Position numbers and translations under genes: made by a program | In this document: piece after piece, positions 1 to 64,000 of the stretch | How the letters are laid out: each line of letters begins with the position of its first letter | Numbering within the stretch: position 1 is the stretch's first letter | Notes under the pieces: generated by a model | Seen by the model: only the letters and a program-made list of their open reading frames with translations | Database searches by the model: none | Told to the model about the DNA's origin: nothing | DNA from: Flavobacterium degerlachei | Lineage (GTDB): Bacteria > Bacteroidota > Bacteroidia > Flavobacteriales > Flavobacteriaceae | Assembly: GCF_900106645.1 (NCBI RefSeq) | Contig: NZ_FNMV01000002.1 | Location: 248,001 to 312,000, forward strand | Direction: 5' to 3' | DNA: 64,000 bases

Positions 1-624
1 TTTTCTGGAGTTCGTTTTTTACATGATTCAAACAGAAATATGCCTCTTGAAGGAGATTCAAACTTTGATGGTTTGAAAAAAGCATACGCAAATGGTGTTG
101 AACTAAGAGGAAAAACATTAGGAATTGTAGGAATTGGACGTATTGGCCAAGCTACTGCAAAAATGGCTCTTGGATTAGGTATGAAAGTCATTGCTGCGGA
201 TAGTTTTATCCCTAAAGTTGATTTAAAAGTAGAATTCTTTGACGGACAGTCAATCACTTCAACAATAGTTTCTCAATCACTTGAGTCATTATTTAAAGAG
301 GCTGACTTTATTACCTTACACGTTCCTGCTCAAGATGGTTACATCATTGGTGAGAAAGAATTAGCTATCATGAAAGATGGTGTAGGTATTGTAAATTGTG
401 CTCGTGGTGGTGTTATTGATGAAGTAGCATTAGTAAAAGCATTAGACAGCGGAAAAGTATTATTTGCAGGATTAGACGTTTTCGAAAACGAACCAACTCC
501 TGAAATGACTATTTTAATGAATCCTAAAATTTCATTGACTCCACATATTGGAGCTGCAACAGGAGAAGCGCAAGATAGAATTGGAACTGAATTAGCTTCA
601 CAAATCATTAATTTGATTGGATAG
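1..624 (+). CDS. D-3-phosphoglycerate dehydrogenase-type 2-hydroxyacid dehydrogenase, 5' end cut off
   Basis: This is the C-terminal part of an NAD-dependent D-isomer 2-hydroxyacid dehydrogenase, most likely the enzyme that oxidises 3-phosphoglycerate in the first step of serine synthesis. The frame is open from base 1, so the ATG at 40 is internal and the true start lies outside the window. Visible are the Rossmann motif GIVGIGRIGQ, the catalytic Arg in NCARGGVIDE, the Glu in the DVFENEP region, and the catalytic His in TPHIGAATGEA. No ACT domain follows; the protein ends about 20 residues after the His region, as in short SerA forms. A strong terminator follows the stop. Substrate choice within the family cannot be proven from this part. 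Confidence 0.85.
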   Translation, partial: FSGVRFLHDSNRNMPLEGDSNFDGLKKAYANGVELRGKTLGIVGIGRIGQATAKMALGLGMKVIAADSFIPKVDLKVEFFDGQSITSTIVSQSLESLFKEADFITLHVPAQDGYIIGEKELAIMKDGVGIVNCARGGVIDEVALVKALDSGKVLFAGLDVFENEPTPEMTILMNPKISLTPHIGAATGEAQDRIGTELASQIINLIG

Positions 625-651
625 TTAAGAGAAATTCTAGTTATTTATACG

Positions 652-692
652 AGTGGGTTTGTTAATTTATTTTAACAAACCCACTTTTTTTT
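652..692 (+). terminator. Rho-independent terminator after the dehydrogenase gene
   Basis: A perfect 14-bp stem (652-665 pairs with 672-685) with a 6-base loop is followed by eight T residues. It sits 28 bases after the stop codon of the dehydrogenase gene and before the next gene on the same strand. Confidence 0.88.
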
Positions 693-725
693 GTAAATTG
701 TAAAATGAACTAAAAAAAGTATATA

Positions 726-1289
726 ATGTTTGAACAATTAGCACAATTAGCGCAACAATTTGGACAGGAGGCTGTAGTAAATAACACAGCAGTTCCAAAT
801 GAAAAAAATGAAGCTGTCATAACTGAAGCTAGTAATTCAGTAATAAGCGGATTGCAAAAAATAGTTTCAGAAGGAGGTGTCGACCAATTAGCAGGATTAT
901 TTCAAGGCAATAACGCTGCAGATAAATCGAACCCAGTAGTTCAAAAACTAACAAATGAATTATCAGGTAACTTAGGTGAACAATTTGGAATTAATGCTTC
1001 AGATGCATCTGGAATAGCTTCTAAGTTAATCCCGCAAATAGTAGCAGCATTAGTAGGAAAGGCTAAAGACCCAAACGATTCAAGTTTTGAAATATCGGAT
1101 ATTATTGCTGCGATTTCTGGTGGTTCTGGTGATAATTCAGGTATTATGGATGCCATTTCTAAGTACGGAGGACAATTTGGTTTAGACCAAAATGGGGACG
1201 GAAAAGTAGATCTAAGTGATGCGATGGATGCTGTCAATAAAAAAGGCGGTGGAATTGGTGGAATGCTAGGTGGTTTATTTGGAAAATAA
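726..1289 (+). CDS. DUF937-type protein with a single EF-hand-like loop
   Basis: The 187-residue protein has no signal peptide or membrane segment and is rich in Gly, Ala, Asn and Gln. Its overall look, with GLQKI, QLAGLFQG and IIAAISGG segments, matches DUF937 proteins common in Flavobacteriia, whose role is unknown. Near the C-terminus residues 154-165 form a calcium-loop pattern, DQNGDGKVDLSD, like one half of an EF-hand or dockerin motif, followed by a Gly-rich tail. It stands alone between two terminators, so it is probably its own transcription unit. The family assignment is from memory of the pattern. Confidence 0.75.
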   Translation: MFEQLAQLAQQFGQEAVVNNTAVPNEKNEAVITEASNSVISGLQKIVSEGGVDQLAGLFQGNNAADKSNPVVQKLTNELSGNLGEQFGINASDASGIASKLIPQIVAALVGKAKDPNDSSFEISDIIAAISGGSGDNSGIMDAISKYGGQFGLDQNGDGKVDLSDAMDAVNKKGGGIGGMLGGLFGK

Positions 1290-1313
1290 TAAAATCAAAA
1301 GTCATATAATTAT

Positions 1314-1347
1314 AAATCATTTGCCTGTTGCAAATGATTTTTTTTTC
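1314..1347 (+). terminator. Rho-independent terminator after the DUF937 gene
   Basis: An 11-bp perfect stem (1314-1324 with 1330-1340), a 5-base loop and a run of T residues lie 25 bases after the stop codon. Confidence 0.85.
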
Positions 1348-1404
1348 CTAAAACACTAAAAACCAATTGTTAATTTTTGTAACTTTAATTCAAATCTTTC
1401 AATC

Positions 1405-1839
1405 ATGAAAAAAAGCTTCTACATATTAGCCATCATTTTAGTTTCCTTTTATAGTTGTAAAACTTCTAACTCTACAATAACTAAATCAGATAATCCTAAT
1501 GCTACACAAAACGATACGGTAAGAATTGCTAATGATGAATTAGAATATGAAGTAATCATTATTGACATTGGTTTTTCAAGCTGGCTAGCCTCAAGAGCCT
1601 TTCCTAGAGGTTACCATTCCCAGAGTTATTTGGAAAACAAAAACAGCCTTTGGATTAACGAATGGAACAATCGCGTTTTACAACCTTTCCGCTATAATCC
1701 TAATTTATATGAAATGACCATAGCTTACGACCCAAATATTAATTACGGATACGAAGTCAATTATTTAATTTATAATTATTTGGTTTATTTTCAAAATACC
1801 TACAAACAAAAACTTTTTGGTTATGTTCCTGCGAGATAA
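1405..1839 (+). CDS. Small lipoprotein, DUF6146-like
   Basis: The 144-residue protein begins with a basic, then hydrophobic leader ending in a lipobox, SFYSC, with the lipidated Cys at about residue 18; it is therefore predicted to be a periplasmic or outer-membrane lipoprotein. The mature part is rich in Tyr, Asn and Trp (for example RAFPRGYHSQSYLE and EWNNRVLQPFRYNP). This resembles a short flavobacterial family that I recall as DUF6146; no function is known. The next gene follows 32 bases later, but a good minus-7 element between them argues for separate transcription. Confidence 0.7.
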   Translation: MKKSFYILAIILVSFYSCKTSNSTITKSDNPNATQNDTVRIANDELEYEVIIIDIGFSSWLASRAFPRGYHSQSYLENKNSLWINEWNNRVLQPFRYNPNLYEMTIAYDPNINYGYEVNYLIYNYLVYFQNTYKQKLFGYVPAR

Positions 1840-1845
1840 TGTCAC

Positions 1846-1853
1846 TATATTTG
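1846..1853 (+). promoter_or_regulatory. Candidate minus-7 promoter element, TATATTTG
   Basis: The octamer fits the Bacteroidota minus-7 consensus TAnnTTTG exactly and lies 18 bases upstream of the start codon at 1872. No well-spaced minus-33 TTTG is obvious, so this remains a candidate. Confidence 0.45.
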
Positions 1854-1871
1854 TAATCATTATAAATAAAA

Positions 1872-2180
1872 ATGAAGGCATTAAAAAAACGTTGGGGCAT
1901 TGACTCTAATTTCCAACTAGCAGTTATATTTATCGTTTTTGCAATTACGGGTTCTACTTCAGCTTGGCTGTCGAAACCTGTGTGTTTTTGGCTGGGAATT
2001 TTAAAAGAAGACTTCGGCTTTTGGCATACACCTGCACGATTGATTATCATTTTTCCACTGTACCAGGTTTTATTAGTGCTGATTGGATTTCTTTTTGGTC
2101 AATTCAAATTCTTTTGGGCCTTCGAAAAGAAAATGCTGAAACGATTGGGATTTGGTTTCCTGTTTAAGGAAAAAGAATAG
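1872..2180 (+). CDS. Small membrane protein, DUF6787-like
   Basis: This 102-residue protein has two hydrophobic segments, at about residues 13-35 and 55-75, joined by a short loop, and a basic C-terminus (KKMLKRLGFGFLFKEKE). It fits a two-helix inner-membrane protein. The N-terminus MKALKKRWGIDSNFQ resembles a flavobacterial family that I remember as DUF6787; its role is not known. The gene converges with the next minus-strand gene, leaving only five bases between the stop codons. Confidence 0.65.
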   Translation: MKALKKRWGIDSNFQLAVIFIVFAITGSTSAWLSKPVCFWLGILKEDFGFWHTPARLIIIFPLYQVLLVLIGFLFGQFKFFWAFEKKMLKRLGFGFLFKEKE

Positions 2181-2185
2181 CTAAA

Positions 2186-2479
2186 CTATTGTTTTTTCTT
2201 TATTACATAATTATAGATCCAAGTTAACGTAAAGGAGGGAATAACATCCGTAAAGGGAATGATTTCTTCTAGAAATGTTACTACTCCCCCTACTTTTCCA
2301 ACCGTCCCTTTATACATCCTTGTCATTAAATAAGCCGCTATTGGCGCCCAAATAACATCAGAGAACTCACCAACCATAGGTACGGTAAAGGATAGCATGC
2401 CAATGGCATCAAAAATAATTCCTAAAATCAGGTTTCTATTTCTCACGCTTTTATCATCTATAATTGTTTCCCTTTCCAT
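2186..2479 (-). CDS. Small hypothetical membrane protein
   Basis: This is a 97-residue protein with a charged N-terminus and two or three hydrophobic stretches (LILGIIFDAIGMLSF and the region around VIWAPIAAYLMTRM), ending with VIKKKQ. I recognise no family. The gene is followed, in its own direction, by a convergent gene and preceded by msrA, whose stop lies 50 bases upstream, so the two may be co-transcribed. Composition matches the surroundings. Membrane location is the only statement the sequence supports. Confidence 0.6.
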   Translation of the reverse strand: MERETIIDDKSVRNRNLILGIIFDAIGMLSFTVPMVGEFSDVIWAPIAAYLMTRMYKGTVGKVGGVVTFLEEIIPFTDVIPSFTLTWIYNYVIKKKQ

Positions 2480-2528
2480 TTTTAAAGTAAAATTTGATTT
2501 GCTGTAAATTAAAGCAAAAGTAATGCCA

Positions 2529-3077
2529 CTACGCTTTTAATTTTTCCTGAAAATACTTCTTAAGCTTTTCTATCTTTGGAGTAATAACATAAGAACAATA
2601 TCCCTGCGATTTATTTTCATTGTAGTAATTATTATGATAGTCTTCTGCTTTATAAAAGGTAGAAACTGGTGAAACCTGAGTTACGATAGGTTGTCCAAAA
2701 GTATTTTCATTTGCCAATAAAGAAATATACTCTTCAGATATTTCCTTTTGCATTTCATTGTGATAAAATATTTCACTTCTATACTGAGTACCTACGTCAT
2801 TTCCTTGACGATTTAATGTTGTAGGGTCATGAGTTGCAAAAAAGACCTCCAATAATTCCCCAAATGCTATTTCATTAGCATCGTATGTGATTTGGATTGC
2901 TTCTGCATGACCTGTATCTCCACCACAAATTTCCTTGTAGGTCGGATCTATTGTTTCTCCGCCTATGTAACCCGAGACAACACTTTTAACGCCTTTTAGC
3001 TCTAAAAAAACTGCTTCTGTACACCAAAAGCAGCCGCCGGCAAAGGTTGCTACCTCAGTTCGTTCTTGTATTCCCAT
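2529..3077 (-). CDS. msrA: Peptide-methionine (S)-S-oxide reductase MsrA
   Basis: The enzyme reduces methionine-S-sulfoxide in proteins and free methionine, repairing oxidative damage. The diagnostic GGCFWCTEA motif is at the N-terminus, with the catalytic Cys at residue 16 and a second Cys at 19. Further family blocks are GYIGGETIDPTY, GDTGHAEAIQITYD and FFATHDPTTLNRQGNDVGTQYRS. At 182 residues with no signal peptide it is a normal-length cytoplasmic MsrA without a fused MsrB domain. A good minus-7 element lies on the minus strand 39 bases upstream. Confidence 0.95.
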   Translation of the reverse strand: MGIQERTEVATFAGGCFWCTEAVFLELKGVKSVVSGYIGGETIDPTYKEICGGDTGHAEAIQITYDANEIAFGELLEVFFATHDPTTLNRQGNDVGTQYRSEIFYHNEMQKEISEEYISLLANENTFGQPIVTQVSPVSTFYKAEDYHNNYYNENKSQGYCSYVITPKIEKLKKYFQEKLKA

Positions 3078-3115
3078 AATTAGGTTCTCTTTTAGTTCTT
3101 AAAATTATTCAATTT

Positions 3116-3123
3116 CAAATTTA
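3116..3123 (-). promoter_or_regulatory. Candidate minus-7 element for msrA
   Basis: On the minus strand this reads TAAATTTG, an exact TAnnTTTG match, 39 bases upstream of the msrA start codon. No clear minus-33 element was found. Confidence 0.4.
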
Positions 3124-3223
3124 GGGTATTAAATACAGTAGGCCGATTCTTATTAACTAAAATTTATTATTTGCCCATTATATAATTCTAAAAATCTTTG
3201 TTTCTTTGTAAAAACTGCCTCAA

Positions 3224-3886
3224 ATGATACATGCAAAAAATTTACATAAATATTACGACCAACTCCATGTTTTAAAAGGAGTGGATTTGCATATTCAAAA
3301 AGGAGAAATCGTATCTATAGTAGGAGCTTCTGGTGCTGGTAAAACTACGCTATTACAAATTCTTGGGACCTTAGATAAACCCACACCCGAAAATGAAATC
3401 ATGCTGCGCATCAACGATGAGGATATTTTGACGATGAACGACAAAAACCTATCCAAATTTAGGAATTTGAACCTAGGTTTTATCTTTCAATTTCATCAGT
3501 TACTGCCTGAATTTACAGCTTTAGAAAACGTATGCATACCTGCTTTTATTGCCAACAAGCCGAAACAAGAAACGGAAACTGAGGCTAAAAAACTATTGGA
3601 ATATCTGGGGCTTTCTCATCGAATAAACCACAAACCAAATGAGCTTTCTGGTGGTGAACAACAAAGAGTGGCTGTTGCAAGAGCACTAATAAACAAACCC
3701 GCGATCATATTTGCCGATGAGCCTTCAGGAAACCTTGACACAGCATCTGCTGAAAATTTACACCAATTATTTTTCAAACTGCGTGATGAGTTAGGTCAAA
3801 CCTTTGTGATTGTGACCCATAATGAAGAGTTAGCCAATATGGCTGATCGGAAATTGATAATGATTGACGGTTTGATTAGTAACTAA
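3224..3886 (+). CDS. LolD/MacB-type ABC transporter ATP-binding protein
   Basis: This 220-residue ATPase has Walker A (GASGAGKTT), the Q-loop ([18 protein letters not shown]), the signature LSGGEQQR, Walker B ([12 protein letters not shown]) and the switch His in IVTHNEEL. The block DEPSGNLD and the [13 protein letters not shown] region are typical of the LolD/MacB/FtsE branch, which powers lipoprotein release from the inner membrane or extrudes substrates through permeases of the MacB fold. No permease gene is adjacent, as is common for lolD in Bacteroidetes. Function in lipoprotein export is inferred from subfamily signatures. Confidence 0.85.
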
Positions 3887-3945
3887 ATAAGTTAAAGGTT
3901 CTTTTTGTAAAGAGAACAACTTTAAACATTAGCCTATAAACAAAA

Positions 3946-4710
3946 ATGAATCATACAGATCTCAAATCTTTCCTTGACGAGAAAGTCATTCAATACAATA
4001 CTCTTGAATTTATAGAAAGTGACCCCATACAAATTCCGCATTTATTTTCTCAAAAAGAAGATATCGAAATTGCCGGTTTCCTCAGCGCAACAATAGCTTG
4101 GGGTAATCGTACAATGATTATCAGGAACTCTCATAAAATGATGGACTTAATGGGAAATGCACCTTATGATTTTGTGATGTCTCATACAGAAGAAGATTTA
4201 GAAAAGCTAGAGACGTTTGTCCATCGTACTTTCAATGCACAAGATTTTACTTTTTTTATAAAGAGTTTAAAAAACATTTATCAAAACCATAATGGATTAG
4301 AATACGTATTTACTAAAAACGAACATTTAGAAAATATGCAACTATCCATTTCAGAATTCAAAAAGACATTCTTCGAAATTCCGCATCAATATCGCACCCA
4401 AAAGCATGTTTCAGATCCCATGAACAATTCGGCTGCAAAACGCATCAACATGTTCTTAAGATGGATGGTTCGCCAAGATAATAAAGGAGTCGATTTAGGG
4501 ATTTGGAAAAGTATTTCAGCTTCTTCACTTTCCTGCCCTCTAGATGTGCATTCTGGGAATGTGGCACGAAAATTGGGTTTGCTTTCGCGGAAGCAAAATG
4601 ACGGAAAAGCCTTAGCTGAATTGGATATTAAACTTCGTGAATTTGACAGGATGGATCCTGTTAAATATGATTTTGCCCTATTTGGTTTGGGAGTATTTGA
4701 AGGGTTTTAA
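3946..4710 (+). CDS. TIGR02757 family protein
   Basis: This 254-residue cytoplasmic protein matches in length and sequence the conserved TIGR02757 family found in Bacteroidetes and some other phyla. Typical stretches include AGFLSATIAWGNRTMI near residue 45, RINMFLRWMVRQD near 165, and the C-terminal PVKYDFALFGLGVFEG. The helical pattern with a helix-hairpin-helix-like C-terminus hints at a distant relation to HhH DNA glycosylases, but I cannot see a catalytic Lys/Asp pair with confidence. The molecular function is unknown. Confidence 0.75.
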   Translation: MNHTDLKSFLDEKVIQYNTLEFIESDPIQIPHLFSQKEDIEIAGFLSATIAWGNRTMIIRNSHKMMDLMGNAPYDFVMSHTEEDLEKLETFVHRTFNAQDFTFFIKSLKNIYQNHNGLEYVFTKNEHLENMQLSISEFKKTFFEIPHQYRTQKHVSDPMNNSAAKRINMFLRWMVRQDNKGVDLGIWKSISASSLSCPLDVHSGNVARKLGLLSRKQNDGKALAELDIKLREFDRMDPVKYDFALFGLGVFEGF

Positions 4711-4968
4711 TTTATAGTCTCATAGAAAAGAATTGTCGGTTAAGATTTAAGTCAACTATTGTCTTCTTTTAATTTGAATCTGATTGAAAAATTAATAGTT
4801 TTTTTCGTTCTTTTCTACCTGCTAAATCGACAATATTTGTCTTTAATCGTTGATTTTAGCTTTTAATCTATAAAAAAACATCAAATTATCTTAATTTTGG
4901 TCTAACCAATTTTAAAAACATACTATTTTAAAATTTAATAAAGTTAACCGAGTAAAATATAATGCAAC
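4711..4968 (+). promoter_or_regulatory. Leader and promoter region of polysaccharide module 1
   Basis: This AT-rich, gene-free stretch precedes the first receiver gene. At 4892-4899 it holds TAATTTTG, a match to TAnnTTTG, about 70 bases before the start codon, which would leave a leader of roughly 60 bases. The 12-base string TTATCTTAATTT at 4887-4898 recurs in the leader of module 2 near 12278. No terminator for the preceding gene is obvious. Confidence 0.4.
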
Positions 4969-5337
4969 ATGGTTGATATTAAAAAAATTGTTATCGCTGA
5001 AGACAATTCATTACTTTCTTCATTACTAAAGTTCCGATTAGAGAAAGAAGGATATAAACTGTTAGTTGCTGAGAATGGCAAAGATGCGATTGAATTGATA
5101 GAACAACATCAACCTGAGTTGATTTTGACTGATATTATGATGCCTTTCGTTAGCGGACTAGAAGTGATCAGTCATGTAAGAAATAAATTAAATATGCTAA
5201 CCCCAATAATAGTGTTTTCAGCAGCGGGACAAGAAGAAATAGTTTTAAAAGCTTTTAACTTAGGTGGTACTGATTTTATGAGTAAGCCAATTAGCCCGAA
5301 TGAATTAGTTATTAGAATAAAAAGACTGTTAAGATAA
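4969..5337 (+). CDS. Stand-alone receiver (CheY-like) response regulator, module 1
   Basis: The 122-residue protein is a single receiver domain with no output domain. Visible are the acidic pair (E11, D12), the phospho-acceptor Asp55 in ILTDIMMP, the Ser/Thr position in FSAAG, and the conserved Lys106 in SKPI. It is predicted to pass on phosphorylation from a histidine kinase by protein-protein contact. No kinase gene is adjacent. It opens a run of five same-strand genes (receiver, HEAT protein, GT2, LtaS-like, YaiO-like) with gaps of 30 bases or less, so it probably controls the polysaccharide machinery encoded downstream. A paralogue closes module 2 at 18454. Confidence 0.88.
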   Translation: MVDIKKIVIAEDNSLLSSLLKFRLEKEGYKLLVAENGKDAIELIEQHQPELILTDIMMPFVSGLEVISHVRNKLNMLTPIIVFSAAGQEEIVLKAFNLGGTDFMSKPISPNELVIRIKRLLR

Positions 5338-5367
5338 TATCTTAAATCGCGAGCTGAAATAAATTCC

Positions 5368-6471
5368 ATGAATAACAATCAATATTTTTTTGAATATCTG
5401 CAAAATTCTCCACCTATCATTGAATTGGTCTGGTTCATGATTGGCGTTTCTCTTTTGTCTATTTTAATTTTAATAATTTACTTAAAATATTTAAGAACAC
5501 ATTTGAGAAGCAATGAGAAAATACGGGAAACATATCAAATGAAGTATGAGTTACACCTCATAACCTATTTATATTCTGGAAATGAAGAAGAGACTATTAG
5601 CCCGGAACAACAAACCATAATCGATGAATTAAAAAAAGATCTATCAGATTCTTTTAAAAGAAGTATTGTAGTTGCAACTCTTCTCAAATTAAAAAACGAA
5701 ATATCTGGAGAACTGGACGAATCTATTCAAAAACTTTATTATCAAACAGGGCTTATAAATTTTTCTATCTCAAAACTGAGAAGTAGAAAATGGTACGTAG
5801 TTGCAAAGGGAGTTAGGGAGCTAACACAATTTCACATAAAAGAAGTTCACGATGAAGTAATAACCTTGATAAATCACCCAAAAAATGAGGTTCGAAAAGA
5901 AATGCAATTATATTTGGTGAATTTATTTAGTTTTAAAGGGCTTGATTTTTTAGATGTCTTACAAACACCCTTATCTGAGTGGGATCAAATTCAATTACTA
6001 GAGGTTTTGCAACGCTTTGACGATCAGCAAGTTTTCGATATCAAACCATGGTTGAAATCTTCGAACGACTCAGTAGTGACTTTCGCCTTAAAACTAGCTG
6101 ATATTTACATACAATTTCAAGCGAAAGAGGACCTTATTGAGCTATTAGATCACAAAAGCGAAAAAATAAGAATCGAATTAATTAATGTTTTGGGTAATTT
6201 AAATATTATAGAAGCTAAAACTATTTTAAAGAATCATTTTATCGAACGAAGTCAACAAGAACAAATTGCCTTTTTCAAAATGATGGAAAAAATGCCTGAA
6301 AGTGATGATGAATCTTTTTTGTTAGAATACATTCATCATGAAAATTTTGAAATTAAGTTGTCAGCCTTAAAGATTTTGAAAATGATTAACTCAAACACTT
6401 TCAATATTCAAAAGCACAAAGGAACAGAGCCCGATTTTGTGAAAATTGTTGAATATTTAGAAAATAACTAA
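5368..6471 (+). CDS. HEAT-repeat protein with N-terminal membrane anchor, module 1
   Basis: The 367-residue protein has one hydrophobic segment at about residues 17-40 followed by an all-helical cytoplasmic region. From about residue 130 the pattern of paired amphipathic helices fits HEAT or armadillo-type repeats (for example HDEVITLINHPKNEVRKEM and VVTFALKLADIYIQFQAKED). Such scaffolds bind partner proteins. The gene lies between a receiver and a GT2 synthase, with one base before the synthase start, so it may couple the receiver to the synthase. A paralogue of similar architecture heads module 2. No enzymatic motif, PilZ or GGDEF domain is visible. The coupling role is inference. Confidence 0.75.
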   Translation: MNNNQYFFEYLQNSPPIIELVWFMIGVSLLSILILIIYLKYLRTHLRSNEKIRETYQMKYELHLITYLYSGNEEETISPEQQTIIDELKKDLSDSFKRSIVVATLLKLKNEISGELDESIQKLYYQTGLINFSISKLRSRKWYVVAKGVRELTQFHIKEVHDEVITLINHPKNEVRKEMQLYLVNLFSFKGLDFLDVLQTPLSEWDQIQLLEVLQRFDDQQVFDIKPWLKSSNDSVVTFALKLADIYIQFQAKEDLIELLDHKSEKIRIELINVLGNLNIIEAKTILKNHFIERSQQEQIAFFKMMEKMPESDDESFLLEYIHHENFEIKLSALKILKMINSNTFNIQKHKGTEPDFVKIVEYLENN

Positions 6472-6472
6472 T

Positions 6473-7909
6473 ATGGAGATCAATACTATTTCAATTTTTC
6501 TTATAATTCGTTATCTATTTTTTGTTTATGCTATTACAACAATAGGATCGTACATTGTATTGGCTATAATTTCTGCAGTTGAAACTGTAGCCTACATGAA
6601 GAAAAATAGCTTCGTAAACTACAAAGAAATTTTATCATCTAATATTGCTCCTTCGATTTCGATTATAGCGCCAGCTTATAATGAAAGTTTGAATATTATT
6701 GAAAACGTACGCTCCTTACTATCCAATCATTATGTGAATTATGATGTAATAATAGTAAATGACGGAAGCAAAGATGACAGTCTAGAAAAACTAATCGTAG
6801 CATATGACTTAGTCAAAGTAGAGCATCTTATTAATCAACAAATTCCAACAAAACCGCTAAGAGAAGGGATTTTTAAATCTACTAATCCAGCATTTGAAAA
6901 ATTGATTGTTGTTGATAAAGAAAATGGCGGAAAGGCAGACGCATTGAACACTGGTCTAAATATTAGTCAAAACAAGTATGTTGCATGCATTGATGTAGAT
7001 TGTTTATTGCTTGAAGAAGCGCTTCAAAAAATGATTAAACCATTTTTAGAATCAACAGATACAAAAGTAATCGCCGCAGGTGGAGTTATAAGAATTGCTA
7101 ATTCATGCATCATCAGAGACGGAAAATTAATTGATGTCAATCTTCCGAAAAAAATGCTCGAAAAAGGCCAAATTCTAGAATATATACGTGCTTTTTTATT
7201 GGGGCGAATGGCATGGAGCAGGCTTAATGGCTTATTAGTTATATCGGGTGCCTTTGGTATGTTTGACAAAAAAATTGCGATAGAAGTTGGAGGCTACGAC
7301 ACAAAAACGGTTGGAGAGGACATGGAAATCATTGTTCGAATGAGAGGGTTTATGGAGGAACAAAAAGAAAAATACAAGGTAGCATATATCCCTGATCCCC
7401 TTTGTTGGACCGAAGCTCCTGATAATTATAAAATATTTATTTCCCAAAGAAACAGATGGACCCGCGGTACAATTGAAACACTTAGAAAACATCGAAAAAT
7501 TGGGTTTAACCCAAAGTACAACTCCATGGGACTTTTAAGCTACCCCTATTGGTTATTTTTCGAGAGGTTGGCCCCATTAATCGAAGTCCTTGGAATCCTG
7601 TATTTCGCGATACTCGTTGTCCTTGGTCAAGTGCGATGGGATTATACAGCTGCCTTTATTATTATGGCCTATTTGTTTACAGTTTTATTTTCTATTGTTG
7701 CCATTTTATCAGAAGAACTGACTTACCATCAATATAAAAAGAAAGGGATAGGGTATAATTTATTAAAAATTGCTTTCTTAGAGCCTTTTGCCATTCATCC
7801 CTTTATTGTCTATTCCGCTGTCGTAGGAAACATAGATTACTATTTCAACAAAAAGAAAAAATGGGGAGAGATGACACGAAAAGGAATGACAAATCCTGAA
7901 ACAATATAG
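6473..7909 (+). CDS. Membrane GT2 polysaccharide synthase, module 1
   Basis: This 478-residue enzyme is a processive-type family 2 glycosyltransferase of the PgaC/BcsA/NodC kind, expected to polymerise a nucleotide-sugar into a beta-linked chain while moving it across the inner membrane. Residues 8-40 form the first membrane helix or helices. The catalytic core shows NDG with Asp97, the DxD motif (Asp174, Asp176), GED (residues 281-283) for the general base, and Q325xxRW329. At least three membrane segments follow at about 355-460. No PilZ domain follows. It sits between the HEAT protein and the LtaS-like transferase. The sugar made is unknown; poly-GlcNAc-like or glucan products are possible by analogy. 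Confidence 0.85.
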   Translation: MEINTISIFLIIRYLFFVYAITTIGSYIVLAIISAVETVAYMKKNSFVNYKEILSSNIAPSISIIAPAYNESLNIIENVRSLLSNHYVNYDVIIVNDGSKDDSLEKLIVAYDLVKVEHLINQQIPTKPLREGIFKSTNPAFEKLIVVDKENGGKADALNTGLNISQNKYVACIDVDCLLLEEALQKMIKPFLESTDTKVIAAGGVIRIANSCIIRDGKLIDVNLPKKMLEKGQILEYIRAFLLGRMAWSRLNGLLVISGAFGMFDKKIAIEVGGYDTKTVGEDMEIIVRMRGFMEEQKEKYKVAYIPDPLCWTEAPDNYKIFISQRNRWTRGTIETLRKHRKIGFNPKYNSMGLLSYPYWLFFERLAPLIEVLGILYFAILVVLGQVRWDYTAAFIIMAYLFTVLFSIVAILSEELTYHQYKKKGIGYNLLKIAFLEPFAIHPFIVYSAVVGNIDYYFNKKKKWGEMTRKGMTNPETI

Positions 7910-7929
7910 ACAAAACCAATATCTATTCT

Positions 7930-10368
7930 ATGCCAATTAGATTTCCATTTACTACAACTTCAAATTATATTTATCTTACATTTTCGCTAATACTAACGTT
8001 TTGGCTGATTACCATATTTGAGATATATTCTATTATATCCAATGGAATAGAAATAGAAGTTGCAAGCACACTTATATTCAAATTAATCAATGATTTCTGG
8101 ACAGGAATAATTATTGGTCTACTACTTCTACCGTTATATTTGGCATTTATTTACATCAAAAAGCCATTTAATGATATTGCAATTAAAATACTGTTTTGTT
8201 TAATTGTAATTGGCCAATTCGCCTTGGTAAAATACAGTCTTACCACGCTTATAAATCTTGGAGCAGATATTCTTGGCTACTCTATGGGAGACATGTACAC
8301 AACCGTTACCGCTTCAGAATCATTGTCGTATTTTTATTTCTTTCCTTTTATTTTGTTTCCCATGGTATATTTGGGCATCAATTTAGGTGTAAATACTGTT
8401 TTAATCAACTATTCAAATCAATGGAAAACTTATATTATTTCTGGAATAGTAGTACTTACTTTAGTTAGTTTAAGGTTCATCATTCCTGAAGTAACAAATA
8501 CTCGATATCAAAATAAGTTATCCTTCTTTACAACTGACATCATCCGATTTCAGAATGATAAAAATTTAACTAATTCAGCAAATTTATTTTATAAAAAGGA
8601 GTATCCACTAGTCAAACCTTTCAAGTCATCTGACGATGTTTTGGCCCCTTTTTTTGAAATCCATGAGGAGAAGCCAAATATAGTGATGATCATCGTAGAA
8701 GGATTAGGAAGTGAATTCATAGGCAAAAATGATTTTAGAGGGTTTACACCTTACCTTGACTCCTTAATTCCAAAATCATTGTATTGGGAAAATTTTGTCA
8801 GTAATGCTGGTAGGACTTTTGGAGCTCTTCCTTCGTTAATAGGATCGTTACCCTATGGAGAAAAAGGTTTCTTGGAATTAAATCCATTGCCATCACATAT
8901 CTCTCTAATTAGTGTTTTAAAAGCCAATGAATATACTACTTCTTACTATAGCGGTGACGAATCCAGTTTTGACAGAAAAATTAATTTCTTAGAATACAAT
9001 GGAATAGATAATGTAATAGACATTAATAAATTTGGACCCGGTTATCAAAAAACAAAAGAAAACTCAGGCGGGTTTTCATGGGGCTACCCCGATGCTGAAA
9101 TTTTCAAAAAAACATTATCAGAAATTGCAGGTAAAAAAGGACCACGTTTAGATATCGTTATGACGCTTACTAATCACGAACCTTTTGATTTTCCATCTAA
9201 AAATGTGTATTTAAAAAAGGTAGACAGCATCAGCAATTCCAATAAAAGTATTGCAGTTTCAGCATCTGAAATAAAAGCGTATAAAGATATATTTGCCTGT
9301 TTGCTATATACAGACACTTCCATCAAAAATTTTATGGAGTCCTATGCTAAAAGGCCTGATTATAAAAACACAATTTTCATAATCACAGGGGATCACAGAC
9401 TAATTCCTATAACACAAAGAGACAAATTAAGTCGTTTTCATGTTCCCTTTTATATTTACAGTCCTATGTTGAAAAAAACGGAAACTTTTAAATCCGTTTC
9501 ATCACATTGGGATGTTACTCCAAGTTTACTTTCTTTCTTAATGAACAATTACAAGTTCAATAAGATGCAAAAAACAACATGGATGAGTCAAGGATTAGAC
9601 ACCACGAAACAATTTAGAAATGTACACCGTATCCCTTTAATGCGCTATAAGGGTAGCATTAACGATTATATTTATAAGGACTACCTATATTCTGATGGAG
9701 AGTTATTTAAAATAACCGAAAATTTCAAAACTAACAAAATCGAAGATCAGGCTGTTCTAAAAACAATTTCCGACTCTTTACAAGAGTTTAAGAGGTTAAA
9801 TGCCTACTTAACACAGAAAAACAAAATTATTCCAAATTCTTTAAATATATACACGCAACCCGCCTTTGAGTTTTCTACAAAAGAACTTGCCGTAATTAAA
9901 AAATTGACAAATGGATTGAATTTTGACCAGACATTCTTACTAGCAAGAGAACTTGCATTTAATAAAGAAAGAAAAAATGCAAGATTACTGTGTAATTATA
10001 TTTTAAATGAATTACCTAATTATGGTGATGTAAGAACTTTAAAAGCAAGAACACTAGCCTGGGATGGCGATTATAAAAATGCCGAAATCGAATTATTAAA
10101 TGTAATAAAAAGAACTCCTTTTTACAATGACAGTTACCTCGCTTTGATGGACGTATATTGGTGGTCAGGCCAAAATGAAAAAGGAATTGCAATCGCTAAA
10201 AAAGCGATAAAAAACGATGTTAAGACACCAGAACTGAGCCTTAAATTAGCTCAGGCTTATAAAAGAACAAACAACCTTGCGAAATCAAACAAAATCATAG
10301 ATAGCATTATTAAAATTTATCCTAAAAATGTTGATTTCTTAAATTTCAAAAAATCCTTAAAAGAATGA
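7930..10368 (+). CDS. LtaS-like phosphotransferase (sulfatase fold) with C-terminal TPR domain, module 1
   Basis: The 812-residue protein starts with about five membrane helices (residues 14-185), then an alkaline-phosphatase/sulfatase-fold domain like lipoteichoic acid synthase and phosphoglycerol or phosphoethanolamine transferases. Probable metal and catalytic residues are Glu257 (IIVEGLGSEF), the nucleophile Thr296 (AGRTFGALPS), His416 (TNHEPF) and Asp488-His489 (ITGDHR). The extracytoplasmic C-terminus from about 640 is a TPR array that resembles the N-terminal TPRs of the next gene product. The stop overlaps the next start (ATGA). It likely decorates the polymer with a phosphate-linked group, as BcsG does for cellulose; donor and acceptor are unknown. 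Module 2 lacks it. Confidence 0.78.
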   Translation: MPIRFPFTTTSNYIYLTFSLILTFWLITIFEIYSIISNGIEIEVASTLIFKLINDFWTGIIIGLLLLPLYLAFIYIKKPFNDIAIKILFCLIVIGQFALVKYSLTTLINLGADILGYSMGDMYTTVTASESLSYFYFFPFILFPMVYLGINLGVNTVLINYSNQWKTYIISGIVVLTLVSLRFIIPEVTNTRYQNKLSFFTTDIIRFQNDKNLTNSANLFYKKEYPLVKPFKSSDDVLAPFFEIHEEKPNIVMIIVEGLGSEFIGKNDFRGFTPYLDSLIPKSLYWENFVSNAGRTFGALPSLIGSLPYGEKGFLELNPLPSHISLISVLKANEYTTSYYSGDESSFDRKINFLEYNGIDNVIDINKFGPGYQKTKENSGGFSWGYPDAEIFKKTLSEIAGKKGPRLDIVMTLTNHEPFDFPSKNVYLKKVDSISNSNKSIAVSASEIKAYKDIFACLLYTDTSIKNFMESYAKRPDYKNTIFIITGDHRLIPITQRDKLSRFHVPFYIYSPMLKKTETFKSVSSHWDVTPSLLSFLMNNYKFNKMQKTTWMSQGLDTTKQFRNVHRIPLMRYKGSINDYIYKDYLYSDGELFKITENFKTNKIEDQAVLKTISDSLQEFKRLNAYLTQKNKIIPNSLNIYTQPAFEFSTKELAVIKKLTNGLNFDQTFLLARELAFNKERKNARLLCNYILNELPNYGDVRTLKARTLAWDGDYKNAEIELLNVIKRTPFYNDSYLALMDVYWWSGQNEKGIAIAKKAIKNDVKTPELSLKLAQAYKRTNNLAKSNKIIDSIIKIYPKNVDFLNFKKSLKE

Positions 10369-11630
10369 TTTCAAAAACAGTATTTAAATTCAGTTTAATA
10401 ATCACATTTGCATGCGTGATTCAAATATATGGTCAAAAAAGCGTCTATAACGGTAATCCTGACACTTCTTTTGAAACAGCTCGTCAGTTAGCATTTAACG
10501 AGCAAAGGAAACAAGCTCAAGATACTTTAGTATCCATTTTGACAAAATACCCTGACTATCATGATATTCGTTCTTTTTTAGCCTCTACCTATTCGTGGGA
10601 TAGTGAATACAAAGATGCAAGAAAAGAATTTGCGTATGTATTAGAGAAGGATCCACAAAATAAAAATACTTGGATTGCCGCAATAAAAAATGAAATTTGG
10701 GCAGAAAAACCATATAATGCTTTAGAGATAACAGCTGAAGCATTGAAAAAATTTCCAGATGATGCCGAAATATTATACTTAAAGGCCACAGCACAAGAAA
10801 ACACAAACAATCCTTTAGAAGCTTACAGTACAATACAAGCTATATTAGACAAAAACCCTGAAGACCAAAAAGCGAAAGACTATAAAGTTAATTTAAGTAC
10901 AACACTTCGAAATAATACAATTGGAATTACTACGGCCGTCGATTTGTACTCGGAAGTCTTTGATCCCATGCAATATTACACTTTGTCTTACGGCCGACAA
11001 ACAAAGTACGGAAGTATAATAGCGAAATTTAATTTTAACAGAAGGTTTAATGAAAATGGAACTCAAGTTGAATTAGATATGTATCCAAAAATTGCAAAAG
11101 GACTATATGCTTATCTGAACGTAGGAGTTGCCAATACTTTCCTTTTTCCCGATTTAAGATATGGTGCTGAATTGTATAAATCATTACCTAAAAGTTTTGA
11201 AGTTTCACTTGGATTCCGTTCTCTACAATACGACACTACAACTAACATTTATACGGGTTCGATAGGATGGTATACTGGAAACAGTTATTTATCTTTCCGC
11301 CCTTATTTTACTCCAAGTGACAATGGCACCAGTACTTCTGGAACTTTCACCTACAGAAAATACCGTAGTGATGCTGACAATTACCTAGGCTTTACTCTTG
11401 GTATGGGGTTTTCTCCAGAAATAAACCAATTTAATTTTAGCGAAAATCAAAGTGCAATTGTGGACCTAAAATCCCAAAAACTAAATATGGGCTACTACTT
11501 TACCTCGGCTAACAAAAAAAATGCGTGGGGAGCACAATTTGGAGTGACACATCAAGAAATTACTTTTGATCAAGGGAATTACTTTTGGATTTATAATCTT
11601 GCTTTGTCATGGGATATTCGTTTTAAATAA
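10365..11630 (+). CDS. YaiO-type outer-membrane beta-barrel with N-terminal TPRs, module 1
   Basis: The 421-residue protein has a signal peptide (about residues 1-23, ending IYGQ), three or four TPR-like helical repeats to about residue 180, and a C-terminal half of alternating Tyr/Phe-rich beta-strands (YYTLSYGRQTKYGS, AYLNVGVANTFLF, GNSYLSFRPYF) ending LALSWDIRFK with a terminal aromatic, as expected for an outer-membrane barrel. This layout fits the YaiO family, found beside GT2 genes in Escherichia coli (yaiP-yaiO). It probably guides or exports the polymer made by the upstream synthase. Translation is coupled to the LtaS-like gene by a 4-base overlap. Confidence 0.8.
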   Translation: MISKTVFKFSLIITFACVIQIYGQKSVYNGNPDTSFETARQLAFNEQRKQAQDTLVSILTKYPDYHDIRSFLASTYSWDSEYKDARKEFAYVLEKDPQNKNTWIAAIKNEIWAEKPYNALEITAEALKKFPDDAEILYLKATAQENTNNPLEAYSTIQAILDKNPEDQKAKDYKVNLSTTLRNNTIGITTAVDLYSEVFDPMQYYTLSYGRQTKYGSIIAKFNFNRRFNENGTQVELDMYPKIAKGLYAYLNVGVANTFLFPDLRYGAELYKSLPKSFEVSLGFRSLQYDTTTNIYTGSIGWYTGNSYLSFRPYFTPSDNGTSTSGTFTYRKYRSDADNYLGFTLGMGFSPEINQFNFSENQSAIVDLKSQKLNMGYYFTSANKKNAWGAQFGVTHQEITFDQGNYFWIYNLALSWDIRFK

Positions 11631-11677
11631 AAACACAGCGATTAAAAAAATATCGTGAAATAACGAATCTAATTTTA

Positions 11678-11775
11678 GGACCACTTTTGAGCAATTAAAC
11701 GATACTAAATTAGCATAAAAGCTATTGATTATTTAGAATTCACGCGGCTACTACCTATTAAAGAAAAAGCAAAAC
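11678..11775 (+). pseudogene. Decayed 5' fragment of a DEAD-box helicase gene
   Basis: Bases 11679-11696 are identical over 18 positions to 18921-18938, covering codons 2-7 of the intact helicase gene plus the last base of its ATG. Similarity then continues at about three quarters identity (31 of 41 positions by hand) and more loosely to about 11775. Here the ATG has become AGG, and in-frame stops and small indels are present, so nothing is translated. It marks a duplication or insertion boundary between the two polysaccharide modules. The alignment was made by eye. Confidence 0.72.
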
Positions 11776-12308
11776 ATAAGCATCGCTAAACTAGATCCGT
11801 ATTTACTTTAGAAGGACAATGCTACGCTAATAATGAGATCGTTTAGGGAATTAGGAAAAGTAATCCTGACGCTTCTTGAAACTCTTTTTTTTTTTAAAAT
11901 TTACTCTATAAAAGTAGTAAGCAAAAAAAATAATATCTAAAAAAAAATGATGCAAAAACACCAGATTAGTTGCATTTAAACTCCTGTGCTTTTTTGTTCA
12001 TAACATCCAAAATCTGATTTTTGCTTGTTTACTTTAGTTACTTATATAAGGGTTTTATAATATTTTAAAATAAAACCCAATTTCTAAATATTTTAATTAA
12101 TTTAGAAAACTAAGCGATAAATTGCCGTTTTCACCATGAAAAACATAAGCTAATTGCCTCAAATTTAAGATCATACATTACAATAGTTACGCTTTAACGA
12201 CTATTTAGGTTATTGATAGGAAAAAGAAATCATTGTATTAAAAATTACATAAATTTAATATAGCGCAAACTTTTACTTATCTTAATTTAAAGAAAAACCA
12301 GTCAATAA
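11776..12308 (+). other. Gene-free region between the two polysaccharide modules
   Basis: No convincing reading frame is present; stops occur densely in all frames. At 11860-11882 a 23-base stretch matches codons near the N-terminus of the module 1 YaiO-like gene (10453-10477) with one mismatch and a 2-base gap, possibly a second remnant. A run of eleven T residues follows near 11885. The final 50 bases are the leader of the module 2 HEAT gene and hold TTATCTTAATTT, also seen in the module 1 leader. No clear TAnnTTTG element is placed correctly. Confidence 0.5.
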
Positions 12309-13538
12309 ATGCTGATATTAAATACACTAAGCGATTTAAGCAACCTATGTACAAATGAATTATCTGTGCAATATGGTGACTCTGCTTTATCTTTTTTAAA
12401 GGATTTATTCACTAACACAAAAAATGGATTGTATAATTATTACAATTCTACAAATTCGACTGAAATCTTTTATGATGTATTACAATATATAATTATCCCT
12501 CTATTATTATTAATCGTTTCTATATTTATTTACTTATTAATAACGAAGCGATATCGTTATCAAAAAAGATCACTTTTACGTATTGAATTAGATATTACAT
12601 CAGATAATTTTCTTACAGAACTTATTTTTTCAAATTTTTCTAAAGCGGAAATTGATAGCAAAATTGAAGAATATAAAAAAACAGCGATTTTTAAAAAAAA
12701 ATGGTTTAAGAAAATAATTTTAAATAAAATCATTTCAATTAAACAAAACATCAATGAAGTTGATCCCAATTTTCTACTAAAAATATATAAAAGTTTTGGG
12801 TTTGATCGCTATAGTAAAAAATTGATCTTAAGCAGAAATTGGAAAAATAAATTAGTAGGATTAAACCATTACCAAATATTGGGGTATAAAATTAAGACAG
12901 GTTACATTAGACCCTATTTAAACAAACCAAAAAATAAATATCTTAATTCAAACGCTTTAATTGCAATGATTGTTTTATCAGATGAACATTTTGAATTAAT
13001 AGCTAATTATAAAAGAAAGATTTCAAAAGCAGATGAGCTTAAAATTCTAAATATTATATATAGTAAGAAGGCCAATCTGCCTAAAAATATTAGTACTTGG
13101 CTTTACTCTGAAAATTCAGCCATTGTGACACTTGCTATAAAGTTGATGGTTCGCTATAGAAAGGCTCTAACGTTAGATGAAATAAAGCAGCTGATGAATT
13201 ATGATTCGATTAAGGTCAAAAATGAAACTTTATTAGCTATTAGATTACTGTTCATATTTGAAGCAAATGATTACTTAATTGAATACTATGAAACGATAGA
13301 AAATATAGAAACTAAAATTTCTTGTTTAAAAACCTTTGCAGTTATTGGAGATGATTCATCTAAAAAATTTCTCACTAAATTCTTGGAACAAGATCATATA
13401 GATGTGAAATTTCAACTTATTAAAACAATAAACAAACTCGATTGTCATTATTTTGAGACCTATAAAACCAATAACGGCACTGAAGTAAGTATAGTAGAAA
13501 AAATTTTACTTCACGTTAATAATCCATATATAAATTGA
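12309..13538 (+). CDS. HEAT-repeat protein with N-terminal membrane anchor, module 2
   Basis: This 409-residue protein is a diverged paralogue of the HEAT protein of module 1. It has a longer N-terminal stretch before the membrane helix (about residues 58-79, YIIIPLLLLIVSIFIYLLI), then an all-helical region. The C-terminal half aligns by eye with its paralogue (SAIVTLAIKLMVRYRKAL with SVVTFALKLADIYIQFQA; FLTKFLEQDHIDVKFQLIKT with a similar block). No catalytic motif is visible. Its stop overlaps the start of the synthase gene by four bases. A scaffold or coupling role between receiver and synthase is inferred from context only. Confidence 0.72.
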   Translation: MLILNTLSDLSNLCTNELSVQYGDSALSFLKDLFTNTKNGLYNYYNSTNSTEIFYDVLQYIIIPLLLLIVSIFIYLLITKRYRYQKRSLLRIELDITSDNFLTELIFSNFSKAEIDSKIEEYKKTAIFKKKWFKKIILNKIISIKQNINEVDPNFLLKIYKSFGFDRYSKKLILSRNWKNKLVGLNHYQILGYKIKTGYIRPYLNKPKNKYLNSNALIAMIVLSDEHFELIANYKRKISKADELKILNIIYSKKANLPKNISTWLYSENSAIVTLAIKLMVRYRKALTLDEIKQLMNYDSIKVKNETLLAIRLLFIFEANDYLIEYYETIENIETKISCLKTFAVIGDDSSKKFLTKFLEQDHIDVKFQLIKTINKLDCHYFETYKTNNGTEVSIVEKILLHVNNPYIN

Positions 13539-14968
13539 ATACAATAGAAAAATTAATCAATGCTTTTGAGTCGTTTATTATATACTACTCTATAAGTTAT
13601 CTTTTATTATACTTGACCTTAGCAATACTTTCTTGGGTAGCAATAAAAAAATATTACGATATGAAATATTTTTTACCCAAAGATATATTAGTTAGGTCTA
13701 ACCATGCAGTGGGTGTTTCAATAGTAGCTCCGGCTTTTAATGAAGCAGTCACAATTGAGTATAATGTTAAATCACTTCTTTCTCAAGAATATCCCAAATT
13801 TGAGGTTGTAATTATTAATGACGGCAGCACAGATGAAACTCTTGAAATACTTATTAGCAGGTTTAACCTTGTGAAAGTGGACTTTTTTTATCAGGAAAAA
13901 ATTCCAACACAAAAAGTTATAGGTCATTACAAATCAACAAATCCAATATATTCTAAACTACTTGTTGTAGACAAGTTAAATGGAAAAAGTAAAGCCGATG
14001 GCTCCAATGCAGGAATAAATTCTGCAAAATACGATCTTTTCATATGTACTGATGTAGACTGCATATTAAGAAAAGATACTATCACAATGTTAGCTAAACC
14101 ATTTATAGAAAACACTAAAAAAGTAATTGCTACTGGTGCAGCAATTAGAATTTCAAATTCATGTGAATTTAAAGACGGAACCTTATATAAATCGCATTAC
14201 CCAAGCAATTTTTTTGCTGGCTTTCAAGAACTAGAATATATACGTGCTTATCTATTTGGAAGGATGGCTTGGACTAGTGTAAATGGATTATTGCTAGTTT
14301 CTGGTGGTCTTGGAATGTTTGATAAAGAGACAGCTATTGCGGCCGGCGGGTATTGGCATAAGTCTCTTGGAGAAGATATGGAACTTATTACTCGAATGAG
14401 AAAACTGATGCATGAGAAAAAAGAAGAATTTTTAATTATATATATACCAGAGTCATTATGTTGGACTGAAGTTCCAAGTACGTTAGAAATATTTTTAAGG
14501 CAGCGCGTAAGATGGGCAAGAGGATTGGTACAAACATTATATTTACATAAAAATGTTTTTTTAAATCCAAAGTATGGGAAAACAGGTTTTCTAATTTTCC
14601 CCTATTTTATCTTTTTTGAGTTTTTAGTACCAATCGTAGAGGTCATAGGCCTAGTATTATTAATAATAGATATCCTTTTCTTTGATATAAATCTATATTA
14701 CCTAATGATAGGGAGTAGTTTTGTATACTTATTTTATATTACAATCACGCTTATTTCTGTATATTTAGATCAAGTCATTTACAATCATTATACAGGTATG
14801 AAAGAAGTTCTACGACTCATTTTTATGATTTTTGTTGAACCTTTAGTATTTCATCCTATAAACGTATTCGCATCTATTATAGGATATTGGCATTTTTTTA
14901 GACAAATAGAACAAAAATGGGGAATACAAGTACGTCAAGGATTCCTAAAAGCAAAAATAGAAAAATGA
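13535..14968 (+). CDS. Membrane GT2 polysaccharide synthase, module 2
   Basis: This 477-residue paralogue of the module 1 synthase has the same layout: an N-terminal membrane helix (about 14-36), GT2 core with Asp96 (INDGSTDE), DxD at Asp173/Asp175, GED at 279-281 and Q323xxRW327, then membrane helices at about 350-460. It appears to start with TTG, overlapping the upstream stop as TTGA; the first in-frame ATG would remove the membrane helix, so TTG is preferred and translation is probably coupled. The enzyme is expected to polymerise and extrude a beta-linked glycan. Retention of all catalytic residues in both paralogues argues that both are active. Confidence 0.84.
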   Translation: MNTIEKLINAFESFIIYYSISYLLLYLTLAILSWVAIKKYYDMKYFLPKDILVRSNHAVGVSIVAPAFNEAVTIEYNVKSLLSQEYPKFEVVIINDGSTDETLEILISRFNLVKVDFFYQEKIPTQKVIGHYKSTNPIYSKLLVVDKLNGKSKADGSNAGINSAKYDLFICTDVDCILRKDTITMLAKPFIENTKKVIATGAAIRISNSCEFKDGTLYKSHYPSNFFAGFQELEYIRAYLFGRMAWTSVNGLLLVSGGLGMFDKETAIAAGGYWHKSLGEDMELITRMRKLMHEKKEEFLIIYIPESLCWTEVPSTLEIFLRQRVRWARGLVQTLYLHKNVFLNPKYGKTGFLIFPYFIFFEFLVPIVEVIGLVLLIIDILFFDINLYYLMIGSSFVYLFYITITLISVYLDQVIYNHYTGMKEVLRLIFMIFVEPLVFHPINVFASIIGYWHFFRQIEQKWGIQVRQGFLKAKIEK

Positions 14969-16215
14969 AAAAAACAGTCTTTATTACCTTATCGATAGTA
15001 CTTTTTATCGCTAATTTACAAGCTCAAAAAATTGACACTGATAGTTTACTAGTTAAAGCATATTACGAATTAAAAACTACAAAAAACTATACAAAAGCAA
15101 TTGAACTTGCTAAATTAGGAATCAAAACTGCACCAAGCTACGTCGATTTTAATGTAGTCTTAGGAAGAAGTTACATGCTCATAAAAAAAACCGATAGTTC
15201 AAGGGTTTATTTTAATCGTGCTATAAATCAAAATCCAAAATACAAAGAGGTCTTTTCATATTTAACAAAACTTGAAATCCAAGATAAAAATTTACCAAAT
15301 GCTAAGAGCTGTATCGATAAAGCACTTCATTTTTATCCAGACGATTTAGATTTTAACCTATTGAAATTAAATATTCTAGAGTTAGAAAATGACAAGAATA
15401 AAACAATTGAGTTTTTAGATTACTTGATTGTAAAATATCCGTCAAATTTAGATTTTAAACAGAAATTGACTCAGTTAAAGACTAAACTAGATTCAGACAG
15501 AATAGGTATAAATTACAGCTATACAACATTTAGCCGAAACGGTGTTGGTCCATGGCAGCTTTCTGGTTTACAATACATTAGAGAACGAGAAAAAATAACA
15601 TTAGTTGGTCGAATAAACTATGCTGACCGACAATCTTTTGGTACTAGTATCAGTTCTGGATTTCAATATGAATTTGAAACATACATTAAAAATAATTCAA
15701 AAAGTTATTCCTATCTAAGTTCTTCCTATAGTGATGCTATCGTTTTTCCAAAATTACGACTTGGGTATTCTTATTTTCATAACTTTAAAAAAGGTTGGGA
15801 AGGAGATATTGGAGTACGCTATACAAAAACAGTCGATGATAATTTATATGCAGGCGTATTTGGAGTTGGAAAATATGTTGGTTCCTATTGGATCAATTTT
15901 AAATCCTATTTACTTATAAATAAAAGTGAAATTAATCCTGCTTTTACTGCTACTGCAAGATATTATTTTGATACAAAATATGACTACGCGACAGTATTGA
16001 TTGGTTATGGATCATCGCCAGATGAAAGAGTTTCTTTGGTTGACATACAAAAAAGAATATCATTAAATTCCTATAGAATTGGCGCCGGTTATTATAAATC
16101 ATTTAATAATCATTATTTGACTGGAATTCAAACAATATTTAACAATCAAGAATATGTACAAAACAAAACACAAAATGAATTCGAAATAGCATTAATGTTC
16201 CAATACAAATTCTAA
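14965..16215 (+). CDS. YaiO-type outer-membrane beta-barrel with N-terminal TPRs, module 2
   Basis: The start is placed at 14965 (ATGA overlap with the synthase stop) because it gives a clean signal peptide, MKKTVFITLSIVLFIANLQA; the earlier in-frame ATG at 14917 would add 16 hydrophilic residues. The mature protein has TPR-like helices to about residue 180 (YVDFNVVLGRSYMLIKKTDS, NPKYKEVFSYLTKLEIQDK) and then a beta-strand-rich domain ending EIALMFQYKF with a C-terminal Phe. It parallels the YaiO-like protein of module 1 and probably forms the export or guidance barrel for the module 2 polymer. Confidence 0.8.
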   Translation: MKKTVFITLSIVLFIANLQAQKIDTDSLLVKAYYELKTTKNYTKAIELAKLGIKTAPSYVDFNVVLGRSYMLIKKTDSSRVYFNRAINQNPKYKEVFSYLTKLEIQDKNLPNAKSCIDKALHFYPDDLDFNLLKLNILELENDKNKTIEFLDYLIVKYPSNLDFKQKLTQLKTKLDSDRIGINYSYTTFSRNGVGPWQLSGLQYIREREKITLVGRINYADRQSFGTSISSGFQYEFETYIKNNSKSYSYLSSSYSDAIVFPKLRLGYSYFHNFKKGWEGDIGVRYTKTVDDNLYAGVFGVGKYVGSYWINFKSYLLINKSEINPAFTATARYYFDTKYDYATVLIGYGSSPDERVSLVDIQKRISLNSYRIGAGYYKSFNNHYLTGIQTIFNNQEYVQNKTQNEFEIALMFQYKF

Positions 16216-16216
16216 T

Positions 16217-18442
16217 ATGAATTATAAAAAACTGACATTAAACAACATAATGTTTCTATTCCTTGTTCTAAGCTTCAAAATGATGGCTCAATCTGATATT
16301 ATTATTAAAAATCAAACAGCAAACGACAATGTAATAAGTATTGCGTCTGAGAGTGAAAGACCAGCAGCAATGTTACTAAAATCATATTTGGATAAATCTT
16401 TTACGAATTTATTTTTAATCCAAAATGAAAAAAAACAACTTGAAAAAAACGCTACAATTTATCTCAGCATATCAAAATTAAAAACAGATAATAGTTTTGT
16501 AATTAAGAGTGATGAAAAAGATATTTTTTTAATTGCACCCAACATTAAGTTGTTACGCTATGCCGTTTATACTTTATTAGAATCTTGGGGATATAGAAAA
16601 TTCACAGCAAAAGAAACTTATATCCCAAAACTAGATAAAATTACATTTCCGAAAAATACAGAACAATATTATAAACCTTCTTTTGAATATCGAGTATTAC
16701 TATATCCAGATGCGTATGATGAAGATTTTAGAGACTGGCATAAACTCGATTGGCATTTAAATGATTTTAATGTTTGGGGCCACTCCTTTGGTAAACTTTT
16801 ACCACCTAAAGAACACTTCAAAACAAATCCATCTTTCTTTGCACTTTATGAAGGATATCGCAATGACGAATCTCTTTGTATGACTAATGATACTGTAGTT
16901 GATATTGTTATAAAAAACATGCAGAAAGTAATCTCACAAAATCCAAATGCTCAATTCTATTCTGTAAGTCAAAATGATGATGTTGTATATTGTGAATGTC
17001 AAAAATGTAGCTCAATAAATAATAAATATGGAGGTCCGCAAGGTTCGTTATATTATTTTTTAAATAAAATAGCTAAACATTTTCCTAAAACAAAAATAGT
17101 AACGCTAGCTTATCTACATACATTTAAACCACCAAAAAGATTAAAACTGCAATCAAATTTATACACCTTAATTTGCCCTATTGAACTAAATCGAGGAATT
17201 GCTATAGAAAACGACAATACCAGTAAGTCTTTTAGAAAAACACTAGAAGACTGGAACAAAACCTCATCGCATTTATATTTATGGGATTATACAGTTCAGT
17301 TTTCCAATTATTTATCCCCTTTTCCTAATATCCATACGTTCTCTGACAACTATAAATTTTTTAAAAATAATAACATAAAAGGCCTATTCGTTCAGGGATA
17401 TGCAGATATACCAGGAGATTTCACAGAATTAAGACAATATCTTTTGGCCAAATTATTATGGAATTCCGATATTGATATCAATGCCGTTACAGATGATTTT
17501 CTAAGAGGTTTTTACGGTAATGCAGCTCCATATATTAAAAAGTATTTAAATCTTTTAACCGAAAATCAACAAAAATCAAATTCCTTTCTTGATATTTATT
17601 CTGGTCCTGTTCAAAGTAGAAATACCTTTTTATCTCCAGAAGCAATGGATCAATATGATATTTTAATAAATGAAGCTGAACTTGCGGTGCTTCAAGACTC
17701 GACATTAGAACCAAGAGTCCAAAAATTGCGATTAGCATTAGAATATGTCTTTTTTGAGCAATCAAAATTTTATGGTAAAGATCAACATGGTATGTTTACC
17801 ATTAATGAAAATGGAGAAAAATCGATAAGAAAAGGACTAACTGAAAGAGTCTTGAATTTTACAAAAAGATGTTCTGAACTAGGAATCTATGAATTAAGTG
17901 AAGCTGGCTTGTCTCCAGAAGAATATTACGAAGATTGGCTCGAAATAACTAACAACTCAAGCCCTCATTTAGGTGAAAATCTAAAAGTTGATTTTATCAC
18001 CACACCCGCTGAAGAATTTACTGGTAAAGGAACCTATGGATTAGTTGATGGAGCTAGAGGCTATAAAGATTATAATATCAACTGGATTGGATGGTATGGA
18101 ACTAATCCTGAGATAGAATTACTAACAAACAAGTTGAATTTCAACCGCATAAAAATAAATTTTTTAGACGATCAAAGACATTGGATCTTCCTTCCAAAAA
18201 AAATCTCTATCTACGGTTTTAACAATAATGAATGGTCCTTAATTACAGAAGAACTTACTGAAGATTTAACACAAAATACTGATATAAAAATAAATAGCAT
18301 AGTACTTAATCATAAAAACTTCACTAAATTTAATAAACTAAAAATCATAATTGAGAATCAAGATGATTTGCCAATTTGGAGAAAACGAAAACAAAAAAAA
18401 CCAATGGTCATGATTGATGAAATTGAGCTCTATAAAATATAG
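16217..18442 (+). CDS. Secreted DUF4838 glycosidase-like protein
   Basis: The 741-residue protein has an N-terminal signal peptide (about 1-24, ending MMAQ). The region from about 35 to 140 resembles the small domain that precedes alpha-glucuronidase-type barrels, and about 150-480 fits DUF4838, including the Cys cluster CECQKCSS, the ICPIELNRG strand and the HLYLWDYTVQFSNYL and GLFVQGY blocks. A C-terminal domain (about 580-741) looks beta-rich, like a sugar-binding module. It starts one base after the YaiO-like stop. Synthase-dependent export systems usually carry a periplasmic glycosidase or deacetylase, and this is the obvious candidate here. Substrate and activity are not known. Confidence 0.72.
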   Translation: MNYKKLTLNNIMFLFLVLSFKMMAQSDIIIKNQTANDNVISIASESERPAAMLLKSYLDKSFTNLFLIQNEKKQLEKNATIYLSISKLKTDNSFVIKSDEKDIFLIAPNIKLLRYAVYTLLESWGYRKFTAKETYIPKLDKITFPKNTEQYYKPSFEYRVLLYPDAYDEDFRDWHKLDWHLNDFNVWGHSFGKLLPPKEHFKTNPSFFALYEGYRNDESLCMTNDTVVDIVIKNMQKVISQNPNAQFYSVSQNDDVVYCECQKCSSINNKYGGPQGSLYYFLNKIAKHFPKTKIVTLAYLHTFKPPKRLKLQSNLYTLICPIELNRGIAIENDNTSKSFRKTLEDWNKTSSHLYLWDYTVQFSNYLSPFPNIHTFSDNYKFFKNNNIKGLFVQGYADIPGDFTELRQYLLAKLLWNSDIDINAVTDDFLRGFYGNAAPYIKKYLNLLTENQQKSNSFLDIYSGPVQSRNTFLSPEAMDQYDILINEAELAVLQDSTLEPRVQKLRLALEYVFFEQSKFYGKDQHGMFTINENGEKSIRKGLTERVLNFTKRCSELGIYELSEAGLSPEEYYEDWLEITNNSSPHLGENLKVDFITTPAEEFTGKGTYGLVDGARGYKDYNINWIGWYGTNPEIELLTNKLNFNRIKINFLDDQRHWIFLPKKISIYGFNNNEWSLITEELTEDLTQNTDIKINSIVLNHKNFTKFNKLKIIIENQDDLPIWRKRKQKKPMVMIDEIELYKI

Positions 18443-18453
18443 AAAACACTAAA

Positions 18454-18816
18454 ATGAAAAAGAAAATATTAATTATTGAAGATGATCCACTTATAATAAA
18501 AATTTTAGTTTTTATTTTAAAAAAAGAAGGGTACGAAACGTTCGTAGCGACAGAAGGTACTGATGGTATTGATCAAATAGGAAAACTCAACCCTGACCTA
18601 ATAATCACAGATATCATGATGCCTTATAAATCGGGACTTGAAATCACATCATTTTCTAAAAAAAACTACCCTAAAATTCCTTTGATAATTGTATCGTCAC
18701 TTGGAACAGAAGATCACACAGTTATAGAAGGTTTTAAGCTTGGTGCAGATGATTTTATTGCTAAACCATTTAACCCTATAGAATTAACTTTAAGAGTGAA
18801 GCGCTTTTTACTATAA
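18454..18816 (+). CDS. Stand-alone receiver (CheY-like) response regulator, module 2
   Basis: The 120-residue protein is a lone receiver domain: acidic residues E9, D10 and D11, phospho-acceptor Asp53 in IITDIMMP, Ser81/Ser82 in VSSLG and Lys104 in AKPF. It has no output domain and ends in LRVKRFLL, closely like the module 1 receiver (IRIKRLLR). It is 12 bases after the DUF4838 gene and is the last gene of the module. As with its paralogue, no kinase lies beside it; the nearest hybrid kinase in the window is far away at its right edge. It probably signals by contact with a partner such as the HEAT protein. Confidence 0.87.
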   Translation: MKKKILIIEDDPLIIKILVFILKKEGYETFVATEGTDGIDQIGKLNPDLIITDIMMPYKSGLEITSFSKKNYPKIPLIIVSSLGTEDHTVIEGFKLGADDFIAKPFNPIELTLRVKRFLL

Positions 18817-18887
18817 AGCACATATCTATACAAATCACAATTCATTATACAGTAAACACAATAAAGTCATAAGCTTATTGTCTTATA

Positions 18888-18918
18888 AAAACGTATATTT
18901 GCAAAAAATATACGTTTT
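18888..18918 (+). promoter_or_regulatory. Perfect inverted repeat overlapping the promoter and start of the helicase gene
   Basis: Bases 18888-18900 and 18906-18918 are a perfect 13-bp inverted repeat with a 5-base spacer, ending right at the ATG. The left arm contains TATATTTG (18894-18901), an exact minus-7 match. If transcription starts inside the repeat, the message would have almost no leader; if it starts upstream, a hairpin would abut the start codon. It could be an operator or a translation-control hairpin. Confidence 0.55.
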
Positions 18919-20271
18919 ATGACCACTTTTGAGCAATTCAACCTTCCTAAATCAGTACAAAAAGCAATTGATGATTTAGGGTTTACAACACCTACTCCTA
19001 TTCAGGAAAAAACTTTCTCTGTGATAATGTCTGGTCGCGATATGATGGGTATTGCACAAACAGGAACGGGTAAGACATTTGCCTATCTTTTACCCTTATT
19101 AAAATTATACAAATTCACTGAAGGACATACCCCAAAAATAGTAATCCTAGTCCCTACTCGTGAACTTGTAGTTCAGGTTGCAGAGGAAGTAGAAAAACTG
19201 ACTAAATACATGTCGGTTCGTACTGTCGCTATTTTCGGTGGAGTGAACATCAACACGCAAAAAACAACAGTTTATAAAGGTTGTGACATACTAGTAGGAA
19301 CGCCTGGAAGAATCATGGATTTAACATTAGACAATGTAATCCGTTTTGAGGACATGCAAAAACTGGTTATTGATGAATTTGATGAAATGTTAAATTTAGG
19401 TTTCCGTACTCAGTTGACAGCTATTTTGGCTATGATGCCAAAAAAACGTCAAAACATCCTCTTTTCAGCAACTATGACTGATGAAGTAGATGCAATTTTG
19501 AATGACTATTTCGATTATCCTGAAGAGGTTACACTTTCAGCTTCTGGAACTCCGTTAGAAAACATAAAGCAAATCGCGTATAACGCTCCCAACTTTAATA
19601 CTAAGGTAAACCTGTTGAAACACTTATTACAAAACAACGAAAACATGAGTCGTGTTTTAGTTTTTGTCAACAATAAGAAAATTTCTGATATGCTTCATGA
19701 GCGTATCGAAGAAGATTTTGAAGATCAATTTGGAGTAATACACTCTAATAAATCTCAAAATTACCGTTTGAGCACTATGGCTTCTTTTCAAGAAGGAAAT
19801 CTTCGTGGTCTTATAACAACGGACATTATGGCTAGAGGATTGGACATTTCTAACATTACACATGTTGTCAACTTCGAAATGCCAGACATGCCAGAATTAT
19901 ACATGCATAGAATTGGTAGAACAGGTCGTGCTGATAAAACCGGTATTGCGATCAGTTTTATTGCGCCACGTGAGGAAGAGTATAAAGTTGAAGTTGAAGT
20001 CCTGATGAATATGGAATTAGCAATTGAGACATTCCCTGAAGAGGTAGAAGTTTCTGCAAAACTAATCGAGCCAGAAAAAGAGCGACAAGTAGTTAAGTTC
20101 TTAATGAAAAAGAAGAAACTTGAAGGAGATGGCGCTTTCCAAGAGAAAAGTAAAAAGAATAAGAAAGTCAATTTAGGTGGTCCTGGAGTTACCAAGAAAA
20201 AAACTCATGGATCTGTCAATCGAAATATGTTAAAAACGAGAGACAAAAAGAGAAAAGACAAAAACAAATAG
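18919..20271 (+). CDS. DEAD-box-type ATP-dependent RNA helicase
   Basis: This 450-residue helicase has the Q-motif (FTTPTPIQE), Walker A (AQTGTGKT, residues 46-53), PTREL (79-83), motif II DEFD (152-155) in place of the canonical DEAD, SAT (183-185), and the C-terminal motif HRIGRTGR. A Lys-rich tail of about 60 residues follows, typical of RNA-binding extensions in RhlE-like proteins. It probably unwinds RNA in ribosome assembly or mRNA turnover. A perfect inverted repeat touches the start codon. A decayed copy of its first 100 bases lies at 11678, between the polysaccharide modules. Confidence 0.92.
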   Translation: MTTFEQFNLPKSVQKAIDDLGFTTPTPIQEKTFSVIMSGRDMMGIAQTGTGKTFAYLLPLLKLYKFTEGHTPKIVILVPTRELVVQVAEEVEKLTKYMSVRTVAIFGGVNINTQKTTVYKGCDILVGTPGRIMDLTLDNVIRFEDMQKLVIDEFDEMLNLGFRTQLTAILAMMPKKRQNILFSATMTDEVDAILNDYFDYPEEVTLSASGTPLENIKQIAYNAPNFNTKVNLLKHLLQNNENMSRVLVFVNNKKISDMLHERIEEDFEDQFGVIHSNKSQNYRLSTMASFQEGNLRGLITTDIMARGLDISNITHVVNFEMPDMPELYMHRIGRTGRADKTGIAISFIAPREEEYKVEVEVLMNMELAIETFPEEVEVSAKLIEPEKERQVVKFLMKKKKLEGDGAFQEKSKKNKKVNLGGPGVTKKKTHGSVNRNMLKTRDKKRKDKNK

Positions 20272-20277
20272 TATAAA

Positions 20278-20316
20278 AAAAAGGCTAAAAAATGAGATTC
20301 ATTTTTTAGCCTTTTT
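20278..20316. terminator. Bidirectional terminator between helicase and lactonase genes
   Basis: A 17-bp stem (20278-20294 with 20300-20316) with a 5-base loop has A-rich sequence on the left and T-rich sequence on the right, so it can end transcription from both convergent genes. Confidence 0.88.
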
Positions 20317-20344
20317 GCTTTTACAAAAACAACATTACGATTTA

Positions 20345-21457
20345 CTACTTTTCAGTAAACACTAAACATACGGGAGAACATAAGTCGATTCTCTTTCCAG
20401 TATCAGTAAGTGCACCAGTTGATTGATCTCTTTTAAAAATCATAATGTTGTTAGTGTATTGATGTGCAACCAATAGAAAGTTTCCTGTTGGGTCAATTGC
20501 AAAGTTACGTGGTCCCTTACCCAACGTACTTGTTTGTCCTTGTAATTCTAATTTCCCTTTTTTTGCTATTTTAAAGATCGTAATATCATTTGCTTCTCCT
20601 CTATTTGATGCATACAGAAATTTTCCGTCTGGTGAAATATGAATATCAGCAGAACTAAATGCTCCTTTGAAATCTTTCGCTAAAATACTGGTTTCCCCCA
20701 TTTTTTTCAATTTCCCTTCTGAATAGCAGAAAGTGGTTAAAGCACCATTCAATTCTTGCAATAGATAAACATACTTTCCATCTTTACTAAAAGTCAAATG
20801 TCTCGGTCCACTACCCGCACCTACTGAAATGCTATCTTTTACTTTTAAGGTCTTGTTAGTTGAGTTAGCATCATATTCATACGAATACACCTTATCATTC
20901 CCTAAATCATTAGACAATACAAACTTTTTGTCAGGAGAAAAATGCACCATATGTACATGTGGCCCTTCCTGTCTTTTGGTGTTAGGCCCTTTTCCGTAAT
21001 GCTGAATCACTTGTTTTGCTTCGGCAATACTTCCATCACTATTTTTTCCAAAGACGGAAATATTTCCACCGGAATAATTGGCAACGATCACGTTTTTATC
21101 GTCGTTGATTATATAACAAGGGTCTGCTCCCTTTGAATCTTGAGAATTTAAAAAATCTAATTTTCCGCTTGCTGAATCATAACCAAAAGAACTTACTTTG
21201 CTTTGAGCACCGAATTCATTTACAGAATAAACAAATTTATTGTCTTTCGAAACAGTCAAATAACTTGGATTCACAACATTCTCAGAAGCATTTTTAAAAT
21301 TAAAATCGCCTGTTTTTGAATCAAACTCATACACGTAAATTCCTTTACTCTCACATCCCTGAGTATACGTCCCAATCAGTAAATTAAATTTATCCTTTTG
21401 CGCTTGCGCCATTGTGAAAATTAAAAGTAAAAAAAGTGTGAAATATTGTTTTTTCAT
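20345..21457 (-). CDS. Secreted lactonase-family beta-propeller protein
   Basis: The start is placed at 21457 because it yields a good signal peptide (MKKQYFTLFLLLIFTMAQAQ); the upstream in-frame ATG adds 12 residues. The 370-residue protein has repeated propeller blades with motifs such as NPSYLTVSKDNKFVYSVNE, GPHVHMVHFSPDKKFV, GSGPRHLTFSKDGKYVYLL and GKGPRNFAIDPTGNFLLVA. These match the YbhE/6-phosphogluconolactonase family (seven blades). Export makes a role in the cytoplasmic pentose phosphate pathway unlikely; a lactone or sugar-acid hydrolase in the periplasm is more probable. It faces the helicase gene across a shared terminator. Confidence 0.85.
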   Translation of the reverse strand: MKKQYFTLFLLLIFTMAQAQKDKFNLLIGTYTQGCESKGIYVYEFDSKTGDFNFKNASENVVNPSYLTVSKDNKFVYSVNEFGAQSKVSSFGYDSASGKLDFLNSQDSKGADPCYIINDDKNVIVANYSGGNISVFGKNSDGSIAEAKQVIQHYGKGPNTKRQEGPHVHMVHFSPDKKFVLSNDLGNDKVYSYEYDANSTNKTLKVKDSISVGAGSGPRHLTFSKDGKYVYLLQELNGALTTFCYSEGKLKKMGETSILAKDFKGAFSSADIHISPDGKFLYASNRGEANDITIFKIAKKGKLELQGQTSTLGKGPRNFAIDPTGNFLLVAHQYTNNIMIFKRDQSTGALTDTGKRIDLCSPVCLVFTEK

Positions 21458-21626
21458 TTTTTGAAGTTTTATTAGAAAAGCTAAAATACACAATATACAG
21501 AACCCAATTCCTATTCCTTTAAAAATATAAAGTTATTTGAAAACTCATTTGTTGCAAAAAGAGATAAAATAGATTCCCTTCAATAAAAAATCAAACAATA
21601 GCGCCTTACAACTGCAAACAAATATG

Positions 21627-21634
21627 TATTTTTG
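21627..21634 (+). promoter_or_regulatory. Candidate minus-7 element, TATTTTTG
   Basis: An exact TAnnTTTG match lies 17 bases upstream of the start codon at 21652. The minus-33 region is not clear. Confidence 0.42.
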
Positions 21635-21651
21635 ATAAACTAAATATTAGA

Positions 21652-23580
21652 ATGCAATTTAGACATCCCGAAATTCTATATTTTCTCTTCTTGCTGATCG
21701 TACCAATTTTGGTTCACTTATTTCAATTTCGTCGTTTTAAAAAAGAATATTTTACCAATGTTCGCTTCCTTAAAGCACTTTCTGTACAAACCCGAAAAAG
21801 CTCTAAAATTAAGAAATGGTTACTTCTTAGCAGTCGTTTATTATTGCTTACTTGCATTATCCTTGCTTTTGCACAACCTTACTTCGAAGCTAAAGACAAC
21901 AAAAACACAACTAATGAATTGTACATTGTACTAGACAATTCGTTCAGTATGCAGGCGAAAGGAAAAAAGGGAGAATTATTAAAAAGAGCTGTCCAAGAAT
22001 TACTCGAAGATACTCCTGAAAACACTACTTTTTCATTACTCACTAATTCCGAAAACTACTGGAATACTGACATCAAGTCAATTCGAAATACCTTACAAAA
22101 CATAAAATACAGCGCAATACCATTTCAACTAGACTACGTGTTGGCTAAGATAAAGTCCCACAAATCGGCATTCAAAAAAGATATTGTGATTATCACTGAT
22201 GCTGTTGGTCTTGATACTAAAAAACTCAAAAAAAGTGACCAAAATGAGCTAATACATTTCATCATACCAAAAGCAGAACAAAAAAACAACGTTGCCATTG
22301 ATAGCGTTTTCATCCATGAAACACTGGAAAATTTCTATGAAATCACTGTTAATTTGTCCGCTTATGGATCTGGTATTAAGCCCGTTCCAATTGCTGTATA
22401 CAATCAAAGTAAGCTTATCGCAAAAACGCTTATTGACTTTGAAACCAATAAAAAGAGTGTCAATTTCACTATTCCAAAACAGGCTTTTCATGGCTATGTT
22501 TCCATAACTGACAACGGATTACCTTATGACAATATTTTATATTTCAGCATTTCCGAAATCAAAAAGGCAAATATAATCAGCATTGGCGAAGCAGAAAAAA
22601 GCAACTTCTTAAGTCGGATTTACACCAGTGATGAATTTAATTTCAACAATTCAACAATTGGTTCATTAGATTACAATGCAATTGAAAAACAAGACGCAAT
22701 CGTATTGAACGAACTTGATGAAATTCCGCAAGCCTTACAAAGCACTTTAAAGTCTTTTGTGCAAAAGGGTGGCAATCTGATTATAATACCTTCAGCAAAA
22801 AATCCAATTACAAATATGAATACATTTCTGATGAATTTTGGATCCATTCAATTTAAGAGCTTTGAAAACGTCGAGAAACTAATTACTAAAATCAATTTCA
22901 ACCATCCTTTATTTACTTCAGTATTCGAAAATAAAATTAACAATTTCCAATATCCAAGAACAAATAGTTCCTTTAGACTATCTAGTTCAAGTCCGGCGGC
23001 ATTGTCTAATGATGATCAAAGTGCTTTCTTGAGCTCTATATCAAATTCTAGTTCTACAGTTTATGTATTCTCGGCACCAATAAATAAGGTAAATTCTAAT
23101 TTTCAGCAGTCGCCATTAATCGTTCCTGTGTTCTATAAAATGGCAATAAGCAATCATAATAATGGCATCAACAATTTAACGATAGGCAATTCAAATCCTT
23201 TTCTTGTAGATGTGTTATTGTCAAAAGACGCAGTGCTAACCGTTAAAAACACGACGGAACAGTTTATCCCCATTCAACAGATTCTAAACAATAAGGTCAA
23301 ATTAGTTTTTAATGATTATCCGGAGCAAGCAGGAAATTTTGAAGTTTTCAATAAAAATGAAAGACTAGAGAACATCAGTTTTAATTATAGTAGAACAGAA
23401 AGTGATTTGGCTGCAGCCAATGAAAAAATGCTTTCCGACTATAAATCGACTAATTCTATAGCGTCTTTTTTCGATACTTTACAAACGGACCGAATGGACA
23501 ATCAAATTTGGAAATGGTTTGTTATCTTTGCACTGCTCTTTCTTTCAATAGAAACAGCAATCATAAGATTCATGAAATAA
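21652..23580 (+). CDS. BatA-like membrane protein with von Willebrand A domain
   Basis: The 642-residue protein has two N-terminal membrane helices (about 8-25 and 55-75) in the arrangement named the aerotolerance regulator or double-transmembrane domain, a vWA-like region with a metal-site motif DNSFSM near residue 91 and IITDAVGLD near 182, a long beta-rich middle, and a single helix at the C-terminus (WFVIFALLFLSIETAIIRFM). It is anchored at both ends with the bulk outside or inside the membrane. The following dihydroorotase-like gene is 46 bases away, the usual flavobacterial pairing. Precise function is unknown. Confidence 0.8.
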   Translation: MQFRHPEILYFLFLLIVPILVHLFQFRRFKKEYFTNVRFLKALSVQTRKSSKIKKWLLLSSRLLLLTCIILAFAQPYFEAKDNKNTTNELYIVLDNSFSMQAKGKKGELLKRAVQELLEDTPENTTFSLLTNSENYWNTDIKSIRNTLQNIKYSAIPFQLDYVLAKIKSHKSAFKKDIVIITDAVGLDTKKLKKSDQNELIHFIIPKAEQKNNVAIDSVFIHETLENFYEITVNLSAYGSGIKPVPIAVYNQSKLIAKTLIDFETNKKSVNFTIPKQAFHGYVSITDNGLPYDNILYFSISEIKKANIISIGEAEKSNFLSRIYTSDEFNFNNSTIGSLDYNAIEKQDAIVLNELDEIPQALQSTLKSFVQKGGNLIIIPSAKNPITNMNTFLMNFGSIQFKSFENVEKLITKINFNHPLFTSVFENKINNFQYPRTNSSFRLSSSSPAALSNDDQSAFLSSISNSSSTVYVFSAPINKVNSNFQQSPLIVPVFYKMAISNHNNGINNLTIGNSNPFLVDVLLSKDAVLTVKNTTEQFIPIQQILNNKVKLVFNDYPEQAGNFEVFNKNERLENISFNYSRTESDLAAANEKMLSDYKSTNSIASFFDTLQTDRMDNQIWKWFVIFALLFLSIETAIIRFMK

Positions 23581-23626
23581 ACGAATTCGTTTCTGGAATT
23601 CAGAATTAAAAAAATAATACCCGCAT

Positions 23627-24880
23627 ATGAAAGTAATCATCCGAGAAGCAAAAATTATCGATTCGACAAGTCCTTTTCACAACAAGACAGTAGATATTTT
23701 AATTGTAGATGGTTTAATTGAAAAAATTGGAGATTCCATTCCCAATACAGAAAATATAGAAGAAGTAAAACGATACAATCTTCATCTTTCCCAAGGTTGG
23801 TTTGACAGCAGTGTTTCACTTGGCGAACCTGGTTTTGAAGAAAGAGAAACCATTACAAATGGATTAAATGTAGCCGCAAGAAGTGGTTTTACAGCAATTG
23901 CTCTTCAACCAAACTCCTTCCCTATCATTGACAATCAATCACAGGTTAACTTCGTACAAAATAAAGCCAATGGCAGTGCCACACAACTTTACCCTATAGG
24001 TGCTTTAACAAAAGGCAGTGAAGGGAATGACATGGCAGAATTGTTTGACATGAAAAAAGTGGGAGCCATTGCTTTTGGAGACTACAACAAAAGCCAGCCT
24101 AATGCTAATTTGCTAAAAATAGCATTACAATACGTTCAGGATTTTGACGGATTAGTCATTGCATTTCCACAAGATGAAAAAATAAAAGGAAGCGGAGTTG
24201 TAAACGAAGGAATTGTTTCAACTGGTTTGGGATTAAAAGGTATTCCAAATCTAGCAGAAGAACTGCAAATCTCAAGAAATTTATTTTTGCTGGAATACAC
24301 AGGAGGCAAATTACACATCCCAACAGTTTCTACAGCAAAATCAGTCCAGTTAATTAAAGAAGCTAAAGCAAAGGGCTTAAATGTAAGCTGCAGCGTTGCT
24401 GTGCATCATTTAGTAATGACAGACGAAAAATTAGAAGGATTTGACACCAGATTTAAAGTATCGCCTCCCCTTAGAACTGAATTAGACCGAAAAGCATTAT
24501 TAACGGGGATATTAGACAATACGATCGATATGATTACATCAGATCATAACCCGATGGACATTGAACATAAAAAAATGGAGTTTGATACAGCTAAAAATGG
24601 AACTATAGGACTTGAAAGCGCTTATGGTGCTTTGATGACTGTATTACCTCTTGAAAAAGTAATCGAAAAACTGACTTCTGGAAAAACTGTTTTCGGAATT
24701 GAAAGTCAGTCTATCAAAGAAGGCGCGCCAGCAAACATCACTTTATTCAATCCCGAAGGAAATAGCGTTTTTACAAAATCATCTATACTGTCCAAGTCAA
24801 AAAACTCCGCATTTCTAGGAATGGAAACCAAAGGTCAGGTTTACGGGATTTTAAATCAAGCAAAATTAATTTTAGCATAA
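23627..24880 (+). CDS. Dihydroorotase-like protein lacking the metal-binding HxH
   Basis: The 417-residue protein aligns over its length with type I dihydroorotases, which close carbamoyl aspartate to dihydroorotate in pyrimidine synthesis. However, the signature DxHxHxRxPG reads DSSVSLGEPG at 60-69, so both metal ligands (Ser62, Ser64) and the substrate Arg (Gly66) are lost. Later motifs remain: LHIPTVST, VAVHHLVMTDE and the catalytic-Asp block ITSDHNPMD. This pattern resembles the non-catalytic PyrC-prime subunits that support aspartate transcarbamoylase assembly in Pseudomonas. A structural or altered role is likely; an active pyrC should exist elsewhere. The next gene starts 4 bases after the stop. 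Confidence 0.82.
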   Translation: MKVIIREAKIIDSTSPFHNKTVDILIVDGLIEKIGDSIPNTENIEEVKRYNLHLSQGWFDSSVSLGEPGFEERETITNGLNVAARSGFTAIALQPNSFPIIDNQSQVNFVQNKANGSATQLYPIGALTKGSEGNDMAELFDMKKVGAIAFGDYNKSQPNANLLKIALQYVQDFDGLVIAFPQDEKIKGSGVVNEGIVSTGLGLKGIPNLAEELQISRNLFLLEYTGGKLHIPTVSTAKSVQLIKEAKAKGLNVSCSVAVHHLVMTDEKLEGFDTRFKVSPPLRTELDRKALLTGILDNTIDMITSDHNPMDIEHKKMEFDTAKNGTIGLESAYGALMTVLPLEKVIEKLTSGKTVFGIESQSIKEGAPANITLFNPEGNSVFTKSSILSKSKNSAFLGMETKGQVYGILNQAKLILA

Positions 24881-24884
24881 CAAC

Positions 24885-25211
24885 ATGAATAACACTATTG
24901 AAACAGGTAAAACGGCGGCAATTACAAGCTATATTTTAGGCATTGGGGTATTTATTGCCATGTCTATGAATTCCGACGATAAAAATACCTTTGCCTCATT
25001 CCACATCCGTCAAGGACTAGGATTAACACTTACTTTTATCTCATTGGGATTAATTATAAGCAATTTTGACAGCTTAATGATTTCAGCACCAATGTGGATT
25101 TTCGTATCCGTTTTATGGTCTTATGGAATTTTCACTGCTATAAAAGGAGAAACAAAACCGGTTCCATTATTAGGGAATCTTTTTCAAAAATGGTTTGTAA
25201 ATATATCTTAA
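24885..25211 (+). CDS. Small membrane protein, DUF4870/Tic20-like
   Basis: The 108-residue protein has three hydrophobic helices (about 10-27, 43-62 and 68-88). The block FASFHIRQGLGLTL resembles the FHxRQ motif of DUF4870 and Tic20-like membrane proteins, whose function in bacteria is unclear. It lies between the dihydroorotase-like gene and an esterase with gaps of only four bases each, so the three genes are probably one transcript. Nothing in the sequence reveals a specific role. Confidence 0.7.
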   Translation: MNNTIETGKTAAITSYILGIGVFIAMSMNSDDKNTFASFHIRQGLGLTLTFISLGLIISNFDSLMISAPMWIFVSVLWSYGIFTAIKGETKPVPLLGNLFQKWFVNIS

Positions 25212-25215
25212 ACAA

Positions 25216-25860
25216 ATGAAATTATCACTGGACTACCTCATCAGAGAACCAAAAATCAAGTTAGACAAAAACCCACTTATACTTTTACTTCACGGATACG
25301 GTAGCAACGAAGCTGATTTATTTTCGTTTGCATCAGAACTTCCAGACGAGTGTTACGTCATTTCAGCTCGTGCTCCTTATGATTTACAATACGGGAGTTA
25401 CGCTTGGTACGCTATTAATTTTGACGCTGATGAAAATAAATTTTCAGACTTAGATCAGGCGAGAGAATCTAGAAATTTAATTGCTGGTTTTATAGAAGAA
25501 TTGATTGCTAATTATCCAATTGACGCTAACAATATTACTTTATTAGGCTTTAGCCAAGGTGCTATTTTGAGTTATGCAATTGCGCTTTCGCATCCTGAAA
25601 AAATCAAAAATGTAATAGCCTTAAGTGGTTATGCTAATGAAGATATTATGGAGCCTAATTACCAAAATAATGATTTTAGTCAATTGCGAATATTCCAATC
25701 TCACGGAACGGTTGACCAAGTGATTCCAATTGATTGGGCTCGTAAAACAAAGCCTTTTCTAGACAAACTAAACATCGCAGCTGTTTATAAAGAATACCCA
25801 ATAGGTCATGGGATATCCCCACAAATATTTAATGACTTTAAAAATTGGTTATTGGCATAA
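25216..25860 (+). CDS. Alpha/beta hydrolase, phospholipase/carboxylesterase family
   Basis: This 214-residue cytoplasmic protein fits the small serine esterase family that includes YpfH and acyl-protein thioesterase-like enzymes. Seen are the oxyanion-hole region LLLHGYGSNEADLF near residue 24, the nucleophile elbow GFSQG near 115, Asp in SHGTVDQVIPIDWA near 160, and His in YPIGHGISPQIF near 196, giving a full catalytic triad. The natural substrate is unknown. It is the last gene of a likely operon and is followed at once by a terminator. Confidence 0.87.
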   Translation: MKLSLDYLIREPKIKLDKNPLILLLHGYGSNEADLFSFASELPDECYVISARAPYDLQYGSYAWYAINFDADENKFSDLDQARESRNLIAGFIEELIANYPIDANNITLLGFSQGAILSYAIALSHPEKIKNVIALSGYANEDIMEPNYQNNDFSQLRIFQSHGTVDQVIPIDWARKTKPFLDKLNIAAVYKEYPIGHGISPQIFNDFKNWLLA

Positions 25861-25866
25861 AAAACA

Positions 25867-25900
25867 AAGGTTCCAATTTAAATTGGAACCTTCCTTTTTT
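25867..25900. terminator. Terminator made of a 26-base perfect palindrome
   Basis: Bases 25867-25879 and 25880-25892 are exact reverse complements, followed by CCTTTTTT. It starts six bases after the esterase stop and reaches the stop of the convergent gene, and may serve mainly the plus-strand genes. Confidence 0.82.
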
Positions 25901-26402
25901 ACTCTTTTGGATAAAGCAACGATTGATTGACTTCAAATGAAATGCTTTCATCCCCATTTACAAAGTATTTAAGTAGTACTTCTCCCCAAATATTTCCATC
26001 GCTAAAATCAGCAATAATCCATCTGTGATTTAAAATTTTCACTTTGTTGATTATAAATTTGTTTTCTCCTATTTTATCCTGTCCAACATAAGGGTTTCCT
26101 TTGGGATTTGAATTATAATCTAATAATTTCTCCGTTACATAAGGAATCAGTTTTTCATATTGAATCGTTTTTTCTGAACTTCCTGAATCAAAATAATTTT
26201 GCGCATTTTCGTTTTTTTCCAAAGAAAAATAATTGGCATTATTCAGTTTAGAATTAACAGAAACCAAGCTATCTTTCAATTTTTTGGTTACTTTTTCATA
26301 TCTTTCTTCTTGGAATGCTACTTCCTTACTATAAAACATGTACGTAAATAGGTTCATAAGTACAAGTATAATAAAGGCATAGAGTAATAATGATTTTTTC
26401 AT
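25899..26402 (-). CDS. Hypothetical protein with N-terminal membrane anchor
   Basis: The 167-residue protein begins MKKSLLLYAFIILVLMNLFTYMF, a single membrane helix or uncleaved signal, followed by a probable coiled-coil (EERYEKVTKKLKDSLVSVNSKLNN, split here in two turns) and a mixed alpha/beta C-terminus with HRWIIADFSDG and EVLLKYFVNG. I recognise the type as a flavobacterial hypothetical but can name no function. It is 11 bases downstream of the PhnP-like hydrolase gene, so the two are probably co-transcribed from the divergent promoter near 27200. Confidence 0.62.
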   Translation of the reverse strand: MKKSLLLYAFIILVLMNLFTYMFYSKEVAFQEERYEKVTKKLKDSLVSVNSKLNNANYFSLEKNENAQNYFDSGSSEKTIQYEKLIPYVTEKLLDYNSNPKGNPYVGQDKIGENKFIINKVKILNHRWIIADFSDGNIWGEVLLKYFVNGDESISFEVNQSLLYPKE

Positions 26403-26413
26403 TTTAAGTTAAA

Positions 26414-27178
26414 TTATAGTGTGATTTCTAAATTATCATAAGCAAGATAAACATTTTCAGGCAACCTTTTTTGAACCTCCTCATGAAACCCCAACATATG
26501 GCTAACGTGAGTAAGATAGGCTTTCTCTGGCTTTACCAAGGCTATAAAATCTAAAGCTTCCTGCAAATTAAAATGGGATATATGATGTTCTTCCCGCAAT
26601 GCATTTATAACCAATACCTTTAGATTTTTAAGTTTTGAAATCTCATCTTCGGCAACTGTTTTTGCATCAGTTACATAAGCAAAATCATCAATTCTATACC
26701 CAAAAACCTGTAGGTCTCCATGCATCACATTAACGGGGATTACTGATTTACCTCCTAGATCAAAAGATTCGTTATTAAGCACTTCAATCGCTTTTACAGA
26801 AGGAGCACCTGGATATCTGTCTATAGTAGCAAAAACGTAATCAAATCGATTTTTCAGATTATCAATTACCCTTCGATGTGCATAAATTGGTATTTTTCCT
26901 TGTTTAAAATTAAAAGGTCGAATGTCATCTATACCTGCCGTATGATCAGAATGTTCATGTGTAAACAATATCCCATCGACATGTTGACAGTTTGAGGCAA
27001 GCATTTGTTGCCTAAAATCAGGACCACAGTCAATTACATAGGAGTGCTCATCCCAAGAAATCCATACGGAGACCCTAAGTCTTTTGTCTTTATTATCAGT
27101 GCTTTTACAAACAGGATGATCGCTTCCTATAACTGGGATTCCTTGTGAAGTACCGGTGCCTAAAAAATATACCTTCAA
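26414..27178 (-). CDS. MBL-fold metallo-hydrolase, PhnP-like
   Basis: The 254-residue protein has the metallo-beta-lactamase fold with GTGTSQGIPVIGSDHPVC at the N-terminus, the metal-binding THEHSDHTAGIDDIRPF block near residue 74, a further His in VMHGDLQVFGY, the Asp in FAYVTDAKT, and the final His in AYLTHVSHMLG. The GTGTSQGIP start and the Cys-containing segment are typical of the PhnP/YcbX-like phosphodiesterase group, which cleaves small cyclic or nucleotide phosphodiesters. Cytoplasmic. The actual substrate is not evident. Confidence 0.85.
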   Translation of the reverse strand: MKVYFLGTGTSQGIPVIGSDHPVCKSTDNKDKRLRVSVWISWDEHSYVIDCGPDFRQQMLASNCQHVDGILFTHEHSDHTAGIDDIRPFNFKQGKIPIYAHRRVIDNLKNRFDYVFATIDRYPGAPSVKAIEVLNNESFDLGGKSVIPVNVMHGDLQVFGYRIDDFAYVTDAKTVAEDEISKLKNLKVLVINALREEHHISHFNLQEALDFIALVKPEKAYLTHVSHMLGFHEEVQKRLPENVYLAYDNLEITL

Positions 27179-27196
27179 TTGCGTTTAATTTTTTTA

Positions 27197-27204
27197 CAAA
27201 AATA
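27197..27204 (-). promoter_or_regulatory. Minus-7 element for the PhnP-like hydrolase gene
   Basis: On the minus strand it reads TATTTTTG, an exact TAnnTTTG match 19 bases upstream of the start codon at 27178. It is part of a divergent promoter pair. Confidence 0.48.
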
Positions 27205-27238
27205 GGATTAAATCTCTTTCATTAGAACCCTATTTAAT

Positions 27239-27246
27239 TAACTTTG
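27239..27246 (+). promoter_or_regulatory. Minus-7 element for the 487-residue conserved protein
   Basis: TAACTTTG matches TAnnTTTG exactly, lies 28 bases upstream of the ATG at 27275, and has CTTTC about 18 bases upstream as a weak minus-33 candidate. Confidence 0.48.
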
Positions 27247-27274
27247 TAACATATTAGCCATATTTAAAATAAAA

Positions 27275-28738
27275 ATGGATACTGAAATAAAACTCAAAGG
27301 TGATAAAGTCATCGCACAAATACCTTCAATAAAGGATAAAGCACTTCGTATCAATTTGAATGAAAATATATACGGAACTTTTGCTGAAATTGGGGCTGGA
27401 CAAGAAACGGTAAGACATTTTTTTAGATCTGGAGGTTCTTCCGGAACTATTGCAAAAGCGATGTCAGCCTATGACAAGGATTTTAGTGATGCCATATATG
27501 GTATTGAAGCAGACGGCCGCTATGTAACAGAAAGCCGACTTAAAAAAATGCTGACTTTTGAAGGCCAGTTGATTGAGGAGCGCTTGAGCAGGGAAAAACA
27601 TCCTAATAAAATGTTTTTTAGTTATGCAAACACCGTTGCTACAATCGATTTTGCAAAACAATTTAAAGGACACGGCTGGGTAGGAATTAGATACCAAATC
27701 GAACCTGACGAAGATTATAATGAGATCATTCTTCATATTCGGTTCAAAGAGACAGATGCTCGACTACAGCAAGAAACTCTTGGGACTTTAGGAGTGAATT
27801 TAATTTATGGTGCTTACTATAAGTACAATGACCCTAAGCGATTGTTGCGTTATTTATACGATCACTTAGACAAAGACCAACTTGAAATTGACACCATTAA
27901 TTTTTCTGGTCCTCGTTTTGCTGATGTAGACAATCGTTTGATGAGTTTACAATTAGTAAAAAACGGAATGACTGATGCCGTAATGTTTGATCCTAACGGT
28001 AAAAACATCCTTCCAGCAGCAATTCTTTACAAAAAGAACATCCTTGCCTTAAGAGGTAGTTTCCGACCTGTAACAAAGGTTAATATGGACATGTATGAGA
28101 AATCATTAAAAATGTTCCTTCAAGAAAACAAAGTCGAAAAAGACAACACATTGGTGGTTTTTGAAATCACTTTATCTAATTTACGTTCTGACGGAGAAAT
28201 CGACGAACGTGATTTCATGGATCGGGCAGAGTTGCTGTGTTCATTGGGACAAACAGTAATGATTTCGAATTTCCAAGAATACTATAAAGTAGTTGAATAT
28301 TTTGCTAATTATACCAAAGCAAGAATGGGACTGGCCATGGGTGTAAATAACCTGGTTGATATTTTTGATGAGAAATACTACCGTCATCTAAGTGGTGGAA
28401 TACTTGAAGCGTTTGGAAAATTATTCTTCCGCGACATGAAAGTGTTCTTGTACCCAATGCTAGACGAAAATGGAGACATCACCACATCTGAAAATTTAAA
28501 AGTTCATCCTAGAATGAAAGAGTTATACAAATTCTTTAAATTCAACGGTAAAGTGGTTGACATAGGTGATTATGACCCTGAAATCCTTGAAGTTTTCTCT
28601 CGTGAAGTACTAAAAATGATTAATGATGGAAAACCAGGTTGGGAACCTATGCTTCCTTCTGGTATTGCTGAAATCATTAAGGAGCATTACCTTTTTGGGT
28701 ATGAGCCAAATAAACTTTTGAAAGAAAGTGACAAATAA
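27275..28738 (+). CDS. Conserved cytoplasmic protein of unknown function
   Basis: The 487-residue protein has no signal peptide or membrane helix. It is well behaved and looks highly conserved: FAEIGAGQETVRHFFRSGG near residue 37, IYGIEADGRYV near 73, FSYANTVATIDF near 110, LGVNLIYGAYY near 169, GPRFADVDNRLMSLQLVKNG near 211 and FEITLSNLRSDGEIDERDF near 289. I recognise it as a protein common in Bacteroidetes whose homologues sometimes carry misleading receptor or nucleotidyltransferase names; neither a plug/barrel nor a nucleotidyltransferase signature is visible. It has its own promoter and terminator. I cannot assign a function. Confidence 0.75.
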   Translation: MDTEIKLKGDKVIAQIPSIKDKALRINLNENIYGTFAEIGAGQETVRHFFRSGGSSGTIAKAMSAYDKDFSDAIYGIEADGRYVTESRLKKMLTFEGQLIEERLSREKHPNKMFFSYANTVATIDFAKQFKGHGWVGIRYQIEPDEDYNEIILHIRFKETDARLQQETLGTLGVNLIYGAYYKYNDPKRLLRYLYDHLDKDQLEIDTINFSGPRFADVDNRLMSLQLVKNGMTDAVMFDPNGKNILPAAILYKKNILALRGSFRPVTKVNMDMYEKSLKMFLQENKVEKDNTLVVFEITLSNLRSDGEIDERDFMDRAELLCSLGQTVMISNFQEYYKVVEYFANYTKARMGLAMGVNNLVDIFDEKYYRHLSGGILEAFGKLFFRDMKVFLYPMLDENGDITTSENLKVHPRMKELYKFFKFNGKVVDIGDYDPEILEVFSREVLKMINDGKPGWEPMLPSGIAEIIKEHYLFGYEPNKLLKESDK

Positions 28739-28803
28739 AAAACTTTCGTTTATAATGTTCAATTGCTAAAATAGCTACAAGCACATTAAAAAACTGTAAT
28801 ATA

Positions 28804-28857
28804 AAAAAGTCCATAATTAAGGTGTTTAACAACCCTGATTATGGACTTTTTATTTTT
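28804..28857. terminator. Bidirectional terminator
   Basis: Stem 28804-28817 with 28838-28851 (14 bp) encloses a second small stem (GGT...ACC) and is flanked by A-rich and T-rich runs. It separates the 487-residue protein gene and the convergent bcp gene. Confidence 0.83.
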
Positions 28858-28910
28858 TGAAACTATTTAAGAATTGATTCAATTAACTATCTAGTAGAGT
28901 CGTTGAACAA

Positions 28911-29363
28911 TTACTTAAGTATCTGATCAGCGTGTGCTTTAGTCTTTACTTTTTCAATTACCTCATCTATTATTCCGTTTTCATCGATTACAAAAGTGGT
29001 TCGGTGAATGCCATCGTACTCTTTTCCCATGAATTTCTTAGGTCCCCAAACACCAAACGCCTCGATCACTGATTTGTCTTCATCAGCTAGTAACGGGAAT
29101 TGGAAATCATACTTTTCCTTGAATTTAGCTTGCTTTGCTTGAGCATCAGCACTAACACCTAGAAGTTCATAATTATTAGCTTGAAATCGCTCAAAATTAT
29201 CTCTTAAATCACAGGCTTCAGCTGTACATCCTGGTGTACTGGCTTTTGGGTAAAAGAAAACTACTAATTTTTTCCCTTTATAGTCTTCTAATTTATGTTC
29301 TTTACCATCTTGATCTAATCCTGAAAAACTTGGTGCTTTATCGCCCTTTTTTAATGTTGTCAT
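28911..29363 (-). CDS. bcp: Thioredoxin-dependent thiol peroxidase (Bcp/PrxQ)
   Basis: The 150-residue peroxiredoxin reduces hydrogen and organic peroxides using thioredoxin. Visible are GDKAPSFSGLDQDGK at the N-terminus, the active-site block FFYPKASTPGCTAEACDLRD with peroxidatic Cys near residue 45 and a second Cys five positions later, as in PrxQ enzymes, and the later RTTFVIDENG strand. Cytoplasmic and of normal family length. The 215-base region upstream, before the nth start, contains no recognisable element. Confidence 0.93.
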   Translation of the reverse strand: MTTLKKGDKAPSFSGLDQDGKEHKLEDYKGKKLVVFFYPKASTPGCTAEACDLRDNFERFQANNYELLGVSADAQAKQAKFKEKYDFQFPLLADEDKSVIEAFGVWGPKKFMGKEYDGIHRTTFVIDENGIIDEVIEKVKTKAHADQILK

Positions 29364-29578
29364 CGTTATATGTTTATGAGTGATTAATGATATGCCCCAG
29401 ATTGAAGTAAAAACCCCGGAATACGGTTAGTTTCAATTTTATGTGTTTATAAAGCGACCAAAGGAAGCTCTTGAAAACACTTAATAATTGTACTAACTGG
29501 ATGAGGAGTTGTAACGGAAAGCTGGATTAGGCACATCCTGAAATTTATTCTATTTTTACAAGATATAAAATTACGAAA

Positions 29579-30229
29579 ATGACTAAGCAAGAACGGGTAA
29601 CATTTGTTATAAATACGTTAAAAGAATTATATCCTACGATTCCGATTCCTTTAGACCATAAAGATCCCTATACTTTATTGATTGCTGTTTTGCTTTCGGC
29701 ACAATGCACGGATGTTCGAGTGAATAAAATCACGCCTTTACTTTTTGCGAAAGCAGATAACCCTTACGACATGATAAAAATGTCAGTCGAGGAGATAAAG
29801 GAAATAATTCGTCCATGTGGGCTTTCACCAATGAAGTCCAAAGGAATACATGGTCTTTCCCATATTTTAATTGATAAACATGGTGGCGAAGTTCCGCAAA
29901 GTTTTGAATATTTAGAAGAATTACCTGCGGTGGGTCATAAAACGGCAAGTGTGGTTATGTCTCAAGCTTTTGGAGTTCCCGCTTTTCCCGTGGACACTCA
30001 TATTCACAGATTGATGTATCGATGGAATTTAACCAATGGTAAAAATGTCGTTCAAACCGAAAAAGATGCCAAACGTATTTTCCCAGAAGAGATTTGGAAT
30101 GACTTGCACTTACAAATTATTTGGTACGGAAGAGAATATTCACCTGCTAGAGGTTGGGATTTAGAAAAAGACATCATAACTAACACTGTAGGAAGAAAAT
30201 CAGTTTTAGATGAATACCATAAAAAATAA
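29579..30229 (+). CDS. nth: Endonuclease III-type DNA glycosylase without the 4Fe-4S cysteines
   Basis: This 216-residue base-excision repair enzyme should remove oxidised pyrimidines and nick abasic sites. The helix-hairpin-helix LEELPAVGHKTASVV carries catalytic Lys121, and PVDTHIHR carries Asp139, equivalent to Lys120 and Asp138 of the Escherichia coli enzyme. The C-terminal region, where family members have four Cys ligands in a Cx6Cx2Cx5C pattern, contains none here (WYGREYSPARG then DIITNTVGRKSVLDEYHKK); the only Cys residues are 43 and 80. The fold therefore lacks the cluster but probably keeps activity. Confidence 0.88.
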   Translation: MTKQERVTFVINTLKELYPTIPIPLDHKDPYTLLIAVLLSAQCTDVRVNKITPLLFAKADNPYDMIKMSVEEIKEIIRPCGLSPMKSKGIHGLSHILIDKHGGEVPQSFEYLEELPAVGHKTASVVMSQAFGVPAFPVDTHIHRLMYRWNLTNGKNVVQTEKDAKRIFPEEIWNDLHLQIIWYGREYSPARGWDLEKDIITNTVGRKSVLDEYHKK

Positions 30230-30264
30230 GATTCACTTATTTGAAAATCAAATTAGTGAATCTT
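30228..30264. terminator. Long inverted repeat at the end of nth
   Basis: Arms of 17 bases (30228-30244 and 30248-30264) pair with one mismatch across a 3-base loop. The left arm begins inside the nth stop codon. No T-run follows, so it may stabilise the 3' end of the message or act as a weak terminator between nth and the convergent small gene. Confidence 0.6.
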
Positions 30265-30316
30265 ATCATACAAGATCTTTAAACCAAGTCTTGTCTTATT
30301 TGATTTTGAAAAAAAT

Positions 30317-30460
30317 CTAATTGGATATTATTTCGAAATTCTTGTTATCAACTTTTACTATACTCAACGCTTTAGAGTAATTTAATAAAAAAGAAACGAT
30401 TTCCTTTCTTGGTTTCATTGTCCTAGTTATCAATGAGTCTTTAGAGTAAATTTTTGCCAT
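30317..30460 (-). CDS. Small protein of 47 residues downstream of the sigma factor gene
   Basis: A short frame starting MAKIYSKDSLITRTMKPRKE runs 47 codons to TAG. It is basic at the N-terminus (pattern KPRKE) and hydrophobic in the middle (IVSFLLNYSKAL), with no signal peptide. It lies on the same strand as the sigma factor gene, about 50 bases beyond that gene's stop, with AT-rich sequence before it. Codon use and amino-acid composition look natural, and I have an impression of similar tiny proteins in other flavobacteria. Function unknown; a role linked to the sigma factor is only suggested by position. Confidence 0.58.
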   Translation of the reverse strand: MAKIYSKDSLITRTMKPRKEIVSFLLNYSKALSIVKVDNKNFEIISN

Positions 30461-30511
30461 GTTGTATAAATTTTGTTATTATACTACAACGTACAAAATA
30501 TCGATATATTG

Positions 30512-31096
30512 TTAATTCGTTAAAACAATTTGATGCTTATCAATAACTTTTCTTAGATTCATTAAAGCGTAACGCATTCTGCCCAAGGATGTATTGATAC
30601 TTACTCCTGTAATCTCAGAAATCTCTTTAAAACTCATGTCTTGGTAAATTCGCATAACCAAAACTTCTTTTTGATCAAGTGGTAATTCCTCAATTAATTT
30701 TTTTATATCCTTTTCAAGCTGTGCTGAAATCAATTGGTTTTCTATTGTAGGAGAATCGTCAGACATAATGGAGAAAATAGAAAACTCCTCTGTTTCTCTA
30801 AATAGGGGCATTTTCTTCGTTTTTCTAAAGTGGTCTATGATTAGATTATGAGAAATTCGCATCACCCACGGAAGAAATTTACCTTCCTCGTTATAAGAAT
30901 TAGACTTTAACGTTTTGATTACTTTAATAAAAGTGTCTTGAAAAATATCATTTGATATATCTCTATCTGATATCTTGGAGTATATAAAGCCGTAAATTCG
31001 GGATTCATGCCTTTTGATTAATGTAGCCAAAGCGTCTTCGTTTCCTGCTACATAATTTTGTACCAATAAAGCATCTGGTGTTTGTATATTAGCCAT
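30512..31096 (-). CDS. ECF-type RNA polymerase sigma factor
   Basis: The 194-residue protein has sigma region 2 (LIKRHESRIYGFIYSKISD, then DIFQDTFIKVIKTL and LPWVMRISHNLIIDHFR) and region 4 with a helix-turn-helix (LPLDQKEVLVMRIYQDMSF followed by KEISEITGVSINTSLGRMRY). It directs RNA polymerase to a limited promoter set. No anti-sigma factor gene with a membrane helix lies next to it, which is unlike the FecI/FecR type, so control must be otherwise. About 510 bases of non-coding DNA lie upstream, a possible site of regulation. The gene is followed by a 47-residue small frame. Confidence 0.92.
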   Translation of the reverse strand: MANIQTPDALLVQNYVAGNEDALATLIKRHESRIYGFIYSKISDRDISNDIFQDTFIKVIKTLKSNSYNEEGKFLPWVMRISHNLIIDHFRKTKKMPLFRETEEFSIFSIMSDDSPTIENQLISAQLEKDIKKLIEELPLDQKEVLVMRIYQDMSFKEISEITGVSINTSLGRMRYALMNLRKVIDKHQIVLTN

Positions 31097-31540
31097 AGTT
31101 TTACCTTTTAGTTTGGGTTAAAATTTGTAAAAAATTTTCTAAAAAAGTAGTTTTATGTTATAGGCTAATTATAGTTTTATGTTAGTTCAATGTCCAAATT
31201 TAACAAATATTTACTTTAACCTACTATTAAAATTAAGAAAAATTAACAAACACAGCGCTAATATGTTAAATATCAGTACCGTTTCATAAGCTAATTAGTC
31301 CTATTGCTTTTTTAAGCAGCTAAATACGATGAGTTTATGTAGCCAAAACGCTTAAAACACAAACTAAAATTAATATTATAAATGTTTAATTTACAACTAC
31401 TTAAACCTAGTCATTACTCACTTATATTTGCTTTTTTCCTATAAATTACTTCATCGTCGTATATTATAATAAATTGTTCAGCGATTTTTTATCAATGAAA
31501 ATCGATTTGTTACTTCATAGAAAAACAAACTTTAGTAATT
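31097..31540. other. Gene-free region upstream of the sigma factor gene
   Basis: This very AT-rich stretch shows no frame above about 20 codons, no RNA-like structure I could identify and no clear TAnnTTTG on the minus strand. It should contain the promoter of the sigma factor gene. Confidence 0.5.
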
Positions 31541-31584
31541 AAAAAAAGAGAGAAGGTATTGTTGAAACAATACCTTCTCTCTTT
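31541..31584 (-). terminator. Terminator at the end of the glucan-utilisation cluster
   Basis: A 19-bp perfect stem (31545-31563 with 31566-31584) with a 2-base centre is followed on the minus strand by seven T residues. It lies 28 bases beyond the stop of the GH16 gene. Confidence 0.86.
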
Positions 31585-31612
31585 CAAAAAAATAACGACT
31601 ACAAACTAAACG

Positions 31613-32374
31613 TTACTGATATTCTTTTATATAATCAATTACAAATTTTTGAGGTAGAGCAGAATCGTCAACTGCGGGACCTCCAAAATCACCACCAATT
31701 GCCAGATTAATAATCAAATAAAATGGCTGGTTATAAGGCCATGTATTTTCGTTTTTAATAACGGGTTGAAAGGTATAAACGAGTATGTCATCAACGAAAA
31801 AATCGATTTTATCCTTTGTCCAATCTATAGCATAAATATGAAATCCATCTTCTATACTTTCAATTTTGGTTTTCTTAGTATTAATCGTATTACCATGGCT
31901 ATCTTGTGTATGCAAAGAGGTAAATACCGTATGAGGTTCTTTACCTACATATTCTAAAATATCAATTTCACCAGATTTTGGCCATCCTACTTTACTAATG
32001 TTTTCACCTAGCATCCAAAAAGCTGGCCAAAGACCATGTCCGACAGGAAGTTTTGCCCTCGCTTCTATCCTGCCATATTGAAACACTTTTTTATTCTGCG
32101 TTGTTATTCTAGTCGAAGTGTAAACATCTTCTTCTTTTCTCGCATGAATGATTAATTCCCCGTCTTTAATCTCGTGATTTTTATTCGTATAAACTTGTCT
32201 TTCATTATTTCCCCAACCGCATAAATTAGGACATCCATCTCCCAACTCAAAATTCCAAACCGATTCATCTAATGTAGGTTTATTGAAATTTTCTTCCCAA
32301 ACCAGTTTTCTTTTGGTTTGTCCGAAAGAGAGAGTTGTTATAAGGATAATGATAAAATATTTATTCATTTTCAT
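31613..32374 (-). CDS. Secreted GH16 endo-beta-glucanase (laminarinase type)
   Basis: The start is set at the MKMNKYF codon (32374), which gives a signal peptide ending LSFGQ; the frame is open further upstream. The mature enzyme is a single GH16 jelly-roll with the catalytic signature GEIDILE (nucleophile Glu136, Asp138, acid/base Glu141), aromatic substrate residues in GLWPAFWMLG, and the C-terminal QPFYLIINLAIGGDFGG block. It should cut internal beta-1,3 or mixed-linkage glucan bonds. It lacks a lipobox and a sorting domain, so it is probably periplasmic. It is the last gene of the cluster and a paralogue of the lipoprotein at 39318. Confidence 0.9.
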   Translation of the reverse strand: MKMNKYFIIILITTLSFGQTKRKLVWEENFNKPTLDESVWNFELGDGCPNLCGWGNNERQVYTNKNHEIKDGELIIHARKEEDVYTSTRITTQNKKVFQYGRIEARAKLPVGHGLWPAFWMLGENISKVGWPKSGEIDILEYVGKEPHTVFTSLHTQDSHGNTINTKKTKIESIEDGFHIYAIDWTKDKIDFFVDDILVYTFQPVIKNENTWPYNQPFYLIINLAIGGDFGGPAVDDSALPQKFVIDYIKEYQ

Positions 32375-32472
32375 TTGTTTTATTTGATTTAATACAATCA
32401 TTTTTTAATAGTCATACTACTCCTCTAGCCTGATGTAAATCAAATTAGATACATCTATTTATTATTCACATT

Positions 32473-34953
32473 TTATCGTTTCAATGTGAAATGAGACCTA
32501 AACGTTTTGGCAATTCCTTTTTCAACATAATTAGTCAAAAACCAATAATCATCCGTTACTAATTGTTTTCCGTTGAAAGTTCCATCCCAGCCCAATCCTG
32601 AAGAATTAATTTGCTTAAGCAACTTTCCATAGCGGTCAAAAATCCAAATGGTAGAATTTAAATCTAGGTCTTTAATGTTCCAAGTATCATTAAACCCATC
32701 ATTATTTGGAGTAAAATATCTAGGATAATTAATTACGGTAACATCAATTTCCAAATTAGTGCACAGTCCATCATCGATAACCGTTATTAGATGCGTACCA
32801 GATGAAACATCATTAAAAACATTAGAATCTTGGAAATCTAAGGAATCTAATTTATAAAGAAATGGACCATTCCCCCCTACTACAGTAACCGCTATCGATT
32901 GATTGTCATTGAAAGCAGTTTCTTGTTCAATAACTAAACTTTGACCTTGAACAAATTCATTGATAACAGCATTTACACGTAAAGAAGTACAAGCTGTTAT
33001 ATTGCTGGTTGCCTCTACTGTGTAATTACCAATTTCATCTGCATTATAAGTACTATTATTGGCATTGGGTATCAATCTACCCTCATAATACCAAGAAAAG
33101 CTAAAATCAGTAGGATTCAATTGTGTATCCAGAGTAAAAAATTGTGAAGAAGGCTTTGACGAATTAAGACAAATTACGCCATCAGTAATTTTAGGAATAG
33201 GCAAACCATAAATCGTTACTGGTATTGAAATTGTTTCTCCGTCACAACCATTATAAACAGGCGTTACAAAATAAGTGATAACCGTATCTGTTTCACTATT
33301 TGAAATAGGGTTCTGACTTATTAAATCTCCATTTCCTGCTGAAACTCCTTCGACTCCATTTGAATTAACAGTCCAATAAAAGGTGGTTCCTACTATATCT
33401 GAAGTTAAATTAATAGCTGTCTGTTCGTTCGAACAATAAGCTACAATACCTGTATAATTTGCCACTGGAATTCGAGTGACGCCTATTGAGACTGCTCCTG
33501 AAACCAACTGTATACAGCTTAGTGATCCAGACAATGAAATACTTTCAAGTTGATAAACAATAGTCTTCTTCAGTGGCGCAGTGGTTATGGTTGCAACTCC
33601 ACTAGCATCCAAATTGATCGTTTGACTTGGCCCTCCATCTACTTTGTATTGCACAATTGCATTGGATGTACCCTCAAAATTAATTGTTGCTGCATCTCCA
33701 CAATAAACAGTATTAACACTAGAAATTAAAACAGATGGCAAAGCTAAAACCGTTAGACTCACTGGCGTTCTAGAGTTACTAGTACAAGTCGTGTTTAAAT
33801 CATAAGCTTCTGCATAATACGTCCCAGCGCTTGTGGGAGTATACGACACATTATTTGCTAATATCAAATTACCACCTGTGAGTGAATCATACCAATTGAC
33901 ACCAGAGGTAGTATTTACCGATACCGTTAAAGGAGGTATTGCTGTGTTATTACAAATGGTCTTATCTCCATTACTAACAGCATTAGGTGTAACAATTGAA
34001 AATGATATTGTAAAAATATCCGAGACAGCAGAACAAAAATCATTACCTAAATTAGCAATATCTTGAGCTACTTTTGTTCTATAATAAGTCGAAACAGTGA
34101 CATTTGAAGCTTTATAATTAGCCGTATTGGCTCCAATGATATCAGTCCAATTTACACCATCAGTACTAGATTGCCACTGATAAAAATAGGATGAAGAGCC
34201 GAGAGTTTTAGCCTCTAAATCAAGTGTGACAGGCGGTGAATTGGAACAAGTTTTATAAGCATCTCCTGTTACGGTTGGACTTGTAATCGTTGTGAAATCA
34301 CCGCAAGATCTAAATTCGATATCGTCTAGTGCTAAGTCGTTTCCACATCCTCCAGTACTGTTATTTTTCATTTTCAACACTACTGCTGTTTGATTTCCAG
34401 TAGTGAATACCAGACTAAATTGTTGCCAATTAGGGCTTGAATTCCCAATAATACTTCCCGTATCTCCAAATCCTAAAAGTGTAGATTCTGTTTCATCCCA
34501 AATTTCAAATCGAACATTAATGGGGATTTCATTGGCACCACAAAAATTGGAATTAGGATTATAAACATTTAAAAGCCAAGACGAAAAAACAAAAGTTGTA
34601 TTAATACACAAACCTGTAACTTTTCTTTTATAAAATTCTCCAGTTGTCAATGCGTTTCCATTAACAATTAGTGCTTTTCCGTCAGTATCATTAGGAGTAT
34701 GATCTAAAGAATTGTGCCAGGTATCATAGAGATTTGTTCTGTTAAACAAGGTATAAAAACCATCGTTAGGACTACCAGCAATATATGTATAATTGGTAAC
34801 GCCTGAAGGTAATTGAGGACCATAATTAGTTCCGCTTCCAAAATCCTCAACAAAAACAGGAATCCCCTTACTTCCAGAACAACTACCCAATTGCGAATAG
34901 CTAATAAAGGGTACTACTAGAAGTAAAAAGAATATAGATTTAAAACGATTCAT
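32473..34953 (-). CDS. Large secreted protein with T9SS type B sorting domain
   Basis: The 826-residue protein has a signal peptide (about 1-20) and an N-terminal beta-sandwich region with a bound-residue pattern like a carbohydrate-binding or MAM-like module (residues about 25-220, ending LALDDIEFRSCG). Several Ig-like domains with paired Cys follow (for example KTCSNSPPVTLDL, QWQSSTDGVNW). The last 80 residues are the gliding-motility C-terminal domain: FTPNNDGFNDTW, WIFDRYGKLL, GWDGTFNGK and DDYWFLTNY, a type B signal for type IX secretion. It is probably displayed on or released from the surface to bind glucan. No enzyme motif is seen. Confidence 0.85.
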   Translation of the reverse strand: MNRFKSIFFLLLVVPFISYSQLGSCSGSKGIPVFVEDFGSGTNYGPQLPSGVTNYTYIAGSPNDGFYTLFNRTNLYDTWHNSLDHTPNDTDGKALIVNGNALTTGEFYKRKVTGLCINTTFVFSSWLLNVYNPNSNFCGANEIPINVRFEIWDETESTLLGFGDTGSIIGNSSPNWQQFSLVFTTGNQTAVVLKMKNNSTGGCGNDLALDDIEFRSCGDFTTITSPTVTGDAYKTCSNSPPVTLDLEAKTLGSSSYFYQWQSSTDGVNWTDIIGANTANYKASNVTVSTYYRTKVAQDIANLGNDFCSAVSDIFTISFSIVTPNAVSNGDKTICNNTAIPPLTVSVNTTSGVNWYDSLTGGNLILANNVSYTPTSAGTYYAEAYDLNTTCTSNSRTPVSLTVLALPSVLISSVNTVYCGDAATINFEGTSNAIVQYKVDGGPSQTINLDASGVATITTAPLKKTIVYQLESISLSGSLSCIQLVSGAVSIGVTRIPVANYTGIVAYCSNEQTAINLTSDIVGTTFYWTVNSNGVEGVSAGNGDLISQNPISNSETDTVITYFVTPVYNGCDGETISIPVTIYGLPIPKITDGVICLNSSKPSSQFFTLDTQLNPTDFSFSWYYEGRLIPNANNSTYNADEIGNYTVEATSNITACTSLRVNAVINEFVQGQSLVIEQETAFNDNQSIAVTVVGGNGPFLYKLDSLDFQDSNVFNDVSSGTHLITVIDDGLCTNLEIDVTVINYPRYFTPNNDGFNDTWNIKDLDLNSTIWIFDRYGKLLKQINSSGLGWDGTFNGKQLVTDDYWFLTNYVEKGIAKTFRSHFTLKR

Positions 34954-34987
34954 TATGAATTAATTATTTTTTATCGCCCAGATAAAA

Positions 34988-37282
34988 TTAATTAGTATAA
35001 GAAAAACTGCGTTCTAGTGTTGCAGCTGAACTACCTCCAATAAAAACCTTAAAATCACCTGCTTCTGCTTCCCATTTAGAATTCGCAGTATAATATTGAA
35101 TTGTATTTTGATCAATTACAAAAGATACAGTTTTGGATTCATTTGGTTTTAACTCAATCATTTCAAACCCCTTTAGTTCTCTAACTGGTCTTGTTACACT
35201 ACCAATTAAATCTCTAATATAAAATTGAGCTACCTCTTTACCAGTTACTTTCCCTGTATTTTTAATTGTAACTGTGGCGTTAATACTACCACCTTGTGTG
35301 AATGAAGATGCCGACAATTGTAAGTCAGAATATTCGAATTTTGAGTAGCTCAAACCATAACCAAATGGATATAAAGGAGTTGTTTTTTCGTCAATATAAT
35401 GAGACCAGAAAACACTATCTTCTTCAGTCATTTCGGGTCTTCCCGTATTTTTATGATTGTAATATAAAGGTAGCTGCCCCACATTTCTTGGAAAAGTCAT
35501 TGGCAGTTTACCACTTGGGTTGTAATCACCATACAATACTTGCGCTATTGCATTTCCGCTTTGAGTTCCTAATTGCCATGCTTCAACAATAGCAGGAATG
35601 TTTTCGGCTGCCCATGGAATAGCTAAAGGTCGTCCGTTGTTTAAAACCAAAACTATATTAGAATTGACTTTGTAAACCTCTTCTAATAATTCTTGCTGAA
35701 CACCAGGCAAGCCAATATCGGCTCTACTTCTACCCTCTCCAGATTGCAAGCCATGTTCTCCTAAAACCATTACTACAACATCAGCTCCTTTTGCAGCAGC
35801 AATAGCTTCGGCAAATTCGCTTTTATCAGTCATATTGATTTTAGTTTCCCAAACAAATTCAGTTCTTCCCACAGCGACATCAGCTCCTTTTTTATAAGTG
35901 ATTTGATTGCCTTTGTAGTTTTGCATTCCTTCCAGAACAGAAACGGCTGTATTATCATCAGCAGCAATTCTCCAACTTCCTAACGGACTTGTTTTATCAT
36001 TTGCTAATGCTCCAATTACAACAATTTTTTGTCCTGATTTTTTAAGAGGTAATAATTCCTTTTCGTTTTTCAAAAGCACAATTGATTTTTTTGCCATATC
36101 TAAAACTCCCGCTTGAAATTCTGGTTTTCCTACGGTTGCAGTTTCGCGATTTTCGTCGCAATATTTATAAGGATCATCAAATAAACCTAATTCAAATTTT
36201 ACTTTTAAAATCCTTTTAACAGCATCATCAACAATGGCTATTGTTACTTTTCCTTCGTTAACTAATGCAACCAAATGATCCACATAAGCACTGGATTCCA
36301 TGTCCATATCAGACCCTGCATTAATAGCTATTTCTGCAGCTTGTTTACTGTCTTTCGCATACCCATGATTCATCATTTCATTGATAGAACCCCAATCTGA
36401 GACTACAAAACCTTCAAATTGCCAATCGCCTTTTAAAATCTGTCTTTGTAGATATTTACTACCCGTTGCCGGAATTCCATTCAACTCATTAAAAGAGTTC
36501 ATAAAAGTTCTAACGCCTGCATCAACAGCTGCCTTAAATGGAGGGAAAATAGTGTTTTGTAAAACCGTTTCACTAACATCAACAGTACTATAATCTCTTC
36601 CGGCCTCAGCAAATCCATAACCTGCAAAATGTTTTGCACAAGCTAAAATAGTATTGGTTGCTGCTAAATCATCACCTTGAAAGCCCTGTATACGAGCTAC
36701 AGCAATTTTACTTCCTAAATAAGGATCTTCACCAGCTCCTTCCATTACTCTTCCCCATCTTGCATCTCTAGCCACATCGACCATAGGTGCAAAAGTCCAA
36801 TTTAGACCTACGGCAGCTGCTTCTTCTGCAGCAATAGCTGCTGATTTTTTTATCGCTTCCATGTCCCAACTTGCTGATTCAGCTAATGGTATTGGGCTTA
36901 TTGTTTTATAACCATGAATGACATCAAAACCAAAAACAAGTGGAATTCCTAATCGTGTTTCTTCGACAGCAATTTTTTGAAGTGCTCTAACATCTTTGAC
37001 TCCTTTTACATTTAGCATTGATCCTACCAAACCTTTTTTAAGGTCTGCGTATTTTTTAGCCGCCTGTCCTTCTTTAGGAGTTGGTCCAGTTATTTCCCAA
37101 AAACCATTGTATTGATTCAGTTGTCCCACTTTTTCTTCTAAAGTCATCAACTTTAAAACTGAATCAACTTTTCTCTCTAAAGGATTCTCAATAGAGAAAG
37201 CAGTCGAGGGTTGTGTGATTTTTTTACTGCAAGAGGCAAAGACTAAAACAATTACGCTGCATGATAAAAATAAATTTTTCAT
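34988..37282 (-). CDS. GH3 beta-glucosidase lipoprotein
   Basis: The 764-residue enzyme is a BglX-type family 3 glycoside hydrolase that releases glucose from beta-glucan oligosaccharides. The N-terminus is a lipoprotein signal with lipobox FASC (Cys18). The first domain has KHFAGYG and the nucleophile Asp296 in GFVVSDWGS; the second domain has GEHGLQSGEGRSR; the C-terminal fibronectin-III-like domain has PVRELKGFEMIELKPNES. The gene lies inside the glucan cluster but is separated from the upstream gene by two hairpins, so its expression may be uncoupled. Confidence 0.94.
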   Translation of the reverse strand: MKNLFLSCSVIVLVFASCSKKITQPSTAFSIENPLERKVDSVLKLMTLEEKVGQLNQYNGFWEITGPTPKEGQAAKKYADLKKGLVGSMLNVKGVKDVRALQKIAVEETRLGIPLVFGFDVIHGYKTISPIPLAESASWDMEAIKKSAAIAAEEAAAVGLNWTFAPMVDVARDARWGRVMEGAGEDPYLGSKIAVARIQGFQGDDLAATNTILACAKHFAGYGFAEAGRDYSTVDVSETVLQNTIFPPFKAAVDAGVRTFMNSFNELNGIPATGSKYLQRQILKGDWQFEGFVVSDWGSINEMMNHGYAKDSKQAAEIAINAGSDMDMESSAYVDHLVALVNEGKVTIAIVDDAVKRILKVKFELGLFDDPYKYCDENRETATVGKPEFQAGVLDMAKKSIVLLKNEKELLPLKKSGQKIVVIGALANDKTSPLGSWRIAADDNTAVSVLEGMQNYKGNQITYKKGADVAVGRTEFVWETKINMTDKSEFAEAIAAAKGADVVVMVLGEHGLQSGEGRSRADIGLPGVQQELLEEVYKVNSNIVLVLNNGRPLAIPWAAENIPAIVEAWQLGTQSGNAIAQVLYGDYNPSGKLPMTFPRNVGQLPLYYNHKNTGRPEMTEEDSVFWSHYIDEKTTPLYPFGYGLSYSKFEYSDLQLSASSFTQGGSINATVTIKNTGKVTGKEVAQFYIRDLIGSVTRPVRELKGFEMIELKPNESKTVSFVIDQNTIQYYTANSKWEAEAGDFKVFIGGSSAATLERSFSYTN

Positions 37283-37304
37283 TTGTTTGCTTTTTTATAA
37301 TAAT

Positions 37305-37340
37305 AAAAGGTAGGCAAAAAAACCTACCTTTTTTATTTTT
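37305..37340 (-). terminator. Hairpin just upstream of the GH3 gene
   Basis: A 10-bp stem (37305-37314 with 37323-37332) with an A-rich loop. On the minus strand it is followed by CTTTTATT. It lies only 22 bases upstream of the GH3 start codon, after a second hairpin, and may terminate or process the operon message. Confidence 0.6.
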
Positions 37341-37381
37341 TAATTTTCTGTATTGAATCCTATTTACGTTGTCAATAAAAG

Positions 37382-37420
37382 TACTGACTAGCGGCAGCTA
37401 ATCTATGCCGCCAGTCAGTA
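37382..37420 (-). terminator. Strong GC-rich hairpin after the PKD/CBM lipoprotein gene
   Basis: Arms of 15 bases (37382-37396 and 37406-37420) pair with one internal mismatch around a 9-base loop. It begins ten bases beyond the stop of the upstream gene on the minus strand and is followed by CTTTTATTG. It is unusually GC-rich for this window. Confidence 0.62.
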
Positions 37421-37429
37421 TTATTAATA

Positions 37430-39304
37430 TTATGGATTTATTACAACAGAAACGTTATCTAAATATAAAGTTGAACTACAACCTGCTACTCCACCACAAA
37501 TTGCGACAAACTCAGTAGTAATTCCACCACTTACATCGCCCGCTGCTACCGTATAAGTTATAGTATAATTTTGCCATGTACTTGTTGGATTAACTGACAT
37601 GTTTACCACTTGATTAACGCCATTTGCCGCTTCAACAAAAGATTGTAATGAATAAGTACCACTTTCTCCAGTTAATGCTCCCTTATAATCAAAAGTGATT
37701 TTTACTTTATCTCCTACTTTAATTCCACCTGCACCTTTTCTTTCTTGCTTAAGCGTTGGGTTCTTTCCATCAGGACTAGCATAAAGTTTTGCAGACCATG
37801 TTCCTGTTTTACTTGTTGTATTATCAGCAATAATAATTCCTCCATTTTTATAAACTGCCCAACCATCAAGGTTTCCATCTTCAAAACCACCGTTTACAGC
37901 TATATCTCCAGTAGCTGTCCCAGGTGTCCCTGTTCCTCCACCAGTTCCTGATCCTGTTCCTGACCCAGTACCATAAAGAGCAAGATCATCAAAATAATAC
38001 GTATCCTTATTATTAGCATTCAAATCAAAAAACAATACTATTTTATCAAATTTGCCACTATTTGTACTAGCAAAAGGAAATGTAAGTTCTTCCCACTCAT
38101 TGGTTTTAGTGGTTGTAACTTCTAGTTCCGTATTATTTCCCGCATTTGCTTTCTCTTCTAACTTGATTCTAACTTTAAATCCAGCTTTTGCAGAATACAC
38201 TTTTATCTTTAAACCAGAATTAGTATTAAAATCTAATTTTGCATTCAAATTAATTTGGTTGTTATCCCAAGGGTTGTTCCCTAGCTTTACTATTTTACCC
38301 ACTTTACATGAAGTATTTATTCCAGTGTCAGATTTAGGATTAGCTACCCAACTAAAATTGGCTCCATCATTTATTACATTTGGCGTTTGATCTGTTTTGA
38401 AAGTAATATTTAAACTTGCTGCTGCCATAGATTCAACTGCTTCAGTTGTACATGCAGTACCAGTAGGCGTACCACTTCCTGTACCGTATAAAGTAAGGTC
38501 ATCAAAATAATAACTATTAGTGTTTTTGGTCGCTAAATCAAAAATCAAAACAATTTTATCATATTTACCACTTTGAGTTCCTGCAAAAGGAAAGCTTAAT
38601 TCTTCCCATTCATTAGTTTTAGTTGTTGTAATTTCAAGTTCCGTATTTGTTCCTGGATTAGCTTTATCTTCCAATTTTACTAAAACTTTATATCCTGGTA
38701 CAATAGAAAACACTTTTAACTTCAAACCTGATTTAGTTGTAAAGTCTAATTTCGCATCTAAACTGATTTGAACGTTATCCCAAGGGTTCGTTCCTGTTTT
38801 TGTTACTTTACCTACTTTACATGACAAATTGATACCTGCATCTGATTTAGGGTTGTCTGACCAACTAAAATTAGCACCATCTTTAATGATATTTGCTGTT
38901 TGATCTGTCTTAAAAGTCACATTCAAACTTGCTGCAAGCATAGACTCAGCTGTTTCAGTTGTACATGCACTACCTACGCTAGCACCACTAATTATTATAA
39001 TGTCCTCATAAACGGCTGATTCTCCAGCAACATTTGTTATTTTCAAACGTACCGTATAAGTACCATTAGCATAAGTTTTAACAGGATTTATTTCGGTAGA
39101 AGTTGTTCCGTCTCCAAAATTCCAATCGTAATATCTAACCTCTGTAGACGTATTGATAAATGTCACAGTATTTGCATTAATAGTATGAGAGAAACCAGCA
39201 AAGATTTCAGGCATATTACAGTCATCGTTTTCACAACCATTAAAGGATAGTGATACTACCAATATCGTAATAAAGGTCATTGCTTTTTTTAGAAATTGTT
39301 TCAT
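37430..39304 (-). CDS. Surface glycan-binding lipoprotein: PKD, two tandem repeats and a C-terminal CBM
   Basis: The 624-residue protein has a lipobox FNGC (Cys24), a PKD domain (about 31-108, with YYDWNFGDGTTSTE), then two copies of a module of about 165 residues (about 112-280 and 283-450) that share long stretches such as TTKTNEWEELSFPFA/TTKTNEWEELTFPFA and YYFDDLTLYGTGSG/YYFDDLALYGTGSG. A Gly/Thr linker follows, then a C-terminal CBM4/9-like domain (NGGFEDGNLDGW to STLYLDNVSVVI). Each module looks like a beta-sandwich sugar-binding domain. It probably captures glucan at the surface, doing the work of SusE/F-type proteins. No catalytic site is visible. Confidence 0.83.
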   Translation of the reverse strand: MKQFLKKAMTFITILVVSLSFNGCENDDCNMPEIFAGFSHTINANTVTFINTSTEVRYYDWNFGDGTTSTEINPVKTYANGTYTVRLKITNVAGESAVYEDIIIISGASVGSACTTETAESMLAASLNVTFKTDQTANIIKDGANFSWSDNPKSDAGINLSCKVGKVTKTGTNPWDNVQISLDAKLDFTTKSGLKLKVFSIVPGYKVLVKLEDKANPGTNTELEITTTKTNEWEELSFPFAGTQSGKYDKIVLIFDLATKNTNSYYFDDLTLYGTGSGTPTGTACTTEAVESMAAASLNITFKTDQTPNVINDGANFSWVANPKSDTGINTSCKVGKIVKLGNNPWDNNQINLNAKLDFNTNSGLKIKVYSAKAGFKVRIKLEEKANAGNNTELEVTTTKTNEWEELTFPFASTNSGKFDKIVLFFDLNANNKDTYYFDDLALYGTGSGTGSGTGGGTGTPGTATGDIAVNGGFEDGNLDGWAVYKNGGIIIADNTTSKTGTWSAKLYASPDGKNPTLKQERKGAGGIKVGDKVKITFDYKGALTGESGTYSLQSFVEAANGVNQVVNMSVNPTSTWQNYTITYTVAAGDVSGGITTEFVAICGGVAGCSSTLYLDNVSVVINP

Positions 39305-39317
39305 AATTTTTAGTTTA

Positions 39318-40169
39318 TTAGTTTAGTTTATTATTTTTATATACCCTCACATAATCAACCAACATGGTTTGAGGAAAAACGGTTTCATTATTAGGAGCTC
39401 CTAAAAAATCGCCCCCTACTGCAAGATTAATAATGATATAGAAAGGATGGTCAAAAACCCATTCACCTGTAACATTGGCTGGTGTAATTTGATTATATAA
39501 AACATCATCTACATAATAATTGATATATTCTGGTCCCCATTCAATACCAAATATGTGAAAGCCTGTATCAAAACGATCATTTAACAAGCTATACCCTTTT
39601 GAAATTGATGTTGCACCTGAATATCCAGGACCATGTACAGTACCTAACACTTTAGTAGGTTCCTGACCGCGATATTCCATAATATCAATTTCTCCACATT
39701 TAGGCCAACCAACTTCATCCGAATTGTCTCCTAATAACCAAAAAGCTGGCCAGATCCCTTGACCATACGGAAGTCGAATTCGCGCTTCAAAACGACCATA
39801 CTTCTGTGCAAACAGACCTTTAGTTAATAGTCTTGCAGAAGTATATGAAGATCCATTAAAATCTTCCTTTTTAGCGGTGATCAATAAGTATCCGTTTTCA
39901 ACTTTTACATTATCGGTACGTTTTGTATAATACTGCAATTCATTATTTCCCCATCCATTAGTTCCAGTACCTATGTCAAACCCCCAAATCTTATTATTAG
40001 GAGCACCATCAGTATCAAACTCATCCGCCATAACCAATTCACTAAAAGTGGTGACCGTTTGCTTTTCATCTGTAGTACAACTAGAAATCACAAATATTGG
40101 CAATACCAAAAGGAGAGCCTTAGAAACTAGTCCTTTTATTAACATTAAATTTCTATTTATTTTTTTCAT
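39318..40169 (-). CDS. GH16 endo-beta-glucanase lipoprotein
   Basis: The start is placed at 40169 (MKKINRN), which gives a compact lipoprotein signal with lipobox VISSC (Cys31); an in-frame ATG at 40196, six bases from the preceding stop, is possible. The GH16 domain has GEIDIME with Glu160, Asp162 and Glu165, plus GIWPAFWLLGDN and HPFYIIINLAVGGDF. It should act on laminarin or similar beta-1,3-glucans, probably at the cell surface. It is similar throughout to the secreted GH16 enzyme at 31613 but is lipid-anchored. Co-transcribed with its neighbours (gaps of 13 and about 32 bases). Confidence 0.91.
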   Translation of the reverse strand: MKKINRNLMLIKGLVSKALLLVLPIFVISSCTTDEKQTVTTFSELVMADEFDTDGAPNNKIWGFDIGTGTNGWGNNELQYYTKRTDNVKVENGYLLITAKKEDFNGSSYTSARLLTKGLFAQKYGRFEARIRLPYGQGIWPAFWLLGDNSDEVGWPKCGEIDIMEYRGQEPTKVLGTVHGPGYSGATSISKGYSLLNDRFDTGFHIFGIEWGPEYINYYVDDVLYNQITPANVTGEWVFDHPFYIIINLAVGGDFLGAPNNETVFPQTMLVDYVRVYKNNKLN

Positions 40170-40201
40170 TTTTTCTTGTTTTAATATTTTCTCCATTGTT
40201 G

Positions 40202-41638
40202 TTACTCTTTATAGAAATACATATTATCTAGATAAATAGTTTTTACATTAGAAGATTTGATATTTTCAATAATGATTAAATTGACTCCTGTCTTATCCAA
40301 TGAAGTTTCTGATGTTGGTCTAATTGGAATTTTTATCGTTGACCATACTCCTGCTTTAAAATCAGCACTTGGATAAACCACTGGAGCTCTACTGTCTAAT
40401 TGATAACTTTGACCTATACGGTTTTGTTGAAAAGTCGTAGCAGTAGAATTTTCATTCTTAAATGTGAGAAGGAGATCAATATCAGTGGGTAATTCTAACA
40501 TCATGATATCAACACTAAAATGTGTCATCTGTGAAATATCTAATGGAGTTGTAAGCTGAGTACCAACAAAATTAAAATCGGTATAGTTTATTACATTCTG
40601 GCCATTTATAATGGTTTGTTCACCTTTGGTGGTTTGGTAAGGAGCCCAATAGCCATTATAATAATTTACGGGTACGTTTGTATATTTGTCGCTAAATATT
40701 GAAACTACATTATTTTGAGCCAAAGTAGGAACAGGTGCAACAGGAAAGCTTCCTGGAACATTAACCGTTAAAGATCCAGTTGCTTTAACATTACCTAAAG
40801 TAGCTGTTATTTTAGATGTACCCGTACCAACTAAAGTTACAATACCTGCATCACTAACTCTTGCCACATCAGTATTAGATGATTTAAAAGAAAAATACGC
40901 CGGTGCTGCAGTAACTGTTTGATTTACTCCAGACTCCAAATTAAATGTTTGTGTCAATCCATATGCAGCCATGCTAACAGAATTTCCTAAGAACTGAGTT
41001 TCTACTTTATCCAAGCCATTTACAATAGATGGTCTTGGCTGCGCAATGGTTCCTAATTTTTCAAATTTTAATTCGTCAATCCAAAAAGTATATCCCTTAT
41101 TATCTTCTGGACCTTCAGCATACCAAAACATTCCTTTTTCAGCAATCAATTTACTTGCATCCGGAATTGCAATAGTATATTTTTTCCAATTGGTTGTTAA
41201 CTGTAAATTGGTAGTAACCAAATATTTGTTTTCACCAAAATCTTGACCAAAACCTATTTCGTTAATTAAACCTGGCACAGTACCTTTTGCCCAAAAAGTT
41301 AAAGCATCATAAGTTGTTAAATCACGTTCACTTGCTAATCGAAAGATTGCTCCTGCAAATGCGCCATCAGGATCACCTACATTAGGCACATCAAATCGCA
41401 TCGATGAAGCTCCTTTGTAGCTTTCTTTAGTATCTACTGTAAAGGCATCTGCTTTAGAACCACTAAAAGGGAAGTAATCTAATCCACCTGTAAAACCGTC
41501 AATAAAAACTTCGGCTGTGTTAGGAAAAGTTGCAAATTTCGTTTCGTCAGAGAGTTCTCTTTCACAACTTACAGAAGCGACAAGAAACAATCCTAAGATG
41601 AAGCTATTTGTTAAATATGTATATTTTCTATTTTTCAT
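40202..41638 (-). CDS. Glycan-binding lipoprotein with Big2-type Ig domain
   Basis: The 478-residue protein begins with a lipoprotein signal (lipobox SVSC, Cys25). A first beta-sandwich (about 40-195) ends in FWIDELKFEK, typical of CBM-like folds. A bacterial Ig-like domain (about 215-295) contains KSSNTDVARVSDAGIVTLVG and TSKITATLGN. A second sandwich (about 305-478) ends in KTIYLDNMYFYKE. It has no enzyme motif and probably binds beta-glucan on the outer membrane. It sits 12 bases downstream of the glycosidase-barrel gene and upstream of the GH16 lipoprotein gene. Confidence 0.8.
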   Translation of the reverse strand: MKNRKYTYLTNSFILGLFLVASVSCERELSDETKFATFPNTAEVFIDGFTGGLDYFPFSGSKADAFTVDTKESYKGASSMRFDVPNVGDPDGAFAGAIFRLASERDLTTYDALTFWAKGTVPGLINEIGFGQDFGENKYLVTTNLQLTTNWKKYTIAIPDASKLIAEKGMFWYAEGPEDNKGYTFWIDELKFEKLGTIAQPRPSIVNGLDKVETQFLGNSVSMAAYGLTQTFNLESGVNQTVTAAPAYFSFKSSNTDVARVSDAGIVTLVGTGTSKITATLGNVKATGSLTVNVPGSFPVAPVPTLAQNNVVSIFSDKYTNVPVNYYNGYWAPYQTTKGEQTIINGQNVINYTDFNFVGTQLTTPLDISQMTHFSVDIMMLELPTDIDLLLTFKNENSTATTFQQNRIGQSYQLDSRAPVVYPSADFKAGVWSTIKIPIRPTSETSLDKTGVNLIIIENIKSSNVKTIYLDNMYFYKE

Positions 41639-41650
41639 TTTGTCTCTTTT

Positions 41651-44600
41651 TTATTTTCCAATATTAATGTGCACGTAGGTTCTAATTTCCCATTCATTAC
41701 CATACGGAAATCCAACTGGACTTATCGTCGGACTTGTTGCAAATTCAGCAGCATCATTAGGTGAATATCGAGGTGAATTTTGATTAAGTGTTCTCCAAGT
41801 ACCGCGGATTCCAATTTTTGTGTCTGGTAAAATAAACCAATTTGGTTTTCCTACTGAAGTAGACAAATCCATCATTAACTGTAGTGGGTAAGTAAGATTG
41901 AAGTCACGATGGTAATCAAATGGTCCCCAATCATTAATTTTTACAGAGCTTACTAGTTTTGTTTTATTATAAACAACTCTAAGATCTCCTCCAAAACGTT
42001 CCACTAGTCTAGGGTCACTACCATTTGCTTGTGCATTACCAAAGTAAAAATTAGCTATTAAACCATAATCTGGACTTAACTTAGATACTATACGAGTGTT
42101 TGATTCCCATAAATCATGTGCTGGCGCTGAGTTTGGAAAAGCAAAAGTCGAACGACCATCAGCAAGAATACCAATTGCAGCATCCTGAGAATTAGGTAGG
42201 TGACGAAAAACAAAACCAGTACTTATTGCAAATTTTGCATCTTCAACCATATCATTATCCCATTCATACATCCAAGTAGCAGGCGTTGGATCATAAGTAA
42301 AAAGTAACTCTCCTCCTATGGTTTCTCTATTTGCTCTTACTGCAAATGGATCATCCTGAATGTTTCTAAGTCTTCCTGGAGCCTGAACATCATTTGGCAT
42401 CGCCCCAACAATCGGTTTTTGCCATAAAAAGTTAGGTGCTATCTGTAAATTACCAACGCTATAAGTAAACCCTGAAAGAAAATTTACCTGATTTCCGCTT
42501 CCACTATCTTTAAGTCTCCATCCAGTAAAAGTTTTCGTGTTATCCGCACCACCATTGGCAACTAAGCCCATTGCTGCAGCTTGACCATACCAATTAAAAG
42601 CTCCTTCAGAGTACGTTAATTTAACTTTTCCTCCCCAGTTATCCTTTGAATTAATTTTGTCAGTATAAATCACATAACTTCCTGGTTCGCCTTGCGTAAA
42701 TTGAAAAGTCCTTCCGTTCAAGGGTTCTCCACCCCATATACCTCCAAGTTCAACACCTACAGATCCTATTTTTGTTTTTGCGTGAAAAGTAAGTCTTCGT
42801 GTTTTAGGAAGTGGTACCGCTATAGAACTAACCGCTTCTGGAGCATCGGCTATATCCTCGTGGTAAATACCAGTAACATCAAAACGACCTATTGTTCTAC
42901 TGTATTTTAACAACACTGCTGGGTTTGCTCCCCACCATAATTGAGGTCCAAAGGCAGCTTTAAAGCCACTAAATGCTTTTTTACCATCTATTTCAAATCC
43001 TAATGTTTCTCCATTATAGATATCTAGGTTTTGACCATAATTTGCTTCAGGGTATAAACCAAAAAAGTCGCCTTCATATCCCCAATGATAATGTCCCGTT
43101 CTATAGAAACCTCTTAAATCAAAGTCTTTTGCGTTCCAAGTATAACTGGCATTATAAACTTGAATTCTATTTAAATCATTTAGTTCCAGATTGCCTTCAT
43201 CAGTATTAACCGTGCGTGAACGACCTCTATTTTCATAAAAAACTTCATCAATTGGATTTTCTGCAACATGTCCCAAAATGTTAAAATTAACATTAGCCTG
43301 CATATTAGCATTAGGATTCCCTTCAACTCCCACAAAATAAGATTGCATGTGGTCAAAGCCTAACTTATTAGGATATACTGATTTATCAGGATCTGCAGTT
43401 TTTGGCGTTGTAATTAAACTACCTCCAGTATTGTAAGTGGTAAATTCAGCTCTTAAATTACTAAGACGTATCTTTTCACTTGCACCCCCACCTAAAGCCG
43501 CTTTATCACCACGAGCCCTAAGTATCGCGTCCATTAATGAAATACTTGCAAAAGTATTATCTATACTCTCAAGCGTTACCCCTTGAGCATAAGGATTTAC
43601 ATTATGTGCTTCTTTTAATGTATAATAAGCGGCACGTGGATAAAGGTCATAAAGACCACGAGCATCTGTAGGTCCTTTGGCACATATACCAAACCATTCC
43701 TCATTCATGTTATTTTCATTTCCTTTTAAATCCAAAGGGTAACCGCCATTAGACCAAGAGGCATTATTATCATGTATGTCCAGATTTTTTGTTTGACCAA
43801 ATTTCCACCAGCCATCACTAAATTGAAAAGTAAAACCTCCTATAGAATTTCCTGCTTTTCCTAAACCAGCCGCATTTTCATATATTTCCTTCCAGTTGCC
43901 CATTAAATAATAAGCTTGAGATTTCTGATCTTCGCTATTATTGATAGTGTTAAAAGCATCAGCGCCAAACTCTGTAAACATAATTGGTACATTAAGCTCC
44001 TCTTTTACTTTTTGAAAAGCATCTCCAAAAGATACACCACGGTATACATTTGTACCTAATATATCAATGGCTGGGCATTCTTTCTTTATGATGTCCAGAA
44101 AAAGTAAATCTCCATTACAGATAGCCATTGGGTGTGACTTATCCTCTTTTTTCATTTCTACAACAGCTTCATTAAAAAGCTTATACAAAGCATGTGCTCT
44201 AATTGTTGACTTTCTGTCTTCCAAAGGAATATTTTCAGTTTCTGCACCACCCCAAAAAAGACCGTAGTTATTTTCATTACCTAACAAAAACAATAATAAC
44301 CCTGGTGTGTCCTTGTATTCATTTACCATTGCCTTTGATTCAGCCAGTAGTAATTTACGAGTGTTTGCGTCAGAATAATCTGTGTCTGATACCCAAGTCC
44401 CATTTATGGTCAAACCATAACGACCGAAAGTATGATTCAACATAGTATAGATCCCGTAATTTTCATAGATATACTTAATCCATTTTGGTGGGACTCCAGT
44501 ATATTGTCTAATTACATTAACTCCCATGTTTTTTAATAGCCCCATTTCAGCATCAAGTGCTGCTTTAATTACGTCATCAGATTGTTTCCATAAACTATAT

Positions 44601-44776
44601 GTATAATTGGTGCCAATTGGAAAGTAATCCCAATTCATACCATTAATCATAAAGTCTTTGCCATCGACAACTAATTTCATTCCTTTATCATTATTTACAA
44701 CTGCGACATTATTCGATTGTGAAAAACCGGTTGTTGTTAATAAAAAAAGTAATAGTCTTAAAATGTTGTTTTTCAT
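41651..44776 (-). CDS. TIM-barrel glycosidase or transglycosidase fused to a probable outer-membrane beta-barrel
   Basis: The start is set at 44776 to give the signal peptide MKNNILRLLLFLLTTTGFSQ; an upstream in-frame ATG adds 13 residues. About residues 35-400 resemble a GH2/GH72-like TIM barrel, with probable acid/base Glu in LLGNENNYG and nucleophile Glu in PIMFTEFGADAF. From about 430 the remaining 600 residues are amphipathic beta-strands with many aromatic residues (VLLKYSRTIGRFDVTGIYHE, AFNWYGQAAAMGLV, LIANFYFGNAQANG), as in an outer-membrane barrel, ending IRTYVHINIGK. Such a fusion would anchor the enzyme in the outer membrane. First structural gene of the glucan cluster. Confidence 0.72.
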   Translation of the reverse strand: MKNNILRLLLFLLTTTGFSQSNNVAVVNNDKGMKLVVDGKDFMINGMNWDYFPIGTNYTYSLWKQSDDVIKAALDAEMGLLKNMGVNVIRQYTGVPPKWIKYIYENYGIYTMLNHTFGRYGLTINGTWVSDTDYSDANTRKLLLAESKAMVNEYKDTPGLLLFLLGNENNYGLFWGGAETENIPLEDRKSTIRAHALYKLFNEAVVEMKKEDKSHPMAICNGDLLFLDIIKKECPAIDILGTNVYRGVSFGDAFQKVKEELNVPIMFTEFGADAFNTINNSEDQKSQAYYLMGNWKEIYENAAGLGKAGNSIGGFTFQFSDGWWKFGQTKNLDIHDNNASWSNGGYPLDLKGNENNMNEEWFGICAKGPTDARGLYDLYPRAAYYTLKEAHNVNPYAQGVTLESIDNTFASISLMDAILRARGDKAALGGGASEKIRLSNLRAEFTTYNTGGSLITTPKTADPDKSVYPNKLGFDHMQSYFVGVEGNPNANMQANVNFNILGHVAENPIDEVFYENRGRSRTVNTDEGNLELNDLNRIQVYNASYTWNAKDFDLRGFYRTGHYHWGYEGDFFGLYPEANYGQNLDIYNGETLGFEIDGKKAFSGFKAAFGPQLWWGANPAVLLKYSRTIGRFDVTGIYHEDIADAPEAVSSIAVPLPKTRRLTFHAKTKIGSVGVELGGIWGGEPLNGRTFQFTQGEPGSYVIYTDKINSKDNWGGKVKLTYSEGAFNWYGQAAAMGLVANGGADNTKTFTGWRLKDSGSGNQVNFLSGFTYSVGNLQIAPNFLWQKPIVGAMPNDVQAPGRLRNIQDDPFAVRANRETIGGELLFTYDPTPATWMYEWDNDMVEDAKFAISTGFVFRHLPNSQDAAIGILADGRSTFAFPNSAPAHDLWESNTRIVSKLSPDYGLIANFYFGNAQANGSDPRLVERFGGDLRVVYNKTKLVSSVKINDWGPFDYHRDFNLTYPLQLMMDLSTSVGKPNWFILPDTKIGIRGTWRTLNQNSPRYSPNDAAEFATSPTISPVGFPYGNEWEIRTYVHINIGK

Positions 44777-45171
44777 ATTAATTTTAGTTTTAGTTTGTTC
44801 TTTAAAAAATACCATCCTTATTAATGGTTGCGTCTTTTCTTAGTAGTAATTATTCATTTAGTAATTTGGGATTAATTTGAATCCTATTTAATAATAAGGG
44901 GAATGGATTAGAAAAGATGTGGTTCTGATTAGTTCATTCGAAACCTTATATAAATAAGATAAAAATCAGAATAAAGGAAAAGGATAGATGTTTTGGTTTC
45001 ATATAGTTTGTAGCTTTATTTGTGAATTATAAAATTAGCAGGACTTACCGCTAATACATTAAAAATAACCTCTACAAAAAACATACAAGATAAAAAAAAG
45101 GCATTTTTAGACACAATAATTCAAAAAAGTCAGAAAAACATTGTGAATTTAAAAATCTTGATAGTGTTAAA
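44777..45171. other. Leader region of the glucan-utilisation operon
   Basis: A gene-free stretch of about 395 bases precedes the first structural gene on the minus strand. It is AT-rich and shows no exact TAnnTTTG on that strand. It should hold the promoter and the binding site of the LuxR-type regulator encoded just upstream, but I could not identify an operator. Confidence 0.45.
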
Positions 45172-45209
45172 AAAAATAAAAAAACCACAACATTTTATCA
45201 ATGTTGTGG
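45172..45209 (-). terminator. Terminator after the LuxR-type regulator gene
   Basis: An 11-bp stem (45183-45193 with 45199-45209) with a 5-base loop is followed on the minus strand by a T-rich run. It lies about 36 bases beyond the regulator stop. Confidence 0.83.
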
Positions 45210-45244
45210 TAATGTATAGTTATTTCCAATCTTACAAAGTACAA

Positions 45245-48046
45245 CTATACGGCTAGAATATACTCAACAAGTCCTTGTTCATGTGACAAATCCATTTTTT
45301 TACGCAAACGATATCTTTTTATCTCTACACTTCGCACAGAAATATTCAACAGAGGTGCTATTTCTTTAGAAGAAAGATTTAATCTAAGATAAGCACAAAG
45401 TCTCAAGTCACTTGGCGTTAATAATGGATGTGCTGCTTTTACTTTTTTCAAAAACTCCTTATCAGTATTTTCAAATGCCTCTTTAAAAACGCTCCAGGAA
45501 TCCTTTTCGGTAATGTTATTGTTAATAATAGATATCACCGACTTGACTGCTCTATTATCATCCTTGTTCGTTTTTTTCAAGTCTTCCTTAATAATCGCCA
45601 ACAATTCATTCTTATTATGCAAATTCATCGTTGAAGCTGCCAGCTCTCTGCTTTTTGCATCGACATCACCCAATAGCTGTTCGTTCCTCACTCTCATCAT
45701 TTGTTGCTCATTTTCCAATTCTTTAATCTCCAGTAAAAGATTATTTTCCTCAATTAACTTATCCTCCTTCTTTTTGTAATAGTTCTTATACGCTTTATGG
45801 ATAAATCGTGCTAAAACAATACCAATCAAGAAATAAAAAAACAATGCTATATTAGTCCTATACCAGGGTTTAAGGACTGTAAAAGCATAGCTAGCAGTAT
45901 TTCCTATCAAGGAATTTGCAAATTTAGTTCTCACTTTAAATACATACTGACCCGAAGGCAAATTTTTAAAATTCACGGTGGTTCCTGTACTCCAATCACT
46001 CCATTCATCTTGAAATCCTTCCAGTAAGTACTGATATTCAGCATTGATGTATTTGTTATATTCAGGTACCGTGTAGTTAAAAATTATGTTATTTTCATCA
46101 TATTTAAATCTGCCTTCTTCCCTTATAGAATTATTTTTGAAATCTTCATTCAACTTATTTGTAGCAATATTTGAAATAGTTACATTGTAATTATTAAAAC
46201 TCAGATCATTGATATTCATAGTATAATAACCATCAGTGGTCCCAATAAGATAATCATAATTTGAGATCTGCTCTATATTTTCAAAACCAGACATTGAATT
46301 TGTTAAGGAAGTTGGAATAGGAATTACATTTTGCTTCAATTGATTACTTAATTTACTCAATGAGAAATAATGGATATAATTTTTAGAGAACAACCATATT
46401 TTATTCGAATTATCGACAATCAATTTCCCTGAAGTATATTCATCTTTTTCAAAAACCGAACTCAAAACTTTATCTTTTTCAAATAGCTTTGATTTATTAT
46501 TCAGTTTAAAGATCCCCTCTTTATAAGCATAATAAATCGTATTATTATATTTTATCAATCCGGCATTTTTCCCTTTTTTGGGCTGTTCATAGGCAGTAAA
46601 CACCTTTGTTTTACGTAACTTATTATCAAGCTGTAATCTAAAAACTCCTTTATATTCATGACTAATATATACTTCCAAAGCATCCGTAATCTCGAAATAT
46701 CGCGCTGAATAATCAAAACCTGCTATTTTATTTCTAAAACGCCACTGATTATTAACTTTCTCCAATATTGAAATCCCAAAATAGTTCCCTTGGAGCAAAA
46801 GTCCTTTTTGATTTGGAATCGTTTCAAATTTCCAAGTTCCTGATTTTGAGAATATATTTTTTGCAGCACCATTTTCTATAATAAATGTTCCAGAATCATG
46901 CCCGCAAAACAAGCTGCCATCGTATTCGAATAAGGACCAAACTTGCCCTTTAGTACCATTTATAAATTTAAACTCTCCACTACTCAGATAGTCTTTATAA
47001 AACAAGCCTTGATTTGTACCTATGTATAATCTTCCTTTATACAATTTAGAGGCATATACTGTACCCAAAATACCGGTGTCATCAACAAAATTTTTAATGG
47101 GGGACTGAAGGTTAATACAATTAATTCCGTTATCTAATCCCACCCAAAGATTCTTATCAGCATCTTCAAACACAGACAACGCTGTATTATTACTCAATCC
47201 TTTATTTTGAGAAATATGATATTTAATCCCTCCTTTAGCAGTTAAAATAAAAATTCCATTTGACACTGTACCAATAACATAACTACCGTCCGATAGCAAA
47301 TGACTGCTATAAACACTATTTGCCATCATTTCCGCATCAGCTTCTGTCGAAAATTTAGATAAATTCACTCCGTTCAACCTATAAAAACCGTTCAATTGTG
47401 TTTGAATCAATAAGCCTTCATCTGTTGAAAAAACATTAACAATCCTATTATTTTTTAAAATTGGATTATTGGAAACCAATCGAGCTTTTCCACTTTCTAT
47501 TTCAAAAAGACCTTCACTAATCGTTTGAAAGTAAATCGAATTTTTAGTACTGAAAGATTTGGTAATTTTATTCTTTGGTGCAATTACTTTAAATTGATTT
47601 GTCTTGCTATCATAAATATATATTCTGTCCAATGACTGAAAAATAACCCAGTGATCATAGTTTAATATGTTCCAAAACTGTTCTTCATCTAGAATATTCT
47701 TTTTTATAGTTTTACTAAGTGAGGTGTATTTTAGCTTTCCTGTAGCTTGCCTGGTCCAGTATCCAAATTCCATATAACTACCAGTGTATATTTTATTACC
47801 AATCACTTTTACGGAACGTAATATAGTCTCGTTTGGCGAAGGATACAATTCCCAATTAGAACCGTTAAATTCCAATAGCCCTTCATTGTTTGCAAAGAAA
47901 AGGTAATGATTTTCGTCTTGAGAAATCATCCAGTTTTGATTTCCTGCTCCATAAGTAAACGGCGCATACTTTACAATTGGAGGTAACTCCTGTGAAAAAA
48001 CACAACAACATATCAAAAAAAGTGCAATACAAAATTTACTTTTCAT
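45245..48046 (-). CDS. Membrane-spanning propeller/Y_Y_Y sensor with C-terminal LuxR-type HTH
   Basis: The 933-residue protein has a signal peptide, a long periplasmic beta-propeller (about 30-640) with two-component-regulator propeller repeats such as VFEDADKNLWVGLDNGINCI, and a triple-tyrosine Ig-like domain (about 650-745, EYQYLLEGFQDEWSDWS, FKNLPSGQYVFKVRT). One membrane helix (about 750-770, NIALFFYFLIGIVLARFI) and a coiled coil follow. The C-terminus is a LuxR/GerE-type HTH (LRLNLSSKEIAPLLNISVRS). It resembles hybrid two-component sensors but lacks kinase and receiver domains, so it would bind DNA directly from the membrane. It is placed to control the glucan genes downstream. Confidence 0.87.
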   Translation of the reverse strand: MKSKFCIALFLICCCVFSQELPPIVKYAPFTYGAGNQNWMISQDENHYLFFANNEGLLEFNGSNWELYPSPNETILRSVKVIGNKIYTGSYMEFGYWTRQATGKLKYTSLSKTIKKNILDEEQFWNILNYDHWVIFQSLDRIYIYDSKTNQFKVIAPKNKITKSFSTKNSIYFQTISEGLFEIESGKARLVSNNPILKNNRIVNVFSTDEGLLIQTQLNGFYRLNGVNLSKFSTEADAEMMANSVYSSHLLSDGSYVIGTVSNGIFILTAKGGIKYHISQNKGLSNNTALSVFEDADKNLWVGLDNGINCINLQSPIKNFVDDTGILGTVYASKLYKGRLYIGTNQGLFYKDYLSSGEFKFINGTKGQVWSLFEYDGSLFCGHDSGTFIIENGAAKNIFSKSGTWKFETIPNQKGLLLQGNYFGISILEKVNNQWRFRNKIAGFDYSARYFEITDALEVYISHEYKGVFRLQLDNKLRKTKVFTAYEQPKKGKNAGLIKYNNTIYYAYKEGIFKLNNKSKLFEKDKVLSSVFEKDEYTSGKLIVDNSNKIWLFSKNYIHYFSLSKLSNQLKQNVIPIPTSLTNSMSGFENIEQISNYDYLIGTTDGYYTMNINDLSFNNYNVTISNIATNKLNEDFKNNSIREEGRFKYDENNIIFNYTVPEYNKYINAEYQYLLEGFQDEWSDWSTGTTVNFKNLPSGQYVFKVRTKFANSLIGNTASYAFTVLKPWYRTNIALFFYFLIGIVLARFIHKAYKNYYKKKEDKLIEENNLLLEIKELENEQQMMRVRNEQLLGDVDAKSRELAASTMNLHNKNELLAIIKEDLKKTNKDDNRAVKSVISIINNNITEKDSWSVFKEAFENTDKEFLKKVKAAHPLLTPSDLRLCAYLRLNLSSKEIAPLLNISVRSVEIKRYRLRKKMDLSHEQGLVEYILAV

Positions 48047-48230
48047 CTGGGGAATGGGATTAATTTATCGTAAAACTAAAAATTAAAACACAATAAAATT
48101 ATTAAAAGAAAATATTTAAACCATACAGCAACAAAAAACAATATTGCACTACTATTTTTCTAACTCTATTTCTATTCTTCTAACAAAAATTTGTGACTTG
48201 TTCAGCCTTTCTTCTCCGCTGAAAATTGAT

Positions 48231-48238
48231 TACTTTTG
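48231..48238 (+). promoter_or_regulatory. Minus-7 element for uvrA
   Basis: TACTTTTG matches TAnnTTTG exactly and lies 20 bases before the chosen uvrA start at 48258. It supports that start, since the longer frame starting at 48144 would place the promoter inside the gene. A CTTTC about 20 bases upstream is a weak minus-33 candidate. Confidence 0.5.
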
Positions 48239-48257
48239 TAGAAATACAATATTTTTT

Positions 48258-51044
48258 ATGCAAGTTGACTTTTCAAAGATAGATCCAAAGAAAAACATCA
48301 TAATAAAAGGGGCAGAAGTACACAATTTAAAAAGTGTGGACGTCGTGATTCCTAGAAACAAACTGGTTGTAATCACTGGGCTTTCTGGTTCAGGAAAATC
48401 CAGTCTGGCTTTCGATACTTTGTACGCCGAAGGGCAGCGCCGTTATGTAGAAAGCTTATCATCCTATGCGAGGCAATTCCTTGGACGACTAGACAAGCCA
48501 AAGGTAGAATATATTAAAGGGATCGCTCCCGCTATTGCCATTGAGCAAAAGGTAAATACTACTAATGCCCGATCTACAGTAGGAACTTCTACTGAGATTT
48601 ACGATTACATGAAATTATTGTTTGCACGAATTGGGAGGACATTTTCACCCGTTTCTGGACAAGAAGTCAAAAAAAATACTGTGACTGATGTTGTCACTGA
48701 TGTGAAAAGTTTTGAATTAGATAGCAAATGGCTTCTTTTAGCACCGATACACTTAGAAGAAGGAAGGAAACTTGAAGACAAACTAAAAGTACTGTTACAA
48801 CAAGGTTTTTCGCGAATTTTGGTTGATAATCAAATGATCCGTTTGGACGAAATCGACCAACATTCTTTAGACAATAAAGAGGTTACTCTAATCATTGACC
48901 GAATAGTAGTTAAAGAAGAAGAAGAATTTTTCAATCGTTTAGCTGATGCAGTGCAAACTGCCTTTTATGAAGGAAAAGGAATCTGTCACTTGCAACAATT
49001 AAATTCGGAAAAAAGATTCTCTTACTCCAATAATTTTGAGTTGGACGGAATCACCTTCTTAGAACCAAACGTACACTTGTTTAGTTTTAACAACCCTTAT
49101 GGCGCCTGTCCTATCTGTGAAGGATACGGAAACATTATTGGCATTGACGCTGAGCTTGTTGTTCCTAACACCACGTTGTCTATATATGAAAATGCACTTT
49201 TCCCATGGCGTGGCGAAAGTATGAGTTGGTTTAGAGACGAGTTAGTAAACAATGCCTACAAATTTGATTTCCCTATCCACAAACCTTTCTATCAACTGAA
49301 CGAGGATCAGAAAGAGTTACTTTGGACAGGAAATAAATATTTTCAAGGTCTAAACGACTTTTTCAAAGAATTAGAAGAGAAAAATTATAAAATACAAAAT
49401 CGCGTAATGCTTTCGCGTTACCGCGGTAAAACAAAATGCTATTCTTGTAAAGGAAAGCGTTTGCGTATTGAGGCTTCCTATGTAAAAATCAACTCAAAAA
49501 CAGTTTCTGACTTGGTAGATTTACCAATAAAACACTTAGTGACGTTTTTCGAAGGTTTGGAATTAGATGTTTACGAGCAGCAAATTGCCCGTCGTTTATT
49601 ATTAGAAATCAACAATAGATTATCTTTCTTAACTGAAGTAGGACTAGATTACCTAACTTTAAATAGGAACTCCTCTACCCTTTCTGGTGGAGAATCGCAG
49701 CGCATCAATTTAGCGACCTCACTTGGAAGTAGCTTGGTGGGCTCCATGTATATATTAGATGAACCTAGTATTGGTTTGCATCCAAAAGATACGGAGCGCT
49801 TGATAAAAGTACTGCTTTCATTACGTGATTTAGGCAATACCGTAATTGTGGTGGAACACGATGAAGACATCATGAAGGCTGCCGATATGATTATTGATAT
49901 TGGCCCTGAAGCAGGTTCTTTTGGAGGAGAATTAGTAGCACAAGGTACATTTGAGGAAATCTTAAAATCAACTTCACTGACCGCTCAATATTTAAATGGC
50001 GATCTTGAAATTACAGTTCCCGAAAAACGTCGTGCTTTCAAGAATTTCATAGAGATAAAAGGCGCGCGAGAAAATAACTTACAAAATATAGATGTCCTCT
50101 TTCCTCTTGACGTTCTTACTGTAATTACTGGTGTTTCCGGAAGTGGTAAAAGTACGTTAGTTAAGAAAATCTTGTTTCCAGCAATGCAAAAAAAACTGGA
50201 GAATGTGGGTGAGAAAGCAGGACAATTCACCGAAATCAGCGGTTCATTTTCCCAAATAAAACACATTGAATATGTGGATCAAAACCCAATAGGTAGAAGT
50301 TCCCGTTCCAATCCAGTGACCTATATCAAGGCCTACGATGATATTAGAGATTTATTTGCCAAAGAAAAATTATCAAAGATTAGAGGCTACTTGCCTAAAC
50401 ATTTTTCTTTTAATGTAGACGGAGGGCGATGTGAAACCTGTAAAGGCGAGGGTTCTATAAATGTCGAAATGGTTTTCATGGCTGATGTTCAATTACCATG
50501 CGAAACTTGCAACGGAAAACGATTTAAGAAAGAAGTGCTTGAAGTGGCATTTGCGGGCAAAAACATCCATGATATTCTAACAATGACTATCGATGATGCT
50601 GTAGCCTTTTTTGAAACAAATGAGCAACATAAAATAACGCAGAAACTGAAACCCCTGCAAGATGTGGGATTGGGATACGTACAATTAGGTCAGTCTTCTT
50701 CAACACTATCTGGAGGAGAAGCACAAAGAATAAAACTGGCTTCTTTCCTTGTAAAAGGAGCGACAAAAGATAAAGCGCTGTTTGTATTTGACGAACCTAC
50801 CACAGGGCTACATTTTCATGATATCAAAAAACTATTAGCCTCTTTTGAAGCCTTAATAGCAAAAGGGCACTCCATTCTTGTCATAGAGCACAACCTTGAT
50901 TTGATAAAATGTGCCGATTGGATTATTGATTTGGGACCAGAAGGTGGTGAAAATGGAGGTGAACTTTTGGCCGTAGGAACTCCGGAACAAATTGTTAAGA
51001 TAAAAGAATCCGTTACCGGAAAATACCTGAAAGACAAACTTTAG
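48258..51044 (+). CDS. uvrA: Excinuclease ABC subunit A
   Basis: UvrA finds bulky DNA lesions and loads UvrB in nucleotide excision repair. From the ATG at 48258 the protein has 928 residues, the usual length; the frame is open upstream to 48144, but that extension is not family-like. Both ABC modules are complete: Walker [10 protein letters not shown] (41-49) and GVSGSGKST, signatures [16 protein letters not shown] and [16 protein letters not shown], and Walker [13 protein letters not shown] and [11 protein letters not shown]. Zinc motifs are seen in CPICEGYG with CYSCKGKR and in CETCKGEG with CETCNGKR. Cytoplasmic; single gene unit with terminator. Confidence 0.96.
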
Positions 51045-51073
51045 AACAAAAGACCACATACCTACTTATAAAT

Positions 51074-51113
51074 AAAGAACGGCCGATTTACATATGTAAA
51101 TCGGCCGTTCTTT
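51074..51113. terminator. 40-base perfect palindrome, bidirectional terminator
   Basis: Bases 51074-51093 and 51094-51113 are exact reverse complements. The stem is GC-rich at its base (CGGCCG) and flanked by A-rich and T-rich sequence. It lies 30 bases after the uvrA stop and before a convergent gene. Confidence 0.86.
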
Positions 51114-51162
51114 TAACTACAAACAAATTATTCTAATCCGCTCTAAAAGTGAATTAGAATAA

Positions 51163-51459
51163 TTAATTATAACATTTATCTTCAAATGTATTTCCATCTT
51201 CATCTATAGCGATCAAAATTCTTGTCTCTTTTGAGGAAACGCAACACTGATAAATCCATGGTAAAGACCATACACCAAGTGTAATGCAAGACAGCAATAA
51301 ATTAAAATTATGGTTAACTTTTTTTCTTTTTTTTGACAAAACCGCAAAAGGTAATTTATCATTTCTTTCCTCTATCTCAAACCCTTTACTCATTTTATCC
51401 TTTAAGGCTTTTGAAAATTTGAGTAAGTTCTCTTCGTTGGTAATTTGGGTAATTTTCAT
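51163..51459 (-). CDS. Small hypothetical membrane protein
   Basis: The 98-residue protein has a charged, Lys-rich N-terminal half (KALKDKMSKGFEIEERNDKL, then SKKRKKVNHN) and one hydrophobic segment at about 53-72 (LLLSCITLGVWSLPWIYQCC), ending in an acidic tail with four residues around DEDGNTFED. I recognise no family. It stands alone between terminator-like elements, with no obvious partner. A short inverted repeat (ATTCTAAT ... ATTAGAAT, about 51131-51161) follows its stop. Confidence 0.55.
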   Translation of the reverse strand: MKITQITNEENLLKFSKALKDKMSKGFEIEERNDKLPFAVLSKKRKKVNHNFNLLLSCITLGVWSLPWIYQCCVSSKETRILIAIDEDGNTFEDKCYN

Positions 51460-51730
51460 CCTTTTTTATCCTTTTTATTCTGATTAATTCCTTTAAGAAT
51501 ATTTTATAAAATTAAGCAGATGATTCATTCCCCACAATACCCACTTTTAGTGATATTTGATAAATCTTTCTGCGACTATAAATTGAATTATTAATTTATT
51601 TAAAGCAAATATATTTGATAATTGAAAACATATCATTACACTTTAATCATAATAATTTATAAAATTCACAGAAGACAACTCCATGATACAGTAGTAAATA
51701 AGAGTCGAAAAAGCAAAACAACCTTATCTA
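51460..51730. other. Gene-free AT-rich region
   Basis: Nothing convincing is present. A 62-codon frame from 51622 runs through the terminator at 51731-51770 and has a low-complexity, Lys/Thr-rich product, so I do not call it a gene. Confidence 0.5.
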
Positions 51731-51770
51731 AAACAAAAAAAACTACCCCAAGCATGATTAGAGGTAGTTT
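51731..51770 (-). terminator. Terminator after the flippase gene
   Basis: An 8-bp stem (51740-51747 with 51763-51770) is followed on the minus strand by a T-rich run. It would end the minus-strand block that begins with the YfhO gene. Confidence 0.65.
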
Positions 51771-51846
51771 CTTTATTCATTCACAAAAAACCTATAAGCA
51801 GGCTGTTTAGTGCATGAATTATTTAGTCATATTAGTGAGTGACTAA

Positions 51847-53316
51847 TTATAATGTAATTTTCAATCTTTTTAAAACAGTATCAATAACCTGATTAATCTC
51901 AGTAGAAATTTTAAACTTATAATTGAAATAAAAGTATGAAGCTGTTACTAAAATTGACTTTAGTCCGATTGCAATAATTGGGTTAAAGGGAAAATACCAA
52001 AAATAAAACAACAAAAACAGAGCAAATGTTAATGCCATAGAATATACTGTTTGTTTTGAAAATGGGTATAAATGCAATCTCTTTACAACAAACATTAGTT
52101 TAGCTAAGCTATATAATGTTATTGACAATAAAGTGGCAAAGGCAGAACCTAGAATACCAAATATTGGAATAAAAATCATATTTAATCCTATGGTTAAAAA
52201 TACTAAAACCACACCCAAAAATAATACAGCTCGATAGTATTTTGTATTAAATATTATGGCGTTATTATTCCCTAAGATTAAATCAAAATACTTTGATAGT
52301 CCTATCATAAAAACGACTAATATTCCTCCCCCATATTCCTTAGGGACCATTTCATATAGTTGGCTGATGTTGACAAAAATACACAACATCACAAAACCAC
52401 CCACTACTTGTAAATTGATAGAGGTTTTCTTATATAAATCATTCAACTCATCGTGTTTGTTATCATGCATTAATTTTGCGGTGATAGGATACACAATCTG
52501 ATGCATTGCACGACTTGGAACTGAAATAACTAATGCAATATATGTTGCAACTGAGTAGTAGGCTATATTCTCGATTTTGATATACTGATTCAACATTATT
52601 TTATCAATGTCTAACAGCAAAGTGGCGACACTTCCTGATAAAATAATAAAAAAAGTATATACCATAATATCTTTAGCATTATGGGGAACTGAAAATTGAA
52701 ATTGTGGCTTTTTTAGGTAAAAAGCGTACAACATAGTCACAATAAAAGCTAAGAAATAAATAGCGGCAGTTACATAAACAAATTCAATAACTGTAATCCA
52801 CTTAAAATATACACCAACCAAAGCCAGTAAAGAAAAAGCACGCAAAGCAACTTCTTTAATAAAATTTCCAAAAACTGAATGCATATGAACCCGAGCCCAG
52901 GCGTAGAATATTTCGAAATAAGCCATACTCAATCCCGTGAATGGAATCAACCATAAATAATCCTTCACTATGGGGTTTTTCTTCGATAAATAAAGTGAAA
53001 TATCATCAAAAAAATATAGCCCAATTAACAATAAAGGAATTGATAATAAAAGTGGCAGTAAAACTGTAAAAGACAAAAATTGAGATTCTTCCTGTTCTGT
53101 TTTACATTGGGAGTAGAATTTCACCAATGAATTTTGCATACCAAAAGCGAACAATGGCATCACAATACTAGCCGCAGACAAGATATAATTAGTTAATGCG
53201 TAATACGTTGCACCAAGAAAAAAAGGATATAAATATATTGTATTAATTGCACCAATACCAAAACCGATATAGGTAATTATTGTATTTTTTAAAGACTGAT
53301 TTAAAACTATTCCCAT
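51847..53316 (-). CDS. Polysaccharide (O-antigen type) flippase
   Basis: This 489-residue integral membrane protein has about 12 to 14 hydrophobic helices and the look of the Wzx/RfbX branch of the MOP superfamily: an N-terminal LKNTIITYIGFGIGAINT helix, ILSAASIVMPLFAFGMQNSLVKFYSQ, and a C-terminal ILGSAFATLLSITLYSLAK repeat-half motif. It should flip lipid-linked oligosaccharides or a related glycolipid to the outer leaflet. It is encoded 37 bases after a GT4 gene, suggesting that the two act on the same glycan. Confidence 0.85.
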   Translation of the reverse strand: MGIVLNQSLKNTIITYIGFGIGAINTIYLYPFFLGATYYALTNYILSAASIVMPLFAFGMQNSLVKFYSQCKTEQEESQFLSFTVLLPLLLSIPLLLIGLYFFDDISLYLSKKNPIVKDYLWLIPFTGLSMAYFEIFYAWARVHMHSVFGNFIKEVALRAFSLLALVGVYFKWITVIEFVYVTAAIYFLAFIVTMLYAFYLKKPQFQFSVPHNAKDIMVYTFFIILSGSVATLLLDIDKIMLNQYIKIENIAYYSVATYIALVISVPSRAMHQIVYPITAKLMHDNKHDELNDLYKKTSINLQVVGGFVMLCIFVNISQLYEMVPKEYGGGILVVFMIGLSKYFDLILGNNNAIIFNTKYYRAVLFLGVVLVFLTIGLNMIFIPIFGILGSAFATLLSITLYSLAKLMFVVKRLHLYPFSKQTVYSMALTFALFLLFYFWYFPFNPIIAIGLKSILVTASYFYFNYKFKISTEINQVIDTVLKRLKITL

Positions 53317-53353
53317 CCTTTGTCATTGAGAGGCACGAAGCAATCTCTTTATA

Positions 53354-54640
53354 TTATTTATTAAGAAGTTCAACTAATTCCTTCGTCAAACTTTTTCTTG
53401 AATATTTTTGCAAACCTACACCATTCGACTGAAGTTTACCATTCAAATATTGATTATAAAATTCCCCAATTACTTTTTTAAGCTTCTCCTTCTCAGAATA
53501 ATCAAAAAATACTCCTGTATTCGTATTAGTAATTATTTCAGCAAAGTCAGAACCGTTAGGCCCGATGGCAATAATAGGTCTATTAGACACCATATATTCA
53601 AATAATTTACCTGGAATAATACTACGTGTTTCCTTAGAATTAATTTCAATCAGTAATAAAACTTGCGATTTTTTCTGATGGGCAATTGCCTCACCATGTG
53701 AGACATATCCCAAATTATTCAAATAAGGGTTTAGGCCAAACTCAGCAACGGCCTCTAACACTTCCTGACTGACAGCCCCAATCAATTTGATCTCTAAATG
53801 TTTTTTGAAATCCGGAATTTCAGATAGCAATTCCACTAAGCTCTCCCATAGAATACTAGGATTTCTTTCGGAAAGGAAAGACCCTATGTGCGCCAAACTG
53901 AATTTAGAGTCCAAAACTTGCTTCTCTACATTCTCATTATCGTAGCCATTAGTTATAACGGCAATTGGCCTGCTTGTTATCGCTTCAAATTCGGTTTTCG
54001 TAGTTTTACTCGTTACAATGATTGTATCCGCCGTATTCAAGACTTTATGTTCTAAAAATTTGTGCTTTTTAGAAGCGTAATTTGACAACCTTAAAGATTT
54101 ATGGTATCCTATTGTCGTCCATGGATCTCTAAAATCAGCTATCCACTTAACACTAAGTTTTTGTTTTAGTTCAAGTCCAATAAGATGTAAACTGTGCGGA
54201 GGACCTGAGGTAACTATAGTGTCAATATTATTTTCAACAATATACTTCTCCAAAAAACGTACCGACGGTTTCACCCAAAATACCCGCGCATCAGGAATAA
54301 AAAGATTCCCGCGAATCAGAAGAAACAGTTTATCTAAAAAAGATTGCTTTTTTTGATTTGGAATAATCCCAGAGCTTATTTTTTTAGTTTTATTTTTCGA
54401 AAAAAAAGAAGCCAGTTGATACGGTTCAAATATTTTATGTTTTAAAATAATAGCATTATCTGATACTTCCTTTACTAAATTTTCATCAATAATTGGGTAA
54501 GTCGGATTCTCAGGAATATAAACAATAGGCTGAATTCCGAAATCAGGTAGGTATTTCACGAATTTCAACCAACGTTGCACACCTGGACCTCCTGCTGGTG
54601 GCCAATAATAGGTTATGATTAAGATTTTCTTTGATTCCAA
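53354..54640 (-). CDS. Family 4-type glycosyltransferase
   Basis: The 428-residue cytoplasmic protein has the GT-B layout: an N-terminal Rossmann half with ITYYWPPAGGPGVQRWLKF and DTIVTSGPPHSLHLIGL, and a C-terminal half with LAHIGSFLSERNPSILWESL near residue 255 and the donor-binding region IIPGKLFEYMVSNRPIIAIGP, with Glu near 363. This fits retaining GT4 enzymes that build cell-surface glycans. Acceptor and donor sugars are unknown. It is between the flippase gene and a small membrane protein gene, with a 1-base gap to the latter. Confidence 0.87.
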   Translation of the reverse strand: MESKKILIITYYWPPAGGPGVQRWLKFVKYLPDFGIQPIVYIPENPTYPIIDENLVKEVSDNAIILKHKIFEPYQLASFFSKNKTKKISSGIIPNQKKQSFLDKLFLLIRGNLFIPDARVFWVKPSVRFLEKYIVENNIDTIVTSGPPHSLHLIGLELKQKLSVKWIADFRDPWTTIGYHKSLRLSNYASKKHKFLEHKVLNTADTIIVTSKTTKTEFEAITSRPIAVITNGYDNENVEKQVLDSKFSLAHIGSFLSERNPSILWESLVELLSEIPDFKKHLEIKLIGAVSQEVLEAVAEFGLNPYLNNLGYVSHGEAIAHQKKSQVLLLIEINSKETRSIIPGKLFEYMVSNRPIIAIGPNGSDFAEIITNTNTGVFFDYSEKEKLKKVIGEFYNQYLNGKLQSNGVGLQKYSRKSLTKELVELLNK

Positions 54641-54641
54641 A

Positions 54642-54869
54642 TTATGCTTTTTCTTTAATTGATTTTAAATCTATAAAGAACATTTTTCCGTTTTTATACA
54701 ATCCTTTGGAAATAAAATAAAACAAAGGAAGCGAAGGTATGAGTAAAATAAAACTATAACCTTTAGAATTGGCAATGTATAAATAAAGCTGAACCCCAAG
54801 AATAAACCCAAGCATAAACATCCAAAAAAATATTTTCTGAAATGATTCCAACCTATAAAATTGTTTCAT
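54642..54869 (-). CDS. Small two-helix membrane protein
   Basis: The start is placed at 54869 (MKQFYRLESFQK), one base beyond the stop codon of the YfhO gene; the longer frame from 54932 lies inside that gene and gives an unlikely Cys-rich leader. The resulting 75-residue protein has two hydrophobic segments (about 10-30 and 38-57) and a basic C-terminus, KSIKEKA. No family was recognised. Tight spacing on both sides argues for co-transcription with the YfhO and GT4 genes. Confidence 0.55.
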   Translation of the reverse strand: MKQFYRLESFQKIFFWMFMLGFILGVQLYLYIANSKGYSFILLIPSLPLFYFISKGLYKNGKMFFIDLKSIKEKA

Positions 54870-54870
54870 A

Positions 54871-57288
54871 CTATTTTTTTTTTCTTTCATAGTAAACCCC
54901 ACCAACCAAAAGCAACAACATTCCAGCAACACTAATTAGTGTAATTGTGCTTCCCGTTTTTATGACTTGAGGTTCAAATTTGAATTCAACAGTATGTTCA
55001 CCACCTGGTACAATTAATGCTCTCAGTACATAATCTACTGGAAAATGCTCTGTTTTTACTCCATCAATGTAAGCATTCCAACCGTTTTCATAATAAATTT
55101 CAGAGAAAACCGCCAAACCTTCATTTGGATTATTAGAAATATATTTAATGTAATTAGGCTTATATTCTTGGATTTTGATAGTTCCTGTTGTATCCAAATT
55201 TCTTTTTAAGCGAGCATTTTTGAATTTATCTCCATAGATATGAATATTGAAAATAGCTGCTTTTTTAGTATCAAATTTATCCAACATTTTCATTTCGTCA
55301 TTGGCTTTATTTACCAATTTAACGTCATGAACAAACCAAGCATTTCCATTGGCATTCGGATTTTGAGTAGGGAATACTTTTCCCTCTTTATCTGTTTGAA
55401 TGATGTATTTAACATTCAACATATTCAAAACTTCCATGTTATTTTTAGAAATCTGGTAATCGAATAGTTGCTGAACTCTTCTCGGTTTTGCAGCATGATA
55501 ACCACCAATTGATTTATGGAAATAAGAGGCTCTAGCACTAGAGAAATTACCGCTTACCTCAAAGACACGGTATATTGAGGTATCCTTAAGAATCTCCATA
55601 TCTGAAGGAGTTTCCTGAAAAGGAACTTCTATTTCCCTACTACTTACAAAATCCTTTCCTGAAACATAATTCTTATCAACAAAAAACAAATCGGCAACCA
55701 TAAATACACCTACAAGAATGATAGCGGTATTTTGGGCAATTCTATTTTTGATAAACAACCATAATATCCCTGCCACTACTAATATAAAGAAACCAGAACG
55801 CAACAAATCAGCGCTATATAAACTCATTCTGTCGCCTTTCAGCGCATCAACGAATTCAGGTCCGTAACTCTCTAAATAATACCCATCATTAACTCCTGAA
55901 AAACTAAATAGCCCTTTGCTGAAAAACAAAACTACTATTAGCCCAAGTGCTACAGAACCAGCTTGTTTAAGAGCTTTCCACTGTTGTTCTTTATCTAATT
56001 TAAAAAAGGATTGCAGTCCCATAATAGCTAATACAGGAAAACACAGTTCCAGTATTACTTGTATAGATGATACAGCCCTAAATTTATTATACATTGGAAT
56101 GTAATCGATAAAAAAGTCTGTCAGTATAGGGAAGTTTTTACCCCAAGATAGTAATAGTGCAGTGATGGCTCCAGAAAGAAAAACATATTTTATTTTTCTC
56201 TCATCTATAAATAAGGCCAAAATTGCCAAAAAGAAAACTACGACTCCAATATAAGCAGGTGCAGCTACAATAGGCTGGTCTCCCCAATAGGTAGGCATTC
56301 CGCTTACAAAATCACTGGCTTGATCAGCTGGCACCCCTTTTCCAATCATGAACTCGTACATATTACTGTCTGTCCCTACAGCTTCGTGATTTGAACCTCC
56401 AAAAAGTCTTGGAGCAACAAGATTAAGGCTTTCCGCCACTCCATAACTGTATTCCGTAATATATTCACGGCTCATCGCGGTGGAGTTCGTATTACTTGAA
56501 CCATCTGGATTGTAACTCAATTCACTTTTTCCTCTAGTACTAAAGCTGGCATATTCTGCCGTAGCCAAAAGATTAGTAGCATTCGCGCCAATAGCAAGAA
56601 TCCCTGCAATGGCTAATACCCCAAAAGCTCTTAAAAGTGATTTATTGTCTTTCTTTTTTATGTCTTGGTAAATAAAATAACCCGAAAGTATCAATAAGAA
56701 TATTAATAAATAATAGGTCATTTGAAAGTGATTGGCATTAATTTCCAAGGCCGTGGCAAACATCGTCACTAAACCTCCCAGCACGTATTTCTTCCTGAAA
56801 ACCAATATAAAACCAGCAATCACAAGAGGCATATAGGCAATGGCATGCGCTTTGGCATTATGCCCAACACCCAATATAATTATCAAATAGGTCGAAAAAC
56901 CAAAAGCCAAAGCACCAAAAAATGCTTTCAGCGGGTCAACTTTCATTACCAATAGTAAACCGTAAAACCCTAAGAAGTATAAAAACAAATAATCTGCTGG
57001 ACGAGGTAAAAATCGTAACGCATCGTCAATAGCACCTATATAATCGTGTGGATATTTTGCACCTAGCTGGTACGTTGGCATTCCACCAAAGGCCGAGTTT
57101 GTCCAAAAAGGCTCTACATGCTCTGAAGCTCTAAAGTCGTTTTGCTCTTTAGCCATACCAGTATACTGAGCAATATCAGATTGAAAAATCTGTTTGCCCT
57201 GCAGAACAGGATAAAAATAAAGGAGTGAAATGAATACAAAACCAAAAATGGCAAGCGCGTGCGGGTAAAACTTATTTATTATTTTCAA
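54871..57288 (-). CDS. YfhO-family membrane protein
   Basis: The 805-residue protein has about a dozen membrane helices and a large extracytoplasmic C-terminal domain (about 570-770), with a last helix near 780-798 and a RKKK end. The N-terminus (IFQSDIAQYTGMAKEQNDFR) and the EYSYGVAESLNLVAPRLFGGS block are typical of the YfhO group of GT-C-like proteins. Gram-positive homologues glycosylate teichoic acids with a lipid-linked sugar. Here it probably transfers sugars to a surface glycan or protein in the periplasm; this is by family analogy. It heads a block with GT4 and flippase genes. Confidence 0.83.
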   Translation of the reverse strand: MKIINKFYPHALAIFGFVFISLLYFYPVLQGKQIFQSDIAQYTGMAKEQNDFRASEHVEPFWTNSAFGGMPTYQLGAKYPHDYIGAIDDALRFLPRPADYLFLYFLGFYGLLLVMKVDPLKAFFGALAFGFSTYLIIILGVGHNAKAHAIAYMPLVIAGFILVFRKKYVLGGLVTMFATALEINANHFQMTYYLLIFLLILSGYFIYQDIKKKDNKSLLRAFGVLAIAGILAIGANATNLLATAEYASFSTRGKSELSYNPDGSSNTNSTAMSREYITEYSYGVAESLNLVAPRLFGGSNHEAVGTDSNMYEFMIGKGVPADQASDFVSGMPTYWGDQPIVAAPAYIGVVVFFLAILALFIDERKIKYVFLSGAITALLLSWGKNFPILTDFFIDYIPMYNKFRAVSSIQVILELCFPVLAIMGLQSFFKLDKEQQWKALKQAGSVALGLIVVLFFSKGLFSFSGVNDGYYLESYGPEFVDALKGDRMSLYSADLLRSGFFILVVAGILWLFIKNRIAQNTAIILVGVFMVADLFFVDKNYVSGKDFVSSREIEVPFQETPSDMEILKDTSIYRVFEVSGNFSSARASYFHKSIGGYHAAKPRRVQQLFDYQISKNNMEVLNMLNVKYIIQTDKEGKVFPTQNPNANGNAWFVHDVKLVNKANDEMKMLDKFDTKKAAIFNIHIYGDKFKNARLKRNLDTTGTIKIQEYKPNYIKYISNNPNEGLAVFSEIYYENGWNAYIDGVKTEHFPVDYVLRALIVPGGEHTVEFKFEPQVIKTGSTITLISVAGMLLLLVGGVYYERKKK

Positions 57289-57330
57289 TTTATCGAGAGT
57301 TTTTTTTGAATAAAAGACTGTAAACTACGG

Positions 57331-57338
57331 CAAATTTA
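57331..57338 (-). promoter_or_regulatory. Candidate minus-7 element for the YfhO gene
   Basis: The minus strand reads TAAATTTG, an exact match, 43 bases upstream of the YfhO start codon and overlapping the stop of the preceding DUF4834 gene. Confidence 0.38.
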
Positions 57339-57617
57339 ATCTATTTCTTCGTAATCAACATATTCTCCTACTTTTTTAGTTTCTCGAGGATTTTTATCGT
57401 TTTTTGTATCGTAAATCACTTCATCTTTAGATTGTGTATTACCCCATGAAGTAGATTGCGAGCGTTGTTGTTGCTGCTGAAAATTTTCCCCTGCTTTTTG
57501 TACTACTTTTTTAACTATTAATGGCAAAAACAGTTTAGCCAAAAATTTAAAAATGTAATAGAAAGCAAGTATATAAAATACTATTCTTATAAAACCCGTA
57601 AAAGAGGCAGTTTGCAT
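57336..57617 (-). CDS. DUF4834-like small membrane protein
   Basis: The 93-residue protein has one N-terminal membrane segment (about 8-38, FIRIVFYILAFYYIFKFLAK) and a hydrophilic, Gln-rich C-terminal half (GENFQQQQQRS) ending in an acidic YDEEID-like tail (VDYEEID). This matches the short DUF4834 family of Flavobacteriia, usually found beside yfhO as here. No function is known. Its own minus-7 element lies 18 bases upstream of the start. Confidence 0.75.
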   Translation of the reverse strand: MQTASFTGFIRIVFYILAFYYIFKFLAKLFLPLIVKKVVQKAGENFQQQQQRSQSTSWGNTQSKDEVIYDTKNDKNPRETKKVGEYVDYEEID

Positions 57618-57634
57618 AATTTAATAATTTTTTC

Positions 57635-57642
57635 CAAAATTA
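57635..57642 (-). promoter_or_regulatory. Minus-7 element for the DUF4834 gene
   Basis: The minus strand reads TAATTTTG, an exact TAnnTTTG match 18 bases upstream of the start codon at 57617. It forms a divergent pair with the element at 57698. Confidence 0.45.
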
Positions 57643-57697
57643 ATAAATCCTACGCTCAAAATTAAACTATCATTCTTAAATAAATAATAAATTATAG

Positions 57698-57705
57698 TAC
57701 ATTTG
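57698..57705 (+). promoter_or_regulatory. Minus-7 element for the outer-membrane protein gene
   Basis: TACATTTG matches TAnnTTTG and lies 36 bases before the chosen start at 57742. It overlaps the alternative upstream ATG at 57703 and so supports the later start. Confidence 0.45.
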
Positions 57706-57741
57706 AAAAGCGTTATTACTTTTAAACTCAAAAAAAATAAT

Positions 57742-58707
57742 ATGTCAAAACTTAAAATCGTCTTCCTTTTTGCTCTAATTATTCTACCTAACCTTCATTA
57801 TGGGCAACATACAGATCAAATTAATTCCAATAGACCTGGAGAAACGATGTCCGCATTTGCCGTTGGGAAAAATGTGATTCAAGTGGAAACTGGAATTTAT
57901 GGAATCAAAGAAAACCACAGACTATTAGAATATGATGCTAATGGCTACGGATTAGATTTGACCTTAAGATGGGGATTATTTATGGAAAAACTCGAATTGA
58001 TAGCTGATATACAGTATCAAAACGAAGATTTCACAACTCAATACAGCAGCATCAATAAATCCGCATTAAAGCAAACCGTTTTGGGAGCTAAATATTTAAT
58101 TTACGATCCTTTTAAAAATTACGAGAAAAAAGTAAATGTATACAGCTGGAAAGCAAATCAAGCTTTCGACTGGCACAAATTAATTCCTGCAGTTTCCGTT
58201 TTTGCGGGTGCCAATTTCACAATGGCTGACAATCCGTATTCTTTTTCTCCTTATGCTAATATCTCACCAAAAATCATGTTAATCACGCAAAACCATTTAG
58301 GTGACGGTAGCTGGGTTTTTGTAACCAATATTATTGCTGATTATGTTACAACTGATTATCCAAGTTACGGTTACGTATTAACTTTAACAAAGGGTTTCTC
58401 AGACAAATGGTCAGGTTTTGTTGAGAACCAGGGCTTTAAAAGTGATTTTTATAGCGATGCTATTGTTCGTGGCGGTGCCGCTTATTTATTGAATAACGAC
58501 ATGCAAATTGACGCATCCATCAGTAGTAATTTTAAAGATACTCCAACGGTTCTGTATGGCGGAATTGGATTCTCCTGGCGTTATGATGCCAATTATAAAG
58601 AAGTGAGAATGAGCCTAGACAATGGAGGCAACAAAAAATCAAAATCTCAAAAAAAGGCAGAAAAGAAAAATAAAAAACGCAAAGAAGCGTTAGAAAACAC
58701 ACTATAA
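57742..58707 (+). CDS. Probable outer-membrane channel, MetA/phenol-degradation-like barrel
   Basis: The start at 57742 gives a signal peptide (MSKLKIVFLFALIILPNLHYG); the upstream in-frame ATG at 57703 overlaps a promoter element. The 321-residue product has the NSNRPGETMSAFAVGKNVIQ start and the alternating Tyr/Trp-rich strands typical of the PF13557-like transporter barrels (for example GYVLTLTKGFSDKWSGFVEN, GGIGFSWRYDANY). After the barrel there is an unusual Lys-rich tail (KKSKSQKKAEKKNKKRKEAL), which should lie in the periplasm and could touch peptidoglycan or anionic polymers. Substrate unknown. Nine bases separate it from the next gene. Confidence 0.72.
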   Translation: MSKLKIVFLFALIILPNLHYGQHTDQINSNRPGETMSAFAVGKNVIQVETGIYGIKENHRLLEYDANGYGLDLTLRWGLFMEKLELIADIQYQNEDFTTQYSSINKSALKQTVLGAKYLIYDPFKNYEKKVNVYSWKANQAFDWHKLIPAVSVFAGANFTMADNPYSFSPYANISPKIMLITQNHLGDGSWVFVTNIIADYVTTDYPSYGYVLTLTKGFSDKWSGFVENQGFKSDFYSDAIVRGGAAYLLNNDMQIDASISSNFKDTPTVLYGGIGFSWRYDANYKEVRMSLDNGGNKKSKSQKKAEKKNKKRKEALENTL

Positions 58708-58716
58708 AATTCCACA

Positions 58717-59835
58717 ATGATTACAATTAAAGAAGCTACTACCAAAAACGAATTAACTGATTACATAAAATTCCCTTTTTCACTATACAAAGACAACGAA
58801 TTCTGGGTACCACCAATCATTGCAGATGAATTGGAGTCCTTTGACAAAACAAAAAACCCAGCTTTCGAGAATGCTGAAGCTTATTTTTACATTGCCTACA
58901 ATGGCAGAGATATCGTGGGAAGAATCGCTGCCATCATTAATTGGAGCGAAGTAAACAATCAACAAAAAAAGAAAGTCCGTTTTGGCTGGTTTGATGTTAT
59001 TGATGATATTGAAGTAACCAAAGCATTACTTGAAAAAGTATATGAATTAGGCCGAAAAAACAATTTAGAACATGTTGAAGGTCCAATGGGATTTTCTAAT
59101 CTAGATAAAGTAGGAGTTCTTACTGAAGGTTTCGATCAATTGGGAACTATGATTACCTGGTACAATCACCCGTATTACGCTAACCATTTTGAGCAATTGG
59201 GCTATGTAACTGAAAAAGAATACATAGAAAGTAAATTCCCTTTTGAAAATGTAAAACCGGAGTTTTTCGAGAAAGCCAATGACTTGGTAAAAAGAAGATA
59301 TCAATTAAGTCCTCTTAATTTCAAGACCACCAAAGAGGTGATGCCTCATGTAGACAAAATGTTTGATTTATTCAATGAGTCTTATGCTTCATTATCTTCT
59401 TTTGTCGCTATTTCAGATACTCAAAAAGAATATTTTAAGAAAAAATATATTAGCTTAATCAATCCGGAATACATTAAGTTTGTAGAAGACAAGGACCATA
59501 ATATCGTTGCTTTCAGCATCGTTATGCCATCATTTTCTAAGGCATTGCAAAAAGCAAAAGGAAAATTATTCCCTTTTGGATTTATCCATTTATTAAAAGC
59601 AAAGAAGCAAAGTAAGGACATGATTTTTTACCTCATCGGTGTGCATCCTGATTTTCAAAACAAAGCGGTTACAGCAATCATTTTTAATGAATACTACAAC
59701 ACTTTTACTGAAAAGGGAGTTATAAACTGTTTCAGAACGCCGGAATTGGCTGATAATATTGCCGTTCATAATTTGTGGAAACACTTTAAACCTGAAGTTC
59801 ACTGCAGAAGAAAAACTTTTAGAATCGAACTTTAA
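58717..59835 (+). CDS. GNAT-superfamily acyltransferase-like protein
   Basis: The 372-residue cytoplasmic protein looks like the large GNAT-like family common in Bacteroidetes: an N-terminal half with EFWVPPIIADELE and AYFYIAYNGRDIVGRIAAIIN, a middle EGPMGFSNLDKVGVL block, and a C-terminal half with IFYLIGVHPDFQNKAVTAII that resembles the acetyl-CoA-binding turn. The acyl donor and acceptor are unknown. It lies close to a serine-palmitoyltransferase-type gene on the opposite strand, and bacterial ceramide-type lipids need an N-acyltransferase, so a lipid role is possible but unproven. Confidence 0.7.
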   Translation: MITIKEATTKNELTDYIKFPFSLYKDNEFWVPPIIADELESFDKTKNPAFENAEAYFYIAYNGRDIVGRIAAIINWSEVNNQQKKKVRFGWFDVIDDIEVTKALLEKVYELGRKNNLEHVEGPMGFSNLDKVGVLTEGFDQLGTMITWYNHPYYANHFEQLGYVTEKEYIESKFPFENVKPEFFEKANDLVKRRYQLSPLNFKTTKEVMPHVDKMFDLFNESYASLSSFVAISDTQKEYFKKKYISLINPEYIKFVEDKDHNIVAFSIVMPSFSKALQKAKGKLFPFGFIHLLKAKKQSKDMIFYLIGVHPDFQNKAVTAIIFNEYYNTFTEKGVINCFRTPELADNIAVHNLWKHFKPEVHCRRKTFRIEL

Positions 59836-59867
59836 AAAAGATCGGTTTTTGAAATTCTTATAAAAAC

Positions 59868-59905
59868 AAAAATATCCATTAGCCTAAACTAATGGATATT
59901 TTTTT
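59868..59905. terminator. Bidirectional terminator
   Basis: A 15-bp stem (59868-59882 with 59889-59903) with a 6-base loop lies between the convergent GNAT-like and lipoprotein genes, with A-rich and T-rich flanks. Confidence 0.87.
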
Positions 59906-59927
59906 ATTTTGTATTTATTGACAATTA

Positions 59928-60401
59928 TTATTTACAATCAATTTTATTGTAAACTACATTTCCGTCAAATTTAATATTGCTTTTGTCTTTCAGTGCCATT
60001 TTTCCGTTAGTTTCTAAAACTTCACCGTGTCCTTCAATAATAGTATTTGAATCTTTTTTTAGAAAAACCAATTCTCTTATTGACGTAATTCCTTCGGACT
60101 GAAAAGTGTAATCAGCAAAAATAGTATCGCCTTTCATATTCCCTAAAAGAGTTCCAAAGCTTTTATCCTTTTGATAGTAAGAATAATTTAATTCCCCTTC
60201 AAATTGATTTACATTATTGACATCAACAGTTAGCGTGATAGTATCTTTTTCAATTATGGCTTGATAGCATTCTTTGACTGTTGTTTCCATCGGTGCTTCA
60301 ACTTGTAATTTAGGCACACCCTCCACTTCTTTTTTACTATTCATACAAGAGCTTGATATAGCTATTAATATAACGGCTGAAAATAAATTTACTTTTTTCA
60401 T
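59928..60401 (-). CDS. Small lipoprotein of unknown function
   Basis: The 157-residue protein has a lipoprotein signal (lipobox SSSC, Cys19). The mature part is predicted to be a small beta-rich domain (TITLTVDVNNVNQFEGELNY, GTLLGNMKGDTIFADYTFQS), resembling flavobacterial lipoproteins with a META/NlpE-like barrel fold, but no motif allows a firm assignment. It stands between two terminators and is probably transcribed alone. Confidence 0.65.
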   Translation of the reverse strand: MKKVNLFSAVILIAISSSCMNSKKEVEGVPKLQVEAPMETTVKECYQAIIEKDTITLTVDVNNVNQFEGELNYSYYQKDKSFGTLLGNMKGDTIFADYTFQSEGITSIRELVFLKKDSNTIIEGHGEVLETNGKMALKDKSNIKFDGNVVYNKIDCK

Positions 60402-60442
60402 AATTGTTTCTATTTATGGTTAATACATTGGTAAAGTTACCT

Positions 60443-60480
60443 AAAAACAAAAAAATCCATTCATACAATGAATGGATTTT
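60443..60480 (-). terminator. Terminator after the aminoacyl-transferase gene
   Basis: A 13-bp stem (60452-60464 with 60468-60480) is followed on the minus strand by a T-rich run. It lies 41 bases after the stop of the gene at 60522. Confidence 0.8.
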
Positions 60481-60521
60481 GTTATATAATTCTCACATGG
60501 AGAAATTAAGATTTTATAATA

Positions 60522-61784
60522 TTAAGCGTCTAAATCAACAGTAGTTTTTGATGCTATTTCTTTATAAGTTCCGTTTTCTAATTTCTCACGAATCGCTTCA
60601 AAAGCAACTAGTGTTTCATCAATATCTGATAATGAATGTGAAGTTGTAGGTATCATTCTCAATAAGATAATTCCTTTTGGAATTACAGGATAGATCACGA
60701 TCGATAAGAAAATACTGTAGTTTTCTCTTAAGTCGTTTACCATAATCATAGCTTCTGGCACACTTCCTTCAAGATATACTGGTGTAACACAAGTATTAGT
60801 ATCTCCAATATTGAAATTTCTAGAACGCAATCCGCTTTGTAATGCATTTACGTTTTCCCAAAGTTTGTCTTTCAATTCTGGATGATTACGTAACAATTCC
60901 AAACGTTTCAACGAACCAATTGTTTGAATCATTGGTAATGATTTAGCAAACATTTGAGAACGCATGTTGTATTTAAGGTAATCAATAATGTCTTTATCAG
61001 CAGCTACAAATGCACCAATGTTAGCCATTGATTTTGCAAAAGTTGAAAAATAAACATCAATATCATCCTGAACTCCTTGTTCCTCACCTGCTCCAGCACC
61101 TGTTTTTCCTAGTGTTCCAAAACCATGTGCATCATCTACAAGTAAACGGAAATTGTATTTTTGCTTCATAGCAACAATCTCTTTCAATTTTCCTTGTTGT
61201 CCACGCATTCCAAAAACACCTTCAGTAATGAATAAAATTCCTCCACCGTTTTCTTCAGCTAATTTCGTAGCACGTTGCAGGTTTTTTTCCATACTTTCAA
61301 CGTCATTATGACGGTAAGTAAAACGTTTACCCATGTGCAAACGAACACCATCAATAATACAAGCATGTGCATCTACATCATATACAATAACATCGTTTTT
61401 TGTAACCAAAGCGTCAATGATAGACACCATTCCTTGGTAACCAAAATTCAATAAATAAGCAGATTCTTTCATTACAAAAGCAGCCAATTCTTGTTCTAAT
61501 TGCTCATGATATTTAGTTTGTCCACTCATCATTCGCGCTCCCATTGGGTAAGCCGCTCCGTATTGAATTGCCGCATCTGTATCCGCTTGTCTCACCTCAG
61601 GGTGATTCGCTAAACCTAAATAGTCATTCAAACTCCAGTTCAAAATATCTTTTCCACCAAACTGCATTCTTGGACCTAACTCACCTTCTAATTTAGGAAA
61701 AACAAAATAGCCTTCAGCCTGTGAAGCCCATTTTCCTAATGGTCCTTTATTGTTTTGAATCCTTTCGAATAAATCTTTTACCAT
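60522..61784 (-). CDS. spt: Serine palmitoyltransferase or cysteate acyltransferase (alpha-oxoamine synthase)
   Basis: This 420-residue PLP enzyme joins an amino acid to an acyl thioester with loss of CO2, the first step of sphingolipid or sulfonolipid synthesis. The PLP Lys is residue 251 in STFAKSMANIGAF; His140 in DVDAHACIIDG stacks on PLP; Asp217 and His220 are in LLVDDAHGFGTLG. The SLNDYLGLANHPEV start and GARMMSGQT are typical of bacterial Spt. Bacteroidetes use close relatives either with serine (Spt) or with cysteate to give capnine lipids, and the sequence alone does not decide. A minus-7 element lies 38 bases upstream. Confidence 0.87.
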   Translation of the reverse strand: MVKDLFERIQNNKGPLGKWASQAEGYFVFPKLEGELGPRMQFGGKDILNWSLNDYLGLANHPEVRQADTDAAIQYGAAYPMGARMMSGQTKYHEQLEQELAAFVMKESAYLLNFGYQGMVSIIDALVTKNDVIVYDVDAHACIIDGVRLHMGKRFTYRHNDVESMEKNLQRATKLAEENGGGILFITEGVFGMRGQQGKLKEIVAMKQKYNFRLLVDDAHGFGTLGKTGAGAGEEQGVQDDIDVYFSTFAKSMANIGAFVAADKDIIDYLKYNMRSQMFAKSLPMIQTIGSLKRLELLRNHPELKDKLWENVNALQSGLRSRNFNIGDTNTCVTPVYLEGSVPEAMIMVNDLRENYSIFLSIVIYPVIPKGIILLRMIPTTSHSLSDIDETLVAFEAIREKLENGTYKEIASKTTVDLDA

Positions 61785-61821
61785 AATATATTTAAGTAAT
61801 AATTTTAACTTTAAGAAGCTG

Positions 61822-61829
61822 CAAAAATA
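61822..61829 (-). promoter_or_regulatory. Minus-7 element for the spt-like gene
   Basis: The minus strand reads TATTTTTG, an exact TAnnTTTG match 38 bases upstream of the start codon at 61784. Confidence 0.43.
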
Positions 61830-61892
61830 AAAATTTATATTTTATAAAGGGTTTTAAAGTAAATTTATTTTTATAAGTACCTCTTTTTGACT

Positions 61893-61968
61893 GTTAGGAG
61901 CTATTCCTGCTCTACACTATATCCACGCAAAAAAGCGTGGGATGCCGTTTCGATCAGGGCTAAAAAGT
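61893..61968. repeat. Flavobacterial intergenic repeat-like element
   Basis: This stretch starts GGAGCTATTCCTGCTCT near 61897, contains a hairpin CCACGC-A6-GCGTGG (61923-61940), and ends GGATGCCGTTTCGATCAGGG near 61959. From memory, blocks of this kind (ending in GGATGCCG...ATCAGGGCTAA) occur many times between genes in Flavobacterium genomes. It is much richer in GC than its surroundings and codes for nothing visible. There is only one copy in this window, so repetition was not checked here. Confidence 0.55.
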
Positions 61969-61989
61969 CGATTTCATCAATAAACTTTG

Positions 61990-61997
61990 TACCTTTG
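61990..61997 (+). promoter_or_regulatory. Minus-7 element for the NYN-domain gene
   Basis: TACCTTTG matches TAnnTTTG and lies 25 bases upstream of the ATG at 62022. Confidence 0.42.
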
Positions 61998-62021
61998 ATT
62001 AAATAAATCAATTATTCATTT

Positions 62022-62825
62022 ATGGCACAAGATACAAAAGAACTAAAATTAGCTGTTCTAATAGATGCAGACAATGTTCCTTATAGTAATGTAAAAGGAA
62101 TGATGGAAGAAATAACCAAATTTGGAACACCTACAACCAAACGTATTTACGCTGATTGGACGAAACCAAATGCTGGCGGTTGGAAAGGAGTTCTACTAGA
62201 ACACGCCATTACTCCTATTCAGCAATACAGCTATACAGTAGGTAAAAATTCTTCTGATTCAGCGATGATTATTGATGCCATGGATTTATTATACTCTGAT
62301 AAAGTAGATGGTTTTTGTATCGTATCCAGCGATAGTGACTTTACTCGTTTAGCCATACGTCTTCGGGAATCTGGTATGAAGGTCATTGGAATAGGTGAGC
62401 AAAAAACACCCAACTCGTTCATTGTAGCCTGTGATAGATTTATTTACATTGAAGTTTTAGATGGTCACATTAAGAAAAAGAAGCCAAAAAGAGCTTCAGC
62501 TACTGAAACAAAAAAAGTAATTGATAAGAATACGCCAAAAGTTGTTGAAAAAGCACCTCAAAAGCCCCTTAATAAAATTGACGAACCCACTATTGATCTC
62601 ATTGAAGACTCAATAGATGACATTGCTGATGATAGTGGTTGGGCATTCCTTGGTGATGTAGGAAACCTTATCGTGAAGAAAAAACCGGAATTCGACCCTA
62701 GAAATTACGGTTTTCCAAAACTAACACCCATGCTAAAATCCTTAACTGACATTCTTGAAATCGACGAAAGGGATTCTGACAAAAAAGGAATCAAGCATGT
62801 TTATGTGCGCTTGCGTTATACCTAG
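62022..62825 (+). CDS. NYN-domain (PIN-like) protein with C-terminal OST-HTH/LOTUS-like domain
   Basis: The 267-residue protein has an N-terminal NYN nuclease-like domain (about 8-150) with acidic active-site positions: LIDADNVPY (Asp14, Asp16), DSAMIIDAMDLL and IVSSDSDFTRLA. A linker rich in Lys, Pro and Asp follows, and then a C-terminal region (about 205-267, GFPKLTPMLKSLTDILEIDE) that fits an OST-HTH/LOTUS domain, an RNA-binding fold. The pair suggests an RNA nuclease or RNA-binding regulator. Its stop overlaps by four bases with the stop of the convergent kinase gene. Confidence 0.85.
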   Translation: MAQDTKELKLAVLIDADNVPYSNVKGMMEEITKFGTPTTKRIYADWTKPNAGGWKGVLLEHAITPIQQYSYTVGKNSSDSAMIIDAMDLLYSDKVDGFCIVSSDSDFTRLAIRLRESGMKVIGIGEQKTPNSFIVACDRFIYIEVLDGHIKKKKPKRASATETKKVIDKNTPKVVEKAPQKPLNKIDEPTIDLIEDSIDDIADDSGWAFLGDVGNLIVKKKPEFDPRNYGFPKLTPMLKSLTDILEIDERDSDKKGIKHVYVRLRYT

Positions 62826-64000
62826 ACTAAGTTTTTTATTACCTGAAACAAAGTTTCTTTATTAATTGGCTTAGTTAGATAATGATTCATTCCTATTTCT
62901 GCTACTCGTGACTTGGTGCTTTCCATAACATCAGCCGTTAGAGCAATAATAGGAATGTTTGAATTATCCTGTCCCACTTCACCATTTCTGATCGCAATGG
63001 TAGCTTCATAACCATCCATAACCGGCATTTGTAGATCCATTAAAACAACATCTATTGCATTCGTTTTAAAAGCATCTAAACCCTCTTGACCATTATTTGC
63101 ATATATAACGGTAGTATTCAGCCATTTTTTAGTGATCATTTTGATCACCATCTGATTCATCGAATTGTCTTCGACCACCAGAATCGTTTTTCCTCCTAAA
63201 TCATATACTACAGCTTCTGTAGCAATGGTTTCAAGCTTTTTTTGTTCAACAACATCAAAATCAATCGTGATGTTGCAGCTTGTTCCTTTTCCTACATAAC
63301 TATTCATGGCTATTGTTCCGTTTTGCATATCCACAATGGTTTTTACAATGTAAAGCCCCAGTCCCAGTCCGCCAAACTTTCTCTTGTTATCAATACTATT
63401 TTGAGAAAAAGAATCAAAAATACTATCTAACTTTTCTTTCGGGATACCTACACCGGAATCAGTGACTGTAATTATTAAACTTGCCCTATTATTCTCTTTA
63501 ATTTGAGTTTCTATTTCAAATTTTACAAATCCTTCCGAAGTAAATTTAATCGCATTGCTCAATACATTGTTTACTACTTGGCTCAGTCTGTTTTCATCTC
63601 CCATCAGTAAAGCAGGAAAACCATCTCGTTTTGTATAATGAAACTCTAACCCCTTGTCCTGAGCTCTAATTTCAGCATTTCTAGCTATTCTTTCCAAAAG
63701 TTGCAGCGGATTAAAAGCAGCATTCTCTAATTTCAATTCCTTTTTCTCAATTTTTGAAAAGTCTAAAATATCATTCACAGAACTCAATAAACCATGTGAT
63801 GAATATTTAATAACCTGACAATTCTTTTTAATCTTCTCGTCTTCTACTTCACTAGATATGGAATCAATCAAATTCATAATAGCATTTAACGGAGTTCGTA
63901 ATTCATGACTGATATTAGATAAAAAGTATGTCTTTAAGTCATTCATTTCTTCTGAACGAACTAGGGCGATGCGATTCAACTCATTTTTTTCATTTTTAAG
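62822..64000 (-). CDS. Hybrid sensor histidine kinase/response regulator, 5' part outside the window
   Basis: The frame is open to base 64000, so the N-terminal sensor region lies beyond the edge; the TTG at 63979 is not a real start. What remains: the end of a coiled coil, the H-box SNISHELRTPLNAI with phospho-accepting His, the ATPase domain (N-box VVNNVLSNAIKFTSEG, G1 DSGVGIP, G2 FGGLGLGLYIVKTI), and a C-terminal receiver (VEDNSMNQMVI, Asp in VLMDLQMPVMDGYEA, Lys in LTKPINKE). The kinase should autophosphorylate and relay to its own receiver. Its target and stimulus are unknown. Confidence 0.9.
   Translation of the reverse strand, partial: LKNEKNELNRIALVRSEEMNDLKTYFLSNISHELRTPLNAIMNLIDSISSEVEDEKIKKNCQVIKYSSHGLLSSVNDILDFSKIEKKELKLENAAFNPLQLLERIARNAEIRAQDKGLEFHYTKRDGFPALLMGDENRLSQVVNNVLSNAIKFTSEGFVKFEIETQIKENNRASLIITVTDSGVGIPKEKLDSIFDSFSQNSIDNKRKFGGLGLGLYIVKTIVDMQNGTIAMNSYVGKGTSCNITIDFDVVEQKKLETIATEAVVYDLGGKTILVVEDNSMNQMVIKMITKKWLNTTVIYANNGQEGLDAFKTNAIDVVLMDLQMPVMDGYEATIAIRNGEVGQDNSNIPIIALTADVMESTKSRVAEIGMNHYLTKPINKETLFQVIKNLV

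Follow-up and report, generated by a model that had tools for sequence, protein, structure and literature searches.

Twin receiver-HEAT-GT2-YaiO modules of Flavobacterium degerlachei, candidate operons for synthase-dependent polysaccharide secretion

Two adjacent gene modules of Flavobacterium degerlachei share a stand-alone receiver, a membrane-anchored HEAT protein, a GT2 synthase and a TPR-YaiO outer-membrane barrel, and their HEAT-GT2 pair is conserved within Bacteroidota and in other phyla. The preferred reading, to which a probability of about 0.58 is assigned, is that these modules encode synthase-dependent secretion of a polysaccharide, each as an operon whose GT2 synthase is gated by a phospho-receiver via the membrane-anchored HEAT adaptor.

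Architecture of the two modules

In the window, which is the whole stretch of 64,000 nucleotides that was analysed, ten open reading frames (ORFs) lie on the + strand between positions 4969 and 18816, and an ORF check of the window found no internal stops in them. The first five form module 1 and the last five module 2, with a gap of 678 bases in between:

4969..5337, + strand: RR1, stand-alone receiver of 122 aa with no output domain (PF00072, 93.9 bits; D55, K106)
5368..6471, + strand: HEAT1, membrane-anchored HEAT-repeat protein with one N-terminal TM helix (HEAT_2, 34.4 bits)
6473..7909, + strand: GT1, GT2 synthase with about five hydrophobic segments (PF00535/PF13641)
7930..10368, + strand: LtaS/MdoB-superfamily transferase (PF00884, 93.6 bits)
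10365..11630, + strand: YaiO1, TPR and YaiO outer-membrane barrel (PF19413, 224 bits; TIGR04390, 199 bits)
12309..13538, + strand: HEAT2, HEAT-type protein with one TM helix (homology to HEAT1, 2e-22)
13535..14968, + strand: module 2 GT2 synthase (PF13641, 65.6 bits; 41% identity to GT1)
14917..16215, + strand: YaiO2, TPR and YaiO barrel (PF19413, 150 bits; TIGR04390, 92 bits)
16217..18442, + strand: DUF4838 protein, with a predicted glycoside-hydrolase-like TIM barrel and a C-terminal F5/8-like domain
18454..18816, + strand: RR2, stand-alone receiver of 120 aa (PF00072, 92.9 bits; 45% identity to RR1)

The sequence-only reading had proposed two adjacent same-strand modules with four shared components and with the receivers at opposite ends, first in module 1 and last in module 2. 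The ten intact ORFs, their Pfam matches and the paralogy of the shared parts (45% identity between the receivers, 41% between the GT2s and 25% between the YaiO proteins) bear out this arrangement, and the gene order agrees with it. To this common core, module 1 adds the LtaS-like transferase and module 2 the DUF4838 protein. GT1 starts 1 base past the stop of HEAT1 and the GT2 gene of module 2 overlaps HEAT2 by 4 bases, which suggests translational coupling of the HEAT and GT2 genes. As a promoter cue, the Bacteroidota -7 motif TANNTTTG was uninformative (111 matches against 107 expected), and sigma-70 and terminator scans stayed at chance level.

RR1 and RR2 match PF00072 alone. Of the HEAT proteins, HEAT1 exceeds the HEAT_2 cut-off of 27.7 bits, while HEAT2, at 12.0 bits, has no Pfam match above cut-off and is classed as a HEAT protein because it is homologous to HEAT1, with which it aligns over 370 residues at 20% identity. 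Their hydrophobic segments span residues 20-38 in HEAT1 and 61-79 in HEAT2. The AlphaFold model of HEAT1 (pLDDT 92.2) predicts an all-helical solenoid with a continuous helix at residues 16-70.

Both synthases have GT2-family Pfam matches, and the motifs NDGS, DxD, GED and QxxRW are invariant in an alignment of 21 GT2 sequences including both of the window, so that the claim of intact catalytic motifs holds. The closest NCBIfam family to both is PgaC/IcaA (TIGR03937), at 132.1 and 124.8 bits against a cut-off of 422.3, and the BcsA/CelA family (TIGR03030) gives 40.5 and 30.8 bits against 699.1. The module GT2s constitute a discrete group, as all 183 sequences that score above 100 bits on the GT2 profile reach at least 455. 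A PDB search with the GT2 alignment returned four GT2 matches, the best over a short stretch.

The protein at 7930-10368 consists of about six hydrophobic segments, a catalytic domain and a C-terminal TPR region, with Pfam matches to the Sulfatase/LtaS superfamily and to TPR; the TPR tail shares about 30% identity with the TPR region of YaiO1. It carries the LtaS-type catalytic set (E257, T296, H416, D488, H489) and, together with its PF00884 match, this upholds the earlier description of an LtaS-like transferase, of the LtaS/MdoB group (COG1368). For the phosphoglycerol transferase I equivalog (NF009027) it scores 30.7 bits against a cut-off of 572. The DUF4838 protein, described earlier as glycosidase-like, matches PF16126 with 318 bits (cut-off 26.6), and alignment of its model with VIA-align, in whose list the absence of a family carries no information, predicts a glycosidase fold that is hexosaminidase-like.

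Both YaiO proteins pass the TIGR04390 cut-off of 32. In YaiO2, a signal-peptide-like MKK... at 14965 overlaps the GT2 stop, and this position, judged from the sequence, is probably its start instead of 14917. In the PgaA-family porin model (TIGR03939, cut-off 366.7), YaiO1 scores 37.7 bits and YaiO2 is not among the matches; a PDB search with YaiO1 retrieved matches to the TPR region only (best E 0.0045). The YaiO barrel models cover about 170-240 residues, and an excerpt of PMC9601211 gives 16 to 18 strands for the barrels of known synthase-dependent exporters. Export through YaiO is weakened as a proposal because this length is short for such a barrel. TPR-barrel proteins of 937-1013 aa occur in 15 relatives.

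Conservation and co-inheritance of the core

The possibility that the association is not conserved outside the source genome, raised with the original proposal, was searched at three taxonomic levels and the association was found to be strongly conserved instead: a GT2 gene directly follows the HEAT gene in all 40 family neighbourhoods and in 61 of 62 strong matches of the phylum, and of the 23 loci tested outside Bacteroidota, 22 encode a HEAT_2 domain just before the GT2 (Pfam; one below the curated cut-off). Chance adjacency of HEAT and GT2 genes, estimated at one to two percent from the 24 loci of the F. degerlachei genome that match the broad GT2 family among about 3,400 genes, is rejected by the phylum-wide count.

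At the family level, 149 genomes searched with HEAT1 gave 46 matches in 41 genomes. Six of the matches were left out: the two of the window, another fragment of a gene already represented, and three that are weak (E of 1.9e-8, 1.1e-6 and 9.7e-4). In the 40 remaining neighbourhoods the GT2 is of the module type, and there is a receiver within five genes in 36, a YaiO within seven in 36 and an LtaS-like gene within seven in 30. For the phylum, a profile from 30 HEAT proteins was run over 395 genomes, several of them shared with the family sample; 92 match at 1e-4, and all 62 matches at E 1e-17 or better, found in 53 of the 395 genomes, were examined. The distance between HEAT and GT2 genes is within 20 bases or negative by overlap in 58 of these 62, and the exception without an adjacent GT2 is a HEAT gene (L209) among short ORFs. 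Counted per HEAT gene, so that in twin modules (those of the window and L159) a part of the neighbouring module may be included, YaiO is encoded within seven genes in 51, an LtaS-like protein in 29 and a DUF4838 protein in 13. A lone receiver gene is directly upstream in 29 of the 62 and within five genes in 48, which leaves 33 where it is not directly upstream and 14 with none within five genes. The suggested genome search for co-occurrence of the four families therefore finds GT2, YaiO and the receiver at 61, 51 and 48 of the 62 HEAT loci. Among the weaker matches, eight were picked by hand because the match was N-terminal and the protein roughly as long as expected, and the GT2 follows the HEAT gene in all eight; many of the other weaker matches resemble other HEAT proteins.

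Outside Bacteroidota, a GT2 profile scan of a contig collection of 84,980 species yielded at least 587 stretches; relatives are encoded in 401 of them, from which the 80 best loci were taken. The non-Bacteroidota loci include Paenibacillus, Neobacillus, Brevibacillus, Saccharibacillus, Clostridium, Stutzerimonas, Lysobacter, Mesorhizobium, Parvibaculum, Bdellovibrio, Geobacter, Myxococcota, Terriglobia, Gemmatimonadetes, Elusimicrobia, Neomarinimicrobiota and others, several of them represented by MAGs. The 23 tested do not comprise L158, L113 (labelled Beijerinckiaceae, with Chitinophaga-like gene order) and L141 (Balneolaceae, grouped with Bacteroidota), and their sole miss, L151, has two overlapping 345 aa frames before the GT2, one of which was scanned. 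In 15 of the 23, a receiver domain is encoded no more than five genes away, often inside a longer protein.

The receivers themselves are conserved as phospho-acceptors: among the 126 that score above 85 on the receiver profile, the Asp is kept in 124 and the Lys in all. They also appear to travel with their partners, since the nearest neighbours of a module by receiver or by HEAT protein (k=8) belong to the same GT2 cluster in 114 and 115 of 120 modules, respectively (chance 0.32). Tree distances over the 120 modules correlate between GT2 and HEAT (Spearman 0.75), HEAT and receiver (0.70) and GT2 and receiver (0.55), an agreement that partly reflects species descent. In genomes with two modules, the HEAT protein is closer to its own GT2 than to the swapped one in 4/4 pairs, and the receiver fits its own GT2 better in 3/4; in the fourth pair one receiver had been assigned to both modules, which makes it a tie.

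Known systems and a candidate receiver-HEAT switch

The well-studied synthase-dependent exopolysaccharide systems, those for cellulose, PNAG, Pel and alginate, are switched by c-di-GMP, and the synthase is opened by PgaD plus c-di-GMP in the case of PNAG or by a PilZ domain in the case of cellulose. No GGDEF match was found in the F. degerlachei genome, nor in 47 of the 53 Bacteroidota genomes that match the module strongly; the six with GGDEF matches all belong to classes other than that of the window. Control by c-di-GMP in F. degerlachei is thus improbable, and binding of c-di-GMP as at PgaC-PgaD is unlikely in these modules for the same reason. In GGDEF-bearing relatives c-di-GMP keeps a possible part, because GGDEF occurs in 6 of the 53 genomes and two Pfam-scanned clusters, one from Paenibacillus and one from Stutzerimonas, encode Hpt-REC-GGDEF proteins; phosphorelay and c-di-GMP signals may meet in these two. 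At the level of sequence comparison, conservation and the missing GGDEF match support the earlier idea of a distinct synthase-dependent system with receiver and HEAT proteins where c-di-GMP sensors stand in the known ones.

The modules resemble the PNAG operon pgaABCD in having a membrane GT2 with few TM segments, a TPR and outer-membrane barrel protein and a glycosidase-fold protein, but they differ from it in the presence of receiver and HEAT proteins, in the score of GT1 (132 against 422 bits) and in that the Pfam matches listed for the ten proteins at E up to 0.1 include no PgaB-type polysaccharide deacetylase, no PgaD and no PilZ domain. Membership of PNAG systems was rejected on the PgaC, PgaA and deacetylase comparisons. 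With cellulose and phosphoethanolamine cellulose, the latter made by bcs systems with BcsG, they share a GT2 with D, DxD, GED and QxxRW and a membrane-bound enzyme of the alkaline phosphatase superfamily that possibly adds a phospho-group to the chain; they differ in lacking a PilZ match, in the CelA score (40 against 699 bits) and in a transferase that matches LtaS-type structures. Membership of bcs systems was rejected on the CelA score and the unmatched PilZ. The E. coli yaiP-yaiX-yaiO-yaiS cluster likewise combines a GT2 and a YaiO barrel, whereas YaiP is 22% identical over about 300 residues and scores 33.9 bits with the module GT profile, where members reach at least 455, YaiO (257 aa) has no room for a TPR part and no receiver or HEAT gene is annotated in the yai cluster. 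The E. coli YaiOP type was therefore rejected, the barrel agreeing and the GT2 not. In the literature, PgaB carries a glycoside hydrolase domain (PMC5933820); the clostridial ccsZABHI is a synthase operon with its own hydrolase and with components that mostly have no relation to those of Gram-negative systems, but its CcsA has a PilZ domain and the main text makes no mention of a receiver, response regulator, GGDEF or HEAT protein (PMC7710045); and the Xanthomonas xagABCD is an operon with a putative glycosyltransferase and a biofilm role besides pga and gum (PMC3609779). The accessible portions of the literature on xagABCD, ccsZABHI and EmbRS do not describe a HEAT-GT2 pair. Among the open-access literature matches listed, as far as their text was available, there is no receiver-HEAT pair described as a synthase regulator and no published characterisation of the same cluster, which the earlier reading had named as a possible objection; within those matches, synthase-dependent export is already known and regulation by a receiver and a HEAT protein is new.

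For the gating of the synthase we infer the following course, and the inference extends to all interactions, to the direction of switching, to the nature of the polymer and to its export via YaiO. A hybrid kinase or Hpt phosphorelay would phosphorylate the receiver, and the phospho-receiver would bind or leave the HEAT solenoid. The HEAT protein, whose long N-terminal helix would place it next to the GT2, would then allosterically open the synthase, taking the place of PgaD plus c-di-GMP or of the PilZ domain. The GT2 would polymerise a nucleotide sugar and the chain would pass through the inner membrane. In module 1, the LtaS-like enzyme might modify the emerging chain with phosphoglycerol or phosphoethanolamine, and the TPR-YaiO protein would carry it across the periplasm and the outer membrane; in module 2, the DUF4838 protein might trim it. 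Against this course speak the 14 of the 62 strong phylum-wide loci with no lone receiver within five genes and the absence of a kinase gene beside the two modules of the window; in its favour, a hybrid kinase is encoded up to six genes away in 27 of the 62. Two of these neighbouring kinases were scanned and show a HisKA-HATPase-REC architecture and an Hpt that is marginal at 23.2 and 24.5 bits (cut-off 24.6), followed in one case by a separate Hpt protein (29 bits).

An unlikely though credible alternative is that receiver and HEAT protein serve to position the synthase, for instance at a cell pole or a site of adhesion, or to assemble it, and do not gate its catalysis, the polysaccharide still being exported. 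HEAT solenoids are commonly protein-binding scaffolds, the solved structures closest to the HEAT1 model are designed alpha-solenoid binders and importins (with modest TM-scores of about 0.2-0.6), and 19 family relatives have long acidic, scaffold-like HEAT extensions. However, the near-invariable HEAT-GT2 adjacency with its overlapping gene ends and the conserved phospho-switch suit a stoichiometric regulator at least as well.

It is a good deal less probable that the product of module 1 is teichoic-acid-like or a glycolipid, with the GT2 making a glycolipid anchor and the LtaS-like enzyme polymerising or attaching glycerol phosphate. This would agree with the matches of the transferase to LtaS (PDB 4uoo) and its relative 3lxq, with the catalytic residues in place, and with the fusion of GT2 to an LtaS-like enzyme, seen in 12 of the 62 strong phylum-wide loci. 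Yet the enzyme is missing nearby in 33 of the 62 and is not encoded by module 2, it is catalytically broken in 16 of 72 aligned LtaS-like sequences while the operon persists, the GT2 retains the QxxRW motif of processive synthases, and a TPR-barrel protein is nearby in 51 of 62. The absence near 33 loci and the loss of catalytic residues in 16 sequences also indicate that modification is not a core step. That the modules are divergent PNAG or cellulose operons under c-di-GMP control from elsewhere in the genome is very improbable: PgaC/IcaA is the closest named family of both GT2s, the YaiO/TPR shape recalls PgaA, all the more in the 15 relatives with long TPR-barrel proteins, and the predicted DUF4838 fold is hexosaminidase-like, but the scores lie far below the curated PgaC and CelA cut-offs, and deacetylase, PgaD and PilZ are unmatched in the ten proteins, as is GGDEF in the genome.

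Gating by a phospho-receiver could be extended, tentatively and with the odds somewhat against it, to a widespread second switch of a post-translational kind, in which a phosphorelay acts without c-di-GMP and a lone phospho-receiver opens the GT2 via a HEAT protein whose TM helix lies beside the synthase. If true, it would explain the control of exopolysaccharides in Bacteroidota without GGDEF proteins, and would either be older than the divergence of Bacteroidota and the other phyla or have been passed between them. The REC-HEAT-GT2 core, with its 53 genomes in the phylum sample, is a concrete candidate for the control of secreted glycans in the 47 that are devoid of GGDEF matches, and the DUF4838 and YaiO families would gain a likely role.

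Module variants and accessory genes

Ten same-genus or named Flavobacterium loci have their modules beside the same ABC ATPase gene as the window, and the shared flank mostly also includes a TIGR02757-like gene and a DEAD-box helicase gene where the fetched stretch extends far enough. The content of this variable site, with module types assigned by best match to the proteins of the window, differs among loci. Both modules are present in L159; module 2 occurs with DUF4838 in L171, L172 and L174 and without it in L127 and L116; L079, from Flavobacterium salmonis, has module 1 and a split DUF4838 frame; and L071, L163 and L166 have a chimera of a HEAT2-type protein, a GT2-type synthase fused to an LtaS-like enzyme and a YaiO1-type protein, accompanied by DUF4838 in L071 and L163. 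Such mixes and chimeras at one site imply that parts have been exchanged between modules there. In L079, the DUF4838 gene is split into frames of 106 and 630 aa (ORF 14536-16425 and the preceding 106 aa ORF), possibly by a frameshift.

The catalytic set of the LtaS-like enzymes (E, T/S, H, D, H) is kept in 56 of the 72 aligned sequences, window included, and in full in all 17 GT2-LtaS-like fusions found. The 16 proteins without it, apparently from one Flavobacteriaceae lineage (L049, L051, L054, L058-L062, L065, L066, L099, L100, L109 and L160-L162), are on sequence grounds likely pseudoenzymes with a structural role, and several of their loci also have long HEAT proteins. The long form is represented by 19 HEAT proteins of 625-998 aa from family relatives (L049-L067), with an acidic extension (20-28% D+E against 6-11% K+R) after the HEAT1-like part. 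No fusion of HEAT to receiver or to GT2 is present among the ORFs of the loci examined, which counts against the proposed receiver-HEAT and HEAT-GT2 contacts.

Chitinophaga-type clusters (L112, L113, L114, L119, L157) have one HEAT gene followed by two tandem GT2 genes, and encode a TPR-YaiO protein of 955-1006 aa except in L114, where the contig ends. Proteins with an apparent TM helix at the N-terminus, most of them about 390 aa long, form a family that recurs next to the REC-HEAT-GT2 clusters of Bacteroidota, Paenibacillus, Saccharibacillus and Myxococcota (L199:3804-4991, L070, L085, L088, L120, L132, L137, L148, L150, L173, L177, L178, L180, L195, L198, L208 and L210); the two members scanned have no Pfam match. 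In the Bacillota clusters L139 and L147, the GT2 is followed by a protein with a receiver domain and by one of 454 aa; the N-terminal sequence of the latter in L139 looks by eye like a nucleotide-sugar dehydrogenase, a hint of a uronic-acid substrate in these clusters.
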